The position numbers were made by a program, and so were the translations under genes. This document shows, one piece after another, positions 1 to 64,000 of a DNA stretch of 64,000 bases; the stretch's first letter is position 1, and every line of letters starts with the position of its first letter. The DNA lies in contig WQYX01000012.1 of NCBI GenBank assembly GCA_009781005.1, positions 1 through 64,000 on the forward strand, read 5' to 3'. Source of the DNA: Polyangiaceae bacterium. Its GTDB lineage: Bacteria > Myxococcota_A > Polyangia > Polyangiales > Polyangiaceae. The notes beneath the pieces are model-generated. The model saw only the letters and a program-made list of their open reading frames with translations, searched no databases and was not told the origin of the DNA.

Positions 1-103
1 CCAAAGACTACGAGCGAACGATGGAGAGTAGTGAAACATGGATTCAACTGAGTTTCATCAACCGCATGGCGCGACACTTGGCAGCGTAAAAACATCGCGT
101 TTC

Positions 104-121
104 CTGGTAAACATGCTCTAA
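104..121. repeat. Fragment of palindromic repeat (type A right arm)
   Basis: The 18 bases CTGGTAAACATGCTCTAA are identical to the right end of the full element at 16384-16528. Only the arm is present here, so this is a remnant or the end of a strongly deleted copy. Confidence 0.55.
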
Positions 122-282
122 GGCGTTCGGCACGTTGCACGGAAGTCGTGAAGCGACGCGCTCTCGCCGCCTCGAAACAGCGACGGATGTCTCGACAAGC
201 GGCACCGTTGTCATGTACGAAAGGCCACGACAATGATCAGGTGTTGAATGCAACTTTCATCTGCCCGGTCTCATTACCCTGC

Positions 283-317
283 GTGAGATTGTACTCTCGA
301 AAGGAGTACAATCTCAC
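283..317. terminator. Perfect 14-bp hairpin, TTGTACTC family
   Basis: Bases 283-296 (GTGAGATTGTACTC) are exactly complementary to 304-317, with a 7-base loop. It lies about 60 bases downstream of the methyltransferase stop on the minus strand. There is no T-run on either side, so it is not a classical intrinsic terminator. The core TTGTACTC/GAGTACAA recurs at 30798-30828 and 48146-48168, also at gene ends, so a terminator or 3'-end stabiliser role is inferred. Confidence 0.6.
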
Positions 318-376
318 CGCGATGCAACGCACGCTTGGGGCACTACTTCCGTCGCTTCGTCACCGAATGCCATGAC

Positions 377-1144
377 TCATCGCTGCTTGTGGCCGATGGC
401 CCAATAACTCAAACCCGGCATGCGCAGCCCGGCGCGAGCCGCCATGCGCGATAACGTGTTGTCGAGGTAAAGAGCACCATCGATGGCTGCCGTGATGGCC
501 GCACCGCCAGACCATGCAATGTTTGGTATTTCGATGGGTGGTAACGGCCTTCCAATGAACTTTGCAGCATGCTCGCCGAGCACAGTGATTGCGCGCGGCA
601 AGAGCAGGCTGTGAAAGAGCCCTCCACATTCGTCGATATGGATGCCTGCAGCCTCCAAGACCTTGTTGCATGCTTTGGGGCTATAGCGCCGATGGTGCAA
701 GAGCACTGCATCGTGACGGCTGTAAAGGGGCTGCCAGGCGGGGACGCTGATGAGGATGAGGCCGCCCGGTTCGAGGTGCGTTTCGACGATGCTCCGCACG
801 AAGCCAACATCGTCTTCGACGTGCTCCATGACATCAAGCATGAGGACTGCACCGAACATCGCGTTCTTCGGCAGTTCGCGTGTGAAATGCAAACTCGGAT
901 AACGATGCCCGAGCTCGGTGATCGCTTCATCGCTGTAGTTCGAGTCCCAACACGTGATGGCGTGAATGCGACTGCCAAGTTCGTTGAGCAAGCTATTCGC
1001 GAAGTACGCGTCCCCCGCGCCGCAGTCGAGGACAGATGGCGGCGCAGGATGGCCGAGAGTGCGCGCAAGCGTGGACCGAAAGAACGCGGCGCGGCTCTTT
1101 TCCCACGGATGGCGGGGTCCGGAGTTTGTTTCGATGAGATCCAT
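377..1144 (-). CDS. SAM-dependent class I methyltransferase
   Basis: This 255-residue protein has the Rossmann methyltransferase motif I VLDCGAGDA at residues 38-46, followed by an LDVMEH post-motif and LEPGGLILISVP, the usual order for small-molecule methyltransferases of the UbiE/Methyltransf_11 type. The substrate cannot be told. The open frame runs far upstream across the neighbouring gene on the other strand. I chose the ATG at 1144 because the family fold starts just after it and it leaves a 54-base divergent promoter region before the glycosyltransferase at 1199. Context with sugar transferases suggests a glycan or lipid-carrier substrate (inference). Confidence 0.8.
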   Translation of the reverse strand: MDLIETNSGPRHPWEKSRAAFFRSTLARTLGHPAPPSVLDCGAGDAYFANSLLNELGSRIHAITCWDSNYSDEAITELGHRYPSLHFTRELPKNAMFGAVLMLDVMEHVEDDVGFVRSIVETHLEPGGLILISVPAWQPLYSRHDAVLLHHRRYSPKACNKVLEAAGIHIDECGGLFHSLLLPRAITVLGEHAAKFIGRPLPPIEIPNIAWSGGAAITAAIDGALYLDNTLSRMAARAGLRMPGLSYWAIGHKQR

Positions 1145-1198
1145 GGATCGGCTATTAAGTCGGCCCGTGTGCTTTGCACGGAAGCGTGAGAATAACAG

Positions 1199-1951
1199 AT
1201 GTCCGAATGCGCGCTCGTCATTCCTTGTTACAACGAAGAAAATCGTCTCGATGTAAGCGAGGTGCTGCGGCTCTCGTCGAGCCCGGACGTGCGCGTCTAT
1301 CTCGTCGACGATGGGTCGCGTGATCGAACGCATGCTCTCATCAAAGACATCGCATCGCAAAGTCATGGGCGCATCGTCGCTCTCGGACTCCAAAAGAACG
1401 GCGGCAAGGGTGAAGCCGTGCGCTTCGGCATGCGCGCGGGGGTGGCGGCAGGTGCCACATTCGTCGGCTATCTCGACGCCGATTTCGCAACGCCGGTCGA
1501 CGAAATCATCAGGCTCAAAGCGATTGCCGACACCGACTCCGTCGACGTTGTCATGGCTTCGCGCATCGCCATGGCCGGCACGGCGATTCGTCGCAAAGCC
1601 GTGCGGCATTACATCGGTCGCTGCTTCTCGACGGCGGCATCCCTTGCGCTCCGCGCGAAGTTCTACGACACGCAGTGCGGAGCGAAGCTCTTCCGCAACA
1701 CCCCGCTCTTGCGTGCGTCGCTCGATCAGCCCTTTCGCTCTCGTTGGATCTTCGATGTCGAGATCCTTGCTCGTTTGCTTGGCGGTGTGGACGGTTTGCC
1801 GGGGATTCCGTTCTCTAAGTTTCGCGAAGTCCCACTCAACGCGTGGGTCGATGTCGCGGGCTCGCGCGTTCGCCTGCGCGAAGTAGCGACCGTCGGACAA
1901 GATCTCCTCGCCGTTGCACGGGATCTGCGCCGAAGGCGGCGATCCGTGTAA
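1199..1951 (+). CDS. Family 2 glycosyltransferase, dolichyl-phosphate glucosyltransferase type
   Basis: The 250-residue protein is a GT-A fold transferase. It has the nucleotide-binding motif VDDGSRD (36-42), the metal-binding DADFATP (93-99) and the conserved QCGAKLF (159-165), which is typical of the polyprenyl/dolichyl-phosphate glucosyltransferase branch. The likely reaction is transfer of a sugar from a nucleotide-sugar to polyprenyl phosphate at the inner membrane, supplying donors for envelope glycosylation. It has no C-terminal membrane segments. It is followed after 9 bases by a large membrane protein, which may use the lipid-linked sugar (inference), and is divergent from the methyltransferase. 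Confidence 0.85.
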   Translation: MSECALVIPCYNEENRLDVSEVLRLSSSPDVRVYLVDDGSRDRTHALIKDIASQSHGRIVALGLQKNGGKGEAVRFGMRAGVAAGATFVGYLDADFATPVDEIIRLKAIADTDSVDVVMASRIAMAGTAIRRKAVRHYIGRCFSTAASLALRAKFYDTQCGAKLFRNTPLLRASLDQPFRSRWIFDVEILARLLGGVDGLPGIPFSKFREVPLNAWVDVAGSRVRLREVATVGQDLLAVARDLRRRRRSV

Positions 1952-1960
1952 GATGCATGC

Positions 1961-3712
1961 GTGATCCCTCGCGAACGCCCGCTGTCGCCAACCTGGTTTA
2001 GGCTCGCATGCATCTCGGCACTCGGGCTTGTGCTCACACTTGCAATTTGGTCCGTCATCTTCCGGCACTATCCTGGCTCGGGGGGTGGTGATGGACCGTA
2101 CTTCTTTCGCATGATCGAGGCGGGGAAGGTGAGCCTCTCACGATGGCATGAGCTGCCGCTTTGGAATCCCTACGAGTGCGGCGGCGTCCCGTTGTGGGAT
2201 AACCCGCAGTCGCTGGTTGCGGCTCCTCTCATGCTGCTTTTTCAGTCGTGGAGCACGTCCGCGACCCTTGGCGTGTGGATCATCTTGCATGTACTGGTGG
2301 GCTTCGTGGGCATGTGGCTTCTGTCGCGCAGCGAGCTCGGCCTCTCGCGCATGGCCACATTCGTCGCTTCGTGTCTCTTTGCGTTTGGCTTGCCGATTTC
2401 GAATCATCTCGGCGGCGGACATATGGCATTCGTCGGCTTCCTCTACGCGCCACTTGCGCTCTACTTCTGGCGCCGTGCGGAGGACAACATCCGCCATGCG
2501 ATCGGCCTTGGTCTGCTCGTTGCGCTCATGTTCTATGAAGGCGGCGTGTACGCACCCGTGCTCCTCGCGCTGATGCTCGGGATCGAGACCGTGACGCGTC
2601 TTTCGTCCGTGCCCCGCACACTCAAGCTCTCTCGCGCGGGGCTCGTGGTGCTTGTCATCGGCGTGGGTGTGGGGGCCGCGCGCTTGTTTCCCGTTGCCGA
2701 TCAAATTGCACATTACAAGCGTCCGCTTGGTGCGGAGACAGATTTCATCGACTGGCAAATGCTCAAGAGCATGTACCTCGATCGCTGGCATGCCCTCCGC
2801 ACGCCCCCGCACGACTATGTATGGGGCGAATACGTTGCATACATCGGTATCTTCGTGCTGGTGCTCGCGGCCCTTGGCCTGCTGCTCTCGATCACGACGG
2901 AGACCTGGTTCTTCGTTACGGCGCTTGTCGTCTTTTTCTTGATGCTTGGACACTTTGCATCGTTCGCCCCGTGGACGCTCCTGCGCAAATACGTGCCGCC
3001 GTTTCCGTCGCTGCGGGTTCCTGCACGTTTCCGGCTCCTCCTCGTCATGTTCATCGCCGGGTGGGCAGGCATCGCGACCGATCGACTGCCGAAGCTGCTC
3101 CTCCGCGTCTTCGGTCGCTCGCCGCTCGCACACGCTGCCGGCGTTGCCATTCTCTGCCTTGCACTCTTCGGCACTGGCGATGTTGCTGGCCATTCCGTCG
3201 ATGTCATCAACAGTCAGTGGGATGGGCCTGCATCTGGGTCCGTCACGCCATCCCCCCATTTGTTTCTCGGCGGCGCCGGTATGGCATCCTTCATCGATCA
3301 GCCGCGTCAAAACCGTGGCAGACTCGAATGCTGGGAGGAGTGGGCACCCCATGCAGGTGCGCCACTCTGGACGGGAGATGTGCCGCAGGCGCGATCGCAG
3401 AACGACAAGGCGCATATCGAGAGCGTGATGCGCACGCAGAACTCATTTATGATTGACATCGAGGGTAACGAGTCTTCCACGCTTCTTCTCAATACGTCTT
3501 ATGCGCGCGGATGGCGTTCGAGCATTGGCAGCGTGCGAGAGCAAAACCATCAGCTCGTGGTCGACGTTCCGGCCGGGCATCACGCCGTACGCGTCTGGTA
3601 TTGGCCCGTGGGGCTCACAGTGGGTTTCTGGGTGACGGGTCTGAGTCTCGTCCTCTCGCTGATTGCGCTCGTGCGGGTATGCAGCCCCATCCGCCACGAA
3701 TCCCAAGTCTGA
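1961..3712 (+). CDS. Polytopic membrane protein, YfhO-like / glycosyltransferase-like
   Basis: A 583-residue integral membrane protein with roughly ten or more hydrophobic helices and a C-terminal soluble portion of about 150 residues before a last helix. An extracytoplasmic loop near residues 45-75 contains WNPYECGGVPLW, the loop seen in YfhO-type proteins and GT-C glycosyltransferases. These use lipid-phosphate sugars to modify envelope polymers. The start is a GTG 9 bases after the upstream glycosyltransferase stop, so both are probably one operon that makes and then uses a polyprenyl-linked sugar (inference). Acceptor unknown. Confidence 0.7.
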   Translation: MIPRERPLSPTWFRLACISALGLVLTLAIWSVIFRHYPGSGGGDGPYFFRMIEAGKVSLSRWHELPLWNPYECGGVPLWDNPQSLVAAPLMLLFQSWSTSATLGVWIILHVLVGFVGMWLLSRSELGLSRMATFVASCLFAFGLPISNHLGGGHMAFVGFLYAPLALYFWRRAEDNIRHAIGLGLLVALMFYEGGVYAPVLLALMLGIETVTRLSSVPRTLKLSRAGLVVLVIGVGVGAARLFPVADQIAHYKRPLGAETDFIDWQMLKSMYLDRWHALRTPPHDYVWGEYVAYIGIFVLVLAALGLLLSITTETWFFVTALVVFFLMLGHFASFAPWTLLRKYVPPFPSLRVPARFRLLLVMFIAGWAGIATDRLPKLLLRVFGRSPLAHAAGVAILCLALFGTGDVAGHSVDVINSQWDGPASGSVTPSPHLFLGGAGMASFIDQPRQNRGRLECWEEWAPHAGAPLWTGDVPQARSQNDKAHIESVMRTQNSFMIDIEGNESSTLLLNTSYARGWRSSIGSVREQNHQLVVDVPAGHHAVRVWYWPVGLTVGFWVTGLSLVLSLIALVRVCSPIRHESQV

Positions 3713-3735
3713 CAAATCCTGATAAAACCCCGCCC

Positions 3736-4824
3736 ATGCTTCTCCCGGTTCTCTGCGGTCAGCTTCTCGTCGTCGGTCTCTCCGGAACGGAGATGTCACC
3801 AACGGAAAGGCGCACTCTCGCCGCCAGCGAGCGTGGCGGCGTCATTCTGTTCAAAAGAAACATCGCACCCAGGATGCTCGGCGTCGCAAGCCTCATTGCA
3901 TCCGTGCAAAGTGCAATGCCTGATGGTCTTCCTGCACTTGTTGCTGTTGACCAAGAAGGGGGGCGCGTCGCGCGCCTGGGTCCGCCTGCCTTGGTGCTGC
4001 CTGCCATGCGGCGGCTTGGTGATCTTGGCGATGTCGATTTGCTGACGCGCGTGGCAGGCGCACTGGCCAAGGAATTACGTGCGCTCGGCTTCACCATGAA
4101 TTTTTCGCCCGTGACCGATGTGCATACGCGTGCGGAGAACCCAGTCATTGGCGATCGTGCGTTTGCGGAAACACACGAAGATGTCGCTCGCTTTGCAGGT
4201 GCATGGGCAGATGGCCTGTCGCGGGGTGGCATCCTCACGTGCGCCAAGCACTTCCCTGGCCATGGGGACACCACGGTGGATTCCCACCTTGCACTGCCCC
4301 GCGTCGAACGCAGGCGAGCCGACTTGGATCGCGTCGAAATCGCACCCTTCCGCGCGCTCGCCAAGAGGCCAAGCATCGATGCCATGATGACCGCGCACGT
4401 GGTCTACCCATGCATGGATGCGGAACACCCCGCGACGCTCTCGCGTGCAGTATGCCATGATCTATTGCGGACGGAGCTCGGGTTTCGCGGCGTCCTCTTC
4501 TCCGACGATCTCGAAATGAAGGCCATCTCTCTCTCTCCGGGCGAGGCAGCCATCGCTGCAGTGGCAGCCGGCTGCGATGTGCTCCTCGTCTGCTCGAACG
4601 CCGATATGGCCAATGAAGTCCACGCGGCTCTCGTGCACGAGGCAGAGGCGAGCGGCACATTCCGCGCGCGCTGCGCGGAAGCTTTTGCGCGCGCGCTCGC
4701 GATGCGAAGGCGCGTCGTGCCAACGCCCTTGACCGATGCTGACGCTCTCTCGCGCGTCTTTGCATCAAACGCGACGATTTCCAATGAACTCGAATGCAGA
4801 CTCGCCGTGCCGGCCGCGCGCTGA
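3736..4824 (+). CDS. nagZ: Beta-N-acetylhexosaminidase (GH3, NagZ)
   Basis: Family 3 glycoside hydrolase of 362 residues that removes N-acetylglucosamine from muropeptides during peptidoglycan recycling. Visible motifs are VDQEGGRVARL (71-81), the NagZ signature KHFPGHGDT (171-179), which supplies the acid/base His-Asp pair, and FSDDLEM (255-261) with the nucleophilic Asp. No signal peptide is seen, which fits the cytoplasmic NagZ of Gram-negatives. The ATG at 3736 is chosen because the domain begins immediately and it lies 23 bases after the preceding stop. An in-frame start further up would overlap the membrane-protein gene by some 200 bases. Confidence 0.93.
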   Translation: MLLPVLCGQLLVVGLSGTEMSPTERRTLAASERGGVILFKRNIAPRMLGVASLIASVQSAMPDGLPALVAVDQEGGRVARLGPPALVLPAMRRLGDLGDVDLLTRVAGALAKELRALGFTMNFSPVTDVHTRAENPVIGDRAFAETHEDVARFAGAWADGLSRGGILTCAKHFPGHGDTTVDSHLALPRVERRRADLDRVEIAPFRALAKRPSIDAMMTAHVVYPCMDAEHPATLSRAVCHDLLRTELGFRGVLFSDDLEMKAISLSPGEAAIAAVAAGCDVLLVCSNADMANEVHAALVHEAEASGTFRARCAEAFARALAMRRRVVPTPLTDADALSRVFASNATISNELECRLAVPAAR

Positions 4825-4840
4825 TGCTACCTTGTCGCGC

Positions 4841-5050
4841 GTGTCGCTCTCCCCTGCAACTCATAAGCGCTATCTGGATTATCGTGCCAAGCACGCTTAC
4901 TTCGGTCAGAACCTCAAGATTCTGACGATGGATCAATTCGACGCCGCCGACCGTGAGCACCGCGAGCTCGAGGCGAAAGGCGAAGTTGGGCGGGATGACG
5001 AACAAGAAGCTCGACTCCAGGAGCTCAATCGAATCCTCTTCCGCGATTGA
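4841..5050 (+). CDS. Small hypothetical protein, 69 aa
   Basis: A short charged protein rich in Glu, Arg and Asp, with no membrane segment. Its C-terminal half is predicted helical (the region [14 protein letters not shown] onward). It lies between nagZ and sucC. I chose the GTG at 4841, just past the nagZ stop; upstream in-frame ATGs (4736, 4784) would overlap nagZ. I do not recognise the family. The codon use and tight fit between two genes suggest it is real. Confidence 0.55.
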
Positions 5051-5136
5051 CGCGCTGCGGCCCCAAATCACTCTTTGTGCACCACGTCATCCGCGCTTGC
5101 CCCATGACCGGAGATTTTTCTGTTAGGGTCGGCGCC

Positions 5137-6351
5137 GTGAAAATCCACGAGTACCAAGGCAAACAAATTTTTGCCAAGTACGGAGTTCCCGTCCCGAAAG
5201 GCTATCCCGCGTTCACCGTCGATGAGGCCGAGGCAGCCGCCAAGAAACTCATCGCGGAGACGAAGAACCAAGTCGTCGTCGTCAAGGCGCAGATCCACGC
5301 TGGAGGTCGCGGAAAAGGCGGCGGCGTGAAGGTCGCCAAGGGCGGCGCCGCAGAAGCGAGGCAGCTTGCCGAAAAGATCCTCGGCATGCAGCTCGTCACG
5401 CATCAGACCGGCCCCGAAGGTCAAAAGGTGCGTCGTCTGTACATCGAACAGGGCCTCGACATGGTTCGCGAGCTGTATCTGAGCGCGCTCGTGGATCGTG
5501 ATCGTCGCCGTATCGCGTTCATGGCGTCCACAGAAGGCGGCATGGATATCGAAGAGGTCGCTGCGAAGACCCCGGAGAAGATTCTCACGATCCACGTGGA
5601 TCCCGCGGTCGGTCTTGCGGCGTATCAGTCACGCGAGCTCGCGTTCGGTCTCGGTCTCGGTCTTGCGCAGCACGGCAAAGAGACCATCGCGAAGTTCGTC
5701 CGCCTCATGAACGCGACGTACCAAGCGTTCATCGGGGAAGATTGCTCGCTGCTCGAAATCAATCCGCTCGCTGTCCTGCGCAACGGCGACATCGTGGCGC
5801 TCGACGCCAAGATCAACTTCGACGACAACGCGGACTTCCGCCACAAGGTGTGGGGCGAGCTTCGCGACACCGAAGAAGAAGATCCCGTCGAACTCGAAGC
5901 CAAGAAGGTCGGCCTCAATTACGTGTCGCTCGACGGCAACGTGGGCTGTCTGGTCAACGGCGCCGGTCTCGCCATGGCCACCATGGACATCATCAAGCAC
6001 GTAGGCGAAAAACAGGGCGTCGCGCCAGCGAACTTCCTCGACGTTGGTGGAAGCGCCACGCAGGAGCAGGTCACGACGGCCTTCAGCATGATCTTGAAGA
6101 GTCCGAAGGTGAAAGCGATCTTCGTCAACATCTTCGGTGGCATCATGAAGTGCGACGTCATCGCGAACGGCGTCGTGGCCGCCGCGAAGCAGCTCGGACT
6201 CAAGGTGCCGCTCGTCGTTCGTCTCGAGGGCACGAACGTCGAACTCGGTCGGAAGATCCTCAATGAGAGCGGTCTCGCCATCACGGCCGCCACAACCATG
6301 GCGGATGGTGCGCAAAAGATCGTTGATGCAGTTTCTGGAGGTGTGAAGTGA
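5137..6351 (+). CDS. sucC: Succinate-CoA ligase, ADP-forming, beta subunit
   Basis: Beta subunit (404 residues) of succinyl-CoA synthetase, which makes ATP or GTP from succinyl-CoA in the TCA cycle. The N-terminus [19 protein letters not shown] and the glycine-rich ATP-grasp loop [15 protein letters not shown] are canonical. The C-terminal ligase domain carries [18 protein letters not shown] and [11 protein letters not shown], which contact the phosphohistidine of SucD. The GTG at 5137 is picked because family members begin exactly with MKIHEYQ. The stop overlaps the start of sucD by four bases (GTGA), so the two subunits are translationally coupled. Confidence 0.97.
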
Positions 6352-7271
6352 GCATCCTGGTCGGAAAGGACACGAAGCTCCTCGTCCAAGGGATCACCGG
6401 CGGCGCGGGTTCGTTCCACGCGAAGCAGATGATCGAGTACGGCACCAGCGTCGTTGCTGGAGTCACCCCCACGCGTGGCGGCGAAGTGTTCGAGCACGCC
6501 ACGTCGGTGGGCACCGTGAAGGTTCCCGTTTTCGACACGGTCGCGCAAGCGGCGAAGTCAACGGGGGCGAATGCGAGCGTCATCTTCGTCCCGCCTCCGG
6601 GTGCGGCCGACGCGATTCTCGAAGCCCTCGACGCAGATATCGATCTCGTCGTTTGCATCACTGAAGGCATCCCCGTGGTCGACATGCTCGGTGTCCGCCG
6701 CGTGCTCGAAGCCAAGCAGGCTGCGCGTCGCAGCAAAGGCAAGAACATTCCACGTCTCATCGGTCCGAACTGCCCCGGCGTGATCACTCCGGGTGCGTGC
6801 AAGATCGGCATCATGCCGGGGCACATTCACAAGCCCGGTCACGTCGGTGTTGTCTCGCGCTCTGGCACGCTCACGTACGAAGCCGTTGGACAGCTCACGG
6901 CGCTCGGCATCGGTCAGTCCACCTGCGTCGGCATCGGCGGCGATCCCGTCAGCGGTATGGACTTCATCGACGTGCTGGAGCTCTTCCAGGCTGATCCCGA
7001 CACCCACGGCGTCATCATGATTGGCGAGATCGGCGGCGGCGCGGAGGAGCGCGCAGCCGCGTTCATCAAAGAGAAGATGACGAAGCCCGTTGCAGGATTC
7101 ATTGCGGGCACCACGGCTCCACCGGGCAAGCGCATGGGCCACGCGGGCGCCATCATCTCCGGCGGTCAAGGCACGGCAGCGGCAAAGATCGACGCGCTCA
7201 CCAAAGCGGGCGCGAAGGTTGCGCCAACACCGAGCCACATGGCAACGACGCTTCAATCAATGATGAAATAG
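6348..7271 (+). CDS. sucD: Succinate-CoA ligase, alpha subunit
   Basis: Alpha subunit (307 residues) carrying the CoA-binding Rossmann domain ([18 protein letters not shown] near the N-terminus) and the ligase domain. The phosphorylated histidine lies in [14 protein letters not shown] (His265). It pairs with SucC to form the alpha-beta enzyme. GTG start, overlapping the sucC stop by four bases. A strong GC hairpin (7304-7333) follows 30 bases after the stop and probably ends the sucCD transcript. Confidence 0.97.
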
Positions 7272-7303
7272 CCTTGTAACCTTGAGTTCTGCGTCGTAAA
7301 GGA

Positions 7304-7333
7304 GGCGCGCGTCCCAGGTTTGAGACGCGCGCC
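7304..7333. terminator. Hairpin after sucD
   Basis: GGCGCGCGTC (7304-7313) pairs exactly with GACGCGCGCC (7324-7333) across a 10-base loop. It follows the sucD stop by about 30 bases. No T-run follows, so termination by this hairpin alone is uncertain. The B-type palindromic element begins 14 bases further on. Confidence 0.55.
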
Positions 7334-7346
7334 GCTGATTTCAGCC

Positions 7347-7467
7347 GGACCGCTTCGATTTGACGCGATGTCAGCGTTGGGCCTGCGGTGCGGTCCTCAA
7401 AGCCTTCAAGGCTGTTCCGGTCCGCTCCTCGGCCCCGCCTCGACCTCGCGTCAACTTGAAGTGGTCC
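7347..7467 (+). repeat. Palindromic repeat, type B (copy B1)
   Basis: A 121-bp unit between sucD and ndk. It opens with GGACCGCTTCGATTTGACG and closes with CGTCAACTTGAAGTGGTCC, which are imperfect inverted arms. The interior contains CGTTGGGCCTGCGGTGCGG and GCTCCTCGGCCCCGCCTCGA. The same unit recurs at 50539-50661 and, inverted and longer, at 21516-21794. The ndk ribosome-binding region starts about 20 bases after its end. Confidence 0.8.
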
Positions 7468-7497
7468 CAAAACCCCTTCTTTTTTGGAGAATTTCTC

Positions 7498-7929
7498 ATG
7501 GCTGTCGAACGTACCTTCTGCATCATCAAACCCGATGCCGTGGAGAAGAAGAAGGCCGGCGCCATTCTCGCTTTGCTCGAGGATGCCGGTTTTTCCATCC
7601 TCGCATGCAAGCGCATGCATCTTACACGTTCTTTGGCCGAGGGTTTTTACGCGGTCCACAAGGCGCGTCCATTCTTCGGTGAGCTCGTGGAGTTCATGAC
7701 GCGCTCGCCCGTCTTCGTTGCCGTCCTCGAGCGCGAAAACGCAGTTGCTCAGTACCGCAAAGTCATGGGCGCCACGGATCCCGCGAAGGCGGAGCCGAAC
7801 ACGATCCGCAAGCTCTATGGAAGCAACGTTGGCGAGAACGCGGTTCACGGTTCTGATTCGCTCGAGAACGCGCGCATCGAGATTGCGTACTTCTTCCCGG
7901 CGAGCGAAGTCGCGCCCTCAACTCCGTGA
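7498..7929 (+). CDS. ndk: Nucleoside-diphosphate kinase
   Basis: Enzyme of 143 residues that transfers the terminal phosphate of ATP to nucleoside diphosphates through a phosphohistidine. The N-terminus [12 protein letters not shown] and the active-site stretch [12 protein letters not shown] with His117 are both intact, and the length is that of the family. ATG at 7498 starts directly at the conserved N-terminus. It sits downstream of a type B repeat and immediately before dapD, whose possible GTG start overlaps the ndk stop. Confidence 0.97.
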
Positions 7930-7934
7930 TATCA

Positions 7935-8810
7935 ATGCGTACCGCTTTCAAAGCGGTGGGAGCAGTACACGTGGACGAAGACACGGTGAACGAAGACAAG
8001 AGGCGCATCTTGGCGGCGTTTTCCAACCGCGCGCTCCTCAAAGATCCCGCGTACGTCGCCGTCGTCGAGCGGACGATCGAAAAGCTCGATCGCGGCGAGC
8101 TGCGCGTTGCCTCGCCGCCCGCTGACGAACACGGAACTTGGACCACGCAGGCGTGGATCAAGGAGGCTATTCTGCTCTACTTCGGCATTCGTGGAATGCA
8201 GACGTACGAAGTGGGGCCCTTCGAATTTCACGACAAGATCCCGCTGAAGAAGGATCTTGCCAAACAGAACGTCCGCGTCGTTCCTCCCGGCGTCATTCGT
8301 TACGGCGCGTTCTGCGAGTCCGGCGTCATCGTCATGCCGGGCTACGTGAACATCGGCGCGTACGTTGGTTCGGGCACGATGGTGGACACGTGGGCCACGG
8401 TCGGATCGTGCGCGCAGATCGGTCGTGATTGTCACCTGTCGGGTGGCGTCGGCATTGGCGGCGTCCTTGAGCCACCCGGCGCGCGGCCCGTCATCATCGA
8501 AGACGGATGCTTCATTGGTTCGCGCGTCGTCGTCGTCGAAGGTGTGCACGTCGGCAAAGAAGCGGTCATTGGTACGGGCGTGGTCCTCACGTCGTCAACG
8601 GCTATCCTCGACGTTCGTGGTCCCACGGTCGTCGAATATCGCGGTCAGGTTCCGGCGCGCGCGGTGGTCATTCCCGGCGTTCGCACCAAGACATTTTTTG
8701 CGGGCGAGTTCGGCGTGCCGTGCGCGCTCATCATCGGTCAGCGCAAAGAGAGTACAGATCGCAAGGTTAGCCTCAACGATGCACTTCGTGACTTTGCTGT
8801 CCCTGTCTAA
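7935..8810 (+). CDS. dapD: Tetrahydrodipicolinate N-succinyltransferase
   Basis: Left-handed beta-helix acyltransferase (about 291 residues) that succinylates tetrahydrodipicolinate in the succinylase branch of lysine and diaminopimelate synthesis. The hexapeptide coil is clear from about residue 110 (GVIRYGAFCESGVIVMPGYV, then GAYVGSGTMVDTWATVGSC). It is followed directly by dapE, the next succinyl-branch enzyme that acts after the transaminase. The start is uncertain: GTG 7926 (overlapping the ndk stop), ATG 7935 or GTG 7971 are all in frame. The first codons after 7935 contain the palindrome ACCGCTTTCAAAGCGGT, which resembles fused type B repeat arms. Confidence 0.93.
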   Translation: MRTAFKAVGAVHVDEDTVNEDKRRILAAFSNRALLKDPAYVAVVERTIEKLDRGELRVASPPADEHGTWTTQAWIKEAILLYFGIRGMQTYEVGPFEFHDKIPLKKDLAKQNVRVVPPGVIRYGAFCESGVIVMPGYVNIGAYVGSGTMVDTWATVGSCAQIGRDCHLSGGVGIGGVLEPPGARPVIIEDGCFIGSRVVVVEGVHVGKEAVIGTGVVLTSSTAILDVRGPTVVEYRGQVPARAVVIPGVRTKTFFAGEFGVPCALIIGQRKESTDRKVSLNDALRDFAVPV

Positions 8811-8822
8811 CGGAGGCATTCT

Positions 8823-9929
8823 TTGAACTCCGAGACGACGCTTTCGACGCGCACGCCAACCGCCATCGCGCTCGATGAGACGCTTCTTTGGCTCTGTTCG
8901 ATTCCTTCGCCCATTGGTGAAGAACGCGATCTCTGCGATGCGGTGAAGGACCGCCTTTCGCGGCTGTCGCTTGCAGAGCCTGTCCGACGATACGGTGACT
9001 CGATCGTCGTCCCCGTGGTTCGCAGGCGTGAGCCCGGACGATCACACGTTGCGCTCGTCGGTCACCTCGACACGGTGCGAACGGAAAACGGCCCGGCGCG
9101 TGTCGATGGCAGGCGCTGCTACGGCGCTGGCGCGGCCGACATGAAGAGCGGCCTCGCCGTCATGATTGTCCTCGCCGAGAACGCAGTGCAACTTTTTGGT
9201 TGCGACCTGACGCTCGTTTTTTACGCTCGCGAAGAAGGTCCGTTCGCGGACAACGAGCTCGGGCCCGTGCTCGAGCAGGATCCGGACCTCAAGACCGTGG
9301 ATCTCGCTGTGTGCCTCGAGCCGTCGGACAACCAAGTTCATGTCGGCTGCTGCGGATCCATCCACGCAAGCGTCACGTTCCACGGGAAAACAGGGCATAG
9401 CGCGCGCCCTTGGGAAGGCGAAAACGCGATTACGAAGTCAGCAGACTTTCTCGCGAAGCTCCGCGCACTGCAGCCCATCGACCACCGCATCGACGGGCAC
9501 GTCTATCGAACCGTGACCACCGTCACGTTCGCGAGCGGCGGTCGCGGCCGCAACATCGTTCCGGACACGTTCAGGCTCAACGTCAATCATCGCTTTGCGC
9601 CGGACACGTCGCTCGATCAAGCGCAGAAGGATCTGCTCGCTCTGGTCGGGGATCAGGCTCACGTCGATTTCACCGACTTGTCTCCTGGCGCCATGCCGTG
9701 CGCCAGCCACCCGCTCGTGCAGAAGCTCGTTCGATCGGGCGTGCGCGGTGTGCAACCGAAGCAAGCGTGGACGGACGTTGCACGGTTTTCGGCGATCGGT
9801 GTGCCCGCTATCAACTTCGGACCAGGAGAGAACGCACAGGCTCACCAGAAGGGCGAGTCCACGGATCTTGGCCTTGTGTTCGAGGGCTTCAAGATCTTGC
9901 ACCGGTGGCTCACGAACTTGGATGCTTGA
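8823..9929 (+). CDS. dapE: Succinyl-diaminopimelate desuccinylase (M20 family)
   Basis: Zinc hydrolase of 368 residues that removes the succinyl group from N-succinyl-LL-diaminopimelate, giving LL-DAP for lysine and peptidoglycan. Metal ligands are visible in LVGHLDTV, GAGAADMKSG, the Glu pair in AREEGPF and the late His in GENAQAHQKGE. The dimerisation domain lies in the middle (from FHGKTGHSARPW). The start is TTG at 8823, supported by a good GGAGG ribosome site 7 bases upstream and by the 12-base gap from dapD. It forms a dapD-dapE operon. Confidence 0.93.
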   Translation: MNSETTLSTRTPTAIALDETLLWLCSIPSPIGEERDLCDAVKDRLSRLSLAEPVRRYGDSIVVPVVRRREPGRSHVALVGHLDTVRTENGPARVDGRRCYGAGAADMKSGLAVMIVLAENAVQLFGCDLTLVFYAREEGPFADNELGPVLEQDPDLKTVDLAVCLEPSDNQVHVGCCGSIHASVTFHGKTGHSARPWEGENAITKSADFLAKLRALQPIDHRIDGHVYRTVTTVTFASGGRGRNIVPDTFRLNVNHRFAPDTSLDQAQKDLLALVGDQAHVDFTDLSPGAMPCASHPLVQKLVRSGVRGVQPKQAWTDVARFSAIGVPAINFGPGENAQAHQKGESTDLGLVFEGFKILHRWLTNLDA

Positions 9930-9949
9930 AAAGCGGGCGGGGCAGGCAC

Positions 9950-10004
9950 AGGGGCCTGCCCCTACAACCGACAAACGAGGGGCCTGCCCCTACAACCGAC
10001 AAAC
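9950..10004. repeat. Two tandem 27-base repeats after dapE
   Basis: Two identical 27-base units start at 9950 and 9978, one base apart. Each contains a short hairpin, AGGGGCCTGCCCCT, followed by ACAACCGACAAAC. They lie 20 bases past the dapE stop. A third related motif, GTAGGGGCGG, follows at 10011. Confidence 0.8.
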
Positions 10005-10014
10005 ACATTCGTAG

Positions 10015-10066
10015 GGGCGGCCCCCCGTGGCCGCCCTTTGGGCCCATAAGCAACCGCGGGTTGCTT
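10015..10066. terminator. Two consecutive hairpins upstream of the helicase gene
   Basis: The first stem is GGGCGGCC (10015-10022) with GGCCGCCC (10029-10036). The second is AAGCAACC (10048-10055) with GGTTGCTT (10059-10066), loop GCG. They separate dapE from the helicase gene at 10095 and are best read as the end of the dap transcript, although no T-run follows. Confidence 0.5.
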
Positions 10067-10094
10067 TCGGTCGACAGCGTAGTGCGAGGTTCTC

Positions 10095-11756
10095 ATGTCG
10101 ACTTCCCCGACGCTCCGCCCCTATCAACACGAAGCCATCGAAGCTGTCCTTTCGGCTCGGCGCCGCGGTGTGCGCCGCATGGTCGTGTGCCTGCCCACGG
10201 GCGCCGGCAAGACTGTCATCTTCTCGCACCTTGCCAAGATCGCGCGCCGTCCGGTCCTCGTGCTCGCACATCGCGAAGAGCTCTTGTCGCAAGCGCGCGA
10301 GAAGATCGAGCGCGCGATGGAAGGTGCGAAGGTCGTCGCTATCGAGCGAGCCGAAGAGCGTGCCTCGCCGGATGCGAAAGTCCTCGTCTGCTCGATTCGA
10401 TCCCTTCACGAAGAGCGCCTCGCGCGCATCCTTCGCGGTCGAGACGTCGGACTCATCGTCTACGACGAATGTCATCACGCGGCCGCCTCGGACAATCTCC
10501 GCGTCCTTCATCGGCTCGGCGTCTTCGAAAAAGATTTCACGGGCACGCTCCTTGGCTTCACCGCGACCACCGAGCGTGGCGACGGCAAAGGGCTCGACGA
10601 AGTTTTCGATGAGATCGTCTATGCGCGCACGTTGCCGAGGATGGTCGAAGATGGATACCTCTCGGGTCTGCGCGGCTTCCGCATCGCAACGGCCGCCGAT
10701 CTCCGCGGACTTTCACCCGGCGGAGCGGATTTTCGCGAGGACGAACTCGCCCAAGCCATCGACATCGAAGAGCGCAACGCTTTGGTTGCACGATCGATCC
10801 AGGAGCTCGCGCGCGACCGTCGAACGATCGCGTTCTGCGTGACGGTGAACCACGCGCGACACCTCGCGCACGCCCTCAACGCGCTCGGTGTGCCCGCCGG
10901 CATCGTTCATGGCGCGATGAAGAGCGATGCACGCCGCCAGGCGCTCGCGGACTTTCGGCAGGGCCGTACTCGCGTGCTCACGAACGTTGCCGTGCTCACC
11001 GAAGGCTTCGACGATCCGGGTGTCTCGTGTATCGCCATGGCCAGGCCTACGCGCTCGGCGGGGCTCTACGCACAATGCGTGGGTCGCGGCACGCGCCTCT
11101 CGCCGGAGAAGAAGGATTGCCTCATTCTCGATTTCGTGGACTCTTCGAGTCTGAGTCTTTGCACGCTGCCGTCGCTCTTCGGCGCGCCCCGCGATCTCGA
11201 TCTCCGTGGCGAGGACGTGAGTCGCGCGAAGCGCGTCTGGGACGAAATCATTTTCGACCGACCTGGCTTCGAGCTCGAAGCGGGAGCCTTAACACTGCCG
11301 GAGATCCAAGATCGCGCCAGGAGCTTCGATCCACTCACGCTCGTCACGGATGACGAGGTGCGCGCCATCTCGAACAACGCGTGGTTCTCGCTTGGACGCC
11401 ACGGCGTAGGTCTTCACTTTCAACGAAGCACAGGGACGCCAAGTGAGGTCACGGTGCAGAAGCGCGCCGCACGCGGCAAGTGTTGGGAGATTGTGCTCGA
11501 CGGCAAGGTGATGGATCGCACGTCGCGGATGGAGGACGCAGTTTTAGCCGTTGATTACGAGATCGAACAGATGGGCCCCCTTGCTGCGGCTTCGGCGAAA
11601 CGCAACGCTGCATGGAGAAGTGCGCCTGTGCCAAAGTCGTTGACTGCACTCCTTCGCACGACACGCGCGCCTGTGCACCTCGACGAAGCGTTGAGGCTCG
11701 TCGTATGGGAGCGTGTCGTCGGCAAAGCCACAACTACGGGAACTGCGGCTTTCTGA
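10095..11756 (+). CDS. DEAD/DEAH-box helicase (SSL2/RecQ-like superfamily 2)
   Basis: SF2 helicase of 553 residues. RecA-like domain 1 has the Q-like RPYQHEAIEAV, Walker A PTGAGKT, the DECH box (YDECHHAAA) and motif III GFTATTERGDG. Domain 2 has VLTEGFDDPGVSCI and motif VI QCVGRGTRLS with the arginine finger. About 200 C-terminal residues carry no motif I recognise. The family includes XPB/SSL2-type and restriction-subunit-like translocases, so repair or transcription-associated remodelling is plausible but unproven. There is no restriction or modification gene nearby, which argues against a restriction system. Confidence 0.85.
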   Translation: MSTSPTLRPYQHEAIEAVLSARRRGVRRMVVCLPTGAGKTVIFSHLAKIARRPVLVLAHREELLSQAREKIERAMEGAKVVAIERAEERASPDAKVLVCSIRSLHEERLARILRGRDVGLIVYDECHHAAASDNLRVLHRLGVFEKDFTGTLLGFTATTERGDGKGLDEVFDEIVYARTLPRMVEDGYLSGLRGFRIATAADLRGLSPGGADFREDELAQAIDIEERNALVARSIQELARDRRTIAFCVTVNHARHLAHALNALGVPAGIVHGAMKSDARRQALADFRQGRTRVLTNVAVLTEGFDDPGVSCIAMARPTRSAGLYAQCVGRGTRLSPEKKDCLILDFVDSSSLSLCTLPSLFGAPRDLDLRGEDVSRAKRVWDEIIFDRPGFELEAGALTLPEIQDRARSFDPLTLVTDDEVRAISNNAWFSLGRHGVGLHFQRSTGTPSEVTVQKRAARGKCWEIVLDGKVMDRTSRMEDAVLAVDYEIEQMGPLAAASAKRNAAWRSAPVPKSLTALLRTTRAPVHLDEALRLVVWERVVGKATTTGTAAF

Positions 11757-11819
11757 GTCAGTGAGAAAGGGGTCGTGCGCGTCTTCTATTTGCGTTACCA
11801 AAGTAGAAGGACGCTCACG

Positions 11820-12395
11820 TTGAAACATCCATCCGCTCTCTCGCGTCTGGTTAGCGCAACGCTCGTTGCGTTCGCACTCTCGATCGCAGGCCATTCTGTC
11901 GCGGGCAATGCATCGAAAGGTGCGGCCAGCGCGCCCGTATCGATCGAGCGCGCCAAGTACGTCATTCAACTTGGCAGCATGCACAACGCCACGGGCATTC
12001 GCACGGACGATCTCGATTCGGTGATGAAGCAAGCAGCACGTGCGAAAGCGAACGCGATCCGCGGTGCGGTCGTCGTCGACGCTGGCGACAGCGCGCTCAT
12101 CAAGCGCGCCTCGGAGAAGCGGATCCCAGTTTTGCTCGTCGATGCGAACCTCACCAGTCTCACGCATGCAACGGCGAAGGACGGCGGCATTACGGTCTCC
12201 GCGCAAGTCGATCTCGCGATTCGCAAGATCCCGCAACACATTCTGCGCGGCATGGTCAGCGGCAACGCGTCGGCAAGCGACGACTCGCGTATCGGTCAGG
12301 ACGCGCTCACCGAGCTTCAAAACCGCGTCGTTGGTGGCGCCGTCGAGAGCGCGATGTCCAGCGTGGGCTCGTCGATCCACGCCCTCACCAATTAG
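11820..12395 (+). CDS. Exported hypothetical protein, about 191 aa
   Basis: It begins with a classic signal peptide (MKHPSALSRLV, then a hydrophobic run ending near HSVAG), so it is exported. The rest is a soluble alpha/beta-looking domain with Val/Ile-rich strands and no Cys. I do not recognise a family. The TTG at 11820 places the signal peptide at the N-terminus; a GTG at 11775 would add 15 residues before it. It follows the helicase gene by about 60 bases and may be co-transcribed. Confidence 0.6.
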   Translation: MKHPSALSRLVSATLVAFALSIAGHSVAGNASKGAASAPVSIERAKYVIQLGSMHNATGIRTDDLDSVMKQAARAKANAIRGAVVVDAGDSALIKRASEKRIPVLLVDANLTSLTHATAKDGGITVSAQVDLAIRKIPQHILRGMVSGNASASDDSRIGQDALTELQNRVVGGAVESAMSSVGSSIHALTN

Positions 12396-12483
12396 ACCGC
12401 CGGTCAGCGTTGGGAGGTTAGAACCCCCTATGATAATTTCTGGAGAACGTCTGTTTCACGACGTTCTTCATTGAGAGAAGTGC

Positions 12484-13245
12484 ATGATTATTGTTTTTGG
12501 AACGAGGTCTTACGGAAAGATCAACGCTTGCGGCCCGTCGCATCACACGACGAAGTTTTTCCATGTTTCATATTTGCCGCTCATTCCCGTTGAAAGCTGG
12601 CTCGTGCTCGAAAAGTCAGCGGACGGGACGATGAGAGCCATTCGGGCGCCCCTTCAATTCAAATCAATACTTGCAGCATACATGCGAGTCTGGGGGCCGA
12701 TCGCGATTCTCCTCGCTCTCGGGAGCGGCCTCTCCGCGGTGTCCGCGGCTTCGGGAGATCCGATCGCGCTCATCGTGGCCGGTATTTTGACAGGCGTCGT
12801 GGTGCTCGCGTTGCTTGCCGCGACGGTGTTCTCTTACGCCGTGCTCGGCAAGCTGTCCGAAGAAGAGAAGCGGAAGCGCGCAGTCTACGCGTTGCATCTC
12901 GGTTACCCCGTGGATCCGGCGGACATGGGTGAGGCACGAGCCAACGTTCGCAACACGCTCCTCGGGACCATCGCGGAGCGCTCACGCGGCCTCGCGACGA
13001 TGGGATATCGCTTCAACATGGATCCCGTGCAAGCGTGGCCGCACGTTGCGCTCGATCCTACCCACGCGGATGAGCATCTCGTCACGGCGGCATTCACCCT
13101 CGCTCGTCTCGAAGCGTCGCTTCCGCAGGCACCGCAGAAAATATGGATGGAGCAATTGCACGGTCAGATTTGGGACCGTATCGTCCGCTCGAACTTTCGC
13201 AGTCTCCAGGCCGCGAGCGCAGGTGCAATGAACCGTGCAGCATAG
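12484..13245 (+). CDS. Membrane protein with two central helices, unknown function
   Basis: A 253-residue protein with a short N-terminal cytoplasmic segment (FGTRSYGKINACG, then FHVSYLPLIPVESW). Two strongly hydrophobic helices follow at about residues 65-85 and 95-120, then a soluble C-terminal half of about 130 residues. The N-terminal pattern resembles the strand seen in small bacterial membrane proteins annotated as hypothetical in myxobacteria. The ATG at 12484 follows a GAGAG ribosome site. It sits just upstream of alaS without an obvious functional link. Confidence 0.65.
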   Translation: MIIVFGTRSYGKINACGPSHHTTKFFHVSYLPLIPVESWLVLEKSADGTMRAIRAPLQFKSILAAYMRVWGPIAILLALGSGLSAVSAASGDPIALIVAGILTGVVVLALLAATVFSYAVLGKLSEEEKRKRAVYALHLGYPVDPADMGEARANVRNTLLGTIAERSRGLATMGYRFNMDPVQAWPHVALDPTHADEHLVTAAFTLARLEASLPQAPQKIWMEQLHGQIWDRIVRSNFRSLQAASAGAMNRAA

Positions 13246-13297
13246 GAGCGTGCTGACGACTCACGACGAACGATCTCCATGCTAGATGGTTCGCGTC

Positions 13298-16030
13298 ATG
13301 AGCTCGAGGACTGCGTCGGACGTTCGCTCATCGTTTCTTTCCTTCTTCAAGAGCAAGGGGCACGAAATCTGCGCGTCAGCGCCGCTCATTCCGCAGAACG
13401 ATCCCACGTTGATGTTCACGAATGCGGGCATGGTCCCATTCAAGGACGTCTTCACGGGCAAAGATCGAAGGCCTTTCACGCGCGCCACCTCCAGCCAGAA
13501 ATGCATTCGTATTTCTGGCAAGCACAACGATCTCGAGAACGTCGGCGTCACCGCGCGCCATCACACGTTCTTCGAGATGCTCGGCAACTTCAGTTTTGGT
13601 GACTACTTCAAAGAGGACGCGATCCCCTTTGCGTGGGAGCTCGTCACCAAGGAGTGGGGAATTCCGAAGGAGCGGCTCGTCGTCACCGTGTTCGGTGGCG
13701 CCGAAGGCATCCCCGCAGACGACGAGGCGCACGCGATCTGGCGCAAAGTGACGGGCTTGTCGGACGACCGCATCATCCGAATTCCCGGCACACCTGGCGA
13801 CAACTTCTGGCAGATGGGCGAGACGGGTCCGTGCGGTCCGTGCACGGAGCTGCATTATTTCACAGGCGACGGCGCGCCCGCGGTCCGCACCTTCGGCGAA
13901 GAACCCACGCCAGACGGCAAGGGCTGGATGGAGATCTGGAACCTCGTGTTCATGCAGTTCGACAGATCCGAGATCGAGCCGGGCAAGTATGCGCTCTCCC
14001 CGCTGCCGAAGCCGTGTGTGGACACGGGCGCCGGCCTCGAGCGCGTGGCGAGCGTCCTTCAGGGCCGGACGAGCAATTACGACACGGATCTCCTCCGCGC
14101 GCTCGTCGACAAGGCCGCATCGATCGCGAACAAGAGCTACTGCGCGAGCCAAAGTGAGGACGACGTGTCGATGCGTGTCATCGCCGATCATGCGCGTCTC
14201 ACGGCGTTTCTCATGGCCGAAGGGATCACGCCGGACCGTGCGGGTCGCCCGTACGTCCTTCGCCGGGTCATGCGTCGCGCGATACGGCACGGTCACAGGC
14301 TCGGCATCAAAGCGCCATTTCTGCACGAGGTCGCTCTCGAGGTGATTGCGCAGATGGGAGATCAGTATCCGGAGCTCGCCGAACGCAAAGCCTTCATCGC
14401 GAGCGCAACGGAGCGCGAGGAGATCCGATTCCGCGAGACGCTCGAGCGTGGTCTGAAGATGGTCGACGACGAGATCGCACTCGTTCGCTCGGAAGGTGCG
14501 CGCGTGCTCTCGGGTGACTTCGTCTTCAAGCTTTACGACACCTTCGGCTTTCCAATGGATCTCACTGAGGTCATTGCGCGCGAGCGTGATCTGCACATCG
14601 ACGTGGCTGGCTACGAAAAGGCCATGGAGGAGCAGCGCGCGCGCAGCGAAGGCTCGAAGCTCGAAGATGAAGCCGTCGAAGACGTGTATCGCAAGGCGCT
14701 CGAGGCCGTTCGCGCATCCCAGGGTGGCAACGAAACGGCGAGCGTGCGCTTCGTCGGTTACGAACGCGAAGAAGGGGAGGGCAGGGTGCTCTTCGTCGCG
14801 AAGGGTCGAGAGCGCGCGGACGTCGCGGCGGACCGGGCGCACAAAGGCGACAAGGTTGCGATCGTCGTCGACGTGACGCCGTTCTACGGGCAGGCGGGTG
14901 GCCAAGTGGGAGACCGGGGAACGATCCAGAATGATCGTGGCCTCGTCATTCGCGTGCAGGATACACAGAAACCACTGACGGGACTCGTCGTGCACCTTGG
15001 CGAGATCGAAGCGGGCGAGATCGCCCTTGGCGACACGGTTTCGCTCCACGTCGATCATGAAGAGAGAACTGCGACGCGCCGCAACCACTCGGCCACGCAC
15101 CTCTTGCACTGGGCGTTGCGCAAGGTCGTCGGCGAGACTGCCACGCAGAAGGGCTCACTGGTCGCGCCTGATCGCCTGCGTTTCGACTACTCGTCCGGTG
15201 CGCCGCTTTTGCCCGAACAGATCACGCGCATCGAAGATCTCGTCAACGACAAGATCTTGCTCGACGCCCCCGTCGTCACCGAGGTGCTCGCACAGTCCGA
15301 GGCGCGTGCGCGCGGTGCGATGGCGATCTTCGAAGAGAAGTACGGCGACGTGGTGCGCGTGCTGACCATGACGAAGGACTCCGTCGAACTGTGCGGCGGC
15401 ACGCATGCACGTTCTCTCGGCGAGATCGGTCTCTTCAAGATCCTTTCTGACGGCAGCGTGGCGGCTGGCGTTCGGCGCATCGACGCCGTGACCGGTCTCA
15501 ACGCGCTTGCGTACGTGCGCCAGCTCGAAGACTCGGTGAAGACGGCGGCGCGGCTCGTGAAAGCAACGCCCGCCGAGCTCCCGGAAAAGATCGAAAAGCT
15601 TATTTCCCACGGGAAGAAGCTCGAAAAGGAGCTGTCGGACGCCAAGCGAAAGTTCGCCATGGGCGGCGCGGGTGGTGGCACCATCGATGATCTCGCGAGC
15701 CTTTCGCGCGCATTTTCGGGCGGCAAGGTGCTCGCTGCGAAGGTCAGCGTCGCGGACGGTGCCATGCTGCGCGAGCTCGCGGAGAAGCTTCGCGACAAGC
15801 TCGGTGACGCCGTCGTCTTGCTTGGCTCCGTCCATGGCCCCAAAGCGCAACTCGTGTGCACCGTGTCCAAGTCGCTCACCGACCGTTACAAGGCTGGCGA
15901 TCTGATCCGTCCCATCGCGCAAAAGCTCGGTGGTTCGGGCGGGGGTCGCGCGGACATGGCGCAAGCCGGCGGTACCGACGTCAGCAAGATCGACGAGGCC
16001 CTCGAAGCTCTTTACGCACTACTTCACTAA
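13298..16030 (+). CDS. alaS: Alanine-tRNA ligase
   Basis: Class II synthetase of 910 residues that charges tRNA-Ala and edits mischarged Ser and Gly. The catalytic domain is at the N-terminus (FLSFFKSKGHEICASAPLIP, FTNAGMVPFKDVF). The editing domain has the zinc motif HSATHLLHWAL and the distal CGGTHARSLGEIGLFKI. The DHHA1 C-terminal domain ends with GSGGGRADMAQAGG. I chose ATG 13298 (MSSRTASDVR) because homologous N-termini begin just there; ATG 13286 is in frame four codons earlier. The 3' end overlaps a convergent gene by 12 bases. Confidence 0.97.
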   Translation: MSSRTASDVRSSFLSFFKSKGHEICASAPLIPQNDPTLMFTNAGMVPFKDVFTGKDRRPFTRATSSQKCIRISGKHNDLENVGVTARHHTFFEMLGNFSFGDYFKEDAIPFAWELVTKEWGIPKERLVVTVFGGAEGIPADDEAHAIWRKVTGLSDDRIIRIPGTPGDNFWQMGETGPCGPCTELHYFTGDGAPAVRTFGEEPTPDGKGWMEIWNLVFMQFDRSEIEPGKYALSPLPKPCVDTGAGLERVASVLQGRTSNYDTDLLRALVDKAASIANKSYCASQSEDDVSMRVIADHARLTAFLMAEGITPDRAGRPYVLRRVMRRAIRHGHRLGIKAPFLHEVALEVIAQMGDQYPELAERKAFIASATEREEIRFRETLERGLKMVDDEIALVRSEGARVLSGDFVFKLYDTFGFPMDLTEVIARERDLHIDVAGYEKAMEEQRARSEGSKLEDEAVEDVYRKALEAVRASQGGNETASVRFVGYEREEGEGRVLFVAKGRERADVAADRAHKGDKVAIVVDVTPFYGQAGGQVGDRGTIQNDRGLVIRVQDTQKPLTGLVVHLGEIEAGEIALGDTVSLHVDHEERTATRRNHSATHLLHWALRKVVGETATQKGSLVAPDRLRFDYSSGAPLLPEQITRIEDLVNDKILLDAPVVTEVLAQSEARARGAMAIFEEKYGDVVRVLTMTKDSVELCGGTHARSLGEIGLFKILSDGSVAAGVRRIDAVTGLNALAYVRQLEDSVKTAARLVKATPAELPEKIEKLISHGKKLEKELSDAKRKFAMGGAGGGTIDDLASLSRAFSGGKVLAAKVSVADGAMLRELAEKLRDKLGDAVVLLGSVHGPKAQLVCTVSKSLTDRYKAGDLIRPIAQKLGGSGGGRADMAQAGGTDVSKIDEALEALYALLH

Positions 16031-16360
16031 GCGAAGCAGCGTACGTGGCTTCGACCGTGCGAGCGGCCGGATCGGACCGTGTCCCGTCGTCAAGTACGAT
16101 GTTAGGCCCGCAGGCACGGGGATCTCGCGTGTCGCATGTCCAAGAAATGACCCGAGCGCCACGCCTACGACCCCCGCTTGCTCGAGGCTACCAAGCTGCG
16201 CATCGACCAAGATCACGGGCCGCCCGTCGATTCGGCATAGCCCGCCTTTTCCGGCCAGCGCCGATTCGAAGGGCTCCACGCGAACTTCCACGCCCGCGTG
16301 AGCGGCCAGATCCGACAGCGCCTCGATCGCCTCGTCCGATGTCACGATCGCATCGTACAC
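16019..16360 (-). CDS. Conserved small hypothetical protein, 113 aa
   Basis: A compact 113-residue protein whose core GGLCRIDGRPVILVDAQLGS followed by a hydrophobic helix has the look of a conserved metal-independent fold, but I do not recognise its function. The start is the GTG at 16360. It is convergent with alaS and overlaps its end by 12 bases. Its composition fits neighbouring genes rather than an antisense artefact, because most of it lies outside alaS. Confidence 0.6.
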   Translation of the reverse strand: MYDAIVTSDEAIEALSDLAAHAGVEVRVEPFESALAGKGGLCRIDGRPVILVDAQLGSLEQAGVVGVALGSFLGHATREIPVPAGLTSYLTTGHGPIRPLARSKPRTLLRLVK

Positions 16361-16383
16361 GAAGCCCGGTTACTTTCCGTCTA

Positions 16384-16528
16384 AGAGCGTGTAGGGCAGC
16401 CTGCTGCGCGAATCGATTCGTCGGTTGGGCGCTGCGGTGCCTGCGCATGTACGAAAAGTACACTTACGCGGGCTCCTCGCGCTCCGCCCTAGCCTCGATT
16501 CGCTCGCGACGGCTGGTAAACATGCTCT
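16384..16528. repeat. Palindromic repeat, type A (copy A1)
   Basis: The unit opens with AGAGCGTGTAGGGCAGCC and closes with GGCTGGTAAACATGCTCT. The interior carries GCTGCGCGAATCGATTCG, GTTGGGCGCTGCGGTGC, a central CGTAC-like hairpin and GGGCTCCTCGCGCTCCGCC. The next copy starts two bases later. Its left arm is complementary to the right arm of the next copy rather than to its own right arm. Confidence 0.85.
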
Positions 16529-16529
16529 A

Positions 16530-16719
16530 AGAGCGTGTAGGGCAGCCTGCTGCGCGAATCGATTCGCTTCGATGGCGCCTTCGGCGCTGCCCGGCCGCCT
16601 ACGGCGGGACCTCAGGTGGGCGCTCGGGTGCCTGCGCACGTACAAAAAGTACGCTTTCGCGGGCTCCTCGCGCTCCGCCCTAGCCTCGATTCGCTCGCGA
16701 CGGCTGCCCTACACGCTCT
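16530..16719. repeat. Palindromic repeat, type A (copy A2) with an inserted module
   Basis: A 190-bp copy with perfect 18-bp terminal inverted arms: AGAGCGTGTAGGGCAGCC at 16530-16547 and its complement at 16702-16719. Relative to the other copies it contains an extra segment (about 16575-16613) made of two small hairpins, GCGCCTTCGGCGC and CCGCCTACGGCGG. The same segment is found inside the type C repeat at 38477-38516. Confidence 0.9.
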
Positions 16720-16806
16720 AAGCTGCGCTGTCTTCTTTCTGGGGTTGCGTCATTCGGAAGAATCGACGACCCTTGGTCGCCGCGGGGAACCGTCCCCGCC
16801 AGCTCA

Positions 16807-18522
16807 ATGGCCGAGACGCAGCGCAGTTCGCCTCCACCGATCTCGCACGGTACCGTCATCAACGACCGCTATGAGATCCGACAGAGCCTTGGAAAAGGAG
16901 GCATGGGTGAGGTGTTTCTTGCCTTCGACAGTGCAACGCAGCAACCGGTCGCACTCAAGATCGTTCGCGAAGAAGCGCGCATGCCGGGTGACGACGAGGC
17001 GTTGCGCCAGGAGCTGATCCTCGCGCGCTCCGTGTCGAGCCCGTACGTCTGTCGCGTTCACGATCTGGCGCCGTCGGTTTACGGGCCGATCCTGGTGATG
17101 GAGCACATCACGGGGCAGACGCTCCACACGCATATCCGCCGGAAGAAGGCGCAAGGCGGATATACCTCCGACGAATTTCGGCGGATTGCCTCGGACATCT
17201 GCCAGGGCGTTGCCGCCATTCATGCCGGCGGCCTCGTGCATGGCGATCTGAAGCCGGGCAACGTGATGGTGACGTCGAATCCGGACGGTTCCATCGGCAA
17301 GGCCGTTGCCCTCGATTTCGGCTTCGCAAAAGAGCGCGCACGCTTGTCGGCTCGTCGGCCGGGTGCGCCGCCGGACGGCGGAACACCGAACTACATGTCT
17401 CCGGAGCGGATTCGATCCGGTGGCGCGTCGATCGAGGATGATCTCTACGCGCTCGGCCTCACGCTCTGGGAGATGTGGACGTGCCGCGTGCCTGAACCCG
17501 GGTACAAGCCGCGCGCCAAGCCGATGCGTCAGCAGATCATGTTCGATGTGCCCGCCGGGCTCAGCGTCGACGAGATCAAACAGATCTTCTGCTGTCTCGC
17601 CGACGATCCTCAGCGGCGCTTGCCCGCGCGACACCTGCGCTTCTTCAATCCGGTTCATCTCACCACGAACCCCGTGCAGGTTCCGCGCGAACGGCTCGAT
17701 CCGGGGCCGCCTCCGGGTCGCAGCGCGCAGAGTCAGTTCTCGCCGGGTGCGCAAGGACTTCTCGCAACGTTCGCGACGAACGCTCCCGAGTTCGTCGGCG
17801 AACTCATCACGCTCGAACACCCTCAGCTCTCCATCGGTCGCCGCAACGACGTCGACATCGTCGTGCCCGAGGCCACGGTGAGCGGCCACCACGCCAATGC
17901 GCGCTGGCAGTCAGGCACGTGGACCATCGAAGATCTCGGTTCGACCAACGGCACGTACGTGGAGCACACGTACGAGCGCAAGAAGGTCGTCAATCTGATG
18001 CACGGTGGCGAGTTTCAGATCGGCGAGCTGCGTCTCAAGCTCGTGAGCTTTCAGCGCGACAGCCTCCATCACAAGCGCGCACGGCAGTACCTCGCGCATC
18101 GCGACGGGCTGACGGGAATGCTTCTGCGCGACAACTTCGTCAACGCACTCGACGAAGAAGCTGCGTTCAGCGAGTGGGTCGAGCAGCCGCTCAGCATTGC
18201 GCGCTACGAGATCCGCGGTCCGAATCGACTCGTGTCCGATCGGCCGACGATTCTCGAGATGCTTGCGTTCCGGCGTGCCGCCACGCGTGTCATCGAGCTA
18301 ACGGACATGCTCTTGCTCTCGCTCATCGCCGTCACGGGCGGGCGAACGGGGCCGTTGCGTTTCGCGGTTTGCATGATGGGACCGGGTCCGCAGGAAGCGC
18401 GAAACCTCGTCGAGCAGGTGGTTGGCCAGGTGCAAGGCATGCTCCCCGAGGGGCTCGATCTCGTCGCCTCCATCGCACGCTACGAACCAGGCATGAACGT
18501 GCGCTCCCTCCTCGATCCGTGA
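16807..18522 (+). CDS. Ser/Thr protein kinase - FHA - degenerate GGDEF fusion
   Basis: A 571-residue cytoplasmic protein. Residues about 20-290 are an Hanks-type kinase: glycine loop GKGGMGEVF, lysine in VALKIV, catalytic loop HGDLKPGNV (145-153, HGD instead of HRD) and DFG (170-172). Residues about 325-415 form an FHA phosphothreonine-binding domain (SIGRRNDVDIVV, SGHHA, DLGSTNGTYV). The C-terminus from about 431 (HRDGLTGMLLRDNF) matches the start of a GGDEF domain but lacks the GG[DE]EF signature, so no cyclase activity is expected. No membrane segment is present. Partners could be the anchored protein encoded next, but this is inference. Confidence 0.88.
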   Translation: MAETQRSSPPPISHGTVINDRYEIRQSLGKGGMGEVFLAFDSATQQPVALKIVREEARMPGDDEALRQELILARSVSSPYVCRVHDLAPSVYGPILVMEHITGQTLHTHIRRKKAQGGYTSDEFRRIASDICQGVAAIHAGGLVHGDLKPGNVMVTSNPDGSIGKAVALDFGFAKERARLSARRPGAPPDGGTPNYMSPERIRSGGASIEDDLYALGLTLWEMWTCRVPEPGYKPRAKPMRQQIMFDVPAGLSVDEIKQIFCCLADDPQRRLPARHLRFFNPVHLTTNPVQVPRERLDPGPPPGRSAQSQFSPGAQGLLATFATNAPEFVGELITLEHPQLSIGRRNDVDIVVPEATVSGHHANARWQSGTWTIEDLGSTNGTYVEHTYERKKVVNLMHGGEFQIGELRLKLVSFQRDSLHHKRARQYLAHRDGLTGMLLRDNFVNALDEEAAFSEWVEQPLSIARYEIRGPNRLVSDRPTILEMLAFRRAATRVIELTDMLLLSLIAVTGGRTGPLRFAVCMMGPGPQEARNLVEQVVGQVQGMLPEGLDLVASIARYEPGMNVRSLLDP

Positions 18523-18560
18523 CGTGATGAACAGCAAGCGTCGCGTGCTATATCGCGTGC

Positions 18561-19310
18561 GTGGCTGACCCGCCCTCGAAGTCCAGCCGGCCCAGCTTCT
18601 TGTCGAAAGAGCACCCGCCGGCTTCTTCGCGCCTTTCGTCGGCGGCGCGATCTTCGCACGAGTCCATTCGCATTTCGCCTCCGTCGGAGCCTCGCGTCGG
18701 ATCGCGATCAACTTTGCGTTCTCTCGATGGTGTGGTCGATCGGCCTGCGCGCTTTCAGCTCATCGTCGCGCTCGTTCTCGGTCTCGTGCTCGTCGTGATC
18801 CCGCTTTACCTCTGGCGCCGCCCTCGCGTTCAGCTCGCCTCCGCCACGACGACGGAGAGCTCGAACACGGCGGCGGTCCCGACGACGATCCCATCCATCG
18901 CTGCGCCGTCGGTGGAAGGTGGCATGGAGCCCAAAGTTGCCCTCTCCGACGTGAAGATCGTCGCCTGTCAGGATTCTGGGGCGAAGAAGATTCCGCCCGA
19001 GCAGTGTGATCGCGTCGTCGAGCTCGAGAAGCTTTTCACAAAAGCCATTTCAGAGAGTGCCGCGTGCATTCCAAAAGATGCTGGTGGAGGCACAATTATT
19101 TATGTGCTCGACATGAATTTCAAAAAGAAGTTTTTCTCGATTCACACACCTAAAGAGGGTCGCACGTTCAAGAACGCCGCGCTCGTCGGCGGCTGCCAAA
19201 TCGGCGTGAAAGCGAAGCTCCGCACGCTTTCTGATGATCCCTTCGTGCACCAGCACCATCATTACAAACTGAGCGTCACTGCCGTCTATCCGGGATCCAT
19301 AAAACCTTAG
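18561..19310 (+). CDS. Single-pass membrane protein with periplasmic domain
   Basis: A 249-residue protein. The first about 65 residues are Ser/Pro-rich and cytoplasmic, followed by one transmembrane helix (FQLIVALVLGLVLVVIPLYL) and a Thr/Ser/Ala linker. A C-terminal domain of about 120 residues contains two spaced Cys and a GGGTIIYVLDM strand reminiscent of the TonB/AgmX-type C-terminal fold (weak). Start GTG at 18561, 38 bases after the kinase stop, so co-transcription with the kinase is likely. The disordered Ser-rich N-terminus would be a plausible kinase target, which is inference only. Confidence 0.65.
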   Translation: MADPPSKSSRPSFLSKEHPPASSRLSSAARSSHESIRISPPSEPRVGSRSTLRSLDGVVDRPARFQLIVALVLGLVLVVIPLYLWRRPRVQLASATTTESSNTAAVPTTIPSIAAPSVEGGMEPKVALSDVKIVACQDSGAKKIPPEQCDRVVELEKLFTKAISESAACIPKDAGGGTIIYVLDMNFKKKFFSIHTPKEGRTFKNAALVGGCQIGVKAKLRTLSDDPFVHQHHHYKLSVTAVYPGSIKP

Positions 19311-19328
19311 AGGGTGGAAACACCCTCT
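19309..19328. terminator. GNRA-capped hairpin at the end of the anchored-protein gene
   Basis: AGAGGGTG (19309-19316) pairs with CACCCTCT (19321-19328) around a GAAA tetraloop, followed by TAATT. It overlaps the upstream stop codon and lies 15 bases before the purF ATG. It may end the upstream transcript or act in the purF leader. Confidence 0.55.
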
Positions 19329-19343
19329 TAATTGAAAGCCGTT

Positions 19344-20894
19344 ATGACACGTCGTCACCTCACGATTCTCGATCCGCTCGCGACCTCGCCTGTCACGCCG
19401 CGCGGCGGCTCGCACCCCTCCTCGCCGCTCGCATCGCCCCTCAACGACGACGATGATCACTTCCACGATCAGTGTGGCGTCTTCGCCGTCTACGGTCATT
19501 CGGAAGCGGCGAACATCGCTTACCTCGGTCTGCACGCGCTTCAGCACCGCGGTCAGGAATCGGCGGGGATCGTGACGAGCGACGGTGAGGCCATGTACGC
19601 GCACCGTGCGATGGGTCTCGTGCAAGATGCATTCAGCGCGGAGGGGCTGCAAAAGCTCCCCGGGCGCATCGCCATCGGCCACGTTCGCTACTCCACCGCG
19701 GGCGACACGCACATCCGCAACGCACAACCTTTCGCGGTCGACTCCGCGCGTGGCTCGCTCGCCGTCTGTCACAACGGCAACCTCACGAACGCCGACGAGA
19801 TCCGCGCCGAGCTCGAAGCCGAGGGATCCATCTTCTCGTCTACGTCGGACACCGAGGTACTCGTTCACCTCGCTGCGCGCAGCAAGGAGATCGCCATCGA
19901 GGATCGCATCCTCGACGCTCTCGCGCGCGTGAAGGGCGCTTACTCGCTCCTCTTTCTCACGTCGGACGCCATTGTTGCCGTCCGCGATCCGCGTGGGATC
20001 CGGCCGCTCTGCCTCGGGCTGTTGCCCTCGCGCAAGGACGTCCACGTGATCGCGAGCGAGCCGGTGGCGTTCGACCTGATTGGTGCCGAGTACGTGCGCG
20101 ACATCGAACCTGGGGAGATGCTCGTCATCGACGGTGCTGGCGTGCGCAGCCTCCGGCTGCGCGAAGAGCAGCAGCCACAGAGCTGCATCTTCGAATACGT
20201 GTACTTTGCACGACCCGATTCGAAGCTCAATGGCCGCAGCGTCTACGAGGTTCGCAAGGAGTTCGGGCGCACGCTCGCAAAAGAAAGCCCGGCCGAGGCC
20301 GAAGTCGTCATTCCCGTGCCGGACTCCGGCGTTCCGGCGGCCATTGGCTACGCGGGCGCCCTCGGCATCCCATTCGAGATGGGGCTCATCCGCTCGCACT
20401 ACGTGGGGCGCACGTTCATCGAACCGCAGGAGTCCATTCGTCACTTCGGTGTTCGCTTGAAGCTCAATACCGTCGAAGAGATCCTGCGCGGCAAGCGCGT
20501 CGTCGTCCTCGACGATTCGATTGTGCGCGGAACGACTTCACGCAAGATCATCAAGATGGTGCGCGGCGCGGGAGCGCGTGAGGTGCACCTTCGTATTTCG
20601 AGCCCGCCGACCGAGTGGCCTTGCTTCTACGGCATCGACACGCCAACGCGCCGGGAGCTCATTGCTTCGAGCCACAGCGTCGACGAGATTGCTCGGTACG
20701 TGACGGCCGACTCCGTCGGCTATCTGTCGCTCCATGGGATGCTCGATGCTGTCACGCGTATTGGTGACAAGTCGTCGGACTCGAACAAGGCGCACTACTG
20801 CCATGCATGTTTCAGCGGTCGCTACGCCATCCCGTTCGCGCCGCTCCCAGAAAGCACTTCATCGTCGAGCAAGCGCCGTCTATCAGAAGTCTGA
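19344..20894 (+). CDS. purF: Amidophosphoribosyltransferase
   Basis: First committed enzyme of purine synthesis: glutamine plus PRPP gives phosphoribosylamine. The N-terminal Ntn glutaminase starts at CGVFAVYGH with the catalytic Cys at residue 44. It is followed by [12 protein letters not shown] and the PRPP site [13 protein letters not shown]. The four iron-sulfur ligand cysteines of the Bacillus-type enzyme are present ([16 protein letters not shown] and the CHAC pair), so a 4Fe-4S form is expected. The 43-residue leader ahead of the Cys is much longer than usual and must be removed for activity. A TTG at 19332 would lengthen it by four more residues. Confidence 0.95.
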
Positions 20895-20957
20895 TCGGCC
20901 TGTATTCATACTTTCGGCCTGGCGATACGACCATAACGTCGGCAGTCTCGGTACAAT

Positions 20958-21057
20958 GGGCTCCCCTGCCCGCGCGCAGGAAGGGCCGCTTCGGCCCTGA
21001 CGAGCACGAGGCCAAGGGGAGCACGCGCGGTGAGCGCAGCGAGACGCGCGGAGGGGT
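20958..21057 (-). repeat. GC-rich repeat, type C (copy C1)
   Basis: A 100-bp unit starting immediately after the cdd stop, read in the direction of cdd. It contains CTCACCGCGCGTGCTCCCC, CTCGTGCTCGTCAGGGCC, the hairpin AGGGCCGAAGCGGCCCT and ends CGGGCAGGGGAGCCC. The same unit follows the exonuclease stop at 38395-38550 in the same orientation relative to its gene. Confidence 0.8.
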
Positions 21058-21495
21058 CTACTTAAATGCGAGCGGGAGAAGATCGGCGAGCATGACCACG
21101 TGTCCGGTTTCTTCGTCGAAGTTCGCGAGGACGATGGGCATGTCTGACGCAAACTCCGCGAGCACCTGACGGCAGATCCCGCATGGCGCGCCGCCGTTGG
21201 ATGTCACGACCGCAGCAGCCACGGGTTCGCGTTCGCCTGCGGCGATCATCTGCATGATGGCGCCGCGCTCGGCGCAGATCGTCGCGCCGTAAGTCGAGTT
21301 TTCGACGTTGCAGCCGACGAAGATCGCGCCGCTCTTGGTCGCAATGGCGGCGCCAACGCGGTAGTTCGAAAAAGGCGCGTAGGCCCGCTCACGCACCGTG
21401 ATGGCTTCTTCGAGGAGCCGGTCGAGCAGCGCCGGATCGAATTCCGTGCGCTTTGCATTCTTCTTCTTTTTGATCGTCTTCTTCTTCGCGCTCAT
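21058..21495 (-). CDS. cdd: Cytidine deaminase
   Basis: Zinc enzyme of 145 residues that deaminates cytidine and deoxycytidine to uridine and deoxyuridine in pyrimidine salvage. The signatures are CAERGAIMQ, with the catalytic Glu and zinc Cys, and PCGICRQ with the other two Cys ligands. An unusual lysine-rich N-terminus (KKKTIKKKKNAKR) precedes the domain. It is the last gene of the minus-strand block whose upstream neighbour is purine nucleoside phosphorylase, but a type B repeat of about 280 bp separates them, so it may have its own promoter. Confidence 0.93.
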   Translation of the reverse strand: MSAKKKTIKKKKNAKRTEFDPALLDRLLEEAITVRERAYAPFSNYRVGAAIATKSGAIFVGCNVENSTYGATICAERGAIMQMIAAGEREPVAAAVVTSNGGAPCGICRQVLAEFASDMPIVLANFDEETGHVVMLADLLPLAFK

Positions 21496-21515
21496 GGCAT
21501 GTCACACCTGTCTAT

Positions 21516-21794
21516 ACCGCTTTCAAGTTGACGTGAGGTTTCGAACCCCTCGGAGGTCGCTCCCGTCGTCTTTTGACCGATTCCCATCGCATCCCTTCGT
21601 TGCTCCTCCTCAAGCTGCACAAGCAGCTCTCGTTGGAGCGCCTCGCGCTGCTCGGAACTCGGCCAAAATACTCGGTCCCCAACCTGCTCGGGGTTCGCGG
21701 CGGGGCCGAGGAGCGGACCGGAACAGCCTTGTGTGGCTTTGAGGACCGCACCGCAGGCCCCAACGATGAGATCACGTCAAATCGAAAGCGGTCC
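21516..21794 (-). repeat. Palindromic repeat, type B, long form (copy B3)
   Basis: Inverted relative to B1 and B2. The arms are ACCGCTTTCAAGTTGACG (from 21516) and CGTCAAATCGAAAGCGGTCC (ending 21794). The half from about 21690 matches the B core: GCGGGGCCGAGGAGCGGACCGG and GAGGACCGCACCGCAGGCCCC. About 150 extra bases lie between the left arm and the core, longer than in other copies. Its right arm overlaps the 3' end of the purine nucleoside phosphorylase gene and supplies its last codons and stop. Confidence 0.75.
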
Positions 21795-22622
21795 AGCAGC
21801 GACGACCCAGGCGCGCAGGAGGCGCTCGAGATCTGCGCGGCGCGCGTTGGCGATCTGTTCCACGTCCTCGTGATGGAGCTCGCCGTCGCTCATGCCCGCT
21901 GCCATGTTCGTGATGCACGACAGCGCGGCGACGCGTGTGCGCATGTGACGGAGCGCGATGACCTCGGGCACGGTGCTCATGCCGACCGCGTGTGCCCCCA
22001 GCGCGCGGAGCATCCGGATTTCCGCTGGCGTTTCGAACGATGGGCCGAGCAACGCCGCGTACACGCCCTCGCGGAGCGCAACGCCTTCACGCTGCGAGAC
22101 CTCGCGGAGTGTTCCACGCAGCTTTCGATCGTAGGCATGGGTCATGTCCGGAAAGCGCGTGCCGAGCGCGTCTTCGTTCGGGCCAACAAGCGGATGCCGG
22201 TGCATGAGATTCAGGTGATCGGACACGATCATGAAATCACCAGCCGACCAGCTCGGCTCGAGACCACCTGCTGCGTTCGTGATGAGCACCGAGCTCACGC
22301 CGAGGCGCGCCATCGCGCGAACGCCGTGCACGACCTGCCACATGGGGTGGCCTTCGTAGGCGTGCACGCGGCCTTGCATGCAGACTACATGAATGTCGTC
22401 GATCGTGCCGAAACAGAGATTGCCTGCGTGACCCAGGACGCGCGACGCCGGTAGATGCGGAATCGTATCGAACGGCAGCTTGACGAGGTCGTCGAGCGTG
22501 TCGGCAAACGCGCCGAGCCCGCTGCCGAGGACCACGCCGATGTGCGGCGTGACGTGCACCTTCGAACGAATGGCAGCGACCGTCTCGTCGAGGCGCGCAA
22601 CGACTCCGGTGTCTGTCCCCAT
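21777..22622 (-). CDS. punA: Purine-nucleoside phosphorylase
   Basis: PNP/MTAP-family phosphorylase of 281 residues that splits purine nucleosides to base plus ribose-1-phosphate. Motifs include the phosphate loop VVLGSGLGAFAD, MQGRVHAYEGHP, LITNAAGGLEPSW and GPSFETPAEIRML. Its ATG lies four bases after the coaD stop, so they share a transcript. The last codons (GPLSI and stop) are made by the arm of the type B repeat, so the C-terminus has been rewritten by the insertion of, or fusion with, that repeat. Confidence 0.93.
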   Translation of the reverse strand: MGTDTGVVARLDETVAAIRSKVHVTPHIGVVLGSGLGAFADTLDDLVKLPFDTIPHLPASRVLGHAGNLCFGTIDDIHVVCMQGRVHAYEGHPMWQVVHGVRAMARLGVSSVLITNAAGGLEPSWSAGDFMIVSDHLNLMHRHPLVGPNEDALGTRFPDMTHAYDRKLRGTLREVSQREGVALREGVYAALLGPSFETPAEIRMLRALGAHAVGMSTVPEVIALRHMRTRVAALSCITNMAAGMSDGELHHEDVEQIANARRADLERLLRAWVVAAGPLSI

Positions 22623-22626
22623 CGAC

Positions 22627-23124
22627 TTAGTGCTCTTTGATGGCTTCGAGTTTTGCGGCGAGCTCGTCGCACACGAGCTTCGGCGCGTAGCGGCTCACGT
22701 CGCCGCCGTGGCCTGCCATCTCGCGCACGAGCGAAGCGCTGAGAAATCCGTGCTTCGTCCGGCTCGGCAAAAAGATGGTGTCGATCTCGGGACGGATGTC
22801 GGCGTTGGCGTGCGCAATCTGAAGTTCGTATTCGAAGTCCGTCGTCGCGCGCAGACCGCGCACGATGACCGTGGCGTTCTTTTTTGCGCAGTACTCGATG
22901 AGCAGTCCATCGAATGCGTCGACCGTCACGTTCGACAGATGGGCGACGACCCGCTCGATGAGGCGCATGCGCTCCGCAACGGAGAAAAGTGGATGCTTCG
23001 TCGGGTGAACGCCGATGGCCACGATCACGTGCTCGAACAAGATTGCTGCGCGCTCGATGATGTCGACGTGACCGAGCGTGACCGGGTCGAAGCTCCCGGG
23101 ATAAACGGCGAGCGCACGGCTCAC
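22627..23124 (-). CDS. coaD: Phosphopantetheine adenylyltransferase
   Basis: Enzyme of 165 residues that joins 4'-phosphopantetheine to AMP, the penultimate step of coenzyme A synthesis. It shows the nucleotidyltransferase motif YPGSFDPVTLGHVDI with the T/HxGH signature, RGLRATTDFEYE and the C-terminal SASLVREMA. The start is the GTG at 23124, which overlaps the upstream stop by four bases (GTGA) and puts the conserved N-terminus within six residues. Operon order: exonuclease, lipoprotein, coaD, punA. Confidence 0.96.
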   Translation of the reverse strand: MSRALAVYPGSFDPVTLGHVDIIERAAILFEHVIVAIGVHPTKHPLFSVAERMRLIERVVAHLSNVTVDAFDGLLIEYCAKKNATVIVRGLRATTDFEYELQIAHANADIRPEIDTIFLPSRTKHGFLSASLVREMAGHGGDVSRYAPKLVCDELAAKLEAIKEH

Positions 23125-24485
23125 TTGGCCGCTCCCTTGTTCTCCGATTTCGGCGGCGACTTTTGCGTGCCCGGTTTTTGTGGTGCAGCCGGAGCTGCCG
23201 GCGGCGGTGCGGTGGCCGGTGGTGCGGCTTGTGCGGGACCTTGAGGTTGCAGAGGAGCACTCTGCATCATGGACGGATCGAGCTCGAGCCACATCGCGCG
23301 CCCTTCGTCGCCGAACGTAACGCGAAATGCCGCGAGAAGTCCCGCGCCAACGACGCCGCCGAGATCCACGTCGAAGTTCGATTTGTATTCTGCAAGCGGT
23401 GCACCTTGGAGGACCGGCACTTGCGGCAGATCGAGGGATCCGAGTTTGAAGTACGGCAGCGCCCCGATCTTCCATTGCTGCGGCGCGCCCTGTTCGGATC
23501 GGAACGACGCCAGATCCGCCCCCGAGCGCTTGAGGAGCTGATCGTCGAGCGCAAGTGGATAGAACGCCGAAGAGTCGACGGCGAGAGGCGCCTGCCCATC
23601 CTCTCTGTTCGATATCGCTGCGCGCACCATCATCCCGCCGCCGCGCACGTAGAAGAGCGGCACGCGCGTGGCTGCCGGAGGCGGCGCAGGCTCGCTCTTG
23701 CGCACGACGAACTGCGAGCCGCGCCGATCGAATGTAACATGCATGTTTCGAAGGGCGTTGACCCCGATGAGTGCTTTGATGGGAGCGCCCAACTCGCGCG
23801 AGAGGGCCGACAGATCGTAGGTGAGCGCCGGCACGTCTTTGACTTCGAGTCTCTCGCCGAACCGCAAGTTCACCCACGCCGGCTCTTTGCGTGTGGTCGA
23901 GTCGATCATGAACTCGCCCATCGCCGTGTCGACGAGCGCGAGGATGCGTTCGCCTTGGAGCTCGCACGGGACGATGAGTGCGGGGCCGGCCTGCGGCATC
24001 TCCACGGACGCGACGAGCGCCCCTTCGATGGCGAACGGATGGCGCCCCTGTCCGCGCCGGGAGAGCTTGGCAACGTCGCGCGCCCAGGCATCCTTCACCG
24101 CCGGATCACGCAGCATGTCCTCGAGTTCGTCGGCCGCGCGATCGATATCGCCGGAGTACCAGAACGCGCGCCCGCGAATGCTCTTGGCTTCGCTGCTCGG
24201 CAGGTCTTCGGTGAGCTTGATCGCCGAGGGATAATCGAGCTTGGCGAGCGCAATGCGCGCGGCGGTGATGCGTGCCCCCGGATCCTGAGGAGCAGCTTTG
24301 AGTGCGCTGTCGGCAGCCGACGAGGCATCGTCCACGTCGCCGCTTCGGTAACTTTGTTTCGCGCGATTCAGCCACTTGTTTGCGAGCGGCTCGCGCCCCG
24401 AGGTGTTCGCGTCCGATCCTCCGCACGCGGCGGACGCGCCACCGAGAAGAACAACAAAGGCCATTGAGACAAGCGCGCGCTGCAT
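23121..24485 (-). CDS. Lipoprotein with TPR-like helices and retropepsin-like domains
   Basis: A 454-residue protein with a lipoprotein signal (lipobox GASAAC at about 16-21). An alpha-helical TPR-like part follows at about 35-150, then two beta-rich segments that resemble a retropepsin-like aspartic protease pair (LALVDTAMGEFMIDS at about 190, and APLAVDSSAFYPLAL at about 320). A Pro/Ala/Lys-rich tail ends the protein. The usual catalytic Asp-Thr-Gly reads Asp-Thr-Ala and the second copy Asp-Ser-Ser, so activity is doubtful. It would sit in the periplasm, attached to a membrane. Position between an exonuclease and coaD gives no clear role. Confidence 0.7.
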   Translation of the reverse strand: MQRALVSMAFVVLLGGASAACGGSDANTSGREPLANKWLNRAKQSYRSGDVDDASSAADSALKAAPQDPGARITAARIALAKLDYPSAIKLTEDLPSSEAKSIRGRAFWYSGDIDRAADELEDMLRDPAVKDAWARDVAKLSRRGQGRHPFAIEGALVASVEMPQAGPALIVPCELQGERILALVDTAMGEFMIDSTTRKEPAWVNLRFGERLEVKDVPALTYDLSALSRELGAPIKALIGVNALRNMHVTFDRRGSQFVVRKSEPAPPPAATRVPLFYVRGGGMMVRAAISNREDGQAPLAVDSSAFYPLALDDQLLKRSGADLASFRSEQGAPQQWKIGALPYFKLGSLDLPQVPVLQGAPLAEYKSNFDVDLGGVVGAGLLAAFRVTFGDEGRAMWLELDPSMMQSAPLQPQGPAQAAPPATAPPPAAPAAPQKPGTQKSPPKSENKGAAK

Positions 24486-24494
24486 CCGGTGCTC

Positions 24495-25400
24495 CTAAGG
24501 CTTGGGCGTACGAAGTTCGATCCGCAGGATGCGGTCTGCCCGAAGTTCACGGCGACCGCGTCCGGGGAGCTGATAGCCGATCACTTTGGGGGGGTCGAGC
24601 TCTCTTCGGATCTCGACGAGAACCATGGTCATCGGCTCCGGTGGACGCGCGTGAGGTCGATAGACCACGGTGACGGGCTCTCTCGCGGCGATCGCGTCAG
24701 TGCATTCTGCAAGTATCTGATCGCGCGCTCGCCGCTCGGCGACGCGGACCTGCCAGACGTCGCGCGGGGTTTGCGGCTCGAGCGCCTCGATACATCGTTC
24801 CCACACGACGCGCAGGGCAGCGACGTCTGCGTCGGCGCGGTGCGCGTGCGATGTGTCGATGCCGAAGTGCGCGCGCAGGGCGTCGAGTGAGTGTCGCGGC
24901 AAGCCGAAGGTCCGTCGCGAGAGGTTCAGCGTGTCGACGTAGAATGCAAGGCGCGCGCTCTTGCCTGCTCGCTTGAATTCGGCTCGGAGGAACCCGACGT
25001 CCCAGAATGCGCCGTGCGCAATGAGCACGGCGCCGTCGAGCAAGCGGGCGATCTCGGCGGCGACTGTGGCGAACGTCGGCGCGGAGACGAGCGCCGCGGC
25101 CGTGATTCCGTGAATGCGTTCGTTACCGACCTCGGCGGCACGCGCAGGCGACTCCGCGTCGCCGTCTTCGGACGAACCGCAATCGACCACACGAACCGGT
25201 TGATCGAGCGTCTCGGGGCGCACGAGCGTGTGCAGGCGCTGCTCGAGTTGCCCGCCGCGCACGCGTTCGATGCATACCTCGACGACGCGATCGCGCGCCG
25301 GATCGAGCCCGGTCATTTCGAGATCGACGAACGCGAGCGGCGCCTCTGCGAGCGGCAGATCCCACGGCGGGCCACTGGGGGGTTCGTGCGACAAATTCAC
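24495..25400 (-). CDS. DnaQ-type 3'-5' exonuclease with C-terminal WYL-like domain
   Basis: A 301-residue protein. Residues about 20-205 are a DEDD exonuclease of the DNA polymerase III epsilon type: Exo I FVDLEMTGLD (D26, E28), Exo II around VLIAHGAFWDVGFL, and Exo III HAHRADADVAALR. The last about 80 residues (VTVVYRPHA, then VIGYQLPGRGRRELRADRILRIE) resemble a WYL-type ligand-binding domain, an unusual combination. The GTG at 25400 has an AGGAAG ribosome site and avoids overlap with the divergent regulator gene at 25445. An earlier GTG (25451) would overlap it. Confidence 0.8.
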   Translation of the reverse strand: MNLSHEPPSGPPWDLPLAEAPLAFVDLEMTGLDPARDRVVEVCIERVRGGQLEQRLHTLVRPETLDQPVRVVDCGSSEDGDAESPARAAEVGNERIHGITAAALVSAPTFATVAAEIARLLDGAVLIAHGAFWDVGFLRAEFKRAGKSARLAFYVDTLNLSRRTFGLPRHSLDALRAHFGIDTSHAHRADADVAALRVVWERCIEALEPQTPRDVWQVRVAERRARDQILAECTDAIAAREPVTVVYRPHARPPEPMTMVLVEIRRELDPPKVIGYQLPGRGRRELRADRILRIELRTPKP

Positions 25401-25444
25401 TCTTTGCTTCCTGGTTCGGGCGGGCGACCATAGTCGATAGAGCG

Positions 25445-26887
25445 GTGGCACGGATTCTCTTGGTCGACGACAGCGCGAGCGCGCGTGCCCTTCTCGGCGT
25501 TCGGCTGCGTCAACGAGGGCATGACGTGACCGAGGTTGCCGTTGCCTCGAACGCCGCGGAGATGGTGCTCGCCGATCCTCCGGACGTGGTCGTGACGGAT
25601 CTGTGGATGCCCGGCATCTCGGGGCTGCAGCTTTGCCGTCTCGTTCGCGCCGAGCCCGCGACCGCGCACGTGCCCGTGGTGCTGCTCACGGCGTCGGACA
25701 CTCGGCGTGCGCGCTTCTGGGCGCGCCACGCGGGTGCTACGGCGTACGTCACGAAGTCCGAGATCGATCGCCTTATCGATTTGCTCGATGACGTCACGTC
25801 GTCACCGCCAACGCCGACGCACGTGCCCCCCGCTGCCCATCCGCAGATCGTCGCGCGCGGCAACGTGCAAGAGCGTCTCTCGCAGCTCCTCGACGCGTCG
25901 CTCTTCGAGTCGACGATCGCCGGCGAGGTCCGCGCGCTCGCGCAGAAGGCAGAGGAGCTCGAACACGTCTTCGCCGATCTCGCCGCCATCGCGTCCGACG
26001 TCGCCGACTACCGTTGGTTCGCGCTCGCGACGGAGGCCGAGTCCGCGACGCATGCTCATCACACGCGTCTCTTCATCCATACTCATCCGGATCTGCGCGA
26101 GATGGCCGAACGTGAGGCTCGCGACGCGTTCGAAGTTCCGCCGCCGCTCGAGCGTCGCAAGGACGGAGAGAGCGACGCGCACGTGATCGCCGATCAGCGC
26201 GCCTCCGCGGCCGAGTGGTCGACTCCGCCGCTCTTGCTCCCCGTGCAATTCGGCACGAGCGTGATGGGGCGCATCGCGCTCGCTCCGAACCGTCGCGGCG
26301 CTTCGCACGACGATCGCCATCTGCTTGCGCTGCTCGCAGCAGAACTCGGTGGTCCGATGCGCATGGTCGCGCTCGTTGCCGAAGCGCGCAAGCTTGCGTC
26401 GACCGATGCGCTGACCGGGCTACTCAACCGACGCGCGTTCGTCGAGTGTCTCGACAAGGCCCGCGCCGCGAGCGAAAAAGATTTTTTTCCAATGAGCTTT
26501 CTCTTGCTCGACGTCGATCACTTCAAGAAGGTCAACGACGGGCTCGGCCACGAGGCGGGCGACGCCGTCTTGCAAGGTATCGCGCGCGTGCTCGTGAGCA
26601 TGGCGCGAAAGAGTGATCTCGTGGCGCGCTGGGGCGGCGAAGAGTTCGTCATTGCTCTCACGCGAACGGCCGAAACGGGCGCGCGCATTGCGGCCGAGCG
26701 CGTGCGCCGTGCCATCGCGGAGACGAAGTACTTGCTGCCTGGAGGGCAGTCGCACGGGGCCACGGCATCCATCGGCCTTGCGAGCGCCGAGAGCGAGCGC
26801 TGGAACCTCGAAGAATTGATCAGCCGCGCGGACAAGGCCATGTACTCGGCAAAACACCGCGGTCGCAACCGCGTCGAGATCGCATAG
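25445..26887 (+). CDS. Response regulator diguanylate cyclase (REC-linker-GGDEF)
   Basis: A 480-residue soluble protein. It has an N-terminal receiver with acidic pocket VDDS, phosphoacceptor D52 in VVVTDLWMPG and the conserved Lys in YVTKSE. A central region (about 140-315) has no recognised domain but is GAF-like in size. The C-terminal GGDEF domain has an intact GGEEF at 397-401 and the RxxD inhibition site (RKSD) five residues before it, so active, product-inhibited c-di-GMP synthesis is predicted. GTG start. A cognate histidine kinase is not in the window. Confidence 0.93.
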   Translation: MARILLVDDSASARALLGVRLRQRGHDVTEVAVASNAAEMVLADPPDVVVTDLWMPGISGLQLCRLVRAEPATAHVPVVLLTASDTRRARFWARHAGATAYVTKSEIDRLIDLLDDVTSSPPTPTHVPPAAHPQIVARGNVQERLSQLLDASLFESTIAGEVRALAQKAEELEHVFADLAAIASDVADYRWFALATEAESATHAHHTRLFIHTHPDLREMAEREARDAFEVPPPLERRKDGESDAHVIADQRASAAEWSTPPLLLPVQFGTSVMGRIALAPNRRGASHDDRHLLALLAAELGGPMRMVALVAEARKLASTDALTGLLNRRAFVECLDKARAASEKDFFPMSFLLLDVDHFKKVNDGLGHEAGDAVLQGIARVLVSMARKSDLVARWGGEEFVIALTRTAETGARIAAERVRRAIAETKYLLPGGQSHGATASIGLASAESERWNLEELISRADKAMYSAKHRGRNRVEIA

Positions 26888-26971
26888 GTCGCCGAGGTGA
26901 ATTGGCCGTCAGGCCCGTGGTGGTCGAGGTTGCGGAATAGGTGTTGCAACCTCCACCGCTTGGAGGACCCC

Positions 26972-28921
26972 ATGAAAGGCCGTATTGCGTTCGCACCGTT
27001 GCTCGTCGCCGCATTGATTTTTGCGTGTTCATCGAATTCGATGAATCAAGATGATACGGGTGGCAGCGACGGAAATGCCTCCATGACATTCGCCCTTTCG
27101 GGTGGGGATTTCACAGGGAATTCGGTCCGCATCTGCGGCTCGCGCCCCGCCCCTGATCCGAAGTACCGGTGCAATGACTCGCTGACCCCTGACATTGAGG
27201 CAGGTACGGACGCAGGGGATGCATGCCCATGTTTCAACTTCAACCCGGATGGCAGTCTGGTGGACGGCACCGGTGCCCCTGCCGTGATCACGGGCCTCTG
27301 TCCTTCTGCGGATTTTCCAACGGCGAATTGGGCTTTCTCGTATGCTCTATTCTCCGCACCTGATTGTGGCGGAACGCAACTCAACGATGGGACGCATAAC
27401 TTTACCTGCTACGACTCCACGGACATTGCATCGCAGACCTTCCCGAACCAGTCCGCCGAGGATGTGCTGAATCCAGGCCTGAATACCAACCATGTCCTCT
27501 GCAACACGGACAATGCTTCCAAGTCCTGGAACTTCGGGAGCTGCGCCACAGCGACGACACCAGCCGATACCGACGCGGGCAACGTTCGCTTCGACTGTGG
27601 ATGCACCCCCGCCGCAGGCACATGTGACTGCGGGGATGGTGGAGTCATGGATGCGGATCTGGAGATCGGCTGCTCGTTCGATTCCCTGACATGCAACATC
27701 CTATGCGGACCACCGGTGGTGGCACCTCAGGGCTCCTGCACGCCCGCAAGCGCGCCGTCCGTACTCGTCAGCGGCACGGATGTCCTCGTCTACGTCCCAC
27801 ACGGTATTGGAACTCTAGGGCAAAACAGTCGTACGGCTATCTCGATCGTCCCTGTCGAGGGTACGAGCTTCCCCTCAAGCGCCTACATCTGGTCGACTAC
27901 GGTGCCTTTGCTCTCGTGTGCATCGAACTCGGTCACCGGTCAGACCGTGTGCACCGGCAGCGACGCCTCTGTGCATCTCTTCAGCGATGTAACGCCCGGG
28001 GCCATACTGACAAGCAGCGCGACCGGGCAGATTCAGAGCAACTTCGCCGGATGTACGAACTGCGGTGTCGTGATGGACCCCATTCACAATCGTGCGCTCA
28101 TCAGCATGTCGGTAGGTGGTGTTCCTGGGTTCCAGTTCCTTGACCTCTCCACCAATACATTCCTCCCGCCGTTCACGTCGCCGACGACGGAAATGACCAT
28201 AGGTTTCCTTCTCGATCCGATCCGTAACCTCGTTCTGGCACCCACCGTGTCAAATACCTACGAGATCATTGATGTGACGGATCCTTCTGCCCCAAAGTTC
28301 TCCGAACGCACCACAAACATAAACTCTCCTTTTGTAGACTTCTCGGCCGCAGGAGAAGACTGTACAACCGGTATTGTGGCGTCCAGCCTTGCCCACTTCG
28401 ACCGCTACTTTGACGACCCCATCCCATCGGACGTTTACCTCTCCGATCTCAGGCAGACGACGTTTACGGCGGGCACACCGGCTGGAACGTGGAGCGGCCC
28501 TACGCAGATCCAGACTCTTTCTTTAGAGAACATCAATTTTTTCTACGGACCATCGAGCGTTGCGATCGCCCAGGGCACGCATCAAGGCGTCATGAGCGAC
28601 ATTGCAGGCCACAGTCTGACGGCGATCCAGCTTCCGTCCAACCCCGGCAGACGCACTCCCGCGATCTCCGATTGGGTATCATGCGACATCACGCCGGGCG
28701 TGAGCGGCTTTTTCTTTCAGACCGTGACCGCCTATACGAGCCCAAACACCGGACACGCAATGGCCGTGGTCTCCCCCTTCCCGTATGGCTTGGCGGGGAT
28801 GGCGGTGGTCGATCTCACGTTGATGCTCGATCCCGCCGTCGTGCCGAGAACGGCAGCCGGTCACGCATGTGCCGATGGCACACTGCCGGCTTCCGTGTTG
28901 CACTTCTTCCCGAGTTCCTGA
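26972..28921 (+). CDS. Large Cys-rich secreted lipoprotein
   Basis: A 649-residue lipoprotein (lipobox LIFAC at about 15-19) with strong GGAGGA ribosome site before the ATG at 26972. The N-terminal about 250 residues are Asp- and Cys-rich, with clusters such as TDAGDACPC and CDCGDGG typical of myxobacterial exported proteins. The rest is a beta-strand-rich region with motif GFQFLDLSTN that suggests a propeller-like fold. Function unknown. A degraded relative of its C-terminal part lies at about 30486-30722, interrupted by a palindromic element, showing that this gene was once duplicated nearby. Confidence 0.75.
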   Translation: MKGRIAFAPLLVAALIFACSSNSMNQDDTGGSDGNASMTFALSGGDFTGNSVRICGSRPAPDPKYRCNDSLTPDIEAGTDAGDACPCFNFNPDGSLVDGTGAPAVITGLCPSADFPTANWAFSYALFSAPDCGGTQLNDGTHNFTCYDSTDIASQTFPNQSAEDVLNPGLNTNHVLCNTDNASKSWNFGSCATATTPADTDAGNVRFDCGCTPAAGTCDCGDGGVMDADLEIGCSFDSLTCNILCGPPVVAPQGSCTPASAPSVLVSGTDVLVYVPHGIGTLGQNSRTAISIVPVEGTSFPSSAYIWSTTVPLLSCASNSVTGQTVCTGSDASVHLFSDVTPGAILTSSATGQIQSNFAGCTNCGVVMDPIHNRALISMSVGGVPGFQFLDLSTNTFLPPFTSPTTEMTIGFLLDPIRNLVLAPTVSNTYEIIDVTDPSAPKFSERTTNINSPFVDFSAAGEDCTTGIVASSLAHFDRYFDDPIPSDVYLSDLRQTTFTAGTPAGTWSGPTQIQTLSLENINFFYGPSSVAIAQGTHQGVMSDIAGHSLTAIQLPSNPGRRTPAISDWVSCDITPGVSGFFFQTVTAYTSPNTGHAMAVVSPFPYGLAGMAVVDLTLMLDPAVVPRTAAGHACADGTLPASVLHFFPSS

Positions 28922-29062
28922 AGTTCGACAGCCTGCTGCGCGAAATCGATGCGTCGGTTGGGCGCTGCGGTGCCTGCGCACGTACGACAAGTACGTTTAC
29001 GCGGGCTCCTCGCGCTCCGCCCTAGCCTCGATTCGCTCGCGACGGCTGTCGAACATGCTCTG
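28922..29062. repeat. Palindromic repeat, type A (copy A3)
   Basis: Starts directly after the lipoprotein stop. The left arm TTCGACAGCC (28924-28933) and the right arm GGCTGTCGAA (29044-29053) are perfectly complementary but differ from the arms of A1/A2. The interior (GCTGCGCGAAATCGATGCG, GTTGGGCGCTGCGGTGCC, a CGTACGACAAGTACG centre, GCTCCTCGCGCTCCGCC) is shared. The following 140 bases to the next gene show nothing I can identify. Confidence 0.85.
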
Positions 29063-29201
29063 AGCCAACCTCGGTCACCGCTGGTCAGAGCGCAGAGCAA
29101 TTGGCCGTCCGGAGATTCAACCCATACTTCGGCGAACGGCGATTTCATTGAACCACCAAGGAGAAGCAAGGAGTTTGGCAATAGCGGTGAGATGACGAGC
29201 C

Positions 29202-30167
29202 TCACTTCCAGGCGAGGAGGTGCATCGAGGTGCCTTCGCAACCGTCCGGCGCGGCGACGCCCTGCTGCGTCTCGATGATCGCAAACGTTCGTCCGTGGAG
29301 CGCGTAGCCGGCCTGGAGCATCAGCGCCATCGACTCGGTCGGACACCTGCGGAGCGCGAGGCGGAACGGCGCGCTCGGAAACGATCGAGTGGTCCCGCCC
29401 TGCGCGATGGAGATCGGTGGGAACGCCGGCTCCTTTGCGATGCTGATCGCGACGTCTTCGCCTCGCAAGGTTTGTGTGCCGTCATCGGGATCATCGACCA
29501 CGAGGCTGCCGAGCGTCGTCCACTCACCTTTGATCGCCGCACGGGCCGCGGCGAGGCGCCGTGTGAGGAGCGCGTCGTACGCTGCCCAACTCTTGTCGGC
29601 CGCGGTTTTGTTCTTCTTTCCCAGCTCTTCTTGGGGGATCCGCGTCTCGTCGTCGACCGTCCAAAGGAGCAACTTCGAGCGCTCAACGCCCGTCTTGGCG
29701 TCGAGGATGTAGAGCGCGATCTCCGTGTAGCCGGTCACGCGACAGCACGCGGTGCGGCCGTAGACGTGGGCGACGCGCTCGCCGTCGATCGAGACCGCCG
29801 GCAACCCGCGCGTGCGCATCGGGAAGAAGGGGAACGAGTATTCCACCACCGTGCGCACGGTTGGTGCGGGGATATCCGGCTCCGTGGGAGTGGGCAGCGC
29901 CGGCAGCTCGATCTCCGGATGAATGAGAATGCCGGCCACCCGCGACACCGGCTCCGCGAACTCTTCGTTGAGAGTGACCCACGGAGCCACGCTCGGGCCG
30001 GCATCAATCGCCGCGGTCTCCCTCGCTGCGTCCGGGGCGCCGGACTCGAGCGCTGCTTGCTGCTTCGATGGGGCCGCCGTGCCGTTCATCACGGCGGAAA
30101 ATGCAAGGGCAACAGCGCCTGCGGCAACGCCGAGCGAAGCGATGAAACGACGACGATTTCGACGCAT
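29202..30167 (-). CDS. Exported hypothetical protein with Tat-like signal
   Basis: A 321-residue protein. It starts with an arginine-rich segment containing RRRFIAS followed by a hydrophobic stretch and an AMN region, so a twin-arginine signal peptide is possible. A linker rich in Ala/Pro follows and then a beta-rich domain of about 250 residues that carries a Cys pair (ACCRVTGY) and a Lys-rich central segment. I do not recognise the family. It faces the lipoprotein gene in convergent orientation across repeat A3. Confidence 0.6.
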   Translation of the reverse strand: MRRNRRRFIASLGVAAGAVALAFSAVMNGTAAPSKQQAALESGAPDAARETAAIDAGPSVAPWVTLNEEFAEPVSRVAGILIHPEIELPALPTPTEPDIPAPTVRTVVEYSFPFFPMRTRGLPAVSIDGERVAHVYGRTACCRVTGYTEIALYILDAKTGVERSKLLLWTVDDETRIPQEELGKKNKTAADKSWAAYDALLTRRLAAARAAIKGEWTTLGSLVVDDPDDGTQTLRGEDVAISIAKEPAFPPISIAQGGTTRSFPSAPFRLALRRCPTESMALMLQAGYALHGRTFAIIETQQGVAAPDGCEGTSMHLLAWK

Positions 30168-30326
30168 CCGGCTTCTCCGTGGGTGCGATGGGCAGATTCT
30201 AGCGGTCGAAGCTGATGAGGCCGTCCGACGGCGGATTCATTCTTCGCATTGTCACATGTGTTAGTTACCTATGTCGAGGCTCTCCATCGTCGCGGTCGTT
30301 CGTCATTGGAGCGGAAATGTACCCAG

Positions 30327-30426
30327 CTCACCCTGCGTGTGCGAGCGCGAGAAGACGGCCCCTTGCCACGTGCTCGTCAGGCGCGCCAAGGCGCGCGCCT
30401 TCCTGCGCACGGACGGGGAAGGCTCG
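30327..30426 (+). repeat. Diverged type C-like repeat (copy C3)
   Basis: Shares the ordered blocks CTCACC, GCGTG, CCCCTTG, CGTGCTCGTCAGG and CCTTCCTGCGC with C1 and C2, with mismatches and small insertions between them. The central stem is altered to GGCGCGCCAAGGCGCGCC. I score it as a probable, not certain, member. Confidence 0.4.
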
Positions 30427-30485
30427 TGCCTGAAGCATCATCGATCGTTCGCTGACATGACATGGGGGGATCTACGGCCCCCTGC

Positions 30486-30722
30486 ACTCGACGATTGGGT
30501 GTCATGCAGCACCTCCGGGATTGGCATGTTCCCTCAGAGCGTGTTCTACAGCCTGCTGCGCGAATCGATTCGTCGGTTGGGCGCTGCGGTGCCTGCGCAC
30601 GTACGAATAGTACGTTTACGCGGGCTCCTCGCGCTCCGTCCTAGCCTCGATTCGCTCGCGACGGCTGTCGAACACGTTCTCAATCCGTCACCGCATACAC
30701 GAGTCCGAACACCGGACATGCG
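30486..30722 (+). pseudogene. Remnant of a lipoprotein paralogue interrupted by repeat A4
   Basis: Before the element, the frame encodes LDDWVSC, then SG and a Phe-Pro-Gln end, matching ISDWVSC, SG and FFFQ of the intact gene (around 28670-28720). After the element, 30686-30721 encodes VTAYTSPNTGHA, identical to the intact protein, while the DNA differs at several third codon positions. Intact DNA has the two parts joined directly. So this is a decayed copy with A4 sitting inside. Only the C-terminal part of the gene is recognisable. Confidence 0.75.
30536..30680. repeat. Palindromic repeat, type A (copy A4), inside a pseudogene
   Basis: The left arm AGAGCGTGTTCTACAGCC (30536-30553) and right arm GGCTGTCGAACACGTTCT (30663-30680) are complementary at 16 of 18 positions. 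The interior is the standard type A skeleton with a CGTACGAATAGTACG centre. The flanks are the two halves of a lipoprotein-like coding sequence, so both junctions can be placed within a few bases. Confidence 0.88.
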
Positions 30723-30797
30723 AGCTTCAGTGATGAACGACATCACGATTCCCTGAATGGTACGTCTACGAACGAGAGCGTGATTGTCGTCGTGAAC

Positions 30798-30828
30798 CGG
30801 TTTGTACTCCCATAAGGAGTACAAACCG
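30798..30828. terminator. Perfect 13-bp hairpin, TTGTACTC family
   Basis: CGGTTTGTACTCC (30798-30810) pairs exactly with GGAGTACAAACCG (30816-30828), loop CATAA. It lies 14 bases past the stop of the minus-strand gene at 30842. No T-run follows on the minus strand. The core is shared with the hairpins at 283-317 and 48146-48168. Confidence 0.6.
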
Positions 30829-30841
30829 AGGGTCACATTCC

Positions 30842-31237
30842 TCAGCCCAACCAGATCTCGCCGAGGTCGCCGTCGATGGTGATGACGTCGCCGACCTTGA
30901 GCACGAGATCGCTGCCCTTCGAACGCGAAGGCCCCCAGACGGTGAGGGTGTCGGCAGCGTAGTCAATGGCGATGCGAGCGCAGTCGGCGATGCACGGCTT
31001 GCCGAGACTTCGCGCAACGACGGCCGCGTCGCTCGTGAGGCCGCCGCGCGTGATGACGATGCCTGACGCCGCTTGCATGCCGGGGACATCCTCCGCCGAT
31101 GCCTCGACGCGCACGAGGATGACGCTTTTCCCCGTCGATGCGCGCAGCACGGCGTCTTTCGAATGAAAGACGATTTCTCCCGTGGCCCTTCCGGGGCTCG
31201 CGGCCATTCCCTTCGTGAGGAGTTTGCTTGGTGCCAT
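30842..31237 (-). CDS. Stand-alone PEP-utiliser swivelling domain lacking the catalytic His
   Basis: A 131-residue protein that corresponds only to the mobile phosphohistidine domain of pyruvate phosphate dikinase, PEP synthase and enzyme I. The hallmark segment reads GGLTSDAAVVARSLGKPC where the family has TSHAAVVAR, so the phosphorylated His is replaced by Asp. The ATP-grasp and TIM-barrel parts of those enzymes are absent. It cannot act as a normal phosphocarrier and may be a regulatory or structural relic. It starts two bases after the stop of the zinc-ribbon membrane protein gene, so both are co-transcribed. Confidence 0.85.
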   Translation of the reverse strand: MAPSKLLTKGMAASPGRATGEIVFHSKDAVLRASTGKSVILVRVEASAEDVPGMQAASGIVITRGGLTSDAAVVARSLGKPCIADCARIAIDYAADTLTVWGPSRSKGSDLVLKVGDVITIDGDLGEIWLG

Positions 31238-31239
31238 AG

Positions 31240-31998
31240 CTAATCGTCCGCCTCGTCAGTTTCTTTGTCGTCGTCGTCGGTGGATGCCGGGCGGAGATCG
31301 GCGAGCGACGCTCCGCACTTGCACTTCTTGGGAACGGCCTTCTTGAAGTACACGCGCTCGCAGTTTGAGCACACGCGGCCATCGGGTTCGTACGAGATCG
31401 TCTTGCCCGTTGCCGCGCAACGCTTGCCGACGATCTGAAGCGGTTCGAGATCGATCTTCGTTCCTGCCAACGGCGATGCCTGAGGCAGGTTCTTGCGCAC
31501 CTCTTCGGGGATGTCCACGTGTGCTGGGATGCGCGCCTCCGCCTCCGCAACGATGTGGGCGACCGCGTCCGGATGACTCTTGAGAGGCACCTTGAACGTG
31601 AACGGCGCGCCCGACTCGTCCTTGCCGGTGATGCCGAGCGCGAGTGAGCCCGACTCCCACGTGATCGTGTCGACGCCCCACCACGGCATGCGCCGGAGTT
31701 CTCCGCGCTCGATGCCGATGCCGGGATCACCCACGCGCAGCGGAGGATCGCTGCTCGTACGAAACCAGATCGCAACGGCCATCAGCACGGCGCCGCCGGC
31801 GATGAGATATTGAGGAACGGCCTTGAGCTTCTCGTCGCCCTCGAAAACGTGACCGTAAACATAGCCCCATGTGCCCGCACCAAGGCTCACCGCGCCGAGC
31901 GCGCCGGCGATTCGGGCGATCCAAGGGCTCTGTGCACTCTGCGGGGTGAAGCGACGATCTCGTCGTTTCGCGGTCTGCTTTTTCTTCGCGCTACTCAT
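31240..31998 (-). CDS. Two-helix membrane protein with C-terminal zinc ribbon
   Basis: A 252-residue protein. A basic N-terminus (KKKQTAKRRDRR) precedes two transmembrane helices at about 27-48 and 63-82. A soluble domain follows (PH-like in pattern: GIGIERGELRRMPWWGVDTITW). The end is a zinc ribbon with CSNC and CKC spaced by about 15 residues, then an acidic tail. The ATG at 31998 is chosen because the longer frame lacks any supporting motif. It is co-transcribed with the His-less swivelling-domain gene downstream. Function unknown. Confidence 0.7.
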   Translation of the reverse strand: MSSAKKKQTAKRRDRRFTPQSAQSPWIARIAGALGAVSLGAGTWGYVYGHVFEGDEKLKAVPQYLIAGGAVLMAVAIWFRTSSDPPLRVGDPGIGIERGELRRMPWWGVDTITWESGSLALGITGKDESGAPFTFKVPLKSHPDAVAHIVAEAEARIPAHVDIPEEVRKNLPQASPLAGTKIDLEPLQIVGKRCAATGKTISYEPDGRVCSNCERVYFKKAVPKKCKCGASLADLRPASTDDDDKETDEADD

Positions 31999-32063
31999 GC
32001 AATATGCACCAAATTCAATTTTGCATAGCACACGCGTTCCGCGCCGTAACTGCGTCACCACGT

Positions 32064-32092
32064 ACGCTCGCGACGGTTATCAAACGCGTTCT
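32064..32092. repeat. Palindromic repeat fragment (A6) at the ruvA 3' end
   Basis: CGCTCGCGACGGTTATCAAA and the following CGCGTTCT repeat the right end of copy A5 (42735-42752 and upstream). It overlaps the last bases of ruvA. An ACGCGTT motif about 35 bases to the left may be the residue of the opposite arm. Confidence 0.55.
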
Positions 32093-32714
32093 ACTTTGAC
32101 AGGACGGCCAGGGCCTCTTTCAGCAGATCGGGCAAAGCAAGATCGAAGACTTTGGTGCCGAGTTGTTCGATCGCGCGATCTGCTTCGGTTTGGCGGTAGC
32201 CCATGTTGATGAGAGCGCGTGTGAGCAGATCGTGCGGACTGGCTTCTGCATGGGGCGTAGCCTTCGCGATTCCAACGGTGGCCTGCATTCTCGACGTGCT
32301 GGCTTCGACGATTGGCAGCTTGTCTTTCAGTTCGAGCAAGAGTCGCTCGGCGGTCTTCTTGCCAATGCCGGAAATGCTGGTGAGTTTGCCGAGCTCTTTG
32401 CGCATGATGGCCTGTCCGAGCTCCGGTGCAGGCAGCGCGGAGAGCACGGCGATCGCGGTCTTTGGCCCCACGCTGCTGACGCCGATGAGCGTGCGAAACG
32501 CGAGCCTGTCCGCGTCGCTCGCGAAACCGAAAAGCGAAAGGACGTCTTCGCGTACGTGCGTATGAACGAAGAGCGTCACCCGCCCGTCGTCCTCCGTCCT
32601 CGCTCGTCCGATCGTTCCGAGCGGTACGATCACTTCGTAACCTACGCCGTGGACATCGACGACGATCGTTCCATCGTCCTCGTGTGTCAGGTGGCCCGTG
32701 AGACGACCGATCAT
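32091..32714 (-). CDS. ruvA: Holliday junction DNA helicase subunit RuvA
   Basis: Junction-binding subunit (207 residues). It forms a tetramer that holds the Holliday junction while RuvB drives branch migration. Domain I is the OB fold at MIGRLTGHL and VHGVGYEVIVP. Domain II has two HhH motifs (FRTLIGVSSVGPKTAIAVLS and LTSISGIGKKTAERLLLELK). Domain III at the C-terminus binds RuvB. It starts three bases after the stop of the membrane glycosyltransferase gene, as the last gene of a four-gene operon, far from ruvB (61772). Confidence 0.96.
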   Translation of the reverse strand: MIGRLTGHLTHEDDGTIVVDVHGVGYEVIVPLGTIGRARTEDDGRVTLFVHTHVREDVLSLFGFASDADRLAFRTLIGVSSVGPKTAIAVLSALPAPELGQAIMRKELGKLTSISGIGKKTAERLLLELKDKLPIVEASTSRMQATVGIAKATPHAEASPHDLLTRALINMGYRQTEADRAIEQLGTKVFDLALPDLLKEALAVLSK

Positions 32715-32717
32715 CGT

Positions 32718-34223
32718 TCAAGCTCCTCGTCGAAGGGCTGCGGCTGCGAGCAAGCAGAGCACCGGTGAGACGACCATGTGATAGCGATCTTCGCCGAAGA
32801 AGATCGCGTGCGCGACAACGGTCGTCGCGAGCAACGCGACCGGCAAGAGCAGCGCGGGAGACGGTTTTGGTCTGCCCGGCAGCGGCAGCCAAGGGAGCAC
32901 GCACCCGACCACGACCATGGCCGAGAACGTCGGCGTGGATGCTGTGAACGACGCGTACGCGAGCGCTGCAAGAGCCACGAAGAGTGTACTCTGCACGATG
33001 AATCCGCGAAGGGATCCGCCCTCGTCGCCGCTCGCTTTTTGCCGTCGCCGCCGTGGCCGCACGATGCCGACGAAGGCGAACGGCGCGATCGAGACGAGCG
33101 CGCGGTGCGTGGTGGTCAGAAATTCACGGGCCGCGGTGCGACGAGGCTCGGGCCACGCCGCGGGTCGTGCCTCGTGAAGATATTCGACCGCGAACGATTC
33201 ATGGTCGAACGTGTACGAGAGCTTCGCTGGCACGAGCCCGAGCCATCGCATGGGCGCTTGCCGGATGTGCGACAGGCCGTAATGAAGCCAGCAGCGATCC
33301 TGCTGAACCTGTCCCGTCACTTCGCGACAACCGTCGGAGGAGCGCAGCGTTTCGAAGCGCCCCGTCGCGCGCGGAAATGCACCGATGGCGAGGTTCCATC
33401 CGGCGTTCGTACTGATGAGCGCGCAGCCATCCATCACGCGGCAGTTGCGCAGAGTCCACGGCAACACCGTTGCGACGGCGATCGCGCATGCCGCGATGGC
33501 GGCCGCAAAACGCGCGCGCATGCCGGACCCCGTGCTGGGGAGCACGTTGGCTGCGAGTGCGAGAAACGGCGCAGAGAGAAGTGCCTGCGGACGAACCAGG
33601 GCCGCGATGCCGAGCACGAACGCGCCTGCCGCAGGGCCGCGTAAGAGAGCGGCCCATCGCTTGCGCGAAGGTGTTTCGAGGCCGTCGCCGAGCCGGCTCC
33701 GTTTCACGCGAAGCGCCACCCAGAACGCGGCGAGCACCAACAGCGCCGAGAGCGGCTCGGTCATCACGAGCGCGCCGTAGAGAACGAGCCCTGGATCGAG
33801 CGCTACGAGCGTGCCGGCGACGAGCGCGCGCAGCGGCGAGAGCGCCTCGCGCGCAAGGAGAAACGTGAAGACTGCAAGGAGTGCCCCCGCGATGCCGTTG
33901 GCGACGTGAGCGGCGAGCGGCGTCGGTCCGAAGATATTGTAAAATACACTCAAGTACGCGCTGTAGCCGACCGGGTAATGGCACCACGGATGCCAGATCG
34001 CGTGTCCATCGACGAAGCGGTCGTCGCTGTAACCGAGCCCGGCGGCGATGCGCTTTGCACCAAAGTCGTAGTATTGCCCATCCCAAACCGGCTCGGCCGC
34101 GAGCTTCAGCGCAGCGGCGAGACGAAGCGCGAAGGCGACGACGAAGATGCCCACCATCAACATCGCGTCGGTTCGTCGTGCAACCTTTTGGTTGCTCACA
34201 GTCTCGTTGGCTTGCTCGTTCAC
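32718..34223 (-). CDS. ArnT/PMT-like (GT39-type) membrane glycosyltransferase
   Basis: A 501-residue protein with about ten hydrophobic helices. The first loop after helix one carries the acidic WDGQYYDFGAKRIAAGLG and YPVGYSAYLSVFY, the catalytic-Asp and proline pattern of GT-C transferases that take sugar from polyprenyl phosphate. The GTG start overlaps the previous gene by four bases. The acceptor is unknown; myxobacterial homologues are usually annotated as dolichyl-phosphate-mannose transferase-like. It is placed between a MinD-type fusion and ruvA. Confidence 0.8.
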   Translation of the reverse strand: MNEQANETVSNQKVARRTDAMLMVGIFVVAFALRLAAALKLAAEPVWDGQYYDFGAKRIAAGLGYSDDRFVDGHAIWHPWCHYPVGYSAYLSVFYNIFGPTPLAAHVANGIAGALLAVFTFLLAREALSPLRALVAGTLVALDPGLVLYGALVMTEPLSALLVLAAFWVALRVKRSRLGDGLETPSRKRWAALLRGPAAGAFVLGIAALVRPQALLSAPFLALAANVLPSTGSGMRARFAAAIAACAIAVATVLPWTLRNCRVMDGCALISTNAGWNLAIGAFPRATGRFETLRSSDGCREVTGQVQQDRCWLHYGLSHIRQAPMRWLGLVPAKLSYTFDHESFAVEYLHEARPAAWPEPRRTAAREFLTTTHRALVSIAPFAFVGIVRPRRRRQKASGDEGGSLRGFIVQSTLFVALAALAYASFTASTPTFSAMVVVGCVLPWLPLPGRPKPSPALLLPVALLATTVVAHAIFFGEDRYHMVVSPVLCLLAAAALRRGA

Positions 34224-35830
34224 TCGACGTTCTTCTCGCGCATCCGCCGGAGATAGGTGCGCTGCACCTGGGCCGGATCGAGACGCAGGTACTTCGCGAG
34301 CTCGGTGAGAAAGCCTCGCACGTAGACGACGGCGGGAAGGCTCTCGTACGTCTCCTCTTCGAGCGAGACGAGATGCGACTTGGAGATCTTCGTGCGCGAG
34401 GCGATTTCGAGTAGCTCGATCCCTTGCGACTCGCGCACCTTGCGCAGGAGCGTTCCGGAGAACTCCGTGTCCGGGCCAATCTCGCGCGACAGTTCGCTCT
34501 GGAGCATGAGCTGCTCGGCGGCGAGCGCAGGACGCGCGATCGCGGCGGGCTGCGATGGTGCGTCGGGCTCGGGGAACATCGACAAGTCGTAGGCACGCCG
34601 GCGTACCGGATCGAGCAGCGTGTCGTGTGCTTGCTCGACGCGAGACTGCGCGGCGCCGAGTTCCTTGTCGTCGAAGAGGGACGTCGTTGCCAGGCCGTCC
34701 ATGGCGTACACCTCGCGCTGGCGCTTGACGGCGCGGCGGATCTCCTCGTCGTTCGATGAGCGACCAACGCCGAGCACCTTGTAGTGATCGGGTGTATCGA
34801 GCAAGGGCGGTGAAGTGAGCGGGCCGCCGTCGCTCGCTTGTTGGAACAGGGGCTCCGGGATCTCTGCGGAGTCACGGCTTACTGCCGTGAGCGCAACGAC
34901 GCGCCTCGCGATGCGTTCGAGGTTGCGCGCGGCTTTCGACGTGGGACTGTCGACGAGCAGCGGTCTGCGCCTTCGCACCGAAAGCCATGCGGTGTCGTCG
35001 TGTTCAATCCATCCGAGCTCCGCAAGCTCGATGCCGTAGTGTCTCTTGCAGAGTGCACTCATCGAGGTGGCGAGCTCGAGGTCGGTGCGCACGCGTGTCT
35101 GGTTCACCACGAGATAGAGATGCGTTCGCTGCGCCTCGGCCCACGCGAGCTCTGCGAGCGTGCGATCGTTGCGCGACAGAACGCGGATGATCTCCATGGG
35201 GGAAGGCAGTCGGCCGATCTCTTTGAATGCGCGATCGACGAGCGAAAGCCGAAAGCGGTCTCTGGCGAGCGCCCGCCGCAGGCGCCGGCGATATGCCGCG
35301 CGCACGAAACGGTACGTCGCTTCGATGGCGGGCGGCTCGGGCACCGTCACGCAGATGGCGAAGTCCGCCCCCAACATCACGTCGAGGGCGAGATTCGTCG
35401 GTCCGGGACCGACGTCGACGACGAGATAGTCGGTGGGGAGCGCGCGCAGCCGCGCGAGGAAGCGCGTTTTGCGGCCCGCACGCAGTTGCAGCGGAGGATC
35501 GATGGCGTCGTGCGGACCGGGCAAGATCGAGAGCCCGGGCACGCTCGTTGGTACGAGCGCTTTGACGAGACTGTCGAGCGGTCCGTCGATGGGCAGAGGC
35601 TCGGTCAGGGCGCTGAGACCGAATTGCGTGTGCAAATTCGCGCCCGCAAGATCGCAGTCCACGAGCGTGACGCTCTTGCCGAGTTGCGCGAAATAGACGG
35701 CGAGGTTTTGTGCGATGAAGCTCTTGCCCACGCCACCGCGTCCGCCGCCGACGGCGAGCAGCCGCCGCGATCCCCGCACGGCTTGCAGATGTTCGAGCTC
35801 GATGGGCACGGGCGTCACGCTATCGGTCAC
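34220..35830 (-). CDS. MinD/ParA ATPase - J-like - RodZ-type HTH fusion
   Basis: A 536-residue protein of three parts. Residues about 20-290 are a MinD/FlhG-type P-loop ATPase with deviant Walker A GGRGGVGKS (29-37), VDCDLAGANLH and DVGPG. Residues about 355-425 have J-domain-like helices (DHYKVLGVGRSSNDEEIRRA), but the HPD tripeptide is absent. Residues about 465-535 are a RodZ-like helix-turn-helix (LLRKVRESQGIELLEIA, then YVRGFLTELAKYL) without the membrane helix. The GTG at 35830 overlaps the upstream stop by four bases and fixes the start. A role in positioning a polar or envelope complex is inferred. Confidence 0.85.
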   Translation of the reverse strand: MTDSVTPVPIELEHLQAVRGSRRLLAVGGGRGGVGKSFIAQNLAVYFAQLGKSVTLVDCDLAGANLHTQFGLSALTEPLPIDGPLDSLVKALVPTSVPGLSILPGPHDAIDPPLQLRAGRKTRFLARLRALPTDYLVVDVGPGPTNLALDVMLGADFAICVTVPEPPAIEATYRFVRAAYRRRLRRALARDRFRLSLVDRAFKEIGRLPSPMEIIRVLSRNDRTLAELAWAEAQRTHLYLVVNQTRVRTDLELATSMSALCKRHYGIELAELGWIEHDDTAWLSVRRRRPLLVDSPTSKAARNLERIARRVVALTAVSRDSAEIPEPLFQQASDGGPLTSPPLLDTPDHYKVLGVGRSSNDEEIRRAVKRQREVYAMDGLATTSLFDDKELGAAQSRVEQAHDTLLDPVRRRAYDLSMFPEPDAPSQPAAIARPALAAEQLMLQSELSREIGPDTEFSGTLLRKVRESQGIELLEIASRTKISKSHLVSLEEETYESLPAVVYVRGFLTELAKYLRLDPAQVQRTYLRRMREKNVE

Positions 35831-36639
35831 GGACGTCCTCCGCCCTGTCCGGGCTGCCGATTGGACGCGGGAGAGCGCGCGCAAAAGGCGCGGCGGAGCA
35901 GGCCGAAGATGCGGGCTCCGAGCTCCGGTGCCCGAAACGGCTTCGGTAGAAAATCGTCGACGCCGCATGCGAATGCTTCGACGACGTCGCGCGACGTTGC
36001 CTGATGAGAGAGGACGAGCACCGGCAGCGGCGTGCGATTCGGATCTCTGCGGAGCGTGCGCACGAAGTCGAGTGGATCGCTATTTTTCGTGTGGAAGTCC
36101 AGCACGAGCGCATCGAACGATGCCTGCTGCAATCGCTCCTTGGCCTGCTCGGCGGTGGCGACGGCGTCCACCGTGAGACCAATTTCGCCGAGCATCATCC
36201 CCACGTCTTGCCGTGTCTCGGCGTCCTCGTCCACGAGCAGGACGTGCGCTGCGAGGATGACGCGCATGGACTCGACGGGTGTCGAGGGCGGCGCTTCGCT
36301 CGGCGGTTGCTCGTCGAGAGGATCGTTGCAGGATGCAACGCTTTGGTTGCGTGGTGGTCCTTGCGGTTGTGCGCGCGATGATTCCTGCCGCACCGCCGCG
36401 AGCCCTCGAAGTCTTTCCCAGTCACGGCGCTCGAACGCGATGTGCGCGTCACCTGCCGCGAGCACGCCGCGCGCTGCGGCTGCCGTTGCGCGACAGCGCG
36501 AACCGATCTCGAAGATGGCGAGCACCCATTCGCCGTCTCTCACGATCTCGCCGCTCGGCACGGACAAGGAGCCGCAAGTCTCCGCGAGCGCGCCGGCAAA
36601 CGCCGCGACGTCGGCAAAGCGAAAGACGATCGAGCGCAC
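35827..36639 (-). CDS. Response regulator with N-terminal PilZ-like domain
   Basis: A 270-residue protein. Residues about 1-90 match the PilZ-like module seen in myxobacterial regulators (FRFADVAAF, SLSVPSGEIV, VLAIFEIG), though the usual RxxxR c-di-GMP motif is not obvious. A Pro/Gln/Ser linker follows. The receiver (about 130-255) has LLVDED, phosphoacceptor Asp in DALVLDFHTKN, a Ser/His near VLVLSHQ and the switch Lys in FLPKPF. I prefer GTG 36639 over TTG 36702 because the PilZ-like domain starts there. First gene of the receiver, MinD fusion, GT39, ruvA operon. Confidence 0.78.
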   Translation of the reverse strand: MRSIVFRFADVAAFAGALAETCGSLSVPSGEIVRDGEWVLAIFEIGSRCRATAAAARGVLAAGDAHIAFERRDWERLRGLAAVRQESSRAQPQGPPRNQSVASCNDPLDEQPPSEAPPSTPVESMRVILAAHVLLVDEDAETRQDVGMMLGEIGLTVDAVATAEQAKERLQQASFDALVLDFHTKNSDPLDFVRTLRRDPNRTPLPVLVLSHQATSRDVVEAFACGVDDFLPKPFRAPELGARIFGLLRRAFCARSPASNRQPGQGGGRP

Positions 36640-36759
36640 GTTGCGGCAATACCTAGCTGCGACGCAGCCGTCGCGCAAAGCGAACGTGGGTCGTGCTGTC
36701 AACGCCGTTTTTCGGCCGCCTGCTGCAGCCGGACCTTATGTTAGACTCGCCGCGTTTGC

Positions 36760-37647
36760 ATGCTCACCAAAGCGTTAACCGTCGGTTTTCTCGGGCTATT
36801 TGCGCTCTCCGGGTCAACGTGCGGCAAGTCGAATCCCGAAGATGCGACGACCTCCAAAGAGAAGCCGGCCGTATCGGACGTCGTCTTGGAAGGCGTGGAC
36901 ACGAGCTCGCTCACGCCGCGCGAGAAGAAAGAATGGGGCTCGTACGTCTCGGAGTTCCTTTCGCCCTGCCAGAACGTTCCCGTATCCATCGCGCAGTGCG
37001 TGCAGGAAAAGCGTCCGTGCTCGAAGTGCCTGCCGGCTGCAAAATACATCCTTCGCGGTGTCAAAGATGGCCTGACGCGCGAGCTCATCGAAAAATCCTA
37101 CAAAAACCGCTTTGATCCGGACGGGATCAAGGACGTTGCCATCGACGGCTCACCAGCCAAAGGGCCGGAGAGCGCGCCCGTCACCATCGTCGAATTTGCC
37201 GACTTCGAGTGTCCGTACTGCGGGCAGATCGCGCCGGCGGTCGACAAGCTCGTCGAGCAGCGGAAAAACCAGGTCCGTTTGGTCTACAAGTTTTTCCCGC
37301 TCCCCGGCCATCCTCACAGTGACATTGCGGCGCGCGCGGCCATTGCAGCTTGGAGGCAGGGCAAATTCTGGGAGATGCACCATGCACTCTACAGCAATCA
37401 GCGCCACCTCGAGCAGTCCGACCTCGACTCGTACGCCAAGGAGCTCGGTCTCGACATCTCGCGCTTTCATGCCGACATGCAGTCGAACGAAACCACGGAC
37501 CGAATTGCACGCGACAGAAAGCTCGGCGACGACGTGAAGATCGAGGGGACGCCGTCGTTCTTCATCAACGGCCGCGCGGTCGACAATCGGCAGGACATGA
37601 GCGACTGGATCTCGCTCGAATTGTCCATGATGGACGCGAAAAAGTAG
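36760..37647 (+). CDS. DsbA/thioredoxin-fold lipoprotein
   Basis: A 295-residue lipoprotein (lipobox LSGSTC at about 16-21). The N-terminal part has spaced cysteines (SPCQNVPVSIAQC, KRPCSKC). The thioredoxin fold starts at about residue 130 with VTIVEFADFECPYCGQIAP, whose CPYC is the redox site, and the cis-Pro is in GTPSFFINGR. It fits a periplasmic disulfide oxidase or isomerase of the DsbA/BdbD type. It is divergent from the receiver gene at 36639. Confidence 0.9.
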   Translation: MLTKALTVGFLGLFALSGSTCGKSNPEDATTSKEKPAVSDVVLEGVDTSSLTPREKKEWGSYVSEFLSPCQNVPVSIAQCVQEKRPCSKCLPAAKYILRGVKDGLTRELIEKSYKNRFDPDGIKDVAIDGSPAKGPESAPVTIVEFADFECPYCGQIAPAVDKLVEQRKNQVRLVYKFFPLPGHPHSDIAARAAIAAWRQGKFWEMHHALYSNQRHLEQSDLDSYAKELGLDISRFHADMQSNETTDRIARDRKLGDDVKIEGTPSFFINGRAVDNRQDMSDWISLELSMMDAKK

Positions 37648-37656
37648 TCGGCGGCG

Positions 37657-38394
37657 ATGACGCGATCATTTGGCGATGGCTGCGGGTGTTTTCCGACCGG
37701 CCGTCATTATGCGGGGATTGCGCACCTGCTCCGGACCGTCGTTCGCGGCGTCGTCGAGGGGATCTCGCCTGACGTGCCGTGGCAAGAAATCGAGATCGCG
37801 CTGCTCGACGTCGAGACGACGGGGCGCGATGCGTCGGTCGATCGCGTCGTCGAGGTCGGTGTCGTCGTCGGTCGCGGCGGCGAGATCCTTCGCAAGGACA
37901 ACTGGCTCATCAACCCGGGCATCCCCATCCCGCCGGAGGTCTCGGCCATTCACCACATCACGAACGAGATGGTCAAAGATGCCCCGCGCTTCGAAGACGT
38001 GGCCGCCGAGATCGCCGGGGCGCTTCGCGGGGCCGTCCCCGCGGCGTACAACGCGCCGTTCGACCGGGCCTTCATGATGAGCGAGTTCTCGCGCGCGCAA
38101 GCCGACACCTCGTCGATCGGCGCCCTCGCGCGCGACGTGGAGTGGATCGATCCGCTCATTTGGGCGCGCCACATCCAAGCGGACGAAAAGTCGCGCGCTC
38201 TCGGCGACGTTGCCGCCCGACTCGGGGTCTCGCTCGAAAACGCGCACCGAGCCGAGGACGACGCCGCAGCAGCCCTCCGCGTCCTCTACGCTCTCGGCCG
38301 CAATCCGCGCGTGCCTCGCGCATACGGGGCGCTCCTTCAGCAGCAACGCAGCCTCGCGCAAAGCCAAGCCGCCGCCCGTCGCACCTGGCGTTAA
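37657..38394 (+). CDS. DnaQ-like 3'-5' exonuclease (epsilon subunit type)
   Basis: A 245-residue DEDD nuclease. Exo I is LLDVETTGRDASVDRVVEVG (Asp and Glu present), Exo II PAAYNAPFDRAFM, and Exo III NAHRAEDDAAAALR with the His/Asp pair. About 50 residues precede the domain, so an internal start is possible, but the ATG at 37657 fits the nine-base gap from the previous stop. It is the second epsilon-like exonuclease in the window and lacks the extra C-terminal domain of the first (24495-25400). A type C repeat begins right after its stop. Confidence 0.85.
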   Translation: MTRSFGDGCGCFPTGRHYAGIAHLLRTVVRGVVEGISPDVPWQEIEIALLDVETTGRDASVDRVVEVGVVVGRGGEILRKDNWLINPGIPIPPEVSAIHHITNEMVKDAPRFEDVAAEIAGALRGAVPAAYNAPFDRAFMMSEFSRAQADTSSIGALARDVEWIDPLIWARHIQADEKSRALGDVAARLGVSLENAHRAEDDAAAALRVLYALGRNPRVPRAYGALLQQQRSLAQSQAAARRTWR

Positions 38395-38550
38395 GGTGAC
38401 CCCACCGCGCGTCTCGCCTTCGGCTCACCGCGCGTGCTCCCCTTGGCCTCGTGCTCGTCAGGGCCCCTTTCGCGTTGCGCCTTCGGCGCCGGTCGGCCCC
38501 GCCTACGGCGGGACCTCCGTGGCCCTTCCTGCGCGCGGGCAGGGGAGCCC
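38395..38550 (+). repeat. GC-rich repeat, type C (copy C2) with inserted module
   Basis: Begins with the first base after the exonuclease stop. It has the same blocks as C1 (CTCACCGCGCGTGCTCCCC, CTCGTGCTCGTCAGGGCC, CGGGCAGGGGAGCCC). Between the two halves of the central stem it carries the two-hairpin module GCGCCTTCGGCGC plus CCGCCTACGGCGG (38477-38516), which also occurs in palindromic element A2. Confidence 0.8.
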
Positions 38551-38634
38551 GCAACTGGTGCATCATGGGGAAATTGTGCCGCATTCGAGCCTTGCGTTGG
38601 AGCCTCAAGGCAGGCAGGCCAGCCGATGCGAACG

Positions 38635-38653
38635 CGGCAAATCGAAAGCGGTC
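38635..38653. repeat. Type B arm fragment upstream of gltA
   Basis: GGCAAATCGAAAGCGGTC is the right arm of the type B element as seen at 21781-21793. The bases AGCGGTCGAGT are then repeated once. The remaining 130 bases to the gltA start show no clear promoter box that I would call. Confidence 0.45.
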
Positions 38654-38781
38654 GAGTGCAGCGGTCGAGTCGTAGCCCGGTGGCGCACGCGCTTTCTCAC
38701 CTTCTCATATTTGCGTGTACTTTCTCGCGTGACGCGGCGCATGGTCCTTCGCTAGTATCGGCCACTTCGTAGGAGGCCCCG

Positions 38782-40077
38782 ATGACGGACAAAGTCGAAA
38801 TTAAATTGAAGGATTCGGTGTACGAGGCACCCATCGTTACCGGGTCCGAGAATGAACAGGGTATCGACATCCAAAACCTGCGTGCGAAAACCGGATTGGT
38901 CTCGCTCGATCCGGCGTTCATGAACACCGCTTCAACGAAGAGCGCCATCACGTTCCTTGATGGTGAGAGGGGTATTCTTCGTTACCGCGGCATTCCAATC
39001 GAGCAACTCGCGGAAAAGTCGACGTTCGTGGAGACGGCTCATCTCCTTATCTATGGAGAGCTTCCCACGCAGCCGGAGCTCGATCACTTCTCGGATAGCC
39101 TCGCGCGCAACTGCCTCATTCATGAGGATATGAAGCATTTCTTCGACGGTTTTCCGGGGACCGCGCACCCCATGGCCGTTCTCTCGGCGATGATCTGCTC
39201 GCTTTCGACGTATTACCCGGAGCTGCACGACGTCGGTGACAAGCAAGCAACGGATATCACGATTGCGCGCATCATATCGCAGGTTCGCACCATCGCGGCG
39301 TATGCCTATAAGAAGTCCATTGGGCAGCCGTTCGTCTATCCGCTCAATAGTCTCAAGTATTGCGGAAACTTCCTCAACATGATGTTTTCGGTTCCTTTGG
39401 AGCCGTATCACATCGATCCCGAGGTCGAGAGAGCCCTCAATCTTCTCTTCATTCTCCATGCAGACCACGAGCAGAATTGCTCCACGTCGACCGTGCGCCT
39501 CGTCGGCAGTTCGCGAACGAACCTCTTTGCGGCCATCGCAGCGGGCGTTCTTGCTCTCTGGGGGCCACTGCACGGCGGCGCGAACCAGGAAGTCATCGAG
39601 ATGCTCGAAGCCATCCATGCCGGCGGTGGCAACGTCAAGAAGTTCGTCGAGCTCGCGAAGGACAAGAACTCCACGTTCCGCCTCATGGGCTTTGGCCATC
39701 GCGTCTACAAGAACTTCGATCCCCGCGCGAAGATCATCAAAGACACGGCGGACAAAATTCTCGTCAAGCTCGGTGTCAAAGATCCGCTGCTCGACATCGC
39801 CAAGGAGCTCGAGGAAGCGGCGCTCAAAGACAACTACTTTGCAGACCGCAGGCTGTACCCGAACGTCGACTTCTATTCGGGCATCATCTACCGTGCGCTC
39901 GGCTTCCCAACGAACATGTTCACGGTGCTCTTTGCCATTGGACGCGTTCCGGGCTGGATTGCCCACTGGAAGGAGATGATGGAAGACAAGACCACGAAGA
40001 TCGGGCGCCCGCGCCAGATCTACACGGGTCCGAACGAGAGGTCGTACGTCCCGATCGGGCAGCGCGCCAAGAAGTAA
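38782..40077 (+). CDS. gltA: Citrate synthase
   Basis: Type II citrate synthase of 431 residues that condenses acetyl-CoA and oxaloacetate at the entry of the TCA cycle. Catalytic groups are His in GPLHGGANQEV, His in GFGHRVYKNFDPRA and Asp in PNVDFYSGI. The N-terminal YEAPIVTGSENEQGIDI is usual for the hexameric bacterial type. A good AGGAGG ribosome site precedes the ATG. A clear hairpin terminator follows the stop at 40102. Confidence 0.97.
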   Translation: MTDKVEIKLKDSVYEAPIVTGSENEQGIDIQNLRAKTGLVSLDPAFMNTASTKSAITFLDGERGILRYRGIPIEQLAEKSTFVETAHLLIYGELPTQPELDHFSDSLARNCLIHEDMKHFFDGFPGTAHPMAVLSAMICSLSTYYPELHDVGDKQATDITIARIISQVRTIAAYAYKKSIGQPFVYPLNSLKYCGNFLNMMFSVPLEPYHIDPEVERALNLLFILHADHEQNCSTSTVRLVGSSRTNLFAAIAAGVLALWGPLHGGANQEVIEMLEAIHAGGGNVKKFVELAKDKNSTFRLMGFGHRVYKNFDPRAKIIKDTADKILVKLGVKDPLLDIAKELEEAALKDNYFADRRLYPNVDFYSGIIYRALGFPTNMFTVLFAIGRVPGWIAHWKEMMEDKTTKIGRPRQIYTGPNERSYVPIGQRAKK

Positions 40078-40101
40078 TCGCCAGCGCGTTTTCGTGCAGC
40101 G

Positions 40102-40139
40102 AAAGGCCGCAGGTACCCCGGAGGTATCTGCGGCCTTTT
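40102..40139 (+). terminator. Rho-independent terminator of gltA
   Basis: AAAGGCCGCAGGTACC (40102-40117) pairs with GGTATCTGCGGCCTTT (40123-40138) with one mismatch, followed by a short T-run. It starts 24 bases past the gltA stop. The A-run on the left and T-run on the right allow it to work in both directions. Confidence 0.85.
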
Positions 40140-40168
40140 CGTATGCGGAGTTTGCTTTGCACAATAGA

Positions 40169-40188
40169 ATGTGTAACTTCCTACACAT
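40169..40188. promoter_or_regulatory. Inverted repeat operator at the vapB start
   Basis: ATGTGTA (40169-40175) and TACACAT (40182-40188) are perfect inverted repeats spaced by six bases, and the second half overlaps the vapB ATG. VapB antitoxins typically bind such palindromes to repress their own operon. Inference by position and symmetry. Confidence 0.6.
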
Positions 40189-40396
40189 GTCGACGAATCT
40201 TGCAATCGACGATGCTCTTCTCGAGGAAGCCACGCGGATCGGCGGTCATCGCACGAAGAAAGCCACTGTGACGGAGGCGCTGCAAGAGTACATCCAGCGT
40301 CGCAAGCAGACGAAGATCATCGAGCTTTTCGGTACGATCGATATCGATCCTGCTTACGACTACAAGAAGCAGCGGCATAGGCGGCGCTCGAAGTGA
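40187..40396 (+). CDS. vapB: VapB-type antitoxin (ribbon-helix-helix)
   Basis: A 69-residue protein whose N-terminus STNLAIDDALLEEATRIGG and following KKATVTEALQEYIQRRKQ match the VapB RHH/AbrB-like antitoxin pattern that binds DNA as a dimer and masks the PIN toxin with its tail. The ATG at 40187 lies inside an inverted repeat, consistent with autoregulation. The stop overlaps the vapC GTG by four bases. Confidence 0.85.
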   Translation: MSTNLAIDDALLEEATRIGGHRTKKATVTEALQEYIQRRKQTKIIELFGTIDIDPAYDYKKQRHRRRSK

Positions 40397-40815
40397 AGGT
40401 TCTCGTCGACACCTCGGTTTGGTCGCTTGCGCTTTGCAGGAAGCACGTGAGCTCGGATTCGCCTGTCGTTGCCGAGCTCGCGGAGCTGGTTCGCGAAGGG
40501 CGAGCGACGATATTGGGGGCCATCCGTCAGGAGCTTCTCTCTGGGGTTCGCACCTCCGCTCAATTCGAGACCTTGCGCGAGCGGCTGGCGGCCTTCCCTG
40601 ATTACCTTGTCACGACAGACAGTTACGAGAGAGCTGCCACGTTTTTCAATCAGTGTCGGAGCCGTGGGGTCGCGGGATCGAGCACGGACTTTCTGATTTG
40701 CGCGGTGGGCGCATCGGGTCGCTTGCCCATCTTCACAATGGATCAGGACTTCGAGCGATTTGCGCGAATTCTCCCGATTGAGATCCATCGCGTTCAAACG
40801 GCACTGTTGCAATGA
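40393..40815 (+). CDS. vapC: VapC-type PIN-domain toxin ribonuclease
   Basis: A 140-residue PIN domain. The metal-binding acids are seen as Asp in LVDTSVWS, Glu in IRQELLSG, Asp in STDFLICAV and Asp in TMDQDFERF. It is predicted to cleave RNA and be neutralised by the preceding VapB. The GTG start overlaps the vapB stop. The pair sits between gltA and the prepilin peptidase gene with no sign of a larger mobile element. Confidence 0.9.
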   Translation: MKVLVDTSVWSLALCRKHVSSDSPVVAELAELVREGRATILGAIRQELLSGVRTSAQFETLRERLAAFPDYLVTTDSYERAATFFNQCRSRGVAGSSTDFLICAVGASGRLPIFTMDQDFERFARILPIEIHRVQTALLQ

Positions 40816-40839
40816 AAAGGCCCCTGCGCCCAACTACGG

Positions 40840-41796
40840 TTACGGCGAGAGGAAGCCAAGCCAGCTCGATATCCAATCGCCGAACAAGAGCAACTCGAGG
40901 CACGCGAGGATCAGAAACGGTCCGAATGCAATGCGCGCGCGGTGTGGTGCGTCCTCTCCCTCCTCGGTGAGCGGATCTTCCAAAAGCTCGCGCCTCGCTT
41001 CTTCGTCACCCTCGGCAGCGGCTTTCTTCAACGCCTCGATGTCTTGGGCAACGGCGTCAGGGAGCTTCGTCTCGACACCGAAGATCTTGAGCAGCAGGGC
41101 GTAAACCGTGCCTTGCATGGCGCCGGCAAAAAGCGTGAAGAGTGCACCTTCCCAGCCGAACCATGCGCCCGCGAGCGCGACGAGCTTCGCGTCACCGAGC
41201 CCCATGCCGGTGCGCCCGAGAAGTTTCTTGTAAAGTACAATAAACGGGACCCATACGACGGCGAATCCGACGATGGCACCCGTGACGGAAGCGCGGAGTG
41301 GCAGGTCGCGCAACGTCGCCGTGGTGGTACCGAGGACGATGCCCGAGAGCGTGATCGAGTCGGGCAAGAACATGTACTCTGCATCGATGAACGCCGCGGC
41401 GACGAGCCCGAGAGAGAGCGCGAAGTCCGCGCCGTAGATCGCGGCTACCCGTCCGACGGGCGTCGAACCGGAGAGGCGCAGAACGATCACGGTCCAAATC
41501 GCGTACGAAAGGGCGCCGCCGATGAGTTCCACGAGCGGGTAGCGCGGGCTCATCTTCACGCCGCAACAGCGCGCTCGTCCGCGAAGGATGACGTACGAGA
41601 GAACCGGGATATTGTCGTAAGCGGCAATCGGGCTGCCGCAACCGGGGCAATGCGACGGCGGGCGTACGACGCTCATGCCGCGCGGAACGCGGTAGATGAC
41701 GACGTTGAGAAAGCTGCCCCAGATGAGCCCGAATGCGACGATGGCGCTGCGCAAGAGCCAACCAGGCACGAGCGCAAGCAGTTCATGCAGCGTCAT
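40840..41796 (-). CDS. pilD: Type IV prepilin peptidase (leader peptidase/N-methyltransferase)
   Basis: Inner-membrane aspartic protease of 318 residues that cuts and N-methylates type IV prepilins and related pseudopilins. N-terminal GSFLNVVIYRVPRGMS and the first CPGC pair are present. The catalytic Asps are in FIDAEYMFLPD and GMGLGDAKL. The second cysteine pair of the zinc-binding loop is altered to adjacent CC (RARCCGVK). An unusually long cytoplasmic insert of Glu/Asp-rich residues precedes the last helix. Divergent from the YciO-like gene. Confidence 0.9.
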   Translation of the reverse strand: MTLHELLALVPGWLLRSAIVAFGLIWGSFLNVVIYRVPRGMSVVRPPSHCPGCGSPIAAYDNIPVLSYVILRGRARCCGVKMSPRYPLVELIGGALSYAIWTVIVLRLSGSTPVGRVAAIYGADFALSLGLVAAAFIDAEYMFLPDSITLSGIVLGTTTATLRDLPLRASVTGAIVGFAVVWVPFIVLYKKLLGRTGMGLGDAKLVALAGAWFGWEGALFTLFAGAMQGTVYALLLKIFGVETKLPDAVAQDIEALKKAAAEGDEEARRELLEDPLTEEGEDAPHRARIAFGPFLILACLELLLFGDWISSWLGFLSP

Positions 41797-41937
41797 TCCG
41801 GAACATCCGCGTCATGAGGCAAAGAGCAACGTAACACGCGCTCCGCTTCATGAGTGCGTATGCTGCTCTCGGTCGCGACGGTCGCGAATCGTTGAAAGGC
41901 CTGGTAGGTTCCGGGCTCCCCGCTTCCAACTCACCTC

Positions 41938-42609
41938 ATGCTTCTATCCATCAACGCCGAACACCCCGAGCCTCGGAAAGTCCGCCGCGCTGCCGAAGTG
42001 CTGGAGGCTGGCGAGGTCATTGGTTACCCAACGGACACGGTTTACGGTCTCGGTTGCGATATCGCGAACAAGCGAGCGATTGATCGACTCTACGAGATCA
42101 AAGGCATGGGGCGGTCGCAGCCGCTCGCATTCATCTGTCCGGATTTGTCCGAGATTGCCAAATACGCCATCGTCGACAATCAAGCTTATCGGCTGCTTCG
42201 CCGTCTCTTGCCCGGGCCATACTGCTTCATCCTCCAGGCAACTCGTGAAGTGCCGCGGCTTATCCAGACCAAGCGAAAGACGATTGGCATTCGCGTTCCG
42301 AATCATGAGATCATTCGCGCCGTCGTGCGCGAGCTCGGTCGCCCCGTCATCTCCACGACGGCACAGCGCCGCGGCGCCGAAGTCCACGTGGATCCCGCCG
42401 AGATCGACGACGACTTCAGCGGTCTCGGTTTGGTGATCGACGCAGGGGCCGGCGGCATCATTCCAACCACCGTGGTCGATCTGACGGTGCAACCACCGGC
42501 CGTCGTGCGCGAGGGCGCAGGCGCCGTCGACGATTTCACCGACGAGCCGCGATCGCTTCGCGGCATGAAGCAGTCGATGCGCGAACTGCAAGACCACTGG
42601 AGCGATTGA
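41938..42609 (+). CDS. YciO/YrdC/Sua5 family protein
   Basis: A 223-residue protein of the threonylcarbamoyl-AMP synthase fold. The nucleotide pocket motif YPTDTVYGLGCD and KGMGRSQPLAFICPD are clear, followed by RLLPGPYCFILQA and RPVISTTAQ. It resembles the YciO subgroup more than TsaC/Sua5, because the Sua5 C-terminal domain is absent, so the tRNA t6A role is possible but not assured. Repeat A5 overlaps its stop codon. Confidence 0.85.
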   Translation: MLLSINAEHPEPRKVRRAAEVLEAGEVIGYPTDTVYGLGCDIANKRAIDRLYEIKGMGRSQPLAFICPDLSEIAKYAIVDNQAYRLLRRLLPGPYCFILQATREVPRLIQTKRKTIGIRVPNHEIIRAVVRELGRPVISTTAQRRGAEVHVDPAEIDDDFSGLGLVIDAGAGGIIPTTVVDLTVQPPAVVREGAGAVDDFTDEPRSLRGMKQSMRELQDHWSD

Positions 42610-42752
42610 AAACGCGTTTGCTAACCTGCTGCGCGCCGCGATCTCTTCGTTTTTTCTTGCGGTGCGTGCTCACGTACTTCAAGTACGCTCCGCGCGCTCC
42701 TCGAAAAAAGCCTCGACCTCGCGTCGCTCGCAACGGTTATCAAACGCGTTTT
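42609..42752. repeat. Palindromic repeat, bridging type (copy A5)
   Basis: The left arm AAAACGCGTTTGCTAACC (42609-42626) and right arm GGTTATCAAACGCGTTTT (42735-42752) are complementary at 17 of 18 positions. The interior mixes features: GCCGCGATCTCTTCGTT and GCCTCGACCTCGCGTC agree with type B units, while TGCTGCGCG and a CGTACTTCAAGTACG centre agree with type A. It lies between convergent yciO-like and thiD genes. Confidence 0.85.
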
Positions 42753-42775
42753 AATCACTAGGTTTTAATCACTAG
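42748..42775. repeat. Perfect tandem duplication of 14 bp
   Basis: GTTTTAATCACTAG occurs at 42748-42761 and again at 42762-42775, at the end of element A5 and directly against the thiD stop. It may be a local slippage product; it adds extra in-frame stops behind thiD. Confidence 0.85.
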
Positions 42776-43582
42776 TTAAGTAGCGAGTAGGACGTGGAGG
42801 GCGCCGCCGACACTGGAGGCTTCGGCGATGAGTGCATGATGCACGTTCTTTGCCCAGCGCACGGCGCTCTCGAGACGCGCGCTCGGCTCGTCGTCGCGGG
42901 CGTGCACGGCGAGGTAGCCGGCAATGAGCGATGCGAGCACGCATCCTCCGCCGTGAATCATCGGCGTCGTGAGCCTTGGCGCCGATAGTTCGACGACGCG
43001 CTCGGTGGTTGCGAAAAGATCGACCGCCATCTCGCCATCCAGATGGCCACCTTTGAGAAGCACGGCTCGCGCGCCTCGCTCGAGCAGATTTTTTGCTGCT
43101 GTGCGTGCCTCGTCGAGACACGTAACGTGCAGTCCGCTCAAGATCTCGGCCTCCGGCGCATTCACGGTGACGAGGGTGGCGCGTGGAAGGATGGTTTCGC
43201 GCATGGCAGCGATGCCGCGTTCCTCGAGCAAGCGCGCGCCTCCACGCGTCGGCATCATCACGGTGTCGACCACGACCGGGATCGCGTCGTGACTCGCGAT
43301 GAGAGCGCCGACGGCGCGTGCGTTTTCGTCGCTGCCGAGAGCACCGACTTTGATGGCCTGCACGTTCTGGTGCTCGATCACTTCATTGCACGCAGCGATG
43401 AGTTCGGTCGCGGATACACGCGTCGCGCTCTTCATGCCCGAAGTCGACTGCACGGTCAGAAGCGTGCATGCTGCACACGCAAAGGCACCCGCGCGGGCAA
43501 TGGCGCGTGCGTCGGCGAGGATGCCCGCACCGCCACCCGGATCGAGTCCACCAATGGCAAGCACGCACGGAAGTGCGCTCAT
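42776..43582 (-). CDS. thiD: Hydroxymethylpyrimidine (phosphate) kinase
   Basis: Ribokinase-fold kinase of 268 residues that phosphorylates HMP and HMP-P in thiamine synthesis. N-terminal GGLDPGGGAGILADA and the anion-hole region PMIHGGGCVLASLIAGY with its Cys are present. The ATG at 43582 sits just ahead of the conserved core (SALPCVLAIGG). An ATG 13 codons earlier (43621) is possible. No other thiamine genes or TPP riboswitch were noticed here. It is downstream of the CBS gene in the same direction. Confidence 0.9.
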   Translation of the reverse strand: MSALPCVLAIGGLDPGGGAGILADARAIARAGAFACAACTLLTVQSTSGMKSATRVSATELIAACNEVIEHQNVQAIKVGALGSDENARAVGALIASHDAIPVVVDTVMMPTRGGARLLEERGIAAMRETILPRATLVTVNAPEAEILSGLHVTCLDEARTAAKNLLERGARAVLLKGGHLDGEMAVDLFATTERVVELSAPRLTTPMIHGGGCVLASLIAGYLAVHARDDEPSARLESAVRWAKNVHHALIAEASSVGGALHVLLAT

Positions 43583-43651
43583 GGAACGTGAAGGCTTCGA
43601 TGCGTGCACGACGCGCGACACGTATCGCGCTTCTACGTGTTGCGCCAGACT

Positions 43652-44158
43652 CTAACCCACGAAGGCGGTGCCTAGCTTGCCTGGCCGGCGCGGCGCCTCT
43701 GGCGATTTCTTCCAAGGTTTCGAGATCTGCGTGAGCGTCTCCGCGAGATCGCGCATGCGCGAGCCCGCAAAGAGCCTTCGATCCTTCTTCGCGCTCATGG
43801 CGAGATCGTGCAGTGAGAGGATGCCAACGAGGTGGCCTTTCACGTCGACCACGGGCAGTCGGCGAACGCGTGCATGACGCATGATTTGCTGCGCCTCGCG
43901 AAGGTCGTCGTGCGGTCCGACGCGTACGGGCTTGTGCGCCATCGCTTGCGCGACGAGCAGTTCGTGCAGAGGGCGGCCATTGAGTAGTGCAGCCATGCAG
44001 ACGTCGCGATCGGTCACGATGCCGACGACGCGCTTCTCGTCATCGACGACCGGGACGCAACCGCAATCGTTGTCCCACATGAGCTGAGCGGCGCGCGCCA
44101 AGCTCTCATCCGGATGGCAAGGCTTCACCGTGCGCGTCATCACGTCCTCGACCTTCAT
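43652..44158 (-). CDS. CBS-domain pair protein
   Basis: A 168-residue protein made of two CBS motifs (MKVEDVMTRTVKPCHPDESL, GIVTDRDVCMAALL; then AMAHKPVRVGPHDDL, GILSLHDLAMSA) that together form one Bateman module binding an adenine nucleotide. A basic Pro-rich tail of about 30 residues follows. The ATG at 44158 has a strong GGAGGAG ribosome site. It probably senses energy charge, with an unknown partner. Confidence 0.9.
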   Translation of the reverse strand: MKVEDVMTRTVKPCHPDESLARAAQLMWDNDCGCVPVVDDEKRVVGIVTDRDVCMAALLNGRPLHELLVAQAMAHKPVRVGPHDDLREAQQIMRHARVRRLPVVDVKGHLVGILSLHDLAMSAKKDRRLFAGSRMRDLAETLTQISKPWKKSPEAPRRPGKLGTAFVG

Positions 44159-44232
44159 CGTCTCCTCCACCTCAACGTGAAACAAGTCACTCCGAACGAC
44201 GGGCCCGTCAATGTGGCATCATTCTGCGCGGC

Positions 44233-45306
44233 ATGCACTCCGCGGAATCAATGAAGGAGTCGGTCGTAACGTCGTCCGAGAGCGCGCCCGGATCGCGTGC
44301 ACGCGTCCTTAGCACGCTCGAGTATGTGTTGCAGCTCGCGTTCTTCGCGGCCGTGCCTTTTGTCGTCGTCGTTCTCGCGAGCCTCGTGCCGATGATCGGC
44401 GCGATCGCCAACATCGTGCTCGCACTCGTCACGTTCTTCTTCGGCGAGGTGCTGCGAACGCACGCGCAGAGGCGCGGTTGGGTCGGGCGCGTCCTCCGTC
44501 GGCAACTCGCTTTCGAGGCCTACTATCGCGAAAAAGCACCGAAGCCGTTTCTCTATTACGTCTTCTACCCGCTGCTCTTCCCGTACTGGCTCACGGTGCG
44601 CGAGGCTCGGCGCGAAGCGTGGCTCTTCAAGGGATACACGATCGTCACCTTCATCGTCCTCGCGATCGCGGGCGTGTACCGATACTTCACCGCGTACCGA
44701 CCCGAGCTCGGTCTCCGGCCGTTCCTCGTCGCGTTCGGCGTTGGCGTCGTCGTCGAGACGGTTGCAGTCCTCATGCTTCTCATGCCGATGACGACGAGCA
44801 TCGTGGCGCATCACCAGAAGAAGCAGCGTCGACATCTCTTTGCGCTTCTCGCCGTGGGGCTCGTCTCCGCGGCGATTGCGGCAACGATGCTCGCGCGCCG
44901 TCATCGGTCGTTTCCCTCGCTCGAGACGCGCGAGCGCGTTCTACAGCGTACGCTCGCTGTTCCTGCGCGCGCGAAGAAGGCTCAGATGGATGCGCTCTCG
45001 GTCGCGTGGAAGGCGCGCAAAGAAAAGCGATGGGGCCGCGAGGACGACGGCACGCTGGCGGGGCCTGCGCTCGATGACGCGCGTGCTGCGCTCAACGAGT
45101 TTTATCGGCCCGACGAGGCCAACGCATTCGAGCTCTGGACGAGTGCGCGCAAAGAGAAGCCCATGCTCATGGTCATCTTTGCGGAGGGCCCGCGCAAAGG
45201 GCGCCCCGTGTTTCTCGGGATGCAGCCGGACGGCACACTCGTCGAACGCGTTCGCGACATCCCGAAGCCCGCACGCGTGGTCATGCGCACCGCCGGCGAT
45301 CTTTAA
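44233..45306 (+). CDS. Multi-pass membrane protein of unknown function
   Basis: A 357-residue protein with two N-terminal helices (about 32-75), two or three more between about 105 and 190, another near 200-220, then a soluble C-terminal domain of about 140 residues containing a Lys/Arg-rich stretch (RAKKAQMDALSVAW). The C-terminal FLGMQPDGTLVERV suggests a small beta domain. I do not recognise the family. It is divergent from the CBS gene. Confidence 0.65.
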   Translation: MHSAESMKESVVTSSESAPGSRARVLSTLEYVLQLAFFAAVPFVVVVLASLVPMIGAIANIVLALVTFFFGEVLRTHAQRRGWVGRVLRRQLAFEAYYREKAPKPFLYYVFYPLLFPYWLTVREARREAWLFKGYTIVTFIVLAIAGVYRYFTAYRPELGLRPFLVAFGVGVVVETVAVLMLLMPMTTSIVAHHQKKQRRHLFALLAVGLVSAAIAATMLARRHRSFPSLETRERVLQRTLAVPARAKKAQMDALSVAWKARKEKRWGREDDGTLAGPALDDARAALNEFYRPDEANAFELWTSARKEKPMLMVIFAEGPRKGRPVFLGMQPDGTLVERVRDIPKPARVVMRTAGDL

Positions 45307-45307
45307 A

Positions 45308-45745
45308 TCAGTTGGCGTGCTTCTCGATCAGCCGGCCGAGGCGTGGCACGGCCTGTTCGACGTTCTTTTTCGCGGCGCCGCGAAGTTTTTCGTACGCACC
45401 CTTGGCGACGCCACTCTTGGCGCGCGCCGCCTTCGCGTCGGTGATCGAGAGGAGCGCGTCGGCGACGCGGCCGGTGTTCGATGAGAAGAACTCCGCGACG
45501 GGTTTGTTCTGCGACTTTGCGTCTGCGTAGATCGGCTCGAGGACTTTGGCGAACTCGGGAACGAGATCGGTAACCGCACCCTCGATGAAGCCAGGCTTGA
45601 TGCCCTTGACTGCACCGTACCCTGCCTTGATGGCGAGCCCGGAGATCCCTCCCTTGTCCTTCACCTCGGCGTCAATGAGCTCGCAGCAGTCTTTGATGAT
45701 CTGGGGTTTCTTGGCTTCATCCGTAAATGCGTCCACAAGAGACAT
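45308..45745 (-). CDS. DUF6918-like conserved protein
   Basis: A 145-residue helical protein matching the pattern I associate with DUF6918: short N-terminal LVDAFTDEAKKPQI, then LIDAEVKDKGGISGLAIKAGY, LVPEFAKVLEPIYADAK, VADALLSITDAKAARAKSG and LRGAAKKNVEQAVPRLG. Function is unknown; the family is found in actinobacteria and myxobacteria. It is convergent with the gene ending at 45306, one base apart. Confidence 0.75.
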   Translation of the reverse strand: MSLVDAFTDEAKKPQIIKDCCELIDAEVKDKGGISGLAIKAGYGAVKGIKPGFIEGAVTDLVPEFAKVLEPIYADAKSQNKPVAEFFSSNTGRVADALLSITDAKAARAKSGVAKGAYEKLRGAAKKNVEQAVPRLGRLIEKHAN

Positions 45746-45916
45746 CTCGGAACCTCGCTACCTTAATGAGTGTGGATTACACGCATTAGCACACGCATGA
45801 ACGAGTGTGGACCGTAACTTGACTTGTCGCGTTGGCGAGTTCAGAAACCGTCGCTGCTTGGACAGGGCAGTCGCATGGACAGCGTGAAGGGCTCAGGAAA
45901 TTTTGGAGATGGCGTG

Positions 45917-48160
45917 ATGGCAGCGATGTCGGCGGAGCCGACTGCGACGGCCGCTCCTCTCCTCCGCACGGAAAAGCATGCAAGCGGTCTTGCCTCTGTC
46001 ACGCTCGAGGGCGCAGATCGCGCGTCGGCTGTTGCAATGACGCCCGCGCGCCTGCGCGATCTGGTGCGTGCCGTCGATGCCCTCGAAAACGATCCCGAGG
46101 TCGTGGCCATCGTCGTGCAGAGCGGCGCGCCCGATTCGTTCGTTGTCGGGACGGACATCGAATACTTGCAGAGTCTCCGTTTCGCGAAGGACGGGGAGAA
46201 CGCTGCAAGCGACATGAGTCGAGCGTTCGCGCGCATCGCTCGCGGGAAAAAGCCCGTGGTCGCATGTGTTCACGGTCGCGCGATGGGCAGCGGATTCGAG
46301 CTCGCGCTCGCGTGCACGGCGACGGTGGCTTCGGACGCCCCGATCACGGCGTTCGGTTTCCACGAGGTCAAACTCGGACTGATGCCCGCAGGCAACGGCC
46401 TCTTCCGCGTCGCCGAGCGCGCCGGCTTGCGCGCCGCGATCGACCTCGGACTGTCGGGTCGAAGCTTGCGCGCCGAGCGTGCGCGGTCGCTGGGTCTGGT
46501 TGACGAAGTTGTCGCCGAGGCCATCGTACGAAAAACGGCAGGCGCACTCGCTCTTCGGCTCGCGAGGGAGCCAAAGCTTCGCAAACTCTTGCCGAAGACG
46601 CGCATCGAGCGAGCGACGAGCACCTGGCAGTTGCTCGCCGCGCGCATGCTCATCGATCACAGCTTTCTGGGCAAAAGTCTCCTCTTTCGCCGTGCGCGGG
46701 CGAACGCACGCGAGGAGACGCGGGGCCACTACCCCGCGGCCGAGTACATGCTCGACGTGCTCGAACGCTTTGGCCATCGCGGTTTCGGCGCTGCTGCCAA
46801 GACTGCCGCGCGCTTGTTCGGCGAGCTCGTCGTCAGCGAAACCGCGCATCGCCTGCTCGAACTCTTCGTCGCCCGCACTGCGATGAAGGAGGAGACCGGG
46901 CCGCACGAGCAGGGCGCGATCAGCGACGCGCCGCACGCAACCGAGCGCGTCGCCATCTTCGGCGCCGGGTTGATGGGCGCGGGCATCGCGGCGGTCACGG
47001 TGCAGGCTGGTATCGCGACGCGCATGAAGGATCGCGATGACGCTCACGTCGGACGCGGGCTCCGCTGGGTGAAAGAGCAACTCGACAGGCGCGAACGCAG
47101 CGGCGCAATGACCGCACTCGAACGCGACCAGGCATTCGCGCGCCTTGAAGGCACCGTGGACGACACGGGCTTCCATCACGCCGACGTGGTCATCGAGGCC
47201 GTGTACGAAGACCTTTCACTCAAGCACGAGATCTTGCGCGAGATCGAAGGACTCGTCAGCGAGCGTTGCGTCATCGCTTCGAATACGGCGTCTTTGCCCA
47301 TCACGAAAATCGCCGAGGTTGCACGCCATCCCGAGCGCGTGCTCGGAATGCATTATTTCCGGCCGGCAACGCGCATTCGCTTCGTCGAAATCGTGCGAAC
47401 GAAGCACACGGATCCGCGCGCTATCAAGACGGCCGTCGAGCTCGGAAAGCGACAAGGCAAGTCCGCCATCGTCGTGGACGACGGTACCGGTTTCTACTCG
47501 ACGCGTATCCTCACACCCTTCCTGAATGAAGCCCTTTGCTTGCTCGAAGACGGCGTGCCCATCGACCTCATCGACGAAGCGATCGTCGATTGGGGCTTCC
47601 CTGTTGGGCCGTTTCGCCTGCTCGACGAGATCGGCATCGACTTCGCCGGCCACGTTGCCCAGATCGCTTACGCGAGTTTTGGCGAGCGCATGCGCCCCGC
47701 GGATCTGTTCGTGGACCTCGCGAAGGATGATCGGAAGGGTCGCAAGAATGCGCGTGGCTTTTACTTCCACCGAGGCGGCGTTGCATCCGCGCCGTCGCGC
47801 AACAAAGACAAGCCTCACGTCGACGACACCGTTTATCGCGCGCTGTCGGTGATACCGAAACGCCGTGTGACGGCGGAGGAGATTCAACTTCGGTGTTCGC
47901 TCCGCATGGTGAATGAGGCGTTACGTTGTCTCGACGAAGGCATCCTGCGATCGGCGCGCGACGGCGACATCGCAGCCGTCCTCGGTCTTGGCTTTCCGCC
48001 CTTCCGCGGCGGTCCATTCCGTTACGTCGACGTGCTCGGTGCGAACGAAGTGCTGCGGCGCACGCGCTCGCTCGAGCAACGCCTCGGTGAGCGCTTCGAA
48101 CCGGCTCCGATGCTCGTCGACATGGCCCGCACCAGCAAACGTTGTTTGTACTCTTCTTAA
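45917..48160 (+). CDS. fadJ: FadJ/FadB-type enoyl-CoA hydratase / 3-hydroxyacyl-CoA dehydrogenase
   Basis: A 747-residue bifunctional beta-oxidation enzyme. The N-terminal crotonase half has the oxyanion loop and both catalytic Glu (GSGFELALAC, FGFHEVKLGLMPAGNG). The dehydrogenase half has the NAD fingerprint IFGAGLMGAGIA and catalytic His in GMHYFRPA. The C-terminal pair of helical domains ends the protein. The ATG at 45917 follows a GGAGATGG ribosome site; ATG 45875 is the next alternative upstream. The usual thiolase partner is not adjacent. A hairpin of the TTGTACTC family overlaps the stop. Confidence 0.92.
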   Translation: MAAMSAEPTATAAPLLRTEKHASGLASVTLEGADRASAVAMTPARLRDLVRAVDALENDPEVVAIVVQSGAPDSFVVGTDIEYLQSLRFAKDGENAASDMSRAFARIARGKKPVVACVHGRAMGSGFELALACTATVASDAPITAFGFHEVKLGLMPAGNGLFRVAERAGLRAAIDLGLSGRSLRAERARSLGLVDEVVAEAIVRKTAGALALRLAREPKLRKLLPKTRIERATSTWQLLAARMLIDHSFLGKSLLFRRARANAREETRGHYPAAEYMLDVLERFGHRGFGAAAKTAARLFGELVVSETAHRLLELFVARTAMKEETGPHEQGAISDAPHATERVAIFGAGLMGAGIAAVTVQAGIATRMKDRDDAHVGRGLRWVKEQLDRRERSGAMTALERDQAFARLEGTVDDTGFHHADVVIEAVYEDLSLKHEILREIEGLVSERCVIASNTASLPITKIAEVARHPERVLGMHYFRPATRIRFVEIVRTKHTDPRAIKTAVELGKRQGKSAIVVDDGTGFYSTRILTPFLNEALCLLEDGVPIDLIDEAIVDWGFPVGPFRLLDEIGIDFAGHVAQIAYASFGERMRPADLFVDLAKDDRKGRKNARGFYFHRGGVASAPSRNKDKPHVDDTVYRALSVIPKRRVTAEEIQLRCSLRMVNEALRCLDEGILRSARDGDIAAVLGLGFPPFRGGPFRYVDVLGANEVLRRTRSLEQRLGERFEPAPMLVDMARTSKRCLYSS

Positions 48161-48168
48161 GAGTACAA
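48146..48168. terminator. 10-bp hairpin, TTGTACTC family, over the fadJ stop
   Basis: TTGTACTCTT (48146-48155) pairs with AAGAGTACAA (48159-48168), loop CTT. The TAA stop of the beta-oxidation gene lies in the loop and right arm. A loose T-run (GGGTTTT) follows 10 bases later, so termination on the plus strand is plausible. Confidence 0.6.
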
Positions 48169-48247
48169 TATTCGGGTTTTCTACGAGTACGGCCCGGGTA
48201 AGGCACCTTAACTTGTATTCGCCGTTCGCAGTGATCGATCATGACGC

Positions 48248-49429
48248 ATGACGATTCGCGCGATCACGTTTCTGCCGTCGCTCCGTCGTTCAACGCGCCG
48301 GCCCCCGCTCAATTTCGCCCTTTTTGAGGCCGCCGTTGCACTTTATGAGGAAAATCGTCCGCTCGATGCGCTCGGCAAAGTCTTCGAACATCTCATGCCA
48401 GGACTGCCTAGCCCGGATCTCAAAAAGGCGCCTTTCACCTTCACGCAGGGTTCCTCCAACGTCACGGTTCTTCTGGACGGGGATGAGTTCGTCGTCACGG
48501 TGCCGCTTTGCAAGCTGCCTTCCGGCCCCACCGCGGTGGCGGCCATGCGTCACGTGCTCACGAAGATTTCGGGCAGCGGGCAGCTTCACCAGCCGCGTCT
48601 GCATGGCGACGAAATAAAATTGGAGTTTCGCGACTCTCTCTCTCGCCTTCATCCTGCGAAAGTCGTTGAGGTGCTCCGCCGAATGCCAAACGAAGCCGAC
48701 CAACACGACGACTGGCTCATTGGGCAGTTCAAGGCCGAGCCGCTAAACCGCGCGGAAATCGCGCCTCTCCGGGCGGAAGACGTCCAAATTGCTTTTTCCA
48801 TGTGGGAACAACATTGGAATGAGGTCGAGGAGCTCCTCAATGAGTCTCGGCGCAAGCGTTCCATTTTTTTTCTAAATGAACTTACTGCCTTCGCAACGAA
48901 CCGTATTACGTGCGTGCTCCCGTTGTATGGTTTTCTCGTGGCACGCCTCGAAGAGGCCGTATCCACGTTCAACAATGCACAGGAAGATCCGAACAAGCGC
49001 GAGACCACGCTCGCCAAGTGCATCAAGGACATGAAGGCCGTCGAGGTGGACGAGCTGTCGATGAATCTCGGGTACGCCGAGTATGCGCTGAGTCCGTACC
49101 AGGAGGGAACTCCTCAAGTCCTCAAAGCTCAAATCGGTCCCGGCCGTTATATGGATATGGTCGAGGAACTTTTCAAATCCGGGAAATCGATCGACAGCGC
49201 CCTTGCGCTCGTTGGCACCTATTATTATCTCGCGGCTCGCTTCTCGTGGGAGGCCGCCGTGGAGGCGGATTTCTTGGCCGGGCTCGCGAGCGTCAGCGGC
49301 AAGCCGTGGCGAGAAACCACGACCGCGCTTCTCGAACACGCGAAAATGATGTCCGAGAAATATGGATCGGACGACGAAAAAGACGAAGACGGCAACAACG
49401 GGGATGACGAACCAGGCGAGGAGTCCTGA
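48248..49429 (+). CDS. YbjN/type III chaperone-like protein, unknown function
   Basis: A 393-residue cytoplasmic protein. Residues about 20-165 show the alpha/beta pattern of YbjN and type III secretion chaperones (helix, strand VTVLLDGDEFVVTVPL, helix AVAAMRHVLTKI, strand IKLEFRDSL, helix, AD-rich turn). The C-terminal part is helical and ends in a very acidic tail (DDEKDEDGNNGDDEPG). I cannot assign a function. It lies two bases before the serine-protease gene, whose C-terminus has the same fold class, so the two probably act together. Confidence 0.6.
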   Translation: MTIRAITFLPSLRRSTRRPPLNFALFEAAVALYEENRPLDALGKVFEHLMPGLPSPDLKKAPFTFTQGSSNVTVLLDGDEFVVTVPLCKLPSGPTAVAAMRHVLTKISGSGQLHQPRLHGDEIKLEFRDSLSRLHPAKVVEVLRRMPNEADQHDDWLIGQFKAEPLNRAEIAPLRAEDVQIAFSMWEQHWNEVEELLNESRRKRSIFFLNELTAFATNRITCVLPLYGFLVARLEEAVSTFNNAQEDPNKRETTLAKCIKDMKAVEVDELSMNLGYAEYALSPYQEGTPQVLKAQIGPGRYMDMVEELFKSGKSIDSALALVGTYYYLAARFSWEAAVEADFLAGLASVSGKPWRETTTALLEHAKMMSEKYGSDDEKDEDGNNGDDEPGEES

Positions 49430-49431
49430 TC

Positions 49432-50538
49432 ATGGTACTCGACATCGAAAAACTCGGAGTCTTTCAGATCTTTACGGGAGGTGGCACGGGTACGGGATTT
49501 CTCATCGACGATCGCCTCCTCATCACCAATTGCCACGTTGTCGAAGGTTATCGAATGGTGGCGGTGGAAAAGCGCGATCGTCAGCGCGTCGTCGGCACCG
49601 TGCGGAGACTCAGCCCCAAGCGCGATCTCGCCATCGTCGAACTTGGCGTTCCGCTCGAGGGGGAGGTGCTTTCGCTGGTGACGGAGGATGCACTTCAGCC
49701 GAAGCAGATGCTTCAAATCGTTGGTTTTCCGGTTGGATTGCCACTTTCCGTCACGGAGGGCGTCGTATCGAATCCAAAACAGCAACTCGATGGACTCGAA
49801 TACGTGCAGACGGATGCGGCGGTCAATCCAGGCAATTCTGGCGGTCCCATGCTCGACGAGGAGAAAAACGTCGTGGCCATCACGACGTGCAAGCTTTCTT
49901 CCGCGGACATGATTGGGTTCGGAATCCCGGGCGGGGAGGCCAAGCAGTTTTTCGACGGGTTCCGTGAGCAGACGGCTGTCTTCGGCGTGATGTGTCCTTC
50001 GTGCGACGTCCTGCTCGAATCGCCCACGAGGTATTGCGACTCTTGTGGCATCGATCTCGGAAGTCTCGATCTCGCGCGCTATTTCGAACCTGCGGTGGCT
50101 CACCCCATTGTGGCTTTCGTGGAAGGTGCGTTGACGAAGGCGGCCGTGGATCCCGTGCTCGCTCGGCACGGAGAGCAGAATTGGTCTTTCCATTCCGGCA
50201 GTGCTCCGATCAAGATCTGGTGCTGCTGTTCCGAACACGTGTGCTTCTCCTCGCCTCTTGCCAAACTCGGCAAGCAGCATTTTGGAGAACTCTTTCGTTT
50301 TCTCCTTTCGGACGAGCATGCGCCTTTCTCCTTCGATCTCGCCGACAACGTCGTGCGTTTGAACCTGACCGTCCACATGTCGGATGTCTTTCAGAGCGGG
50401 GAGCATGATCATTTTGTCAAACAAATCTCGGATTTCATTGCATCGGCCGATCGGCTCGACAACGTGCTCATCGACAAATATGGCTGTAGTCCCGCGCCCG
50501 ATACCCAATTGACTTTCTTGAAGGAAGGCACGCACTGA
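49432..50538 (+). CDS. Trypsin-like protease - zinc ribbon - YbjN-like fusion
   Basis: A 368-residue protein. Residues about 1-185 are a chymotrypsin-fold serine protease with the complete triad: His in ITNCHVVEG, Asp in KRDLAIVEL and Ser in NPGNSGGPM. No signal peptide or PDZ domain is seen, unlike DegP. A zinc ribbon follows (CPSCDVLLESPTRYCDSCG, about 188-206), then a YbjN/type III chaperone-like domain to the end (SAPIKIW, GELFRFLL, ADNVVRLNL, ADRLDNVLIDKYG). It probably acts in the cytoplasm. A type B repeat begins at its stop codon. Confidence 0.82.
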   Translation: MVLDIEKLGVFQIFTGGGTGTGFLIDDRLLITNCHVVEGYRMVAVEKRDRQRVVGTVRRLSPKRDLAIVELGVPLEGEVLSLVTEDALQPKQMLQIVGFPVGLPLSVTEGVVSNPKQQLDGLEYVQTDAAVNPGNSGGPMLDEEKNVVAITTCKLSSADMIGFGIPGGEAKQFFDGFREQTAVFGVMCPSCDVLLESPTRYCDSCGIDLGSLDLARYFEPAVAHPIVAFVEGALTKAAVDPVLARHGEQNWSFHSGSAPIKIWCCCSEHVCFSSPLAKLGKQHFGELFRFLLSDEHAPFSFDLADNVVRLNLTVHMSDVFQSGEHDHFVKQISDFIASADRLDNVLIDKYGCSPAPDTQLTFLKEGTH

Positions 50539-50661
50539 GACCGCTTTCGATTTGCCGCGATCTCATCGTTGGGGCCTGCGCTGCGGTCCTCAAAGCCCTT
50601 CAAGGCTATTCCGGTCCGCTGCTCGGCCCCGCCTCGACCTCGCGTCAACTTGAAAGCGGTC
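50539..50661 (+). repeat. Palindromic repeat, type B (copy B2)
   Basis: The unit starts one base after the protease TGA stop. Its left arm begins GACCGCTTTCGATTTGCCG and its right arm ends CGTCAACTTGAAAGCGGTC. The interior contains CGCGATCTCATCGTTGGGGC, GCTGCGGTCC, GGTCCGCTGCTCGGCCCC and GCCTCGACCTCGCG. Confidence 0.85.
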
Positions 50662-50827
50662 TAACTCTAAAGGCTCTAACACTACTGCCGGAACTTCGTT
50701 CCGGGCTATGCGTTTCCGCTTCGCGGAAACCAGTCGTGTTCACTTGTCTCAAGGGGGCGCGGCGCCCCCTCTTGCCCCGCTTTCGCGGGCAATTCACCCC
50801 TCCGAAAAGCCGCTCCCGCGGCTTTGC
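50662..50827. repeat. Series of five small hairpins
   Basis: Between repeat B2 and the large hairpin lie several consecutive short palindromes: GGAACTTCGTTCC, GTTTCCGCTTCGCGGAAAC, GGGGGCGCGGCGCCCCC, CCCCGCTTTCGCGGG and AGCCGCTCCCGCGGCT. The opening ACTACTGCCGGAA is the same sequence as the left arm of the hairpin at 50828. Many of the loops are TTCG-like. No open frame is conserved through them. Confidence 0.75.
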
Positions 50828-50866
50828 TTAGCACTACTGCCGGAATACTTCCGGCAGTAGTGCTAA
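50828..50866. terminator. Perfect 18-bp hairpin
   Basis: TTAGCACTACTGCCGGAA (50828-50845) pairs exactly with 50849-50866 around a TAC loop. It lies 20 bases before the ATG of the small protein gene at 50886. It may end the upstream transcript or form part of the leader of the next gene. Confidence 0.7.
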
Positions 50867-50885
50867 TCCTCTTCGTTAGTAGGAA

Positions 50886-51248
50886 ATGATGGACCAGATT
50901 GAGTTCGTGCAAACGTTGGCAGAGGATCTTCGGCGGCGCGCGGAGCAATGCCTTGCAAACACGTCGCCGAGTGCGGTGGATGCTCACGAGCTCGCCGTGC
51001 TTTCTCTCCAGTTTCTTTCCGCCATTCGTTCTTCCTCGGGGCAGTTCTCCGGGATGCCGAGTGAAGGGGGTGCTCCTTATCGGGCTTCCGCATCGTGGTC
51101 TGGTGAACGCCCAGGCGCGGTCGACGAGAGCGTGCAGACGGCACATGTTGCGACTCTCGAGCGTGCGCTCGAGGACTGCCAAGGGCAGTTGCATCACGCG
51201 CTTGCACGGCTCCGTGCTTTTGAACGAGGGGATCGGCAGGGGCCTTGA
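50886..51248 (+). CDS. Small hypothetical protein, 120 aa
   Basis: A mostly helical, charged 120-residue protein without signal, membrane helix or known motif. Its N-terminus MMDQIEFVQTLAEDLRRRAE and C-terminal helix VATLERALEDCQGQLHHALA could form a coiled coil. It lies between the hairpin cluster and the two SPFH genes, 42 bases before the first. A structural partner of the SPFH proteins is possible (inference). Confidence 0.55.
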   Translation: MMDQIEFVQTLAEDLRRRAEQCLANTSPSAVDAHELAVLSLQFLSAIRSSSGQFSGMPSEGGAPYRASASWSGERPGAVDESVQTAHVATLERALEDCQGQLHHALARLRAFERGDRQGP

Positions 51249-51290
51249 GAACACCTGAGATCGAAAGCCAAAGTGTAGTAGAGCTAATGT

Positions 51291-52502
51291 ATGCGAGTTC
51301 CGAATGCTTTTCCCATCGACGGAGTGCCGTCGATCGAGATTGGGTTTACCTTGGCGGCCCTTTTTCTCGGTGTTCTTCTTTACGTTCTCGTTCGCATCGT
51401 TCTGCGCGGCTTTTTCACTGTTGCTCCTGACGAGCGCGCCGTAAGAACAAGTTTTGGTCGCGCGGAGCGAGTTCGCTCCGGTGCGTCGACGCTCGCGCTG
51501 CCCGTTGCGCAGGCGCTGCGTCCGGATGAGCGCGAACGCTATGCGTATCCGCAAGTGGTCGTGATTGCACCCGGTGTGCATTTCAAGTGGCCGTGGCAGG
51601 AGGTTCACAAGGTGAACATCGCGACGGTCACCACGAGCCTCGCGTTCGATCCGGAGTGGCCCCAAGCGAATGAGGGCGGTCGTCGTCTGGAGGCCGTGAC
51701 GAAAGATCATCTCAACACGATGATCAGCGGACAAATCCGTTTTCGCGTATCGGAACAAAATCTTTATGCTGCGATCTTCGCCGTCAAAAATCCGCTTGCG
51801 CATATCCTTGGGTACTTCGTGTCCGTGCTTCGTCAACGCATCGCGAGCTTCGAGGCCCCGCAGAATAGGCAGAATCGTCTCGCACCTGCCGGTCCATCGG
51901 ATCGAGTCCCGAACGCATCTGCGCTGTCCACCCGTGATGCAGGCGCAAACGCCGGAGATGGTTTCGCTGCGCAAAGAGGCGTGTCAATCAATGATCTTCG
52001 CAAGAACCTTCGCGATCTGAACGACCGCATGGAGGTGGATTGCATGTCGAGTTCGGCACGTTATGGCATCGCGCTCGACGCGTGTCTCATTACGGGGATT
52101 GATCCGCCGAACGAAGTCGAGTCGGCGCTCGCGGCGATCAACACAGCCTACAATCACGTTTCGTCAGAGATCAGCCTCGCGCAAGCGGCTGCCGACCAGC
52201 GTATCGTGCAATCTCGACGCGCGGTCGAAATCGAAACACTCCGCGTACAGGCAGAGACCGAGCCGTTGCGCGCGCTGGCGCGCGAGCTCGTCGCGCTCGA
52301 TGCCGGGCCGGGCGTACTCGAAGCGTACATGCGAAATCTTCGTCTCGGGCTTTTTGGTCGCGCCAAACAGGTTTTTGTCACGCCGTCCGCTGCAATTCCG
52401 GACGCACCTGCGGCACCTCCGCGCCTCGGTGCTCCAACGCGCGAAGGGGAGGGGTCTCGCACGTCGCGCCTGGGACGAGAGCCCGAAGGAGGACTCCGAT
52501 GA
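51291..52502 (+). CDS. SPFH/band-7 membrane protein A (HflK-like)
   Basis: A 403-residue protein with one N-terminal membrane helix (about 17-40) and an SPFH domain from FFTVAPDERAVRTSFGRAERV through VVIAPGVHFKWPWQEVHKVN. A long helical segment follows (AINTAYNHVSSEISLAQAAA) and a Pro/Ala/Arg tail. Band-7 proteins oligomerise into large membrane cages that corral proteases and other proteins. The segment of about 50 Asn/Ala-rich residues inside the domain (QNRQNRLAPAGPSDRVP) is unusual. It overlaps the next SPFH gene by four bases. Confidence 0.82.
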   Translation: MRVPNAFPIDGVPSIEIGFTLAALFLGVLLYVLVRIVLRGFFTVAPDERAVRTSFGRAERVRSGASTLALPVAQALRPDERERYAYPQVVVIAPGVHFKWPWQEVHKVNIATVTTSLAFDPEWPQANEGGRRLEAVTKDHLNTMISGQIRFRVSEQNLYAAIFAVKNPLAHILGYFVSVLRQRIASFEAPQNRQNRLAPAGPSDRVPNASALSTRDAGANAGDGFAAQRGVSINDLRKNLRDLNDRMEVDCMSSSARYGIALDACLITGIDPPNEVESALAAINTAYNHVSSEISLAQAAADQRIVQSRRAVEIETLRVQAETEPLRALARELVALDAGPGVLEAYMRNLRLGLFGRAKQVFVTPSAAIPDAPAAPPRLGAPTREGEGSRTSRLGREPEGGLR

Positions 52503-53383
52503 CTTATCTTGTGATTGCTGTTTTGACATTCGCCGCGCTCTCGTTTGGTATGCCGATCTTCTTTGCCATTCTCCGTATCCTGGGGTTTTACGACGTCGTC
52601 CGAGAGCGAAAGTGCCACGTGTACGTCCTCTTCGGGCAGGTCTTGGGAATTCTCACCGAACCAGGAATCCATCTCCTCATGAGCGAGCTCGGACTTCGTG
52701 CCATTCTCGTGCGCCTTTTCGGTCAGCGGCACGTGCTCGACATGCGCCTCGACCAAGAATACTTGCGCAGCCAGCCGGTGAACTCGGAGGAGGGGGCGCC
52801 CATGGGGATCGGGATTTGGTACGAGATGTTCATCAGCGATCCGGCTGCCTACCTTTTCCAGAATACCGATCCACGTGGATCCTTGCGTGCCAATGTGGGG
52901 TCGACCACGGTGCGTGCGCTTTCGAATATGCGCCTCGAGGACATGCTGGAGACGCGTCACTCGATGAGCCTTCTCGTGCGAAACGAGGTGTCTCAGAAAG
53001 CTCACGAATGGGGATACAAACTCGGAAGCGTGTATATCCGCAAGGTGCATTTCCGAGATGCGCAAATGGTTCAACAGATTGAGGAGAAGGTGACCAACCG
53101 CCTTCGCCAGGTCACGAGCGCCATTCGGCAAGATGGTGTCAATCAAGTGAGCCTGATCCGCGGCGCTGCCGAGCGCGAAGCCGCCATTGAGTTTGCCAAG
53201 GCAGCGACCCTCAGACCGCAGATCCTTGGGGCCACCCTGCGCGAAATGCTCCAGAACCCGCGGGTTGCGAATGCAACCTTCGACGTGCTCGAGACACAGC
53301 AGCTTCTTCAATCGCAGGCGGAAGTCTCGCTTCTTCCGCCAGAGGGATCGCTCATGGCCACACTCAAAGCGTCCCGATCATAG
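52499..53383 (+). CDS. SPFH/band-7 membrane protein B (HflC-like)
   Basis: A 294-residue partner of the previous protein. Its N-terminal membrane helix (about 3-28) is followed by an SPFH domain (GQVLGILTEPGIHLLM, HVLDMRLDQEYLRSQPVN, GIWYEMFISDPAAYLFQ) and an Ala/Glu-rich helix (LIRGAAEREAAIEFAKAATL). The ATG overlaps the upstream stop (ATGA), which points to equimolar production, as with HflK-HflC. No FtsH gene is near; the closest protease gene is the trypsin-like one at 49432. Confidence 0.82.
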   Translation: MTYLVIAVLTFAALSFGMPIFFAILRILGFYDVVRERKCHVYVLFGQVLGILTEPGIHLLMSELGLRAILVRLFGQRHVLDMRLDQEYLRSQPVNSEEGAPMGIGIWYEMFISDPAAYLFQNTDPRGSLRANVGSTTVRALSNMRLEDMLETRHSMSLLVRNEVSQKAHEWGYKLGSVYIRKVHFRDAQMVQQIEEKVTNRLRQVTSAIRQDGVNQVSLIRGAAEREAAIEFAKAATLRPQILGATLREMLQNPRVANATFDVLETQQLLQSQAEVSLLPPEGSLMATLKASRS

Positions 53384-54124
53384 CGACGTGCCGAGCGGTG
53401 ACGCTCCGCGGCGACCGGAGAGTGTGCCTCTCATGAATGCATCGAGCACCGGCGCCATGTTGTCTGCCCTGTTCTCATCCCACTCGTCAGCGCTGATCGC
53501 GTCAGTCGGTCGTGCGGACCCGTCGAGCATGTAGAACCAGGGCACGGTCTCGGTGTCGATGCGCATCGCGCGCAGCTCGGTCTCGAAGGTGTCGACGTCG
53601 ACGCGCACGAGCGTGACGTTCGCGAGCGCCTTCTGCATGCGCGGGTCGTCGAGCGCGGAAGCGACGTCGGCGCACTCGCGGCTCGAACGCACGTAGGTCT
53701 GGAGGATCACGGTGCGCCCGCGCGGTGCTGCGTTTTTGGCGACGTCTGCGAGCCCGACGGAGAGCGGCTGTCGATCGTCGAGATCGATGACCTCCAACGT
53801 TCCGTACACGCGTGCGCTCGCTGCGATGGGCGCCCGCGCACGGATGCCTGAATTGCCGAACCACTGGGGCTGAAGTGCGCTCATCAGGATCGCCGCGATC
53901 ACGATGACGCTGACGATCGTGCCGGTAGCACCCGTGATGATTCCGCTGATCGCGAGGCCCGAGCCGGCCTGCGCTCCTCGTGTGCGATCGATGTCTTTGC
54001 ACGCGACGGTGCCAAGCACGATGGCCGGAACGCCCGCGAATGGGCCAAGGCACAAGAGGCTCAAGAGCCCAAGGACCAGTGACAAAGCTGCCTTTTCATC
54101 CACGTTCGGCGAAGACGGCGACAT
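53378..54124 (-). CDS. DUF4190-type membrane protein with thioredoxin-like C-terminus
   Basis: A 248-residue protein. Residues about 10-85 form the two-helix DUF4190 module (ALSLVLGLLSLLCLGPFAGVPAIVLG, then GSGLAISGIITGATGTIVSVIV). The C-terminal about 150 residues look like a thioredoxin fold (VILQTYVRSSRECADV, LVRVDVDTFE, VPWFYMLDG), but only one Cys is near the expected active site, so no dithiol exchange is expected. The ATG at 54124 has an AAAGGG site. Converges with, and overlaps by six bases, the second SPFH gene. Confidence 0.65.
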   Translation of the reverse strand: MSPSSPNVDEKAALSLVLGLLSLLCLGPFAGVPAIVLGTVACKDIDRTRGAQAGSGLAISGIITGATGTIVSVIVIAAILMSALQPQWFGNSGIRARAPIAASARVYGTLEVIDLDDRQPLSVGLADVAKNAAPRGRTVILQTYVRSSRECADVASALDDPRMQKALANVTLVRVDVDTFETELRAMRIDTETVPWFYMLDGSARPTDAISADEWDENRADNMAPVLDAFMRGTLSGRRGASPLGTSL

Positions 54125-54178
54125 CCCTTTGAAGTTAACCCTCGCCGTCGCGATGCACATCGCGACGAATGCACCGCC

Positions 54179-54985
54179 TCAGCGTCGCACGCGCTCGATC
54201 CCGGCGACATCGACGCCGCTGTTTCGAACGAAGTCGCGCGCGATGTTGCTTTTGCCATGGAGAAGCGAGTCGGGCGTGCCGCACGCTTCGACCTGCCCTT
54301 TGATGAGGAGCACGGCCTGATGGGCGATGCGAAAGCAGCTCGCGATGTCGTGGGAGATGACGATGCTCGTGACGCCGAAGCGCTCGCGCATCTCTTCGAT
54401 CAAGTCGTCGACCATCCGGCTCGTGGGCGGATCGAGTCCGCTCGTTGGCTCGTCGTAAACGAGGATGGGTGGCTCGAGCATGAGGGCGCGAGCAACGCCC
54501 ACACGCTTGCGCATACCGCCCGAGAGCTCCGCGGGGAACTTCTTCGCCACGGTCTTCGGATCGAGTCCGAGGATCGCGAGCTTGTCGGTCACGCGCGCTT
54601 CGATCTCTTTGCGCGGGAGCTTGGTGTGCTCAACGAGAGGGAACGCGACGTTGTCCATCACGTTGATGGAGTCGAGAAGTGCCGCGTACTGATAGACCAT
54701 CCCGAATTTCCGGCGCACGCGGTTGAGCGCGCCTTCCGACATGTGCGCGATGTCTTCGCCGTCCACGAAGATCTGTCCGCTCGTTGGTTGATCCAGCGCG
54801 ACGATGAGCCGTAGAAGCGTTGTCTTGCCAGCGCCCGACCCGCCAATGACGACCGTTGTCTCCCTGCGGCGCGCGACGAGATCGATTCCGCGCAAGACTT
54901 CTTGCTCACCGAAGGATTTCCTCACACCGCGCAAGACAACGAGTTCGTCGGACGCTGGTGCGGGCGCGCCGTTGGGATCCGTCAT
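54179..54985 (-). CDS. mlaF: MlaF-type ABC transporter ATPase
   Basis: ATP-binding protein of 268 residues with Walker A GGSGAGKTT, signature LSGGMRKRVGVARAL, Walker B ILVYDEPTSGLDP and H-loop ISHDIA. The MlaF-specific stretch FGMVYQYAALLDSINVMDNVAFPL assigns it to the phospholipid (Mla/Mce) trafficking branch. No MlaE permease or Mce-domain gene is adjacent, so its partners must be encoded elsewhere. The ATG at 54985 is chosen because the ABC domain begins soon after (DELVVLRGVRKSFG). Confidence 0.9.
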   Translation of the reverse strand: MTDPNGAPAPASDELVVLRGVRKSFGEQEVLRGIDLVARRRETTVVIGGSGAGKTTLLRLIVALDQPTSGQIFVDGEDIAHMSEGALNRVRRKFGMVYQYAALLDSINVMDNVAFPLVEHTKLPRKEIEARVTDKLAILGLDPKTVAKKFPAELSGGMRKRVGVARALMLEPPILVYDEPTSGLDPPTSRMVDDLIEEMRERFGVTSIVISHDIASCFRIAHQAVLLIKGQVEACGTPDSLLHGKSNIARDFVRNSGVDVAGIERVRR

Positions 54986-55034
54986 TTGACCGAACTTGTA
55001 CACGTACGCTCGTGCGAGCTAAACGTCTTGCCCT

Positions 55035-55313
55035 ATGACGCGCGAGCAGATCGAAAATATCTTCACGACCTCCGGCGCCAAGGCGGACAAAGACAGTCTC
55101 GCTCTCCCTGAGGGATCGAGTGTGACGTTTCACGTCGCACACGACGGTGCAAGTCTCTCGCTACAGAAGATCGACGCGGTTCGCTTTCAGGGCGATCTCG
55201 TCTTCGCCAAGAGCAGTAAACAGATCGTTGCTCTCCTCACCGAGGACATCTTCGCCGTCACGATGGAAGGCGCGGGTGGACAGGCTGCACGCCGCCCCCC
55301 CGGCTTCTTCTGA
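55035..55313 (+). CDS. Small conserved-looking protein, 92 aa
   Basis: A 92-residue soluble protein with an N-terminal helix and a beta-rich middle (SSVTFHVAHDGASLSLQKIDAV), ending in a basic, proline-rich tail. The stop is followed immediately by the GTG of the acyltransferase gene, so translation is coupled. Function unknown; the location between a lipid transport ATPase and a lipid acyltransferase suggests an envelope lipid role (inference). Confidence 0.6.
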   Translation: MTREQIENIFTTSGAKADKDSLALPEGSSVTFHVAHDGASLSLQKIDAVRFQGDLVFAKSSKQIVALLTEDIFAVTMEGAGGQAARRPPGFF

Positions 55314-56216
55314 GTGATTGCGCTGCGTCTTGTCTGTGCGCTCACCGCGCTTTTGCCGTGGCGCACCCTTGGTGTTCCGGGGCGATTGCTCGGTTGGCTA
55401 TGCGGAAGTGTCCTGCGCGTCCGGCGGCGCGCGGTCGAGGACGCCATGCGCCGCGCCGGGATTGCCGAGCCGCGCCGGGAGGCGCGTGCAATGTACAACA
55501 ATCTTGGCCGGAGCCTCTTCGAGATCCTCTGGCTTGCAGGTGCGGGAAGGGGACGGAGGCGCGAGGCGCTTGCTCAATCCGCGCTCGACTGTGCCACCGA
55601 ACGCGCCCTGCTCGATGCTGCTCTGCGCGGCCCCGTGGTGATCGCTGCTTCGCACACGGGCAGCTGGGAGGTTGCATCCTTCGTCGCCGCGTCTGCGCTG
55701 AGGCGCACGGGTCGGTCGCTCACCGTCGTCGTCAAGCCGTTGTCGGTCGGCCCATTCAATGTATTTTGCATGCAGTTGCGCGAGAGCTTTGGCCTCCGGA
55801 TCGTTGCGCCAGAAGGGGCTCTTGCAGCCGCGATTCATGCGCTTTCGGCGGGGGACGTCGTCGTCATGCTCATCGATCAGGTGCCCGACTGTGCGCGCCA
55901 CGGTTGCGAGGTGCCGTTTCTTGGAGCGAGCGCGTTTGCGGACCGCGCGCCGGCGGTCCTTGCACAGGCCACGGGTGCCACGCTCCTCGTGGTCGCCGCC
56001 GAGCGCCGAGGCGCAGGGCAGCACATTCGGATCCTCGCCGAGATAGATGCATGCAACGTGCACGGGATGACGCGCGCCGATCGCGCCTCCGCTGCGACGA
56101 AAGAAGCCACCGCGACGCTCGAGCGCTTTTGCCTCTCATCGCCAGAAAATTGGCTTTGGCTTCACAGACGATGGCGCTGTCCACCCGAAGACATCAATCT
56201 TTCCAGGCGCGCGTGA
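55314..56216 (+). CDS. LpxL/HtrB-like lipid A acyltransferase
   Basis: A 300-residue membrane-associated acyltransferase of the LpxL/MsbB family. It has an N-terminal hydrophobic anchor, the HxxxxE catalytic motif in ASHTGSWEVAS, and the later EGALAAAI and DQVPD, VPFLGASAFADRAP blocks. The likely reaction is transfer of an acyl chain to a lipid A precursor or a related lipid. GTG start right after the previous stop. The last 23 bases overlap the convergent mfd gene. Confidence 0.85.
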   Translation: MIALRLVCALTALLPWRTLGVPGRLLGWLCGSVLRVRRRAVEDAMRRAGIAEPRREARAMYNNLGRSLFEILWLAGAGRGRRREALAQSALDCATERALLDAALRGPVVIAASHTGSWEVASFVAASALRRTGRSLTVVVKPLSVGPFNVFCMQLRESFGLRIVAPEGALAAAIHALSAGDVVVMLIDQVPDCARHGCEVPFLGASAFADRAPAVLAQATGATLLVVAAERRGAGQHIRILAEIDACNVHGMTRADRASAATKEATATLERFCLSSPENWLWLHRRWRCPPEDINLSRRA

Positions 56217-59200
56217 GTTCGCTCAACATGTGTTCGCAATTCGAAAGACCGTCGCCCACTTGCTCGCGCGTTGGATCGAACTTGCGGGACAAGCGCATGT
56301 CCGGAGTGATCTTGAACGCGCTTCGCGGTGCTTTGACGAGATTGAGAATTTTGTTCGAGTCGAGCGGCGTGTCTTCGCGCAGGTGCAGAGTGACGCTCTT
56401 GGCGTTGGCTTCGCAGCCAAGGACGCGGAGCTTTCGCAGTTCGCACTTGAGCGTCATGAGGCGCACGAGGCACTTGGCTTCTTCGGGCGGCGGCCCGAAG
56501 CGATCTTCCATTTCAACCGCGATGTCGGCGACGACACCCTCGTCGATGGCGCTCGCGAGGCGCTTGTAGAGGGACAGCCGCACGCCAACGTCTGCGACGT
56601 AGTCGTCCGGCAGAAGCGCGGTGACGTCGAAGGAGAGCTCCGGATCGACGTCGTGGATGACGGGTTCGCCTCGGAGCTCGTGGACGGCTTCCTCGAGCAT
56701 GGAGCAAAAGAGATCGAGTCCGACGCTCGCGACGCTTCCTGATTGCTCGGCGCCGAGCAGATCGCCCGCGCCGCGAAGTTCGAGATCGAGGCTCGCGATC
56801 TTGAAGCCGCTTCCGAGCTCGGTGTGTCGCTCCAGGGCGTCGATGCGCGCGCGCGCGTCGTCCGTCATCGCGTTGGGCGGTGGCACGATGAGGTAGCAAT
56901 ACGCGCGCTCCTTCGAGCGGCCCACGCGACCGCGAAGTTGATAGAGCTGTGAGAGCCCGAAGAGATCTGCGCGATCGATGATGATCGTGTTCGCGCGCGG
57001 AATATCGAGACCGCTCTCGACGATCGCCGTTGCGACGAGAATGTCGAAGCGTCCTTCGACGAAGTCGAGCATGGCTTTCTCGAGCGCGGTCTCATGCCCC
57101 TCTTTGCCTCCGCGCGAATCGCGAACTCCTTTGGAGGATCGCGCCATTTGCCCGTGTGCGACGGCGATTCGTGCGCTCGGAAAGAGCGCCTGGAGGCGCT
57201 GTGCCTTGTCGTAGATGCCTTCGATGCGGTTGAAGACGTAGAAAATCTGACCGCCGCGCGACAGCTCGCGTGAGATGGCCTCCTTCAAAACGAGATCATC
57301 CATGCGCGTCACGAAGGTGCGCACGGCGCGGCGGTCCACCGGCGGCGTCGTGATGAGCGACAGATCGCGAATGCCGCTGACGGCCATCTGCAGCGTGCGC
57401 GGGATGGGCGTCGCGCTCAGCGTGAGCACGTCGACCGTGGTGCGAAGAGCCTTGATGCGCTCCTTGTGGGAGACGCCGAAACGCTGCTCTTCGTCGACGA
57501 CGAGCAGTCCAAGATTTTTGAAATGGATGTCTTTCGACAGCAGGCGGTGCGTCCCGATGACGACGTCGACTTTGCCGTCTTTGAGGGATGCGAGGATCTC
57601 GTCCTGATCTTTTTTGGTTTGAAAGCGGCTGAGTGAAGAGATCACGATGGGGTAGCCGCCCATGCGCGCTTCGAACGTGCGAAAGTGCTGCTGCGCGAGC
57701 ACCGTGGTTGGGCAGAGCACGGCGACTTGCCGTCCGCTCATGGCCACGCGAAAGGCCGCGCGAATGGCGAGTTCCGTCTTTCCGAAGCCGACGTCGCCGC
57801 AGACGAGGCGGTCCATGGGACGCGGCGCGTCGAGATCGCGATTGATGTCGTCGATGGCTTTGGCTTGATCGTCGGTCTCGTCGAACGGGAACGTGGCTTC
57901 GAACGCTCGATAGTCGTCGTCGACGGGATCGAGCGCGATGCCGGGCTCCGCCTGGCGCTCGGCGTAGAGACGCAGAAGCTCGTCGGCCATCTGTCGAACG
58001 GCTTTCTTCACGCGCGCTTTGGTCTTTGCGAACGTCGAGCCGCCGAGGCGATCGATCTTGGGTTCGCCCGTCTCGCTGCCAGAGAATTTTTGGATTTGAT
58101 TGAGGCGATAGACAGGCAAATAGAGCTTGTCGCCACCCGCGTATTCGACGACCAAGAGATCTACCGTGAGGCCGCCCACGTCCTTGTGAACGAGCCCGGC
58201 GTAACGTCCGATGCCGTGCTCGACGTGCACGACGAAGTCGCCAACGTTGAGGCTCCTTAGATCTTCGAGGAAGGGGCGCGCGTTGTCTTTCGTTTTGCGC
58301 TCTCGTGCGCGATGCACGCGACCGCCGAAGATCTCTTCTTCCGTGACGATCGCGTAGCCTTCGCCGGGAACGACGGCGCCACGAGTCAGTGATCCCGTGA
58401 CGATCTGTGCGTCGGGTTCATCGCCGCGATGCGCTTCTTTGAGCCATGCGGGCTCGAAGTGGCCGGAGCGCACGCGGCATTCGACACCGAGATGTTTGAG
58501 TAGCTGCGCGAGACGCTCGGCTTGGGTTCGTGCGCGAGCCGTCAGAAAAACACGTAGGCCGTTGTCTCGATAGTGCGCGATGCGGCGCGCGACGGGGCCG
58601 AGCGTGGCCGTGCGTCCTTTGCCGGCGCGTGCGTTCTTGACCGCGCGCGTGAGGTCGTCGTGATCTTGCGCGGCGATGTGAACGGGATCGCGCGTGATCT
58701 CGTATGCGGCGAGACCGCCGGTGTCGTCGGTTTCTCCAGCGCTGCCGAGGACCGCGGCGCCGTGAAAGGCAACGACGTGGCGGGCGGCGAGATCGGCCAC
58801 GACGTCGTCCTCGCTCCGCAGGAACGTGTCCGGCGAAAAATACGGCCCGCCCGATTTTGCGGCCGCATCTTCCTCGGTCTTTGCGATTTCGTCTCGGACT
58901 GCGCGCGTGATGGAGGCGGGAGACGTGAGGACGACGAGCGACGACGACGGCAAGTACGCGTCGAGCCCCGCAAGTTCGTTGTAATATGCAGGCACGTACG
59001 CGTCGGCGCCGAAGAAGGCGCGACCCGTCGCGACGTCGTCGATGAGCGCGCGCGTCTTGGTCGTGGGCCAGTCGACGACGTCTGCGAGGTGAGCGATGCG
59101 CTCGCGTGCGCGCTCGACGTTGTCTTTGGTGAGGATGGCCTCGCGCGCGGGCGGCAACCACACCTCTTTGAGATTCGTCTCGCCGCGCGTCGTCTGCTCG

Positions 59201-59991
59201 GTTGGGTCGAAGGGTTTGATGCTCACGACGAGATCGCCATAGAGCTCGACGCGCGACGGCTCCTCGGCGCCAGGCGGCCAGAGATCGATGAGCGAACCGC
59301 GCACCGCAAACGATCCCGGATCTTCGACCACGGGCACGCGGATGTAGCCCGTCTCCGTGAGCGCACGGAGGAGTTCCTCGCGATGGAGCTCCTCTTCGAA
59401 CACGATGCGTCGCGTGGCCGTCGTGATGACAGCAGGCAAAATGAGCTTTCGCGCGAGCGTTGCGGCTGCGACGACGAGCACGCGAAAGGAGCGACCGCTC
59501 GCAAGATGCGAGAGTGTTGCCAACCGGCTCATCGCGGCGCGCCGGTCGGGGTTCACGTCGGCAAAGGGCGACGTCTCCGGGGTGGCAAGAACGAGCACGT
59601 CGTTGTCGGATGCGAGCTCGTCGATCCCTTCGCGTTCGTCGTCGTGAATGGGATTCGTTGCGGCGATCTGGCTCTGCCCGAGCACGAAGCGGACGTCGCC
59701 TGCAAGACGGCGTGCGCTGTCGAGATCCTCGGCAACGGCAACGACGGGCGCGCCATCGTTGTATGTTGCAAGTGCTGCGATGAGCGCGGCATCGGCGCTT
59801 CCTCGCACGCCCGCGACGTCGGTGCGCGCATTCTCGGTGGCGCGGCGTGCGATGTCTGCAAAACGCGCAACGACGACGCCGTCGGACGGAAGCACCGGCG
59901 GCAGCGGATCGATTTCTTCTGCCGAGCGCGCGAGCCCCTCTGCGGTCAGCCCCGTGTGCTCGGCAAGGCTCGCACGAAGCTCGTTCGTCAC
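56194..59991 (-). CDS. mfd: Transcription-repair coupling factor
   Basis: A 1265-residue translocase that removes stalled RNA polymerase and recruits UvrA. It has the UvrB-like N-terminal part, the RNA-polymerase-interaction domain (LNVGDFVVHVEHGIGRYAGL), and the RecG-like motor with Walker A CGDVGFGKTE, the DEEQ box VVDEEQRFGVSH and motif VI RGRVGRSKERAYCYL. The TRCF C-terminal domain closes the protein. The start is fixed by the GTG at 59991, which overlaps the upstream stop by four bases (GTGA); an ATG at 60027 would overlap it by 40. Confidence 0.96.
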   Translation of the reverse strand: MTNELRASLAEHTGLTAEGLARSAEEIDPLPPVLPSDGVVVARFADIARRATENARTDVAGVRGSADAALIAALATYNDGAPVVAVAEDLDSARRLAGDVRFVLGQSQIAATNPIHDDEREGIDELASDNDVLVLATPETSPFADVNPDRRAAMSRLATLSHLASGRSFRVLVVAAATLARKLILPAVITTATRRIVFEEELHREELLRALTETGYIRVPVVEDPGSFAVRGSLIDLWPPGAEEPSRVELYGDLVVSIKPFDPTEQTTRGETNLKEVWLPPAREAILTKDNVERARERIAHLADVVDWPTTKTRALIDDVATGRAFFGADAYVPAYYNELAGLDAYLPSSSLVVLTSPASITRAVRDEIAKTEEDAAAKSGGPYFSPDTFLRSEDDVVADLAARHVVAFHGAAVLGSAGETDDTGGLAAYEITRDPVHIAAQDHDDLTRAVKNARAGKGRTATLGPVARRIAHYRDNGLRVFLTARARTQAERLAQLLKHLGVECRVRSGHFEPAWLKEAHRGDEPDAQIVTGSLTRGAVVPGEGYAIVTEEEIFGGRVHRARERKTKDNARPFLEDLRSLNVGDFVVHVEHGIGRYAGLVHKDVGGLTVDLLVVEYAGGDKLYLPVYRLNQIQKFSGSETGEPKIDRLGGSTFAKTKARVKKAVRQMADELLRLYAERQAEPGIALDPVDDDYRAFEATFPFDETDDQAKAIDDINRDLDAPRPMDRLVCGDVGFGKTELAIRAAFRVAMSGRQVAVLCPTTVLAQQHFRTFEARMGGYPIVISSLSRFQTKKDQDEILASLKDGKVDVVIGTHRLLSKDIHFKNLGLLVVDEEQRFGVSHKERIKALRTTVDVLTLSATPIPRTLQMAVSGIRDLSLITTPPVDRRAVRTFVTRMDDLVLKEAISRELSRGGQIFYVFNRIEGIYDKAQRLQALFPSARIAVAHGQMARSSKGVRDSRGGKEGHETALEKAMLDFVEGRFDILVATAIVESGLDIPRANTIIIDRADLFGLSQLYQLRGRVGRSKERAYCYLIVPPPNAMTDDARARIDALERHTELGSGFKIASLDLELRGAGDLLGAEQSGSVASVGLDLFCSMLEEAVHELRGEPVIHDVDPELSFDVTALLPDDYVADVGVRLSLYKRLASAIDEGVVADIAVEMEDRFGPPPEEAKCLVRLMTLKCELRKLRVLGCEANAKSVTLHLREDTPLDSNKILNLVKAPRSAFKITPDMRLSRKFDPTREQVGDGLSNCEHMLSELTRAWKD

Positions 59992-60854
59992 GGGAAGATG
60001 ACGCCGCGGACGCCTATCTGCAGCCATTCATGCAACGTCGGATGGGTAAATGTATAATCGTGCCTGGTTCCGTCGGAATCGGTGATCGATGTATCGTTGT
60101 ATCGCCCGAGTGAGAAATCGACATACGGACCGAGGCCGACGACTTTGCCTAAGCGGAAATCGACGCCGCCCATGAAATGACCGTACTCGGGGCCGAACAT
60201 AGATTCGTCGGTCGTCTGATTATTGATTGTGTAAGATATCCCATTTGCTTCGATGCCGATTCCATAACCAATCCATGGATTGATTCCCCGGTCCGGAAGA
60301 AAGTTGTATTGGATCTGCGCGCCAAAACGGACTGCTGCGCTCGAGGCCGTGCACTGGGCGTTGCTCGGGCAGCCCGGAAGTGCCGCGCTCGCAACGCCGC
60401 CAGGCGCGATACCGAAGTAGGCTCCGAGAAACACGTTTTTACCGAACTTGCCGCCGATATCGAACGTGATGGGGACCTGCCCGTTGAACGTGTCGGTCAT
60501 GGGTGAGGACCTGGTCAGGCTGCCAAACGGCACCGCGTAACCGATGCGAATTCCGAGTTGAAATCCGGTGCTCGCGGCAGGGGCACCGTTGACCCCCGTC
60601 GGTTCCGCATAGGACCTTGGCCAGGCGACTGGAAGCGCTGGCACGTACACGTAAATGGTCTGCGGTGTCGGCGCGGGCGCAGGTGCGGTACCCACGGCGG
60701 GTGGCGGAGAAGACTCGTCGGGCGCGGGCGCTTCGGCAGGTGCGGGCGGTGGCAGCTCCGGCAAAGGAGGCTCGAGCGGTGCCTGCGGTGCAGCGAGGAC
60801 TGCGGAAGACAAGGTAACGGCAGCAAGACTCAGGGCGAGTGAGATTGGTTTCAC
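59988..60854 (-). CDS. Outer-membrane beta-barrel protein with Pro/Ala-rich linker
   Basis: A 288-residue protein. A Sec signal peptide (SLALSLAAVTLSSAVLA) is followed by a Pro/Ala/Glu-rich linker of about 60 residues and a barrel of alternating aromatic and small residues (FQLGIRIGYAVPFGS, FGAYFG-like strands, GPYVDFSLGRYND). It ends with IGVRGVIFP rather than a terminal aromatic. The GTG at 60854 starts just ahead of the signal peptide. Its stop overlaps the mfd start, so it is co-transcribed with mfd, an odd pairing without a clear functional link. Confidence 0.75.
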   Translation of the reverse strand: MKPISLALSLAAVTLSSAVLAAPQAPLEPPLPELPPPAPAEAPAPDESSPPPAVGTAPAPAPTPQTIYVYVPALPVAWPRSYAEPTGVNGAPAASTGFQLGIRIGYAVPFGSLTRSSPMTDTFNGQVPITFDIGGKFGKNVFLGAYFGIAPGGVASAALPGCPSNAQCTASSAAVRFGAQIQYNFLPDRGINPWIGYGIGIEANGISYTINNQTTDESMFGPEYGHFMGGVDFRLGKVVGLGPYVDFSLGRYNDTSITDSDGTRHDYTFTHPTLHEWLQIGVRGVIFP

Positions 60855-60942
60855 GGTGGCGTGATAATGACACGGTAACCGCGACCTCGCCGCAAGTGGT
60901 GCGGGCGGCGCGAAGTTTTTCGAGCTAGGAGCGCGAAGGCAA

Positions 60943-61443
60943 ATGGGCGTGGCCGCAAAAAAAATCGACAAGGACGGTGCGATCGAGAAGGTCATCGTCC
61001 ACAACCGGCGCGCGACGTTCGACTATGCCATCGAAGACAAGTTCGAAGGCGGCCTCGTGCTCGTTGGCAGCGAGGTCAAGTCGATGCGCGCCGGCAAGGT
61101 CGAACTCGTTGACGCGTTCGCGGCGGTCGAGCGCGGCGAGCTCTGGCTCAAACAGATGTATATTGCACCTTTCGAGCGCGCCGTTGCCTTCCCGCACGAG
61201 CCGCGTCGTGCTCGCAAAGTGCTCCTGCACCAATCGGAGATCGCCCGCATCGATCGATCCGTCGCGCGCGAAGGCTACACGCTCGTGCCGCTCCGCCTTT
61301 ATTTCAAACGAGGCCGCATCAAAGTGGAGCTCGGTCTCGCGAAGGGCAAGAAAACTATCGACAAGCGCGCGGACATTGCCCGCAAGACTGCCGAACGCGA
61401 GGCGCGCGCCGCGATGGGGCGCGCCCGCAAAGAGCGTGGATGA
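60943..61443 (+). CDS. smpB: SsrA-binding protein
   Basis: tmRNA-binding protein of 166 residues for rescue of stalled ribosomes. The barrel motifs NRRATFDYAIEDKFEGGLVL, GSEVKSMRAGKVEL and the C-terminal KRADIARKTAEREARAAM tail are typical. The N-terminus is slightly longer than usual. I searched the neighbourhood by eye for ssrA and saw no obvious tmRNA. A short deletion derivative of the palindromic repeat overlaps its stop. Confidence 0.95.
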   Translation: MGVAAKKIDKDGAIEKVIVHNRRATFDYAIEDKFEGGLVLVGSEVKSMRAGKVELVDAFAAVERGELWLKQMYIAPFERAVAFPHEPRRARKVLLHQSEIARIDRSVAREGYTLVPLRLYFKRGRIKVELGLAKGKKTIDKRADIARKTAEREARAAMGRARKERG

Positions 61444-61481
61444 GCGTGTCGATTCGCTCGCGACGGCTGGTAAACACGCTC
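61442..61481. repeat. Deletion derivative of palindromic repeat (A7)
   Basis: GAGCGTGT (61442-61449) and ACACGCTC (61474-61481) are perfect arms. Between them only the right-hand end of the type A core remains (CGATTCGCTCGCGACGGCTGG). The 100 or so internal bases of the full copies are missing. Confidence 0.7.
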
Positions 61482-61483
61482 AC

Positions 61484-61753
61484 ATGGGTTGCATGGCAAG
61501 TGAACATGTCACGTGGGTCAAAGGCGGCACGGCTTCGTTCCTTGCTGCAACCGACGATGCGGTGACTCTTCGTTCTTCCATCCCGTCGCCTCCCGGATCA
61601 CGACTTGACGGTGTGCTCGTGGCTGGGCCTGTTGACGTGCGCATCAAGGTCCATCGCTCGAAGCGCGAAGAGGATGGAAGCTTCACGATTCACGGGCGGC
61701 TCATCGACGCAACCCGAGAGTTGCGCGGGCGCATTGCATCCCTCGTCGTTTGA
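61484..61753 (+). CDS. Small PilZ-like protein
   Basis: An 89-residue protein with a beta-strand pattern resembling PilZ (VTLRSSIPSPPGSRLDGVL, VRIKVHRSKREEDGSFTIHGRLIDATRELRGRI). The full RxxxR c-di-GMP motif is not seen, so binding is uncertain. ATG at 61484 or 61493. It lies between smpB and ruvB. Confidence 0.6.
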   Translation: MGCMASEHVTWVKGGTASFLAATDDAVTLRSSIPSPPGSRLDGVLVAGPVDVRIKVHRSKREEDGSFTIHGRLIDATRELRGRIASLVV

Positions 61754-61771
61754 TGGAAGGACGGGATAGCG

Positions 61772-62839
61772 ATGGGCAAGCGAGGTCAGACGAGCGAGAC
61801 GAAAGAAGAGCGGGCGGTCAGTGCGGAGGTGCAAGAGGGCGATGTTCGCATCGATCGATCCCTTCGACCGAAGACCCTCGACGATTACATCGGTCAGACG
61901 AAGCACAAGGAAAACTTGCGCGTCTTCGTCGAGGCTGCACGCAGACGCGGCGAGCCGCTTCACCACTTGCTTCTCTCGGGCCCTCCCGGACTCGGCAAGA
62001 CCACGCTCGCGCAGATCCTCGCGCACGAGATGGGCGTCGAACTTCACATGACGAACGGGCCGGTCGTCGAACACAAGGGCGCGCTCGCAGGGCTTCTCAC
62101 GAAACTTGGCGCCCGCGACATCCTTTTCATCGACGAGATCCACAGGCTGAACCCCGTCGTGGAGGAGAGTCTCTATCCGGCCATGGAGGACTTTCGCATC
62201 GACGTCATGACGGGCGATGGCGCCTTCGCGTCGTCGATTCAGATTCCGGTGCAACCCTTCACGCTCATCGGCGCCACCACGCGTACGGGGCTGCTCACGG
62301 CTCCGCTGCAATCGCGCTTCGGTCAGACCATTCGCCTCGACTTTTACCCCGAAGAAGATCTCGCGAAGATCGTCGTGCGCAGCGCCCATCTTCTCGGTGT
62401 CGAGATCGCAGCCCGCGCCGCGCTCGCTATCGCACGCCGTGCGCGCGGCACACCGCGCATCGCCAACCGCTTGCTCAGTCGCGTGCGCGACTTTGCAGAA
62501 GTCCTCGGTACGGGCAAGATCGATGAGACGATCGTGCAGACGTCTTCCGAACGGCTCGACATCGACGATGCGGGTTTCGACGAGATGGACCGGCGTCTGT
62601 TGCGCATCATCATCGAAGATTACGACGGCGGTCCGGTGGGGGTCGAAACGCTCGCGGCGGCGCTCGGCGAGCCTCGCGACACGGTCGAGGACGTCTACGA
62701 ACCGTACCTGCTCCAGCAGGGTTACCTCGGGCGGACGCCGCGCGGTCGCATTGCCACGCGCCGAGCGTACGAGCATCTGAAGTTGCCCTTCGCTGGAGCC
62801 GCCGGCGCGAAGCAGAAAGACCTCTTCGACGAATCGTGA
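61772..62839 (+). CDS. ruvB: Holliday junction DNA helicase subunit RuvB
   Basis: AAA+ motor (355 residues) that drives branch migration on RuvA-bound junctions. It has Walker A GPPGLGKTT, Walker B ILFIDEIHRLNP, the sensor I region LIGATTRTG, the RuvB-specific beta-hairpin region, and the C-terminal winged helix ending in GYLGRTPRGRIAT. The ATG at 61772 gives a typical N-terminal extension. ruvA is 29 kb away in a different operon; ruvC is not in the window. Confidence 0.97.
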   Translation: MGKRGQTSETKEERAVSAEVQEGDVRIDRSLRPKTLDDYIGQTKHKENLRVFVEAARRRGEPLHHLLLSGPPGLGKTTLAQILAHEMGVELHMTNGPVVEHKGALAGLLTKLGARDILFIDEIHRLNPVVEESLYPAMEDFRIDVMTGDGAFASSIQIPVQPFTLIGATTRTGLLTAPLQSRFGQTIRLDFYPEEDLAKIVVRSAHLLGVEIAARAALAIARRARGTPRIANRLLSRVRDFAEVLGTGKIDETIVQTSSERLDIDDAGFDEMDRRLLRIIIEDYDGGPVGVETLAAALGEPRDTVEDVYEPYLLQQGYLGRTPRGRIATRRAYEHLKLPFAGAAGAKQKDLFDES

Positions 62840-62878
62840 GAGCGCGTTTACCAGCCTGCTGCGCGAATCGAGGCTAGG
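62838..62878. repeat. Rearranged palindromic repeat fragment (A8)
   Basis: Starting at the ruvB stop, GAGAGCGCGTTTACCAGCC and CTGCTGCGCGAATCGA match a left half. It then continues as GGCTAGG, which is the complement of the right half (CCTAGCC). The junction lies at the sequence GAATCGA, common to both halves, as expected if the palindrome recombined on itself. It supplies the stop of the convergent gene (62874). Confidence 0.65.
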
Positions 62879-63245
62879 TGGCGTTGTCGTCCGTCTCGTC
62901 GGTGCCTTCGGCCAGCCGAAGCTGTAGATCGTCGACGAAGTCCCGTCCCATGCGCCGGAGCTCGCCTCCGAACAAATCGGTCAGCACGGCGCCGACGGCC
63001 GTGAAGACGAGAAACCGTGTGATGCGCGATCCCAGGAGCATGCCGATCCCAACGCCGAGCGCGCATGCTGCCGCGGGCACGAGGTACGGTTTGTCGCGGA
63101 ACGCGGCTTCGGCTTGATCGCGCACGTTCTCGACGATGTCGCGCGCATTGCCGACGCGATGGCGGATGGATTCCTCCGCGGCGCTCTCGCGGTGTGCGTG
63201 ACGAGCTTGCTTCGAGCTCTTCCCGTTGCCGTGGACCTGATTCAT
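62874..63245 (-). CDS. DUF883/ElaB-like membrane-anchored protein
   Basis: A 123-residue protein: a hydrophilic helical N-terminus (SIRHRVGNARDIVENVRDQ) followed by a membrane segment with small-residue spacing (ALGVGIGMLLGSRITRFLVF) and a further hydrophobic stretch. This matches the inner-membrane anchored, ribosome-associated DUF883/ElaB/YqjD type of protein. The ATG at 63245 has an AAGGAG site seven bases upstream. Confidence 0.7.
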   Translation of the reverse strand: MNQVHGNGKSSKQARHAHRESAAEESIRHRVGNARDIVENVRDQAEAAFRDKPYLVPAAACALGVGIGMLLGSRITRFLVFTAVGAVLTDLFGGELRRMGRDFVDDLQLRLAEGTDETDDNAT

Positions 63246-63412
63246 GTCTTTCTCCTTGGGTGCCTTGCCGCAAGCCCTCTCGTCCGAGCGCAGCAAGGTG
63301 CGTTCCCACATCAGCAGCGCGCGCGTTCTCGACGGCGCGATGCTCTCTCTGCACGAGAAGTGTGCAACTCGTGGCGCAAAGCCACGCTCGCAAGGATGAA
63401 GCTTCACATGGT

Positions 63413-64000
63413 TCATGGCTCGACGACGATCTCCACGCGTCGGTTTGCCGCGCGTCCGTTGGATGTTGCGTTGCTTGCGATGGGCTCGTTTTTCCCGCGA
63501 CCTTCCGCGCGGATTCTGTCATGCGCGATTCCGCGCGACACGAGACGCAGCCTCACGGCTTCGGCCCGCCTCTGCGACAGATCCATGCTGCCTTCGTCGG
63601 AGCCCGCGGTGTCCGTGTAGCCGTAGACGGTGATTCGTCGGTCCGGAGTCTGCGTAAGCGCCGCAGCCACCACATTGAGGGGATCGTCTGCAGACGGCAC
63701 GAGCGCAGCATCGTTCGGCGCGAAGAGTGTGCTGCCGGCGATGGTGACGACCATGCCGCGCGAATCATCCTTCACGCTCGCGGAGCCCGCGACGCCTGCG
63801 AGCTCGGCTTTCGCCTTCCCTTCGGCATTCGCGTGTGTGCTTCGTTCGACGTTCTCCTTGGTCTGCGTTCCTTCGTCGGCGATACGCGTTTCGATCGATT
63901 CGTGTAGACTGCACTTCTGGCGCTTGCGCTCGGCATCCGCGAGCATCGCGCGCGTATCGACATCTGCTTGTTGTGATTTGCGCAGGGCGATGTACGCAAG
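63413..64000 (-). CDS. OmpA-family protein with DUF4398-like N-terminus (truncated at window edge)
   Basis: The C-terminal about 120 residues are an OmpA/MotB peptidoglycan-binding domain (VTIAGSTLFAPNDAAL, VYGYTDTAGSDEGSMDLSQRRAEAV, GKNEPIASNAT, NRRVEIVVEP). Upstream is a helical part with IALRKSQQADVDTRAM that resembles DUF4398. The frame stays open to the right edge, so the true start lies beyond the window. An ATG at 63946 is available but would cut through the helical part. The protein likely anchors the outer membrane to peptidoglycan. Confidence 0.85.
   Translation of the reverse strand, partial: LAYIALRKSQQADVDTRAMLADAERKRQKCSLHESIETRIADEGTQTKENVERSTHANAEGKAKAELAGVAGSASVKDDSRGMVVTIAGSTLFAPNDAALVPSADDPLNVVAAALTQTPDRRITVYGYTDTAGSDEGSMDLSQRRAEAVRLRLVSRGIAHDRIRAEGRGKNEPIASNATSNGRAANRRVEIVVEP

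Follow-up and report, generated by a model that had tools for sequence, protein, structure and literature searches.

Five open reading frames (ORFs) follow one another on a single strand of the 64,000-nt window, i.e., the whole stretch of DNA analyzed here, and all were found where an earlier sequence-only reading had placed them. That reading proposed them as one candidate module, a membrane-caged proteolysis or client-holding system. We treated them as two sets, unit 1 (48248–50538) and unit 2 (50886–53383), with two repeats in between:

48248..49429, plus strand: unit 1 gene 1, encoding protein 1 (393 aa), with a TY-chaperone (YbjN/CesT-type) domain, a helical domain, and an acidic tail
49432..50538, plus strand: unit 1 gene 2, encoding protein 2 (368 aa), a PDZ-less HtrA-like serine protease with a C4 zinc ribbon and a predicted TY/YbjN-like domain
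50539..50663, no strand: dispersed repeat A, ~124 bp
50677..50866, no strand: dispersed repeat B, ~190 bp
50886..51248, plus strand: unit 2 gene 1, encoding a 120-aa protein, probably helical
51291..52502, plus strand: unit 2 gene 2, encoding a 403-aa Band_7/SPFH protein with an N-terminal hydrophobic segment
52499..53383, plus strand: unit 2 gene 3, encoding a 294-aa Band_7/SPFH protein, with a 4-nt overlap with gene 2

The four long ORFs are real genes, with orthologues at 35–85% identity in other genomes, and the 393-aa and 120-aa proteins of the window had no significant Pfam match. Upstream of unit 1, positions 45824–48160 hold what reads as a fused 3-hydroxyacyl-CoA dehydrogenase/enoyl-CoA hydratase-like ORF, while an ORF on the opposite strand (53378–54160) lies downstream of unit 2.

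The interval between the units (50539–50885), described beforehand as repeat-rich and as a possible divide within the cluster, lived up to both descriptions: the two gene sets part here, and both repeats are dispersed, with 20 or more copies of each, 92–98% identical, in the 4.8-Mb genome (a lower bound, since 40 of 453 first-look candidates were scored). Repeat A is bordered by imperfect 23-nt terminal inverted repeats and repeat B ends in a perfect 18-bp hairpin (50828–50866); both are MITE/REP-like dispersed intergenic elements. The 66-nt region around the hairpin (50820–50885) has a predicted folding energy of −35.9 kcal/mol vs −16 for shuffled sequences (z −6.7), and the hairpin is likely to mark a transcript boundary. 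Neither a promoter nor a T-tailed terminator was detected above chance in a consensus pattern scan of 48100–51400. Overall, hairpin and repeats fit separate transcripts for units 1 and 2, short of proving them.

Distribution of the two units across genomes

We evaluated the association between the units in a first sample of 194 related genomes, searched with the proteins of both units and with orthologue cut-offs of E < 1e-150 for the protease (full-length) and E < 1e-50 for the first SPFH protein. The 393-aa protein was detected in 10 of these genomes, and full-length protease orthologues in the identical 10, always adjoining the 393-aa gene on the same strand. The first SPFH protein had clear orthologues in 23 genomes, and both units co-occurred in two, namely this genome and G038, where they lie on different contigs, vs 1.2 genomes expected (p 0.34). 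G009, the closest SPFH relative (85% identity), has no unit 1.

Comparing all five proteins with every fetched locus, we found no SPFH gene of the unit 2 type in the flanks of 29 unit 1 loci (17 genomes besides the window) and no unit 1 at any of 28 other SPFH loci, with the caveat that some loci end close to the genes, so that linkage over a longer distance may have escaped detection. In a phylum-wide sample, both units were present in five of seven unit 1 genomes (p ~1e-6 by genome, 7e-4 by genus), an enrichment that is due in large part to one genus, to which three of the five double carriers belong. Overall, 5 of 13 unit 1 genomes carry both units, mostly within one clade, and outside the window the units of double carriers are always on different contigs. 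The three sampled species of genus g95 (G263, G427, and G468; loci L100–L105) all have both units, again on different contigs, possibly reflecting a loose functional tie.

Taken together, these patterns indicate that the five genes are two unrelated, neighboring units rather than one module. A conserved joint operon of the five genes is excluded, and the absence of any shared locus among the 29 and 28 examined leads us to reject the five-gene module of the sequence-only reading, for which a gene-neighborhood survey of this kind had been suggested as the check. The result that this reading had itself named as counting against the module, namely that the protease/YbjN pair and the SPFH pair do not occur together elsewhere, was obtained here at the level of gene linkage.

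Within unit 2, the overlapping band-7 gene pair anticipated by that reading was recovered in full: the genes share 4 nt, both products match Pfam Band_7 (5.4e-15 and 2.7e-11), and the two are kept together as a pair in other loci. The 120-aa protein belongs to unit 2: G009 and G028 each have a homologue of it immediately ahead of the SPFH pair (50% identity in G009, which lacks unit 1, and 40% in G028). HflK-HflC are likewise encoded by an overlapping SPFH gene pair, but the window proteins score far below the corresponding NCBIfam equivalog cut-offs (19 and 18 bits vs 159 for hflK, 13 vs 134 for hflC). A link to FtsH was considered and discarded, both FtsH genes being on other contigs, and neither the linkage analysis nor the FtsH search revealed anything tying the SPFH pair to a protease or to unit 1. 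SPFH proteins are in general expected to form hetero-oligomeric membrane scaffolds, and this is most likely what the unit 2 pair does. Several further Band_7 genes are found on other contigs of this genome. Another tandem pair of Band_7 genes elsewhere in the genome (L119/L120, G000:C14) has long coiled-coil-like regions and reads as flotillin-like.

The unit 1 gene pair and its predicted domains

Unit 1 is a strict two-gene operon in 18 genomes including the window, from Myxococcota and three Gammaproteobacteria (two Lysobacterales metagenome-assembled genomes and Tahibacter soli), the latter with protein 1 at 36–40% and protein 2 at 58% identity. A family-alignment scan of ~85,000 species genomes yielded 17 loci, with the protease directly downstream in all 17. 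The proposed pairing of a YbjN-like protein with a trypsin-like protease is thus upheld, the two genes being adjacent in every one of the 18 genomes. In 16 of the 17 genomes other than this one, gene 1 stop and gene 2 start overlap as ATGA, and in the remaining one they overlap by a single base; in the window they are separated by 2 nt. Pairwise distances of the two proteins are correlated (0.89), as would be expected under joint inheritance, although vertical descent alone would give the same value. Protein 1 evolves faster (mean distance 0.53 vs 0.34 for protein 2), and protein 2 retains ~63–72% identity across genera. Based on clustering (rather than annotation) of the neighboring genes, unit 1 neighbors vary by locus except in near relatives, hence the pair stands alone. 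A mobile origin of unit 1 was rejected, protein 1 having no homologue in phage or plasmid records, as was membership of a PADLOC defense system, where a generic trypsin domain was the sole match and no complete system was detected.

Protein 1 comprises a TY domain (residues ~20–165), a helical domain (~176–372), and an acidic disordered tail (373–393). Structure prediction of its YbjN-like domain, a check proposed along with the original reading, returned a TY-type fold (mean pLDDT 88, pTM 0.83 for the protein, from a 10-member alignment). Residues 20–165 are predicted to run helix-helix-three strands-helix-two strands-helix, and the modeled N-domain shows the alpha-beta3-alpha-beta2-alpha fold. 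Residues 35–165 match solved structures of type III secretion chaperones, E. coli YbjN, AmyR, DR1245, and P. aeruginosa BacA with Z ~9–12, the best Foldseek match of protein 1 is 2plg (3.7e-4), and whole-model searches gave no clear solved-structure match for the helical C-terminal half. Among 10 orthologues, four have weak TY-Chap1 (PF22551) matches (best E 2.8e-4) and one a CesT match. Pfam does not support the “YbjN-like” label for the window proteins themselves, but TY-Chap1, CesT, and YbjN matches of relatives and the predicted folds do.

Protein 2 combines a protease domain (~10–183), a zinc ribbon (188–205), and a predicted TY/YbjN-like domain (~222–355). As first described, the protease is of trypsin type with an intact triad (Pfam Trypsin_2, 8.9e-26; H35/D65/S136) and is fused to a zinc ribbon with four cysteines (C188, C191, C202, and C205); all 18 orthologues retain the triad and the cysteines unchanged. 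Along with the trypsin-like fold and His-Asp-Ser triad, it has the GNSGGP motif, and its protease domain adopts an HtrA fold in the predicted structure (Z 21–23 to DegP, DegS, and HTRA1). No PDZ domain was detected by Pfam, and residues 186–368 are instead taken up by the zinc ribbon and an alpha/beta TY-like domain. The N-terminus, MVLDIEKLGVFQIFTGGG, reads straight into the protease fold from about residue 10, and the protein has no evident signal peptide or transmembrane segment on inspection of the sequence.

The second YbjN-like domain, assigned to the C-terminus of protein 2, is backed by its predicted fold and by matches of relatives, with weak profile scores. At moderate confidence (pLDDT 77.5, pTM 0.64), the model places a helix at 225–236, strands at 251–278, a helix at 284–291, strands at 300–315, and a helix at 326–350, i.e., the alpha-beta3-alpha-beta2-alpha order of the TY fold across residues 225–350. 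Profile comparison aligned the TY regions of proteins 1 and 2 colinearly (P 2.7e-4, controls 0.26–0.35), and a profile search with the zinc ribbon and C-terminus retrieved small free-standing proteins with Pfam assignments to TY-Chap1, CesT, or YbjN. These profile signals are weak but consistent and may indicate a TY-like domain.

Four genomes encode a diverged protease (~27% identity) with the same protease-ribbon-TY architecture, each preceded by a gene overlapping it by 4 nt. The N-terminal domain of these partner genes matches protein 1 (hhalign probability 97%, E 9e-11), and three of the four have a TY-Chap1 match (best 4.7e-7). The L061 partner is a TY domain alone, without helical domain and linker, which suggests that the TY domain is the essential part of the partner. 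A plasmid gene of Bernardetia sp. (Bacteroidota; L161:4926–6002) encodes a distant homologue, a protease-zinc ribbon-TY-like protein with no adjacent chaperone gene, so a neighboring partner gene does not invariably accompany the protease. On this reading, the protease architecture extends to at least three phyla: Myxococcota, Pseudomonadota, and Bacteroidota. Separately, G040 has, in addition to an intact pair elsewhere in its genome, a second protease-ribbon-TY homologue (L152:1448–4258, G040:C419) in which GNSGGP is absent, probably an inactive pseudo-protease.

A possible chaperone-protease system and its relation to known systems

Given the observed gene pairing, intact triad, predicted folds, and absence of SPFH linkage, we lean, on balance, toward two independent units, with unit 1 an autonomous, translationally coupled chaperone-protease system in which protein 1 serves as adaptor or restraint through TY pairing. 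Beyond these observations, we infer complex formation, client handling, and the direction of regulation. Specifically, the TY-chaperone domain of protein 1 would bind unfolded or exposed peptide segments of clients, and proteins 1 and 2 would associate by TY-TY pairing, by analogy with the homo- and heterodimers of class I type III chaperones such as SycN-YscB. Protein 1 may then present clients to the presumably cytosolic HtrA-type protease, or restrain it, with the zinc ribbon as a hinge, rigid or responsive to metal, that connects the protease and TY domains.

Alternatively, unit 1 could be a toxin-antitoxin-like or anti-phage pair, in which protein 1 silences a harmful protease until an infection or stress signal arrives. 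The patchy distribution over two phyla and the apparently inactive paralogue in G040 would suit such a pair, as would the fact that predicted conflict systems (PMC7159879, PMC9503650) include trypsin-like proteases and also TY chaperones. We nevertheless consider it rather unlikely: PADLOC matched only the generic protease domain, no neighbor genes recur, protein 1 has no phage homologue, and the slow evolution of protein 2 is unlike that of a fast-evolving effector. Protein 1 might also be a dedicated substrate, with protein 2 cutting it at a linker or in the acidic tail so that a signal is set free. The single protease accompanied by a single, invariant partner gene, the faster evolution of protein 1, and its disordered tail can be read this way. 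However, the C-terminal TY-like domain of protein 2, which matches the partner, speaks for binding and not just cleavage, and the L061 partner has neither helical domain nor linker; we regard this explanation as improbable. Finally, an SPFH cage recruiting the YbjN-protease pair, so that all five genes form one system, is very hard to credit: the genes are adjacent and co-directional in the window and double carriage is enriched in the phylum sample, but the units are linked in no other genome examined, co-occur at chance among the 194 relatives, and are parted by dispersed repeats here; moreover, G009, the closest SPFH relative, lacks unit 1, and the PspA genes are on other contigs of this genome.

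For the preferred chaperone-protease reading, the nearest precedents are conflict operons that contain TY-chaperones (PMC9503650), CesT/Tir-PspA-band-7 operons (PMC11237479), and trypsin-like effectors that have partner domains (PMC7159879). The parts of unit 1 are known ones, and their combination appears undescribed: a trypsin-like protease with YbjN was not found in the literature searched, which left subscription journals and preprints outside. More tentatively, unit 1 may represent an undescribed class of cytosolic, ATP-independent HtrA-type proteases, in which a zinc ribbon and a type III-chaperone-like domain replace PDZ and a TY-chaperone delivers clients by heterodimerization. ATP-driven machines are generally seen as the main agents of regulated proteolysis in the bacterial cytosol. 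If the proposal is true, a conserved pair of an HtrA-like protease and a type III-class chaperone would provide another route that needs no ATP and brings its own adaptor. The YbjN/TY-chaperone superfamily, for which no biochemical role has been agreed upon, would gain a testable partner and substrate system.

Among known systems, the CesT/Tir-PspA-band-7 operons and the P. aeruginosa bac operon (PMC11237479, PMC10948618) also have a TY/CesT-type protein and an SPFH protein in one neighborhood; however, the SPFH linkage of unit 1 is seen only in this genome, and a PspA link was rejected because this genome has its PspA genes on other contigs. The ADP-ribose (ARG) conflict operons (PMC9503650) share a TY-Chap1-like predicted peptide-binding chaperone, whereas unit 1 has no recurring partner genes, and trypsin is not mentioned in the text of that study. 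In predicted fold, residues 35–165 of protein 1 resemble the TY-chaperones (YbjN, AmyR, DR1245, BacA, and TY-Chap1) and the class I type III secretion chaperones (SycN-YscB, ExsC, and CesT; Z ~9–12), but the TY domain of protein 1 is fused to a ~200-residue helical domain and an acidic tail, and it is paired with a protease instead of a secreted effector. Protein 2, in turn, shares protease fold and triad with the HtrA/Deg family (HhoA, DegP, DegS, and HTRA1; Z 21–23, ~20–30% identity), yet scores 106 bits vs the 450 required by the curated equivalog cut-off, has no visible export signal, carries a zinc ribbon and TY-like domain in place of PDZ, and differs from that family in having a co-encoded TY partner.
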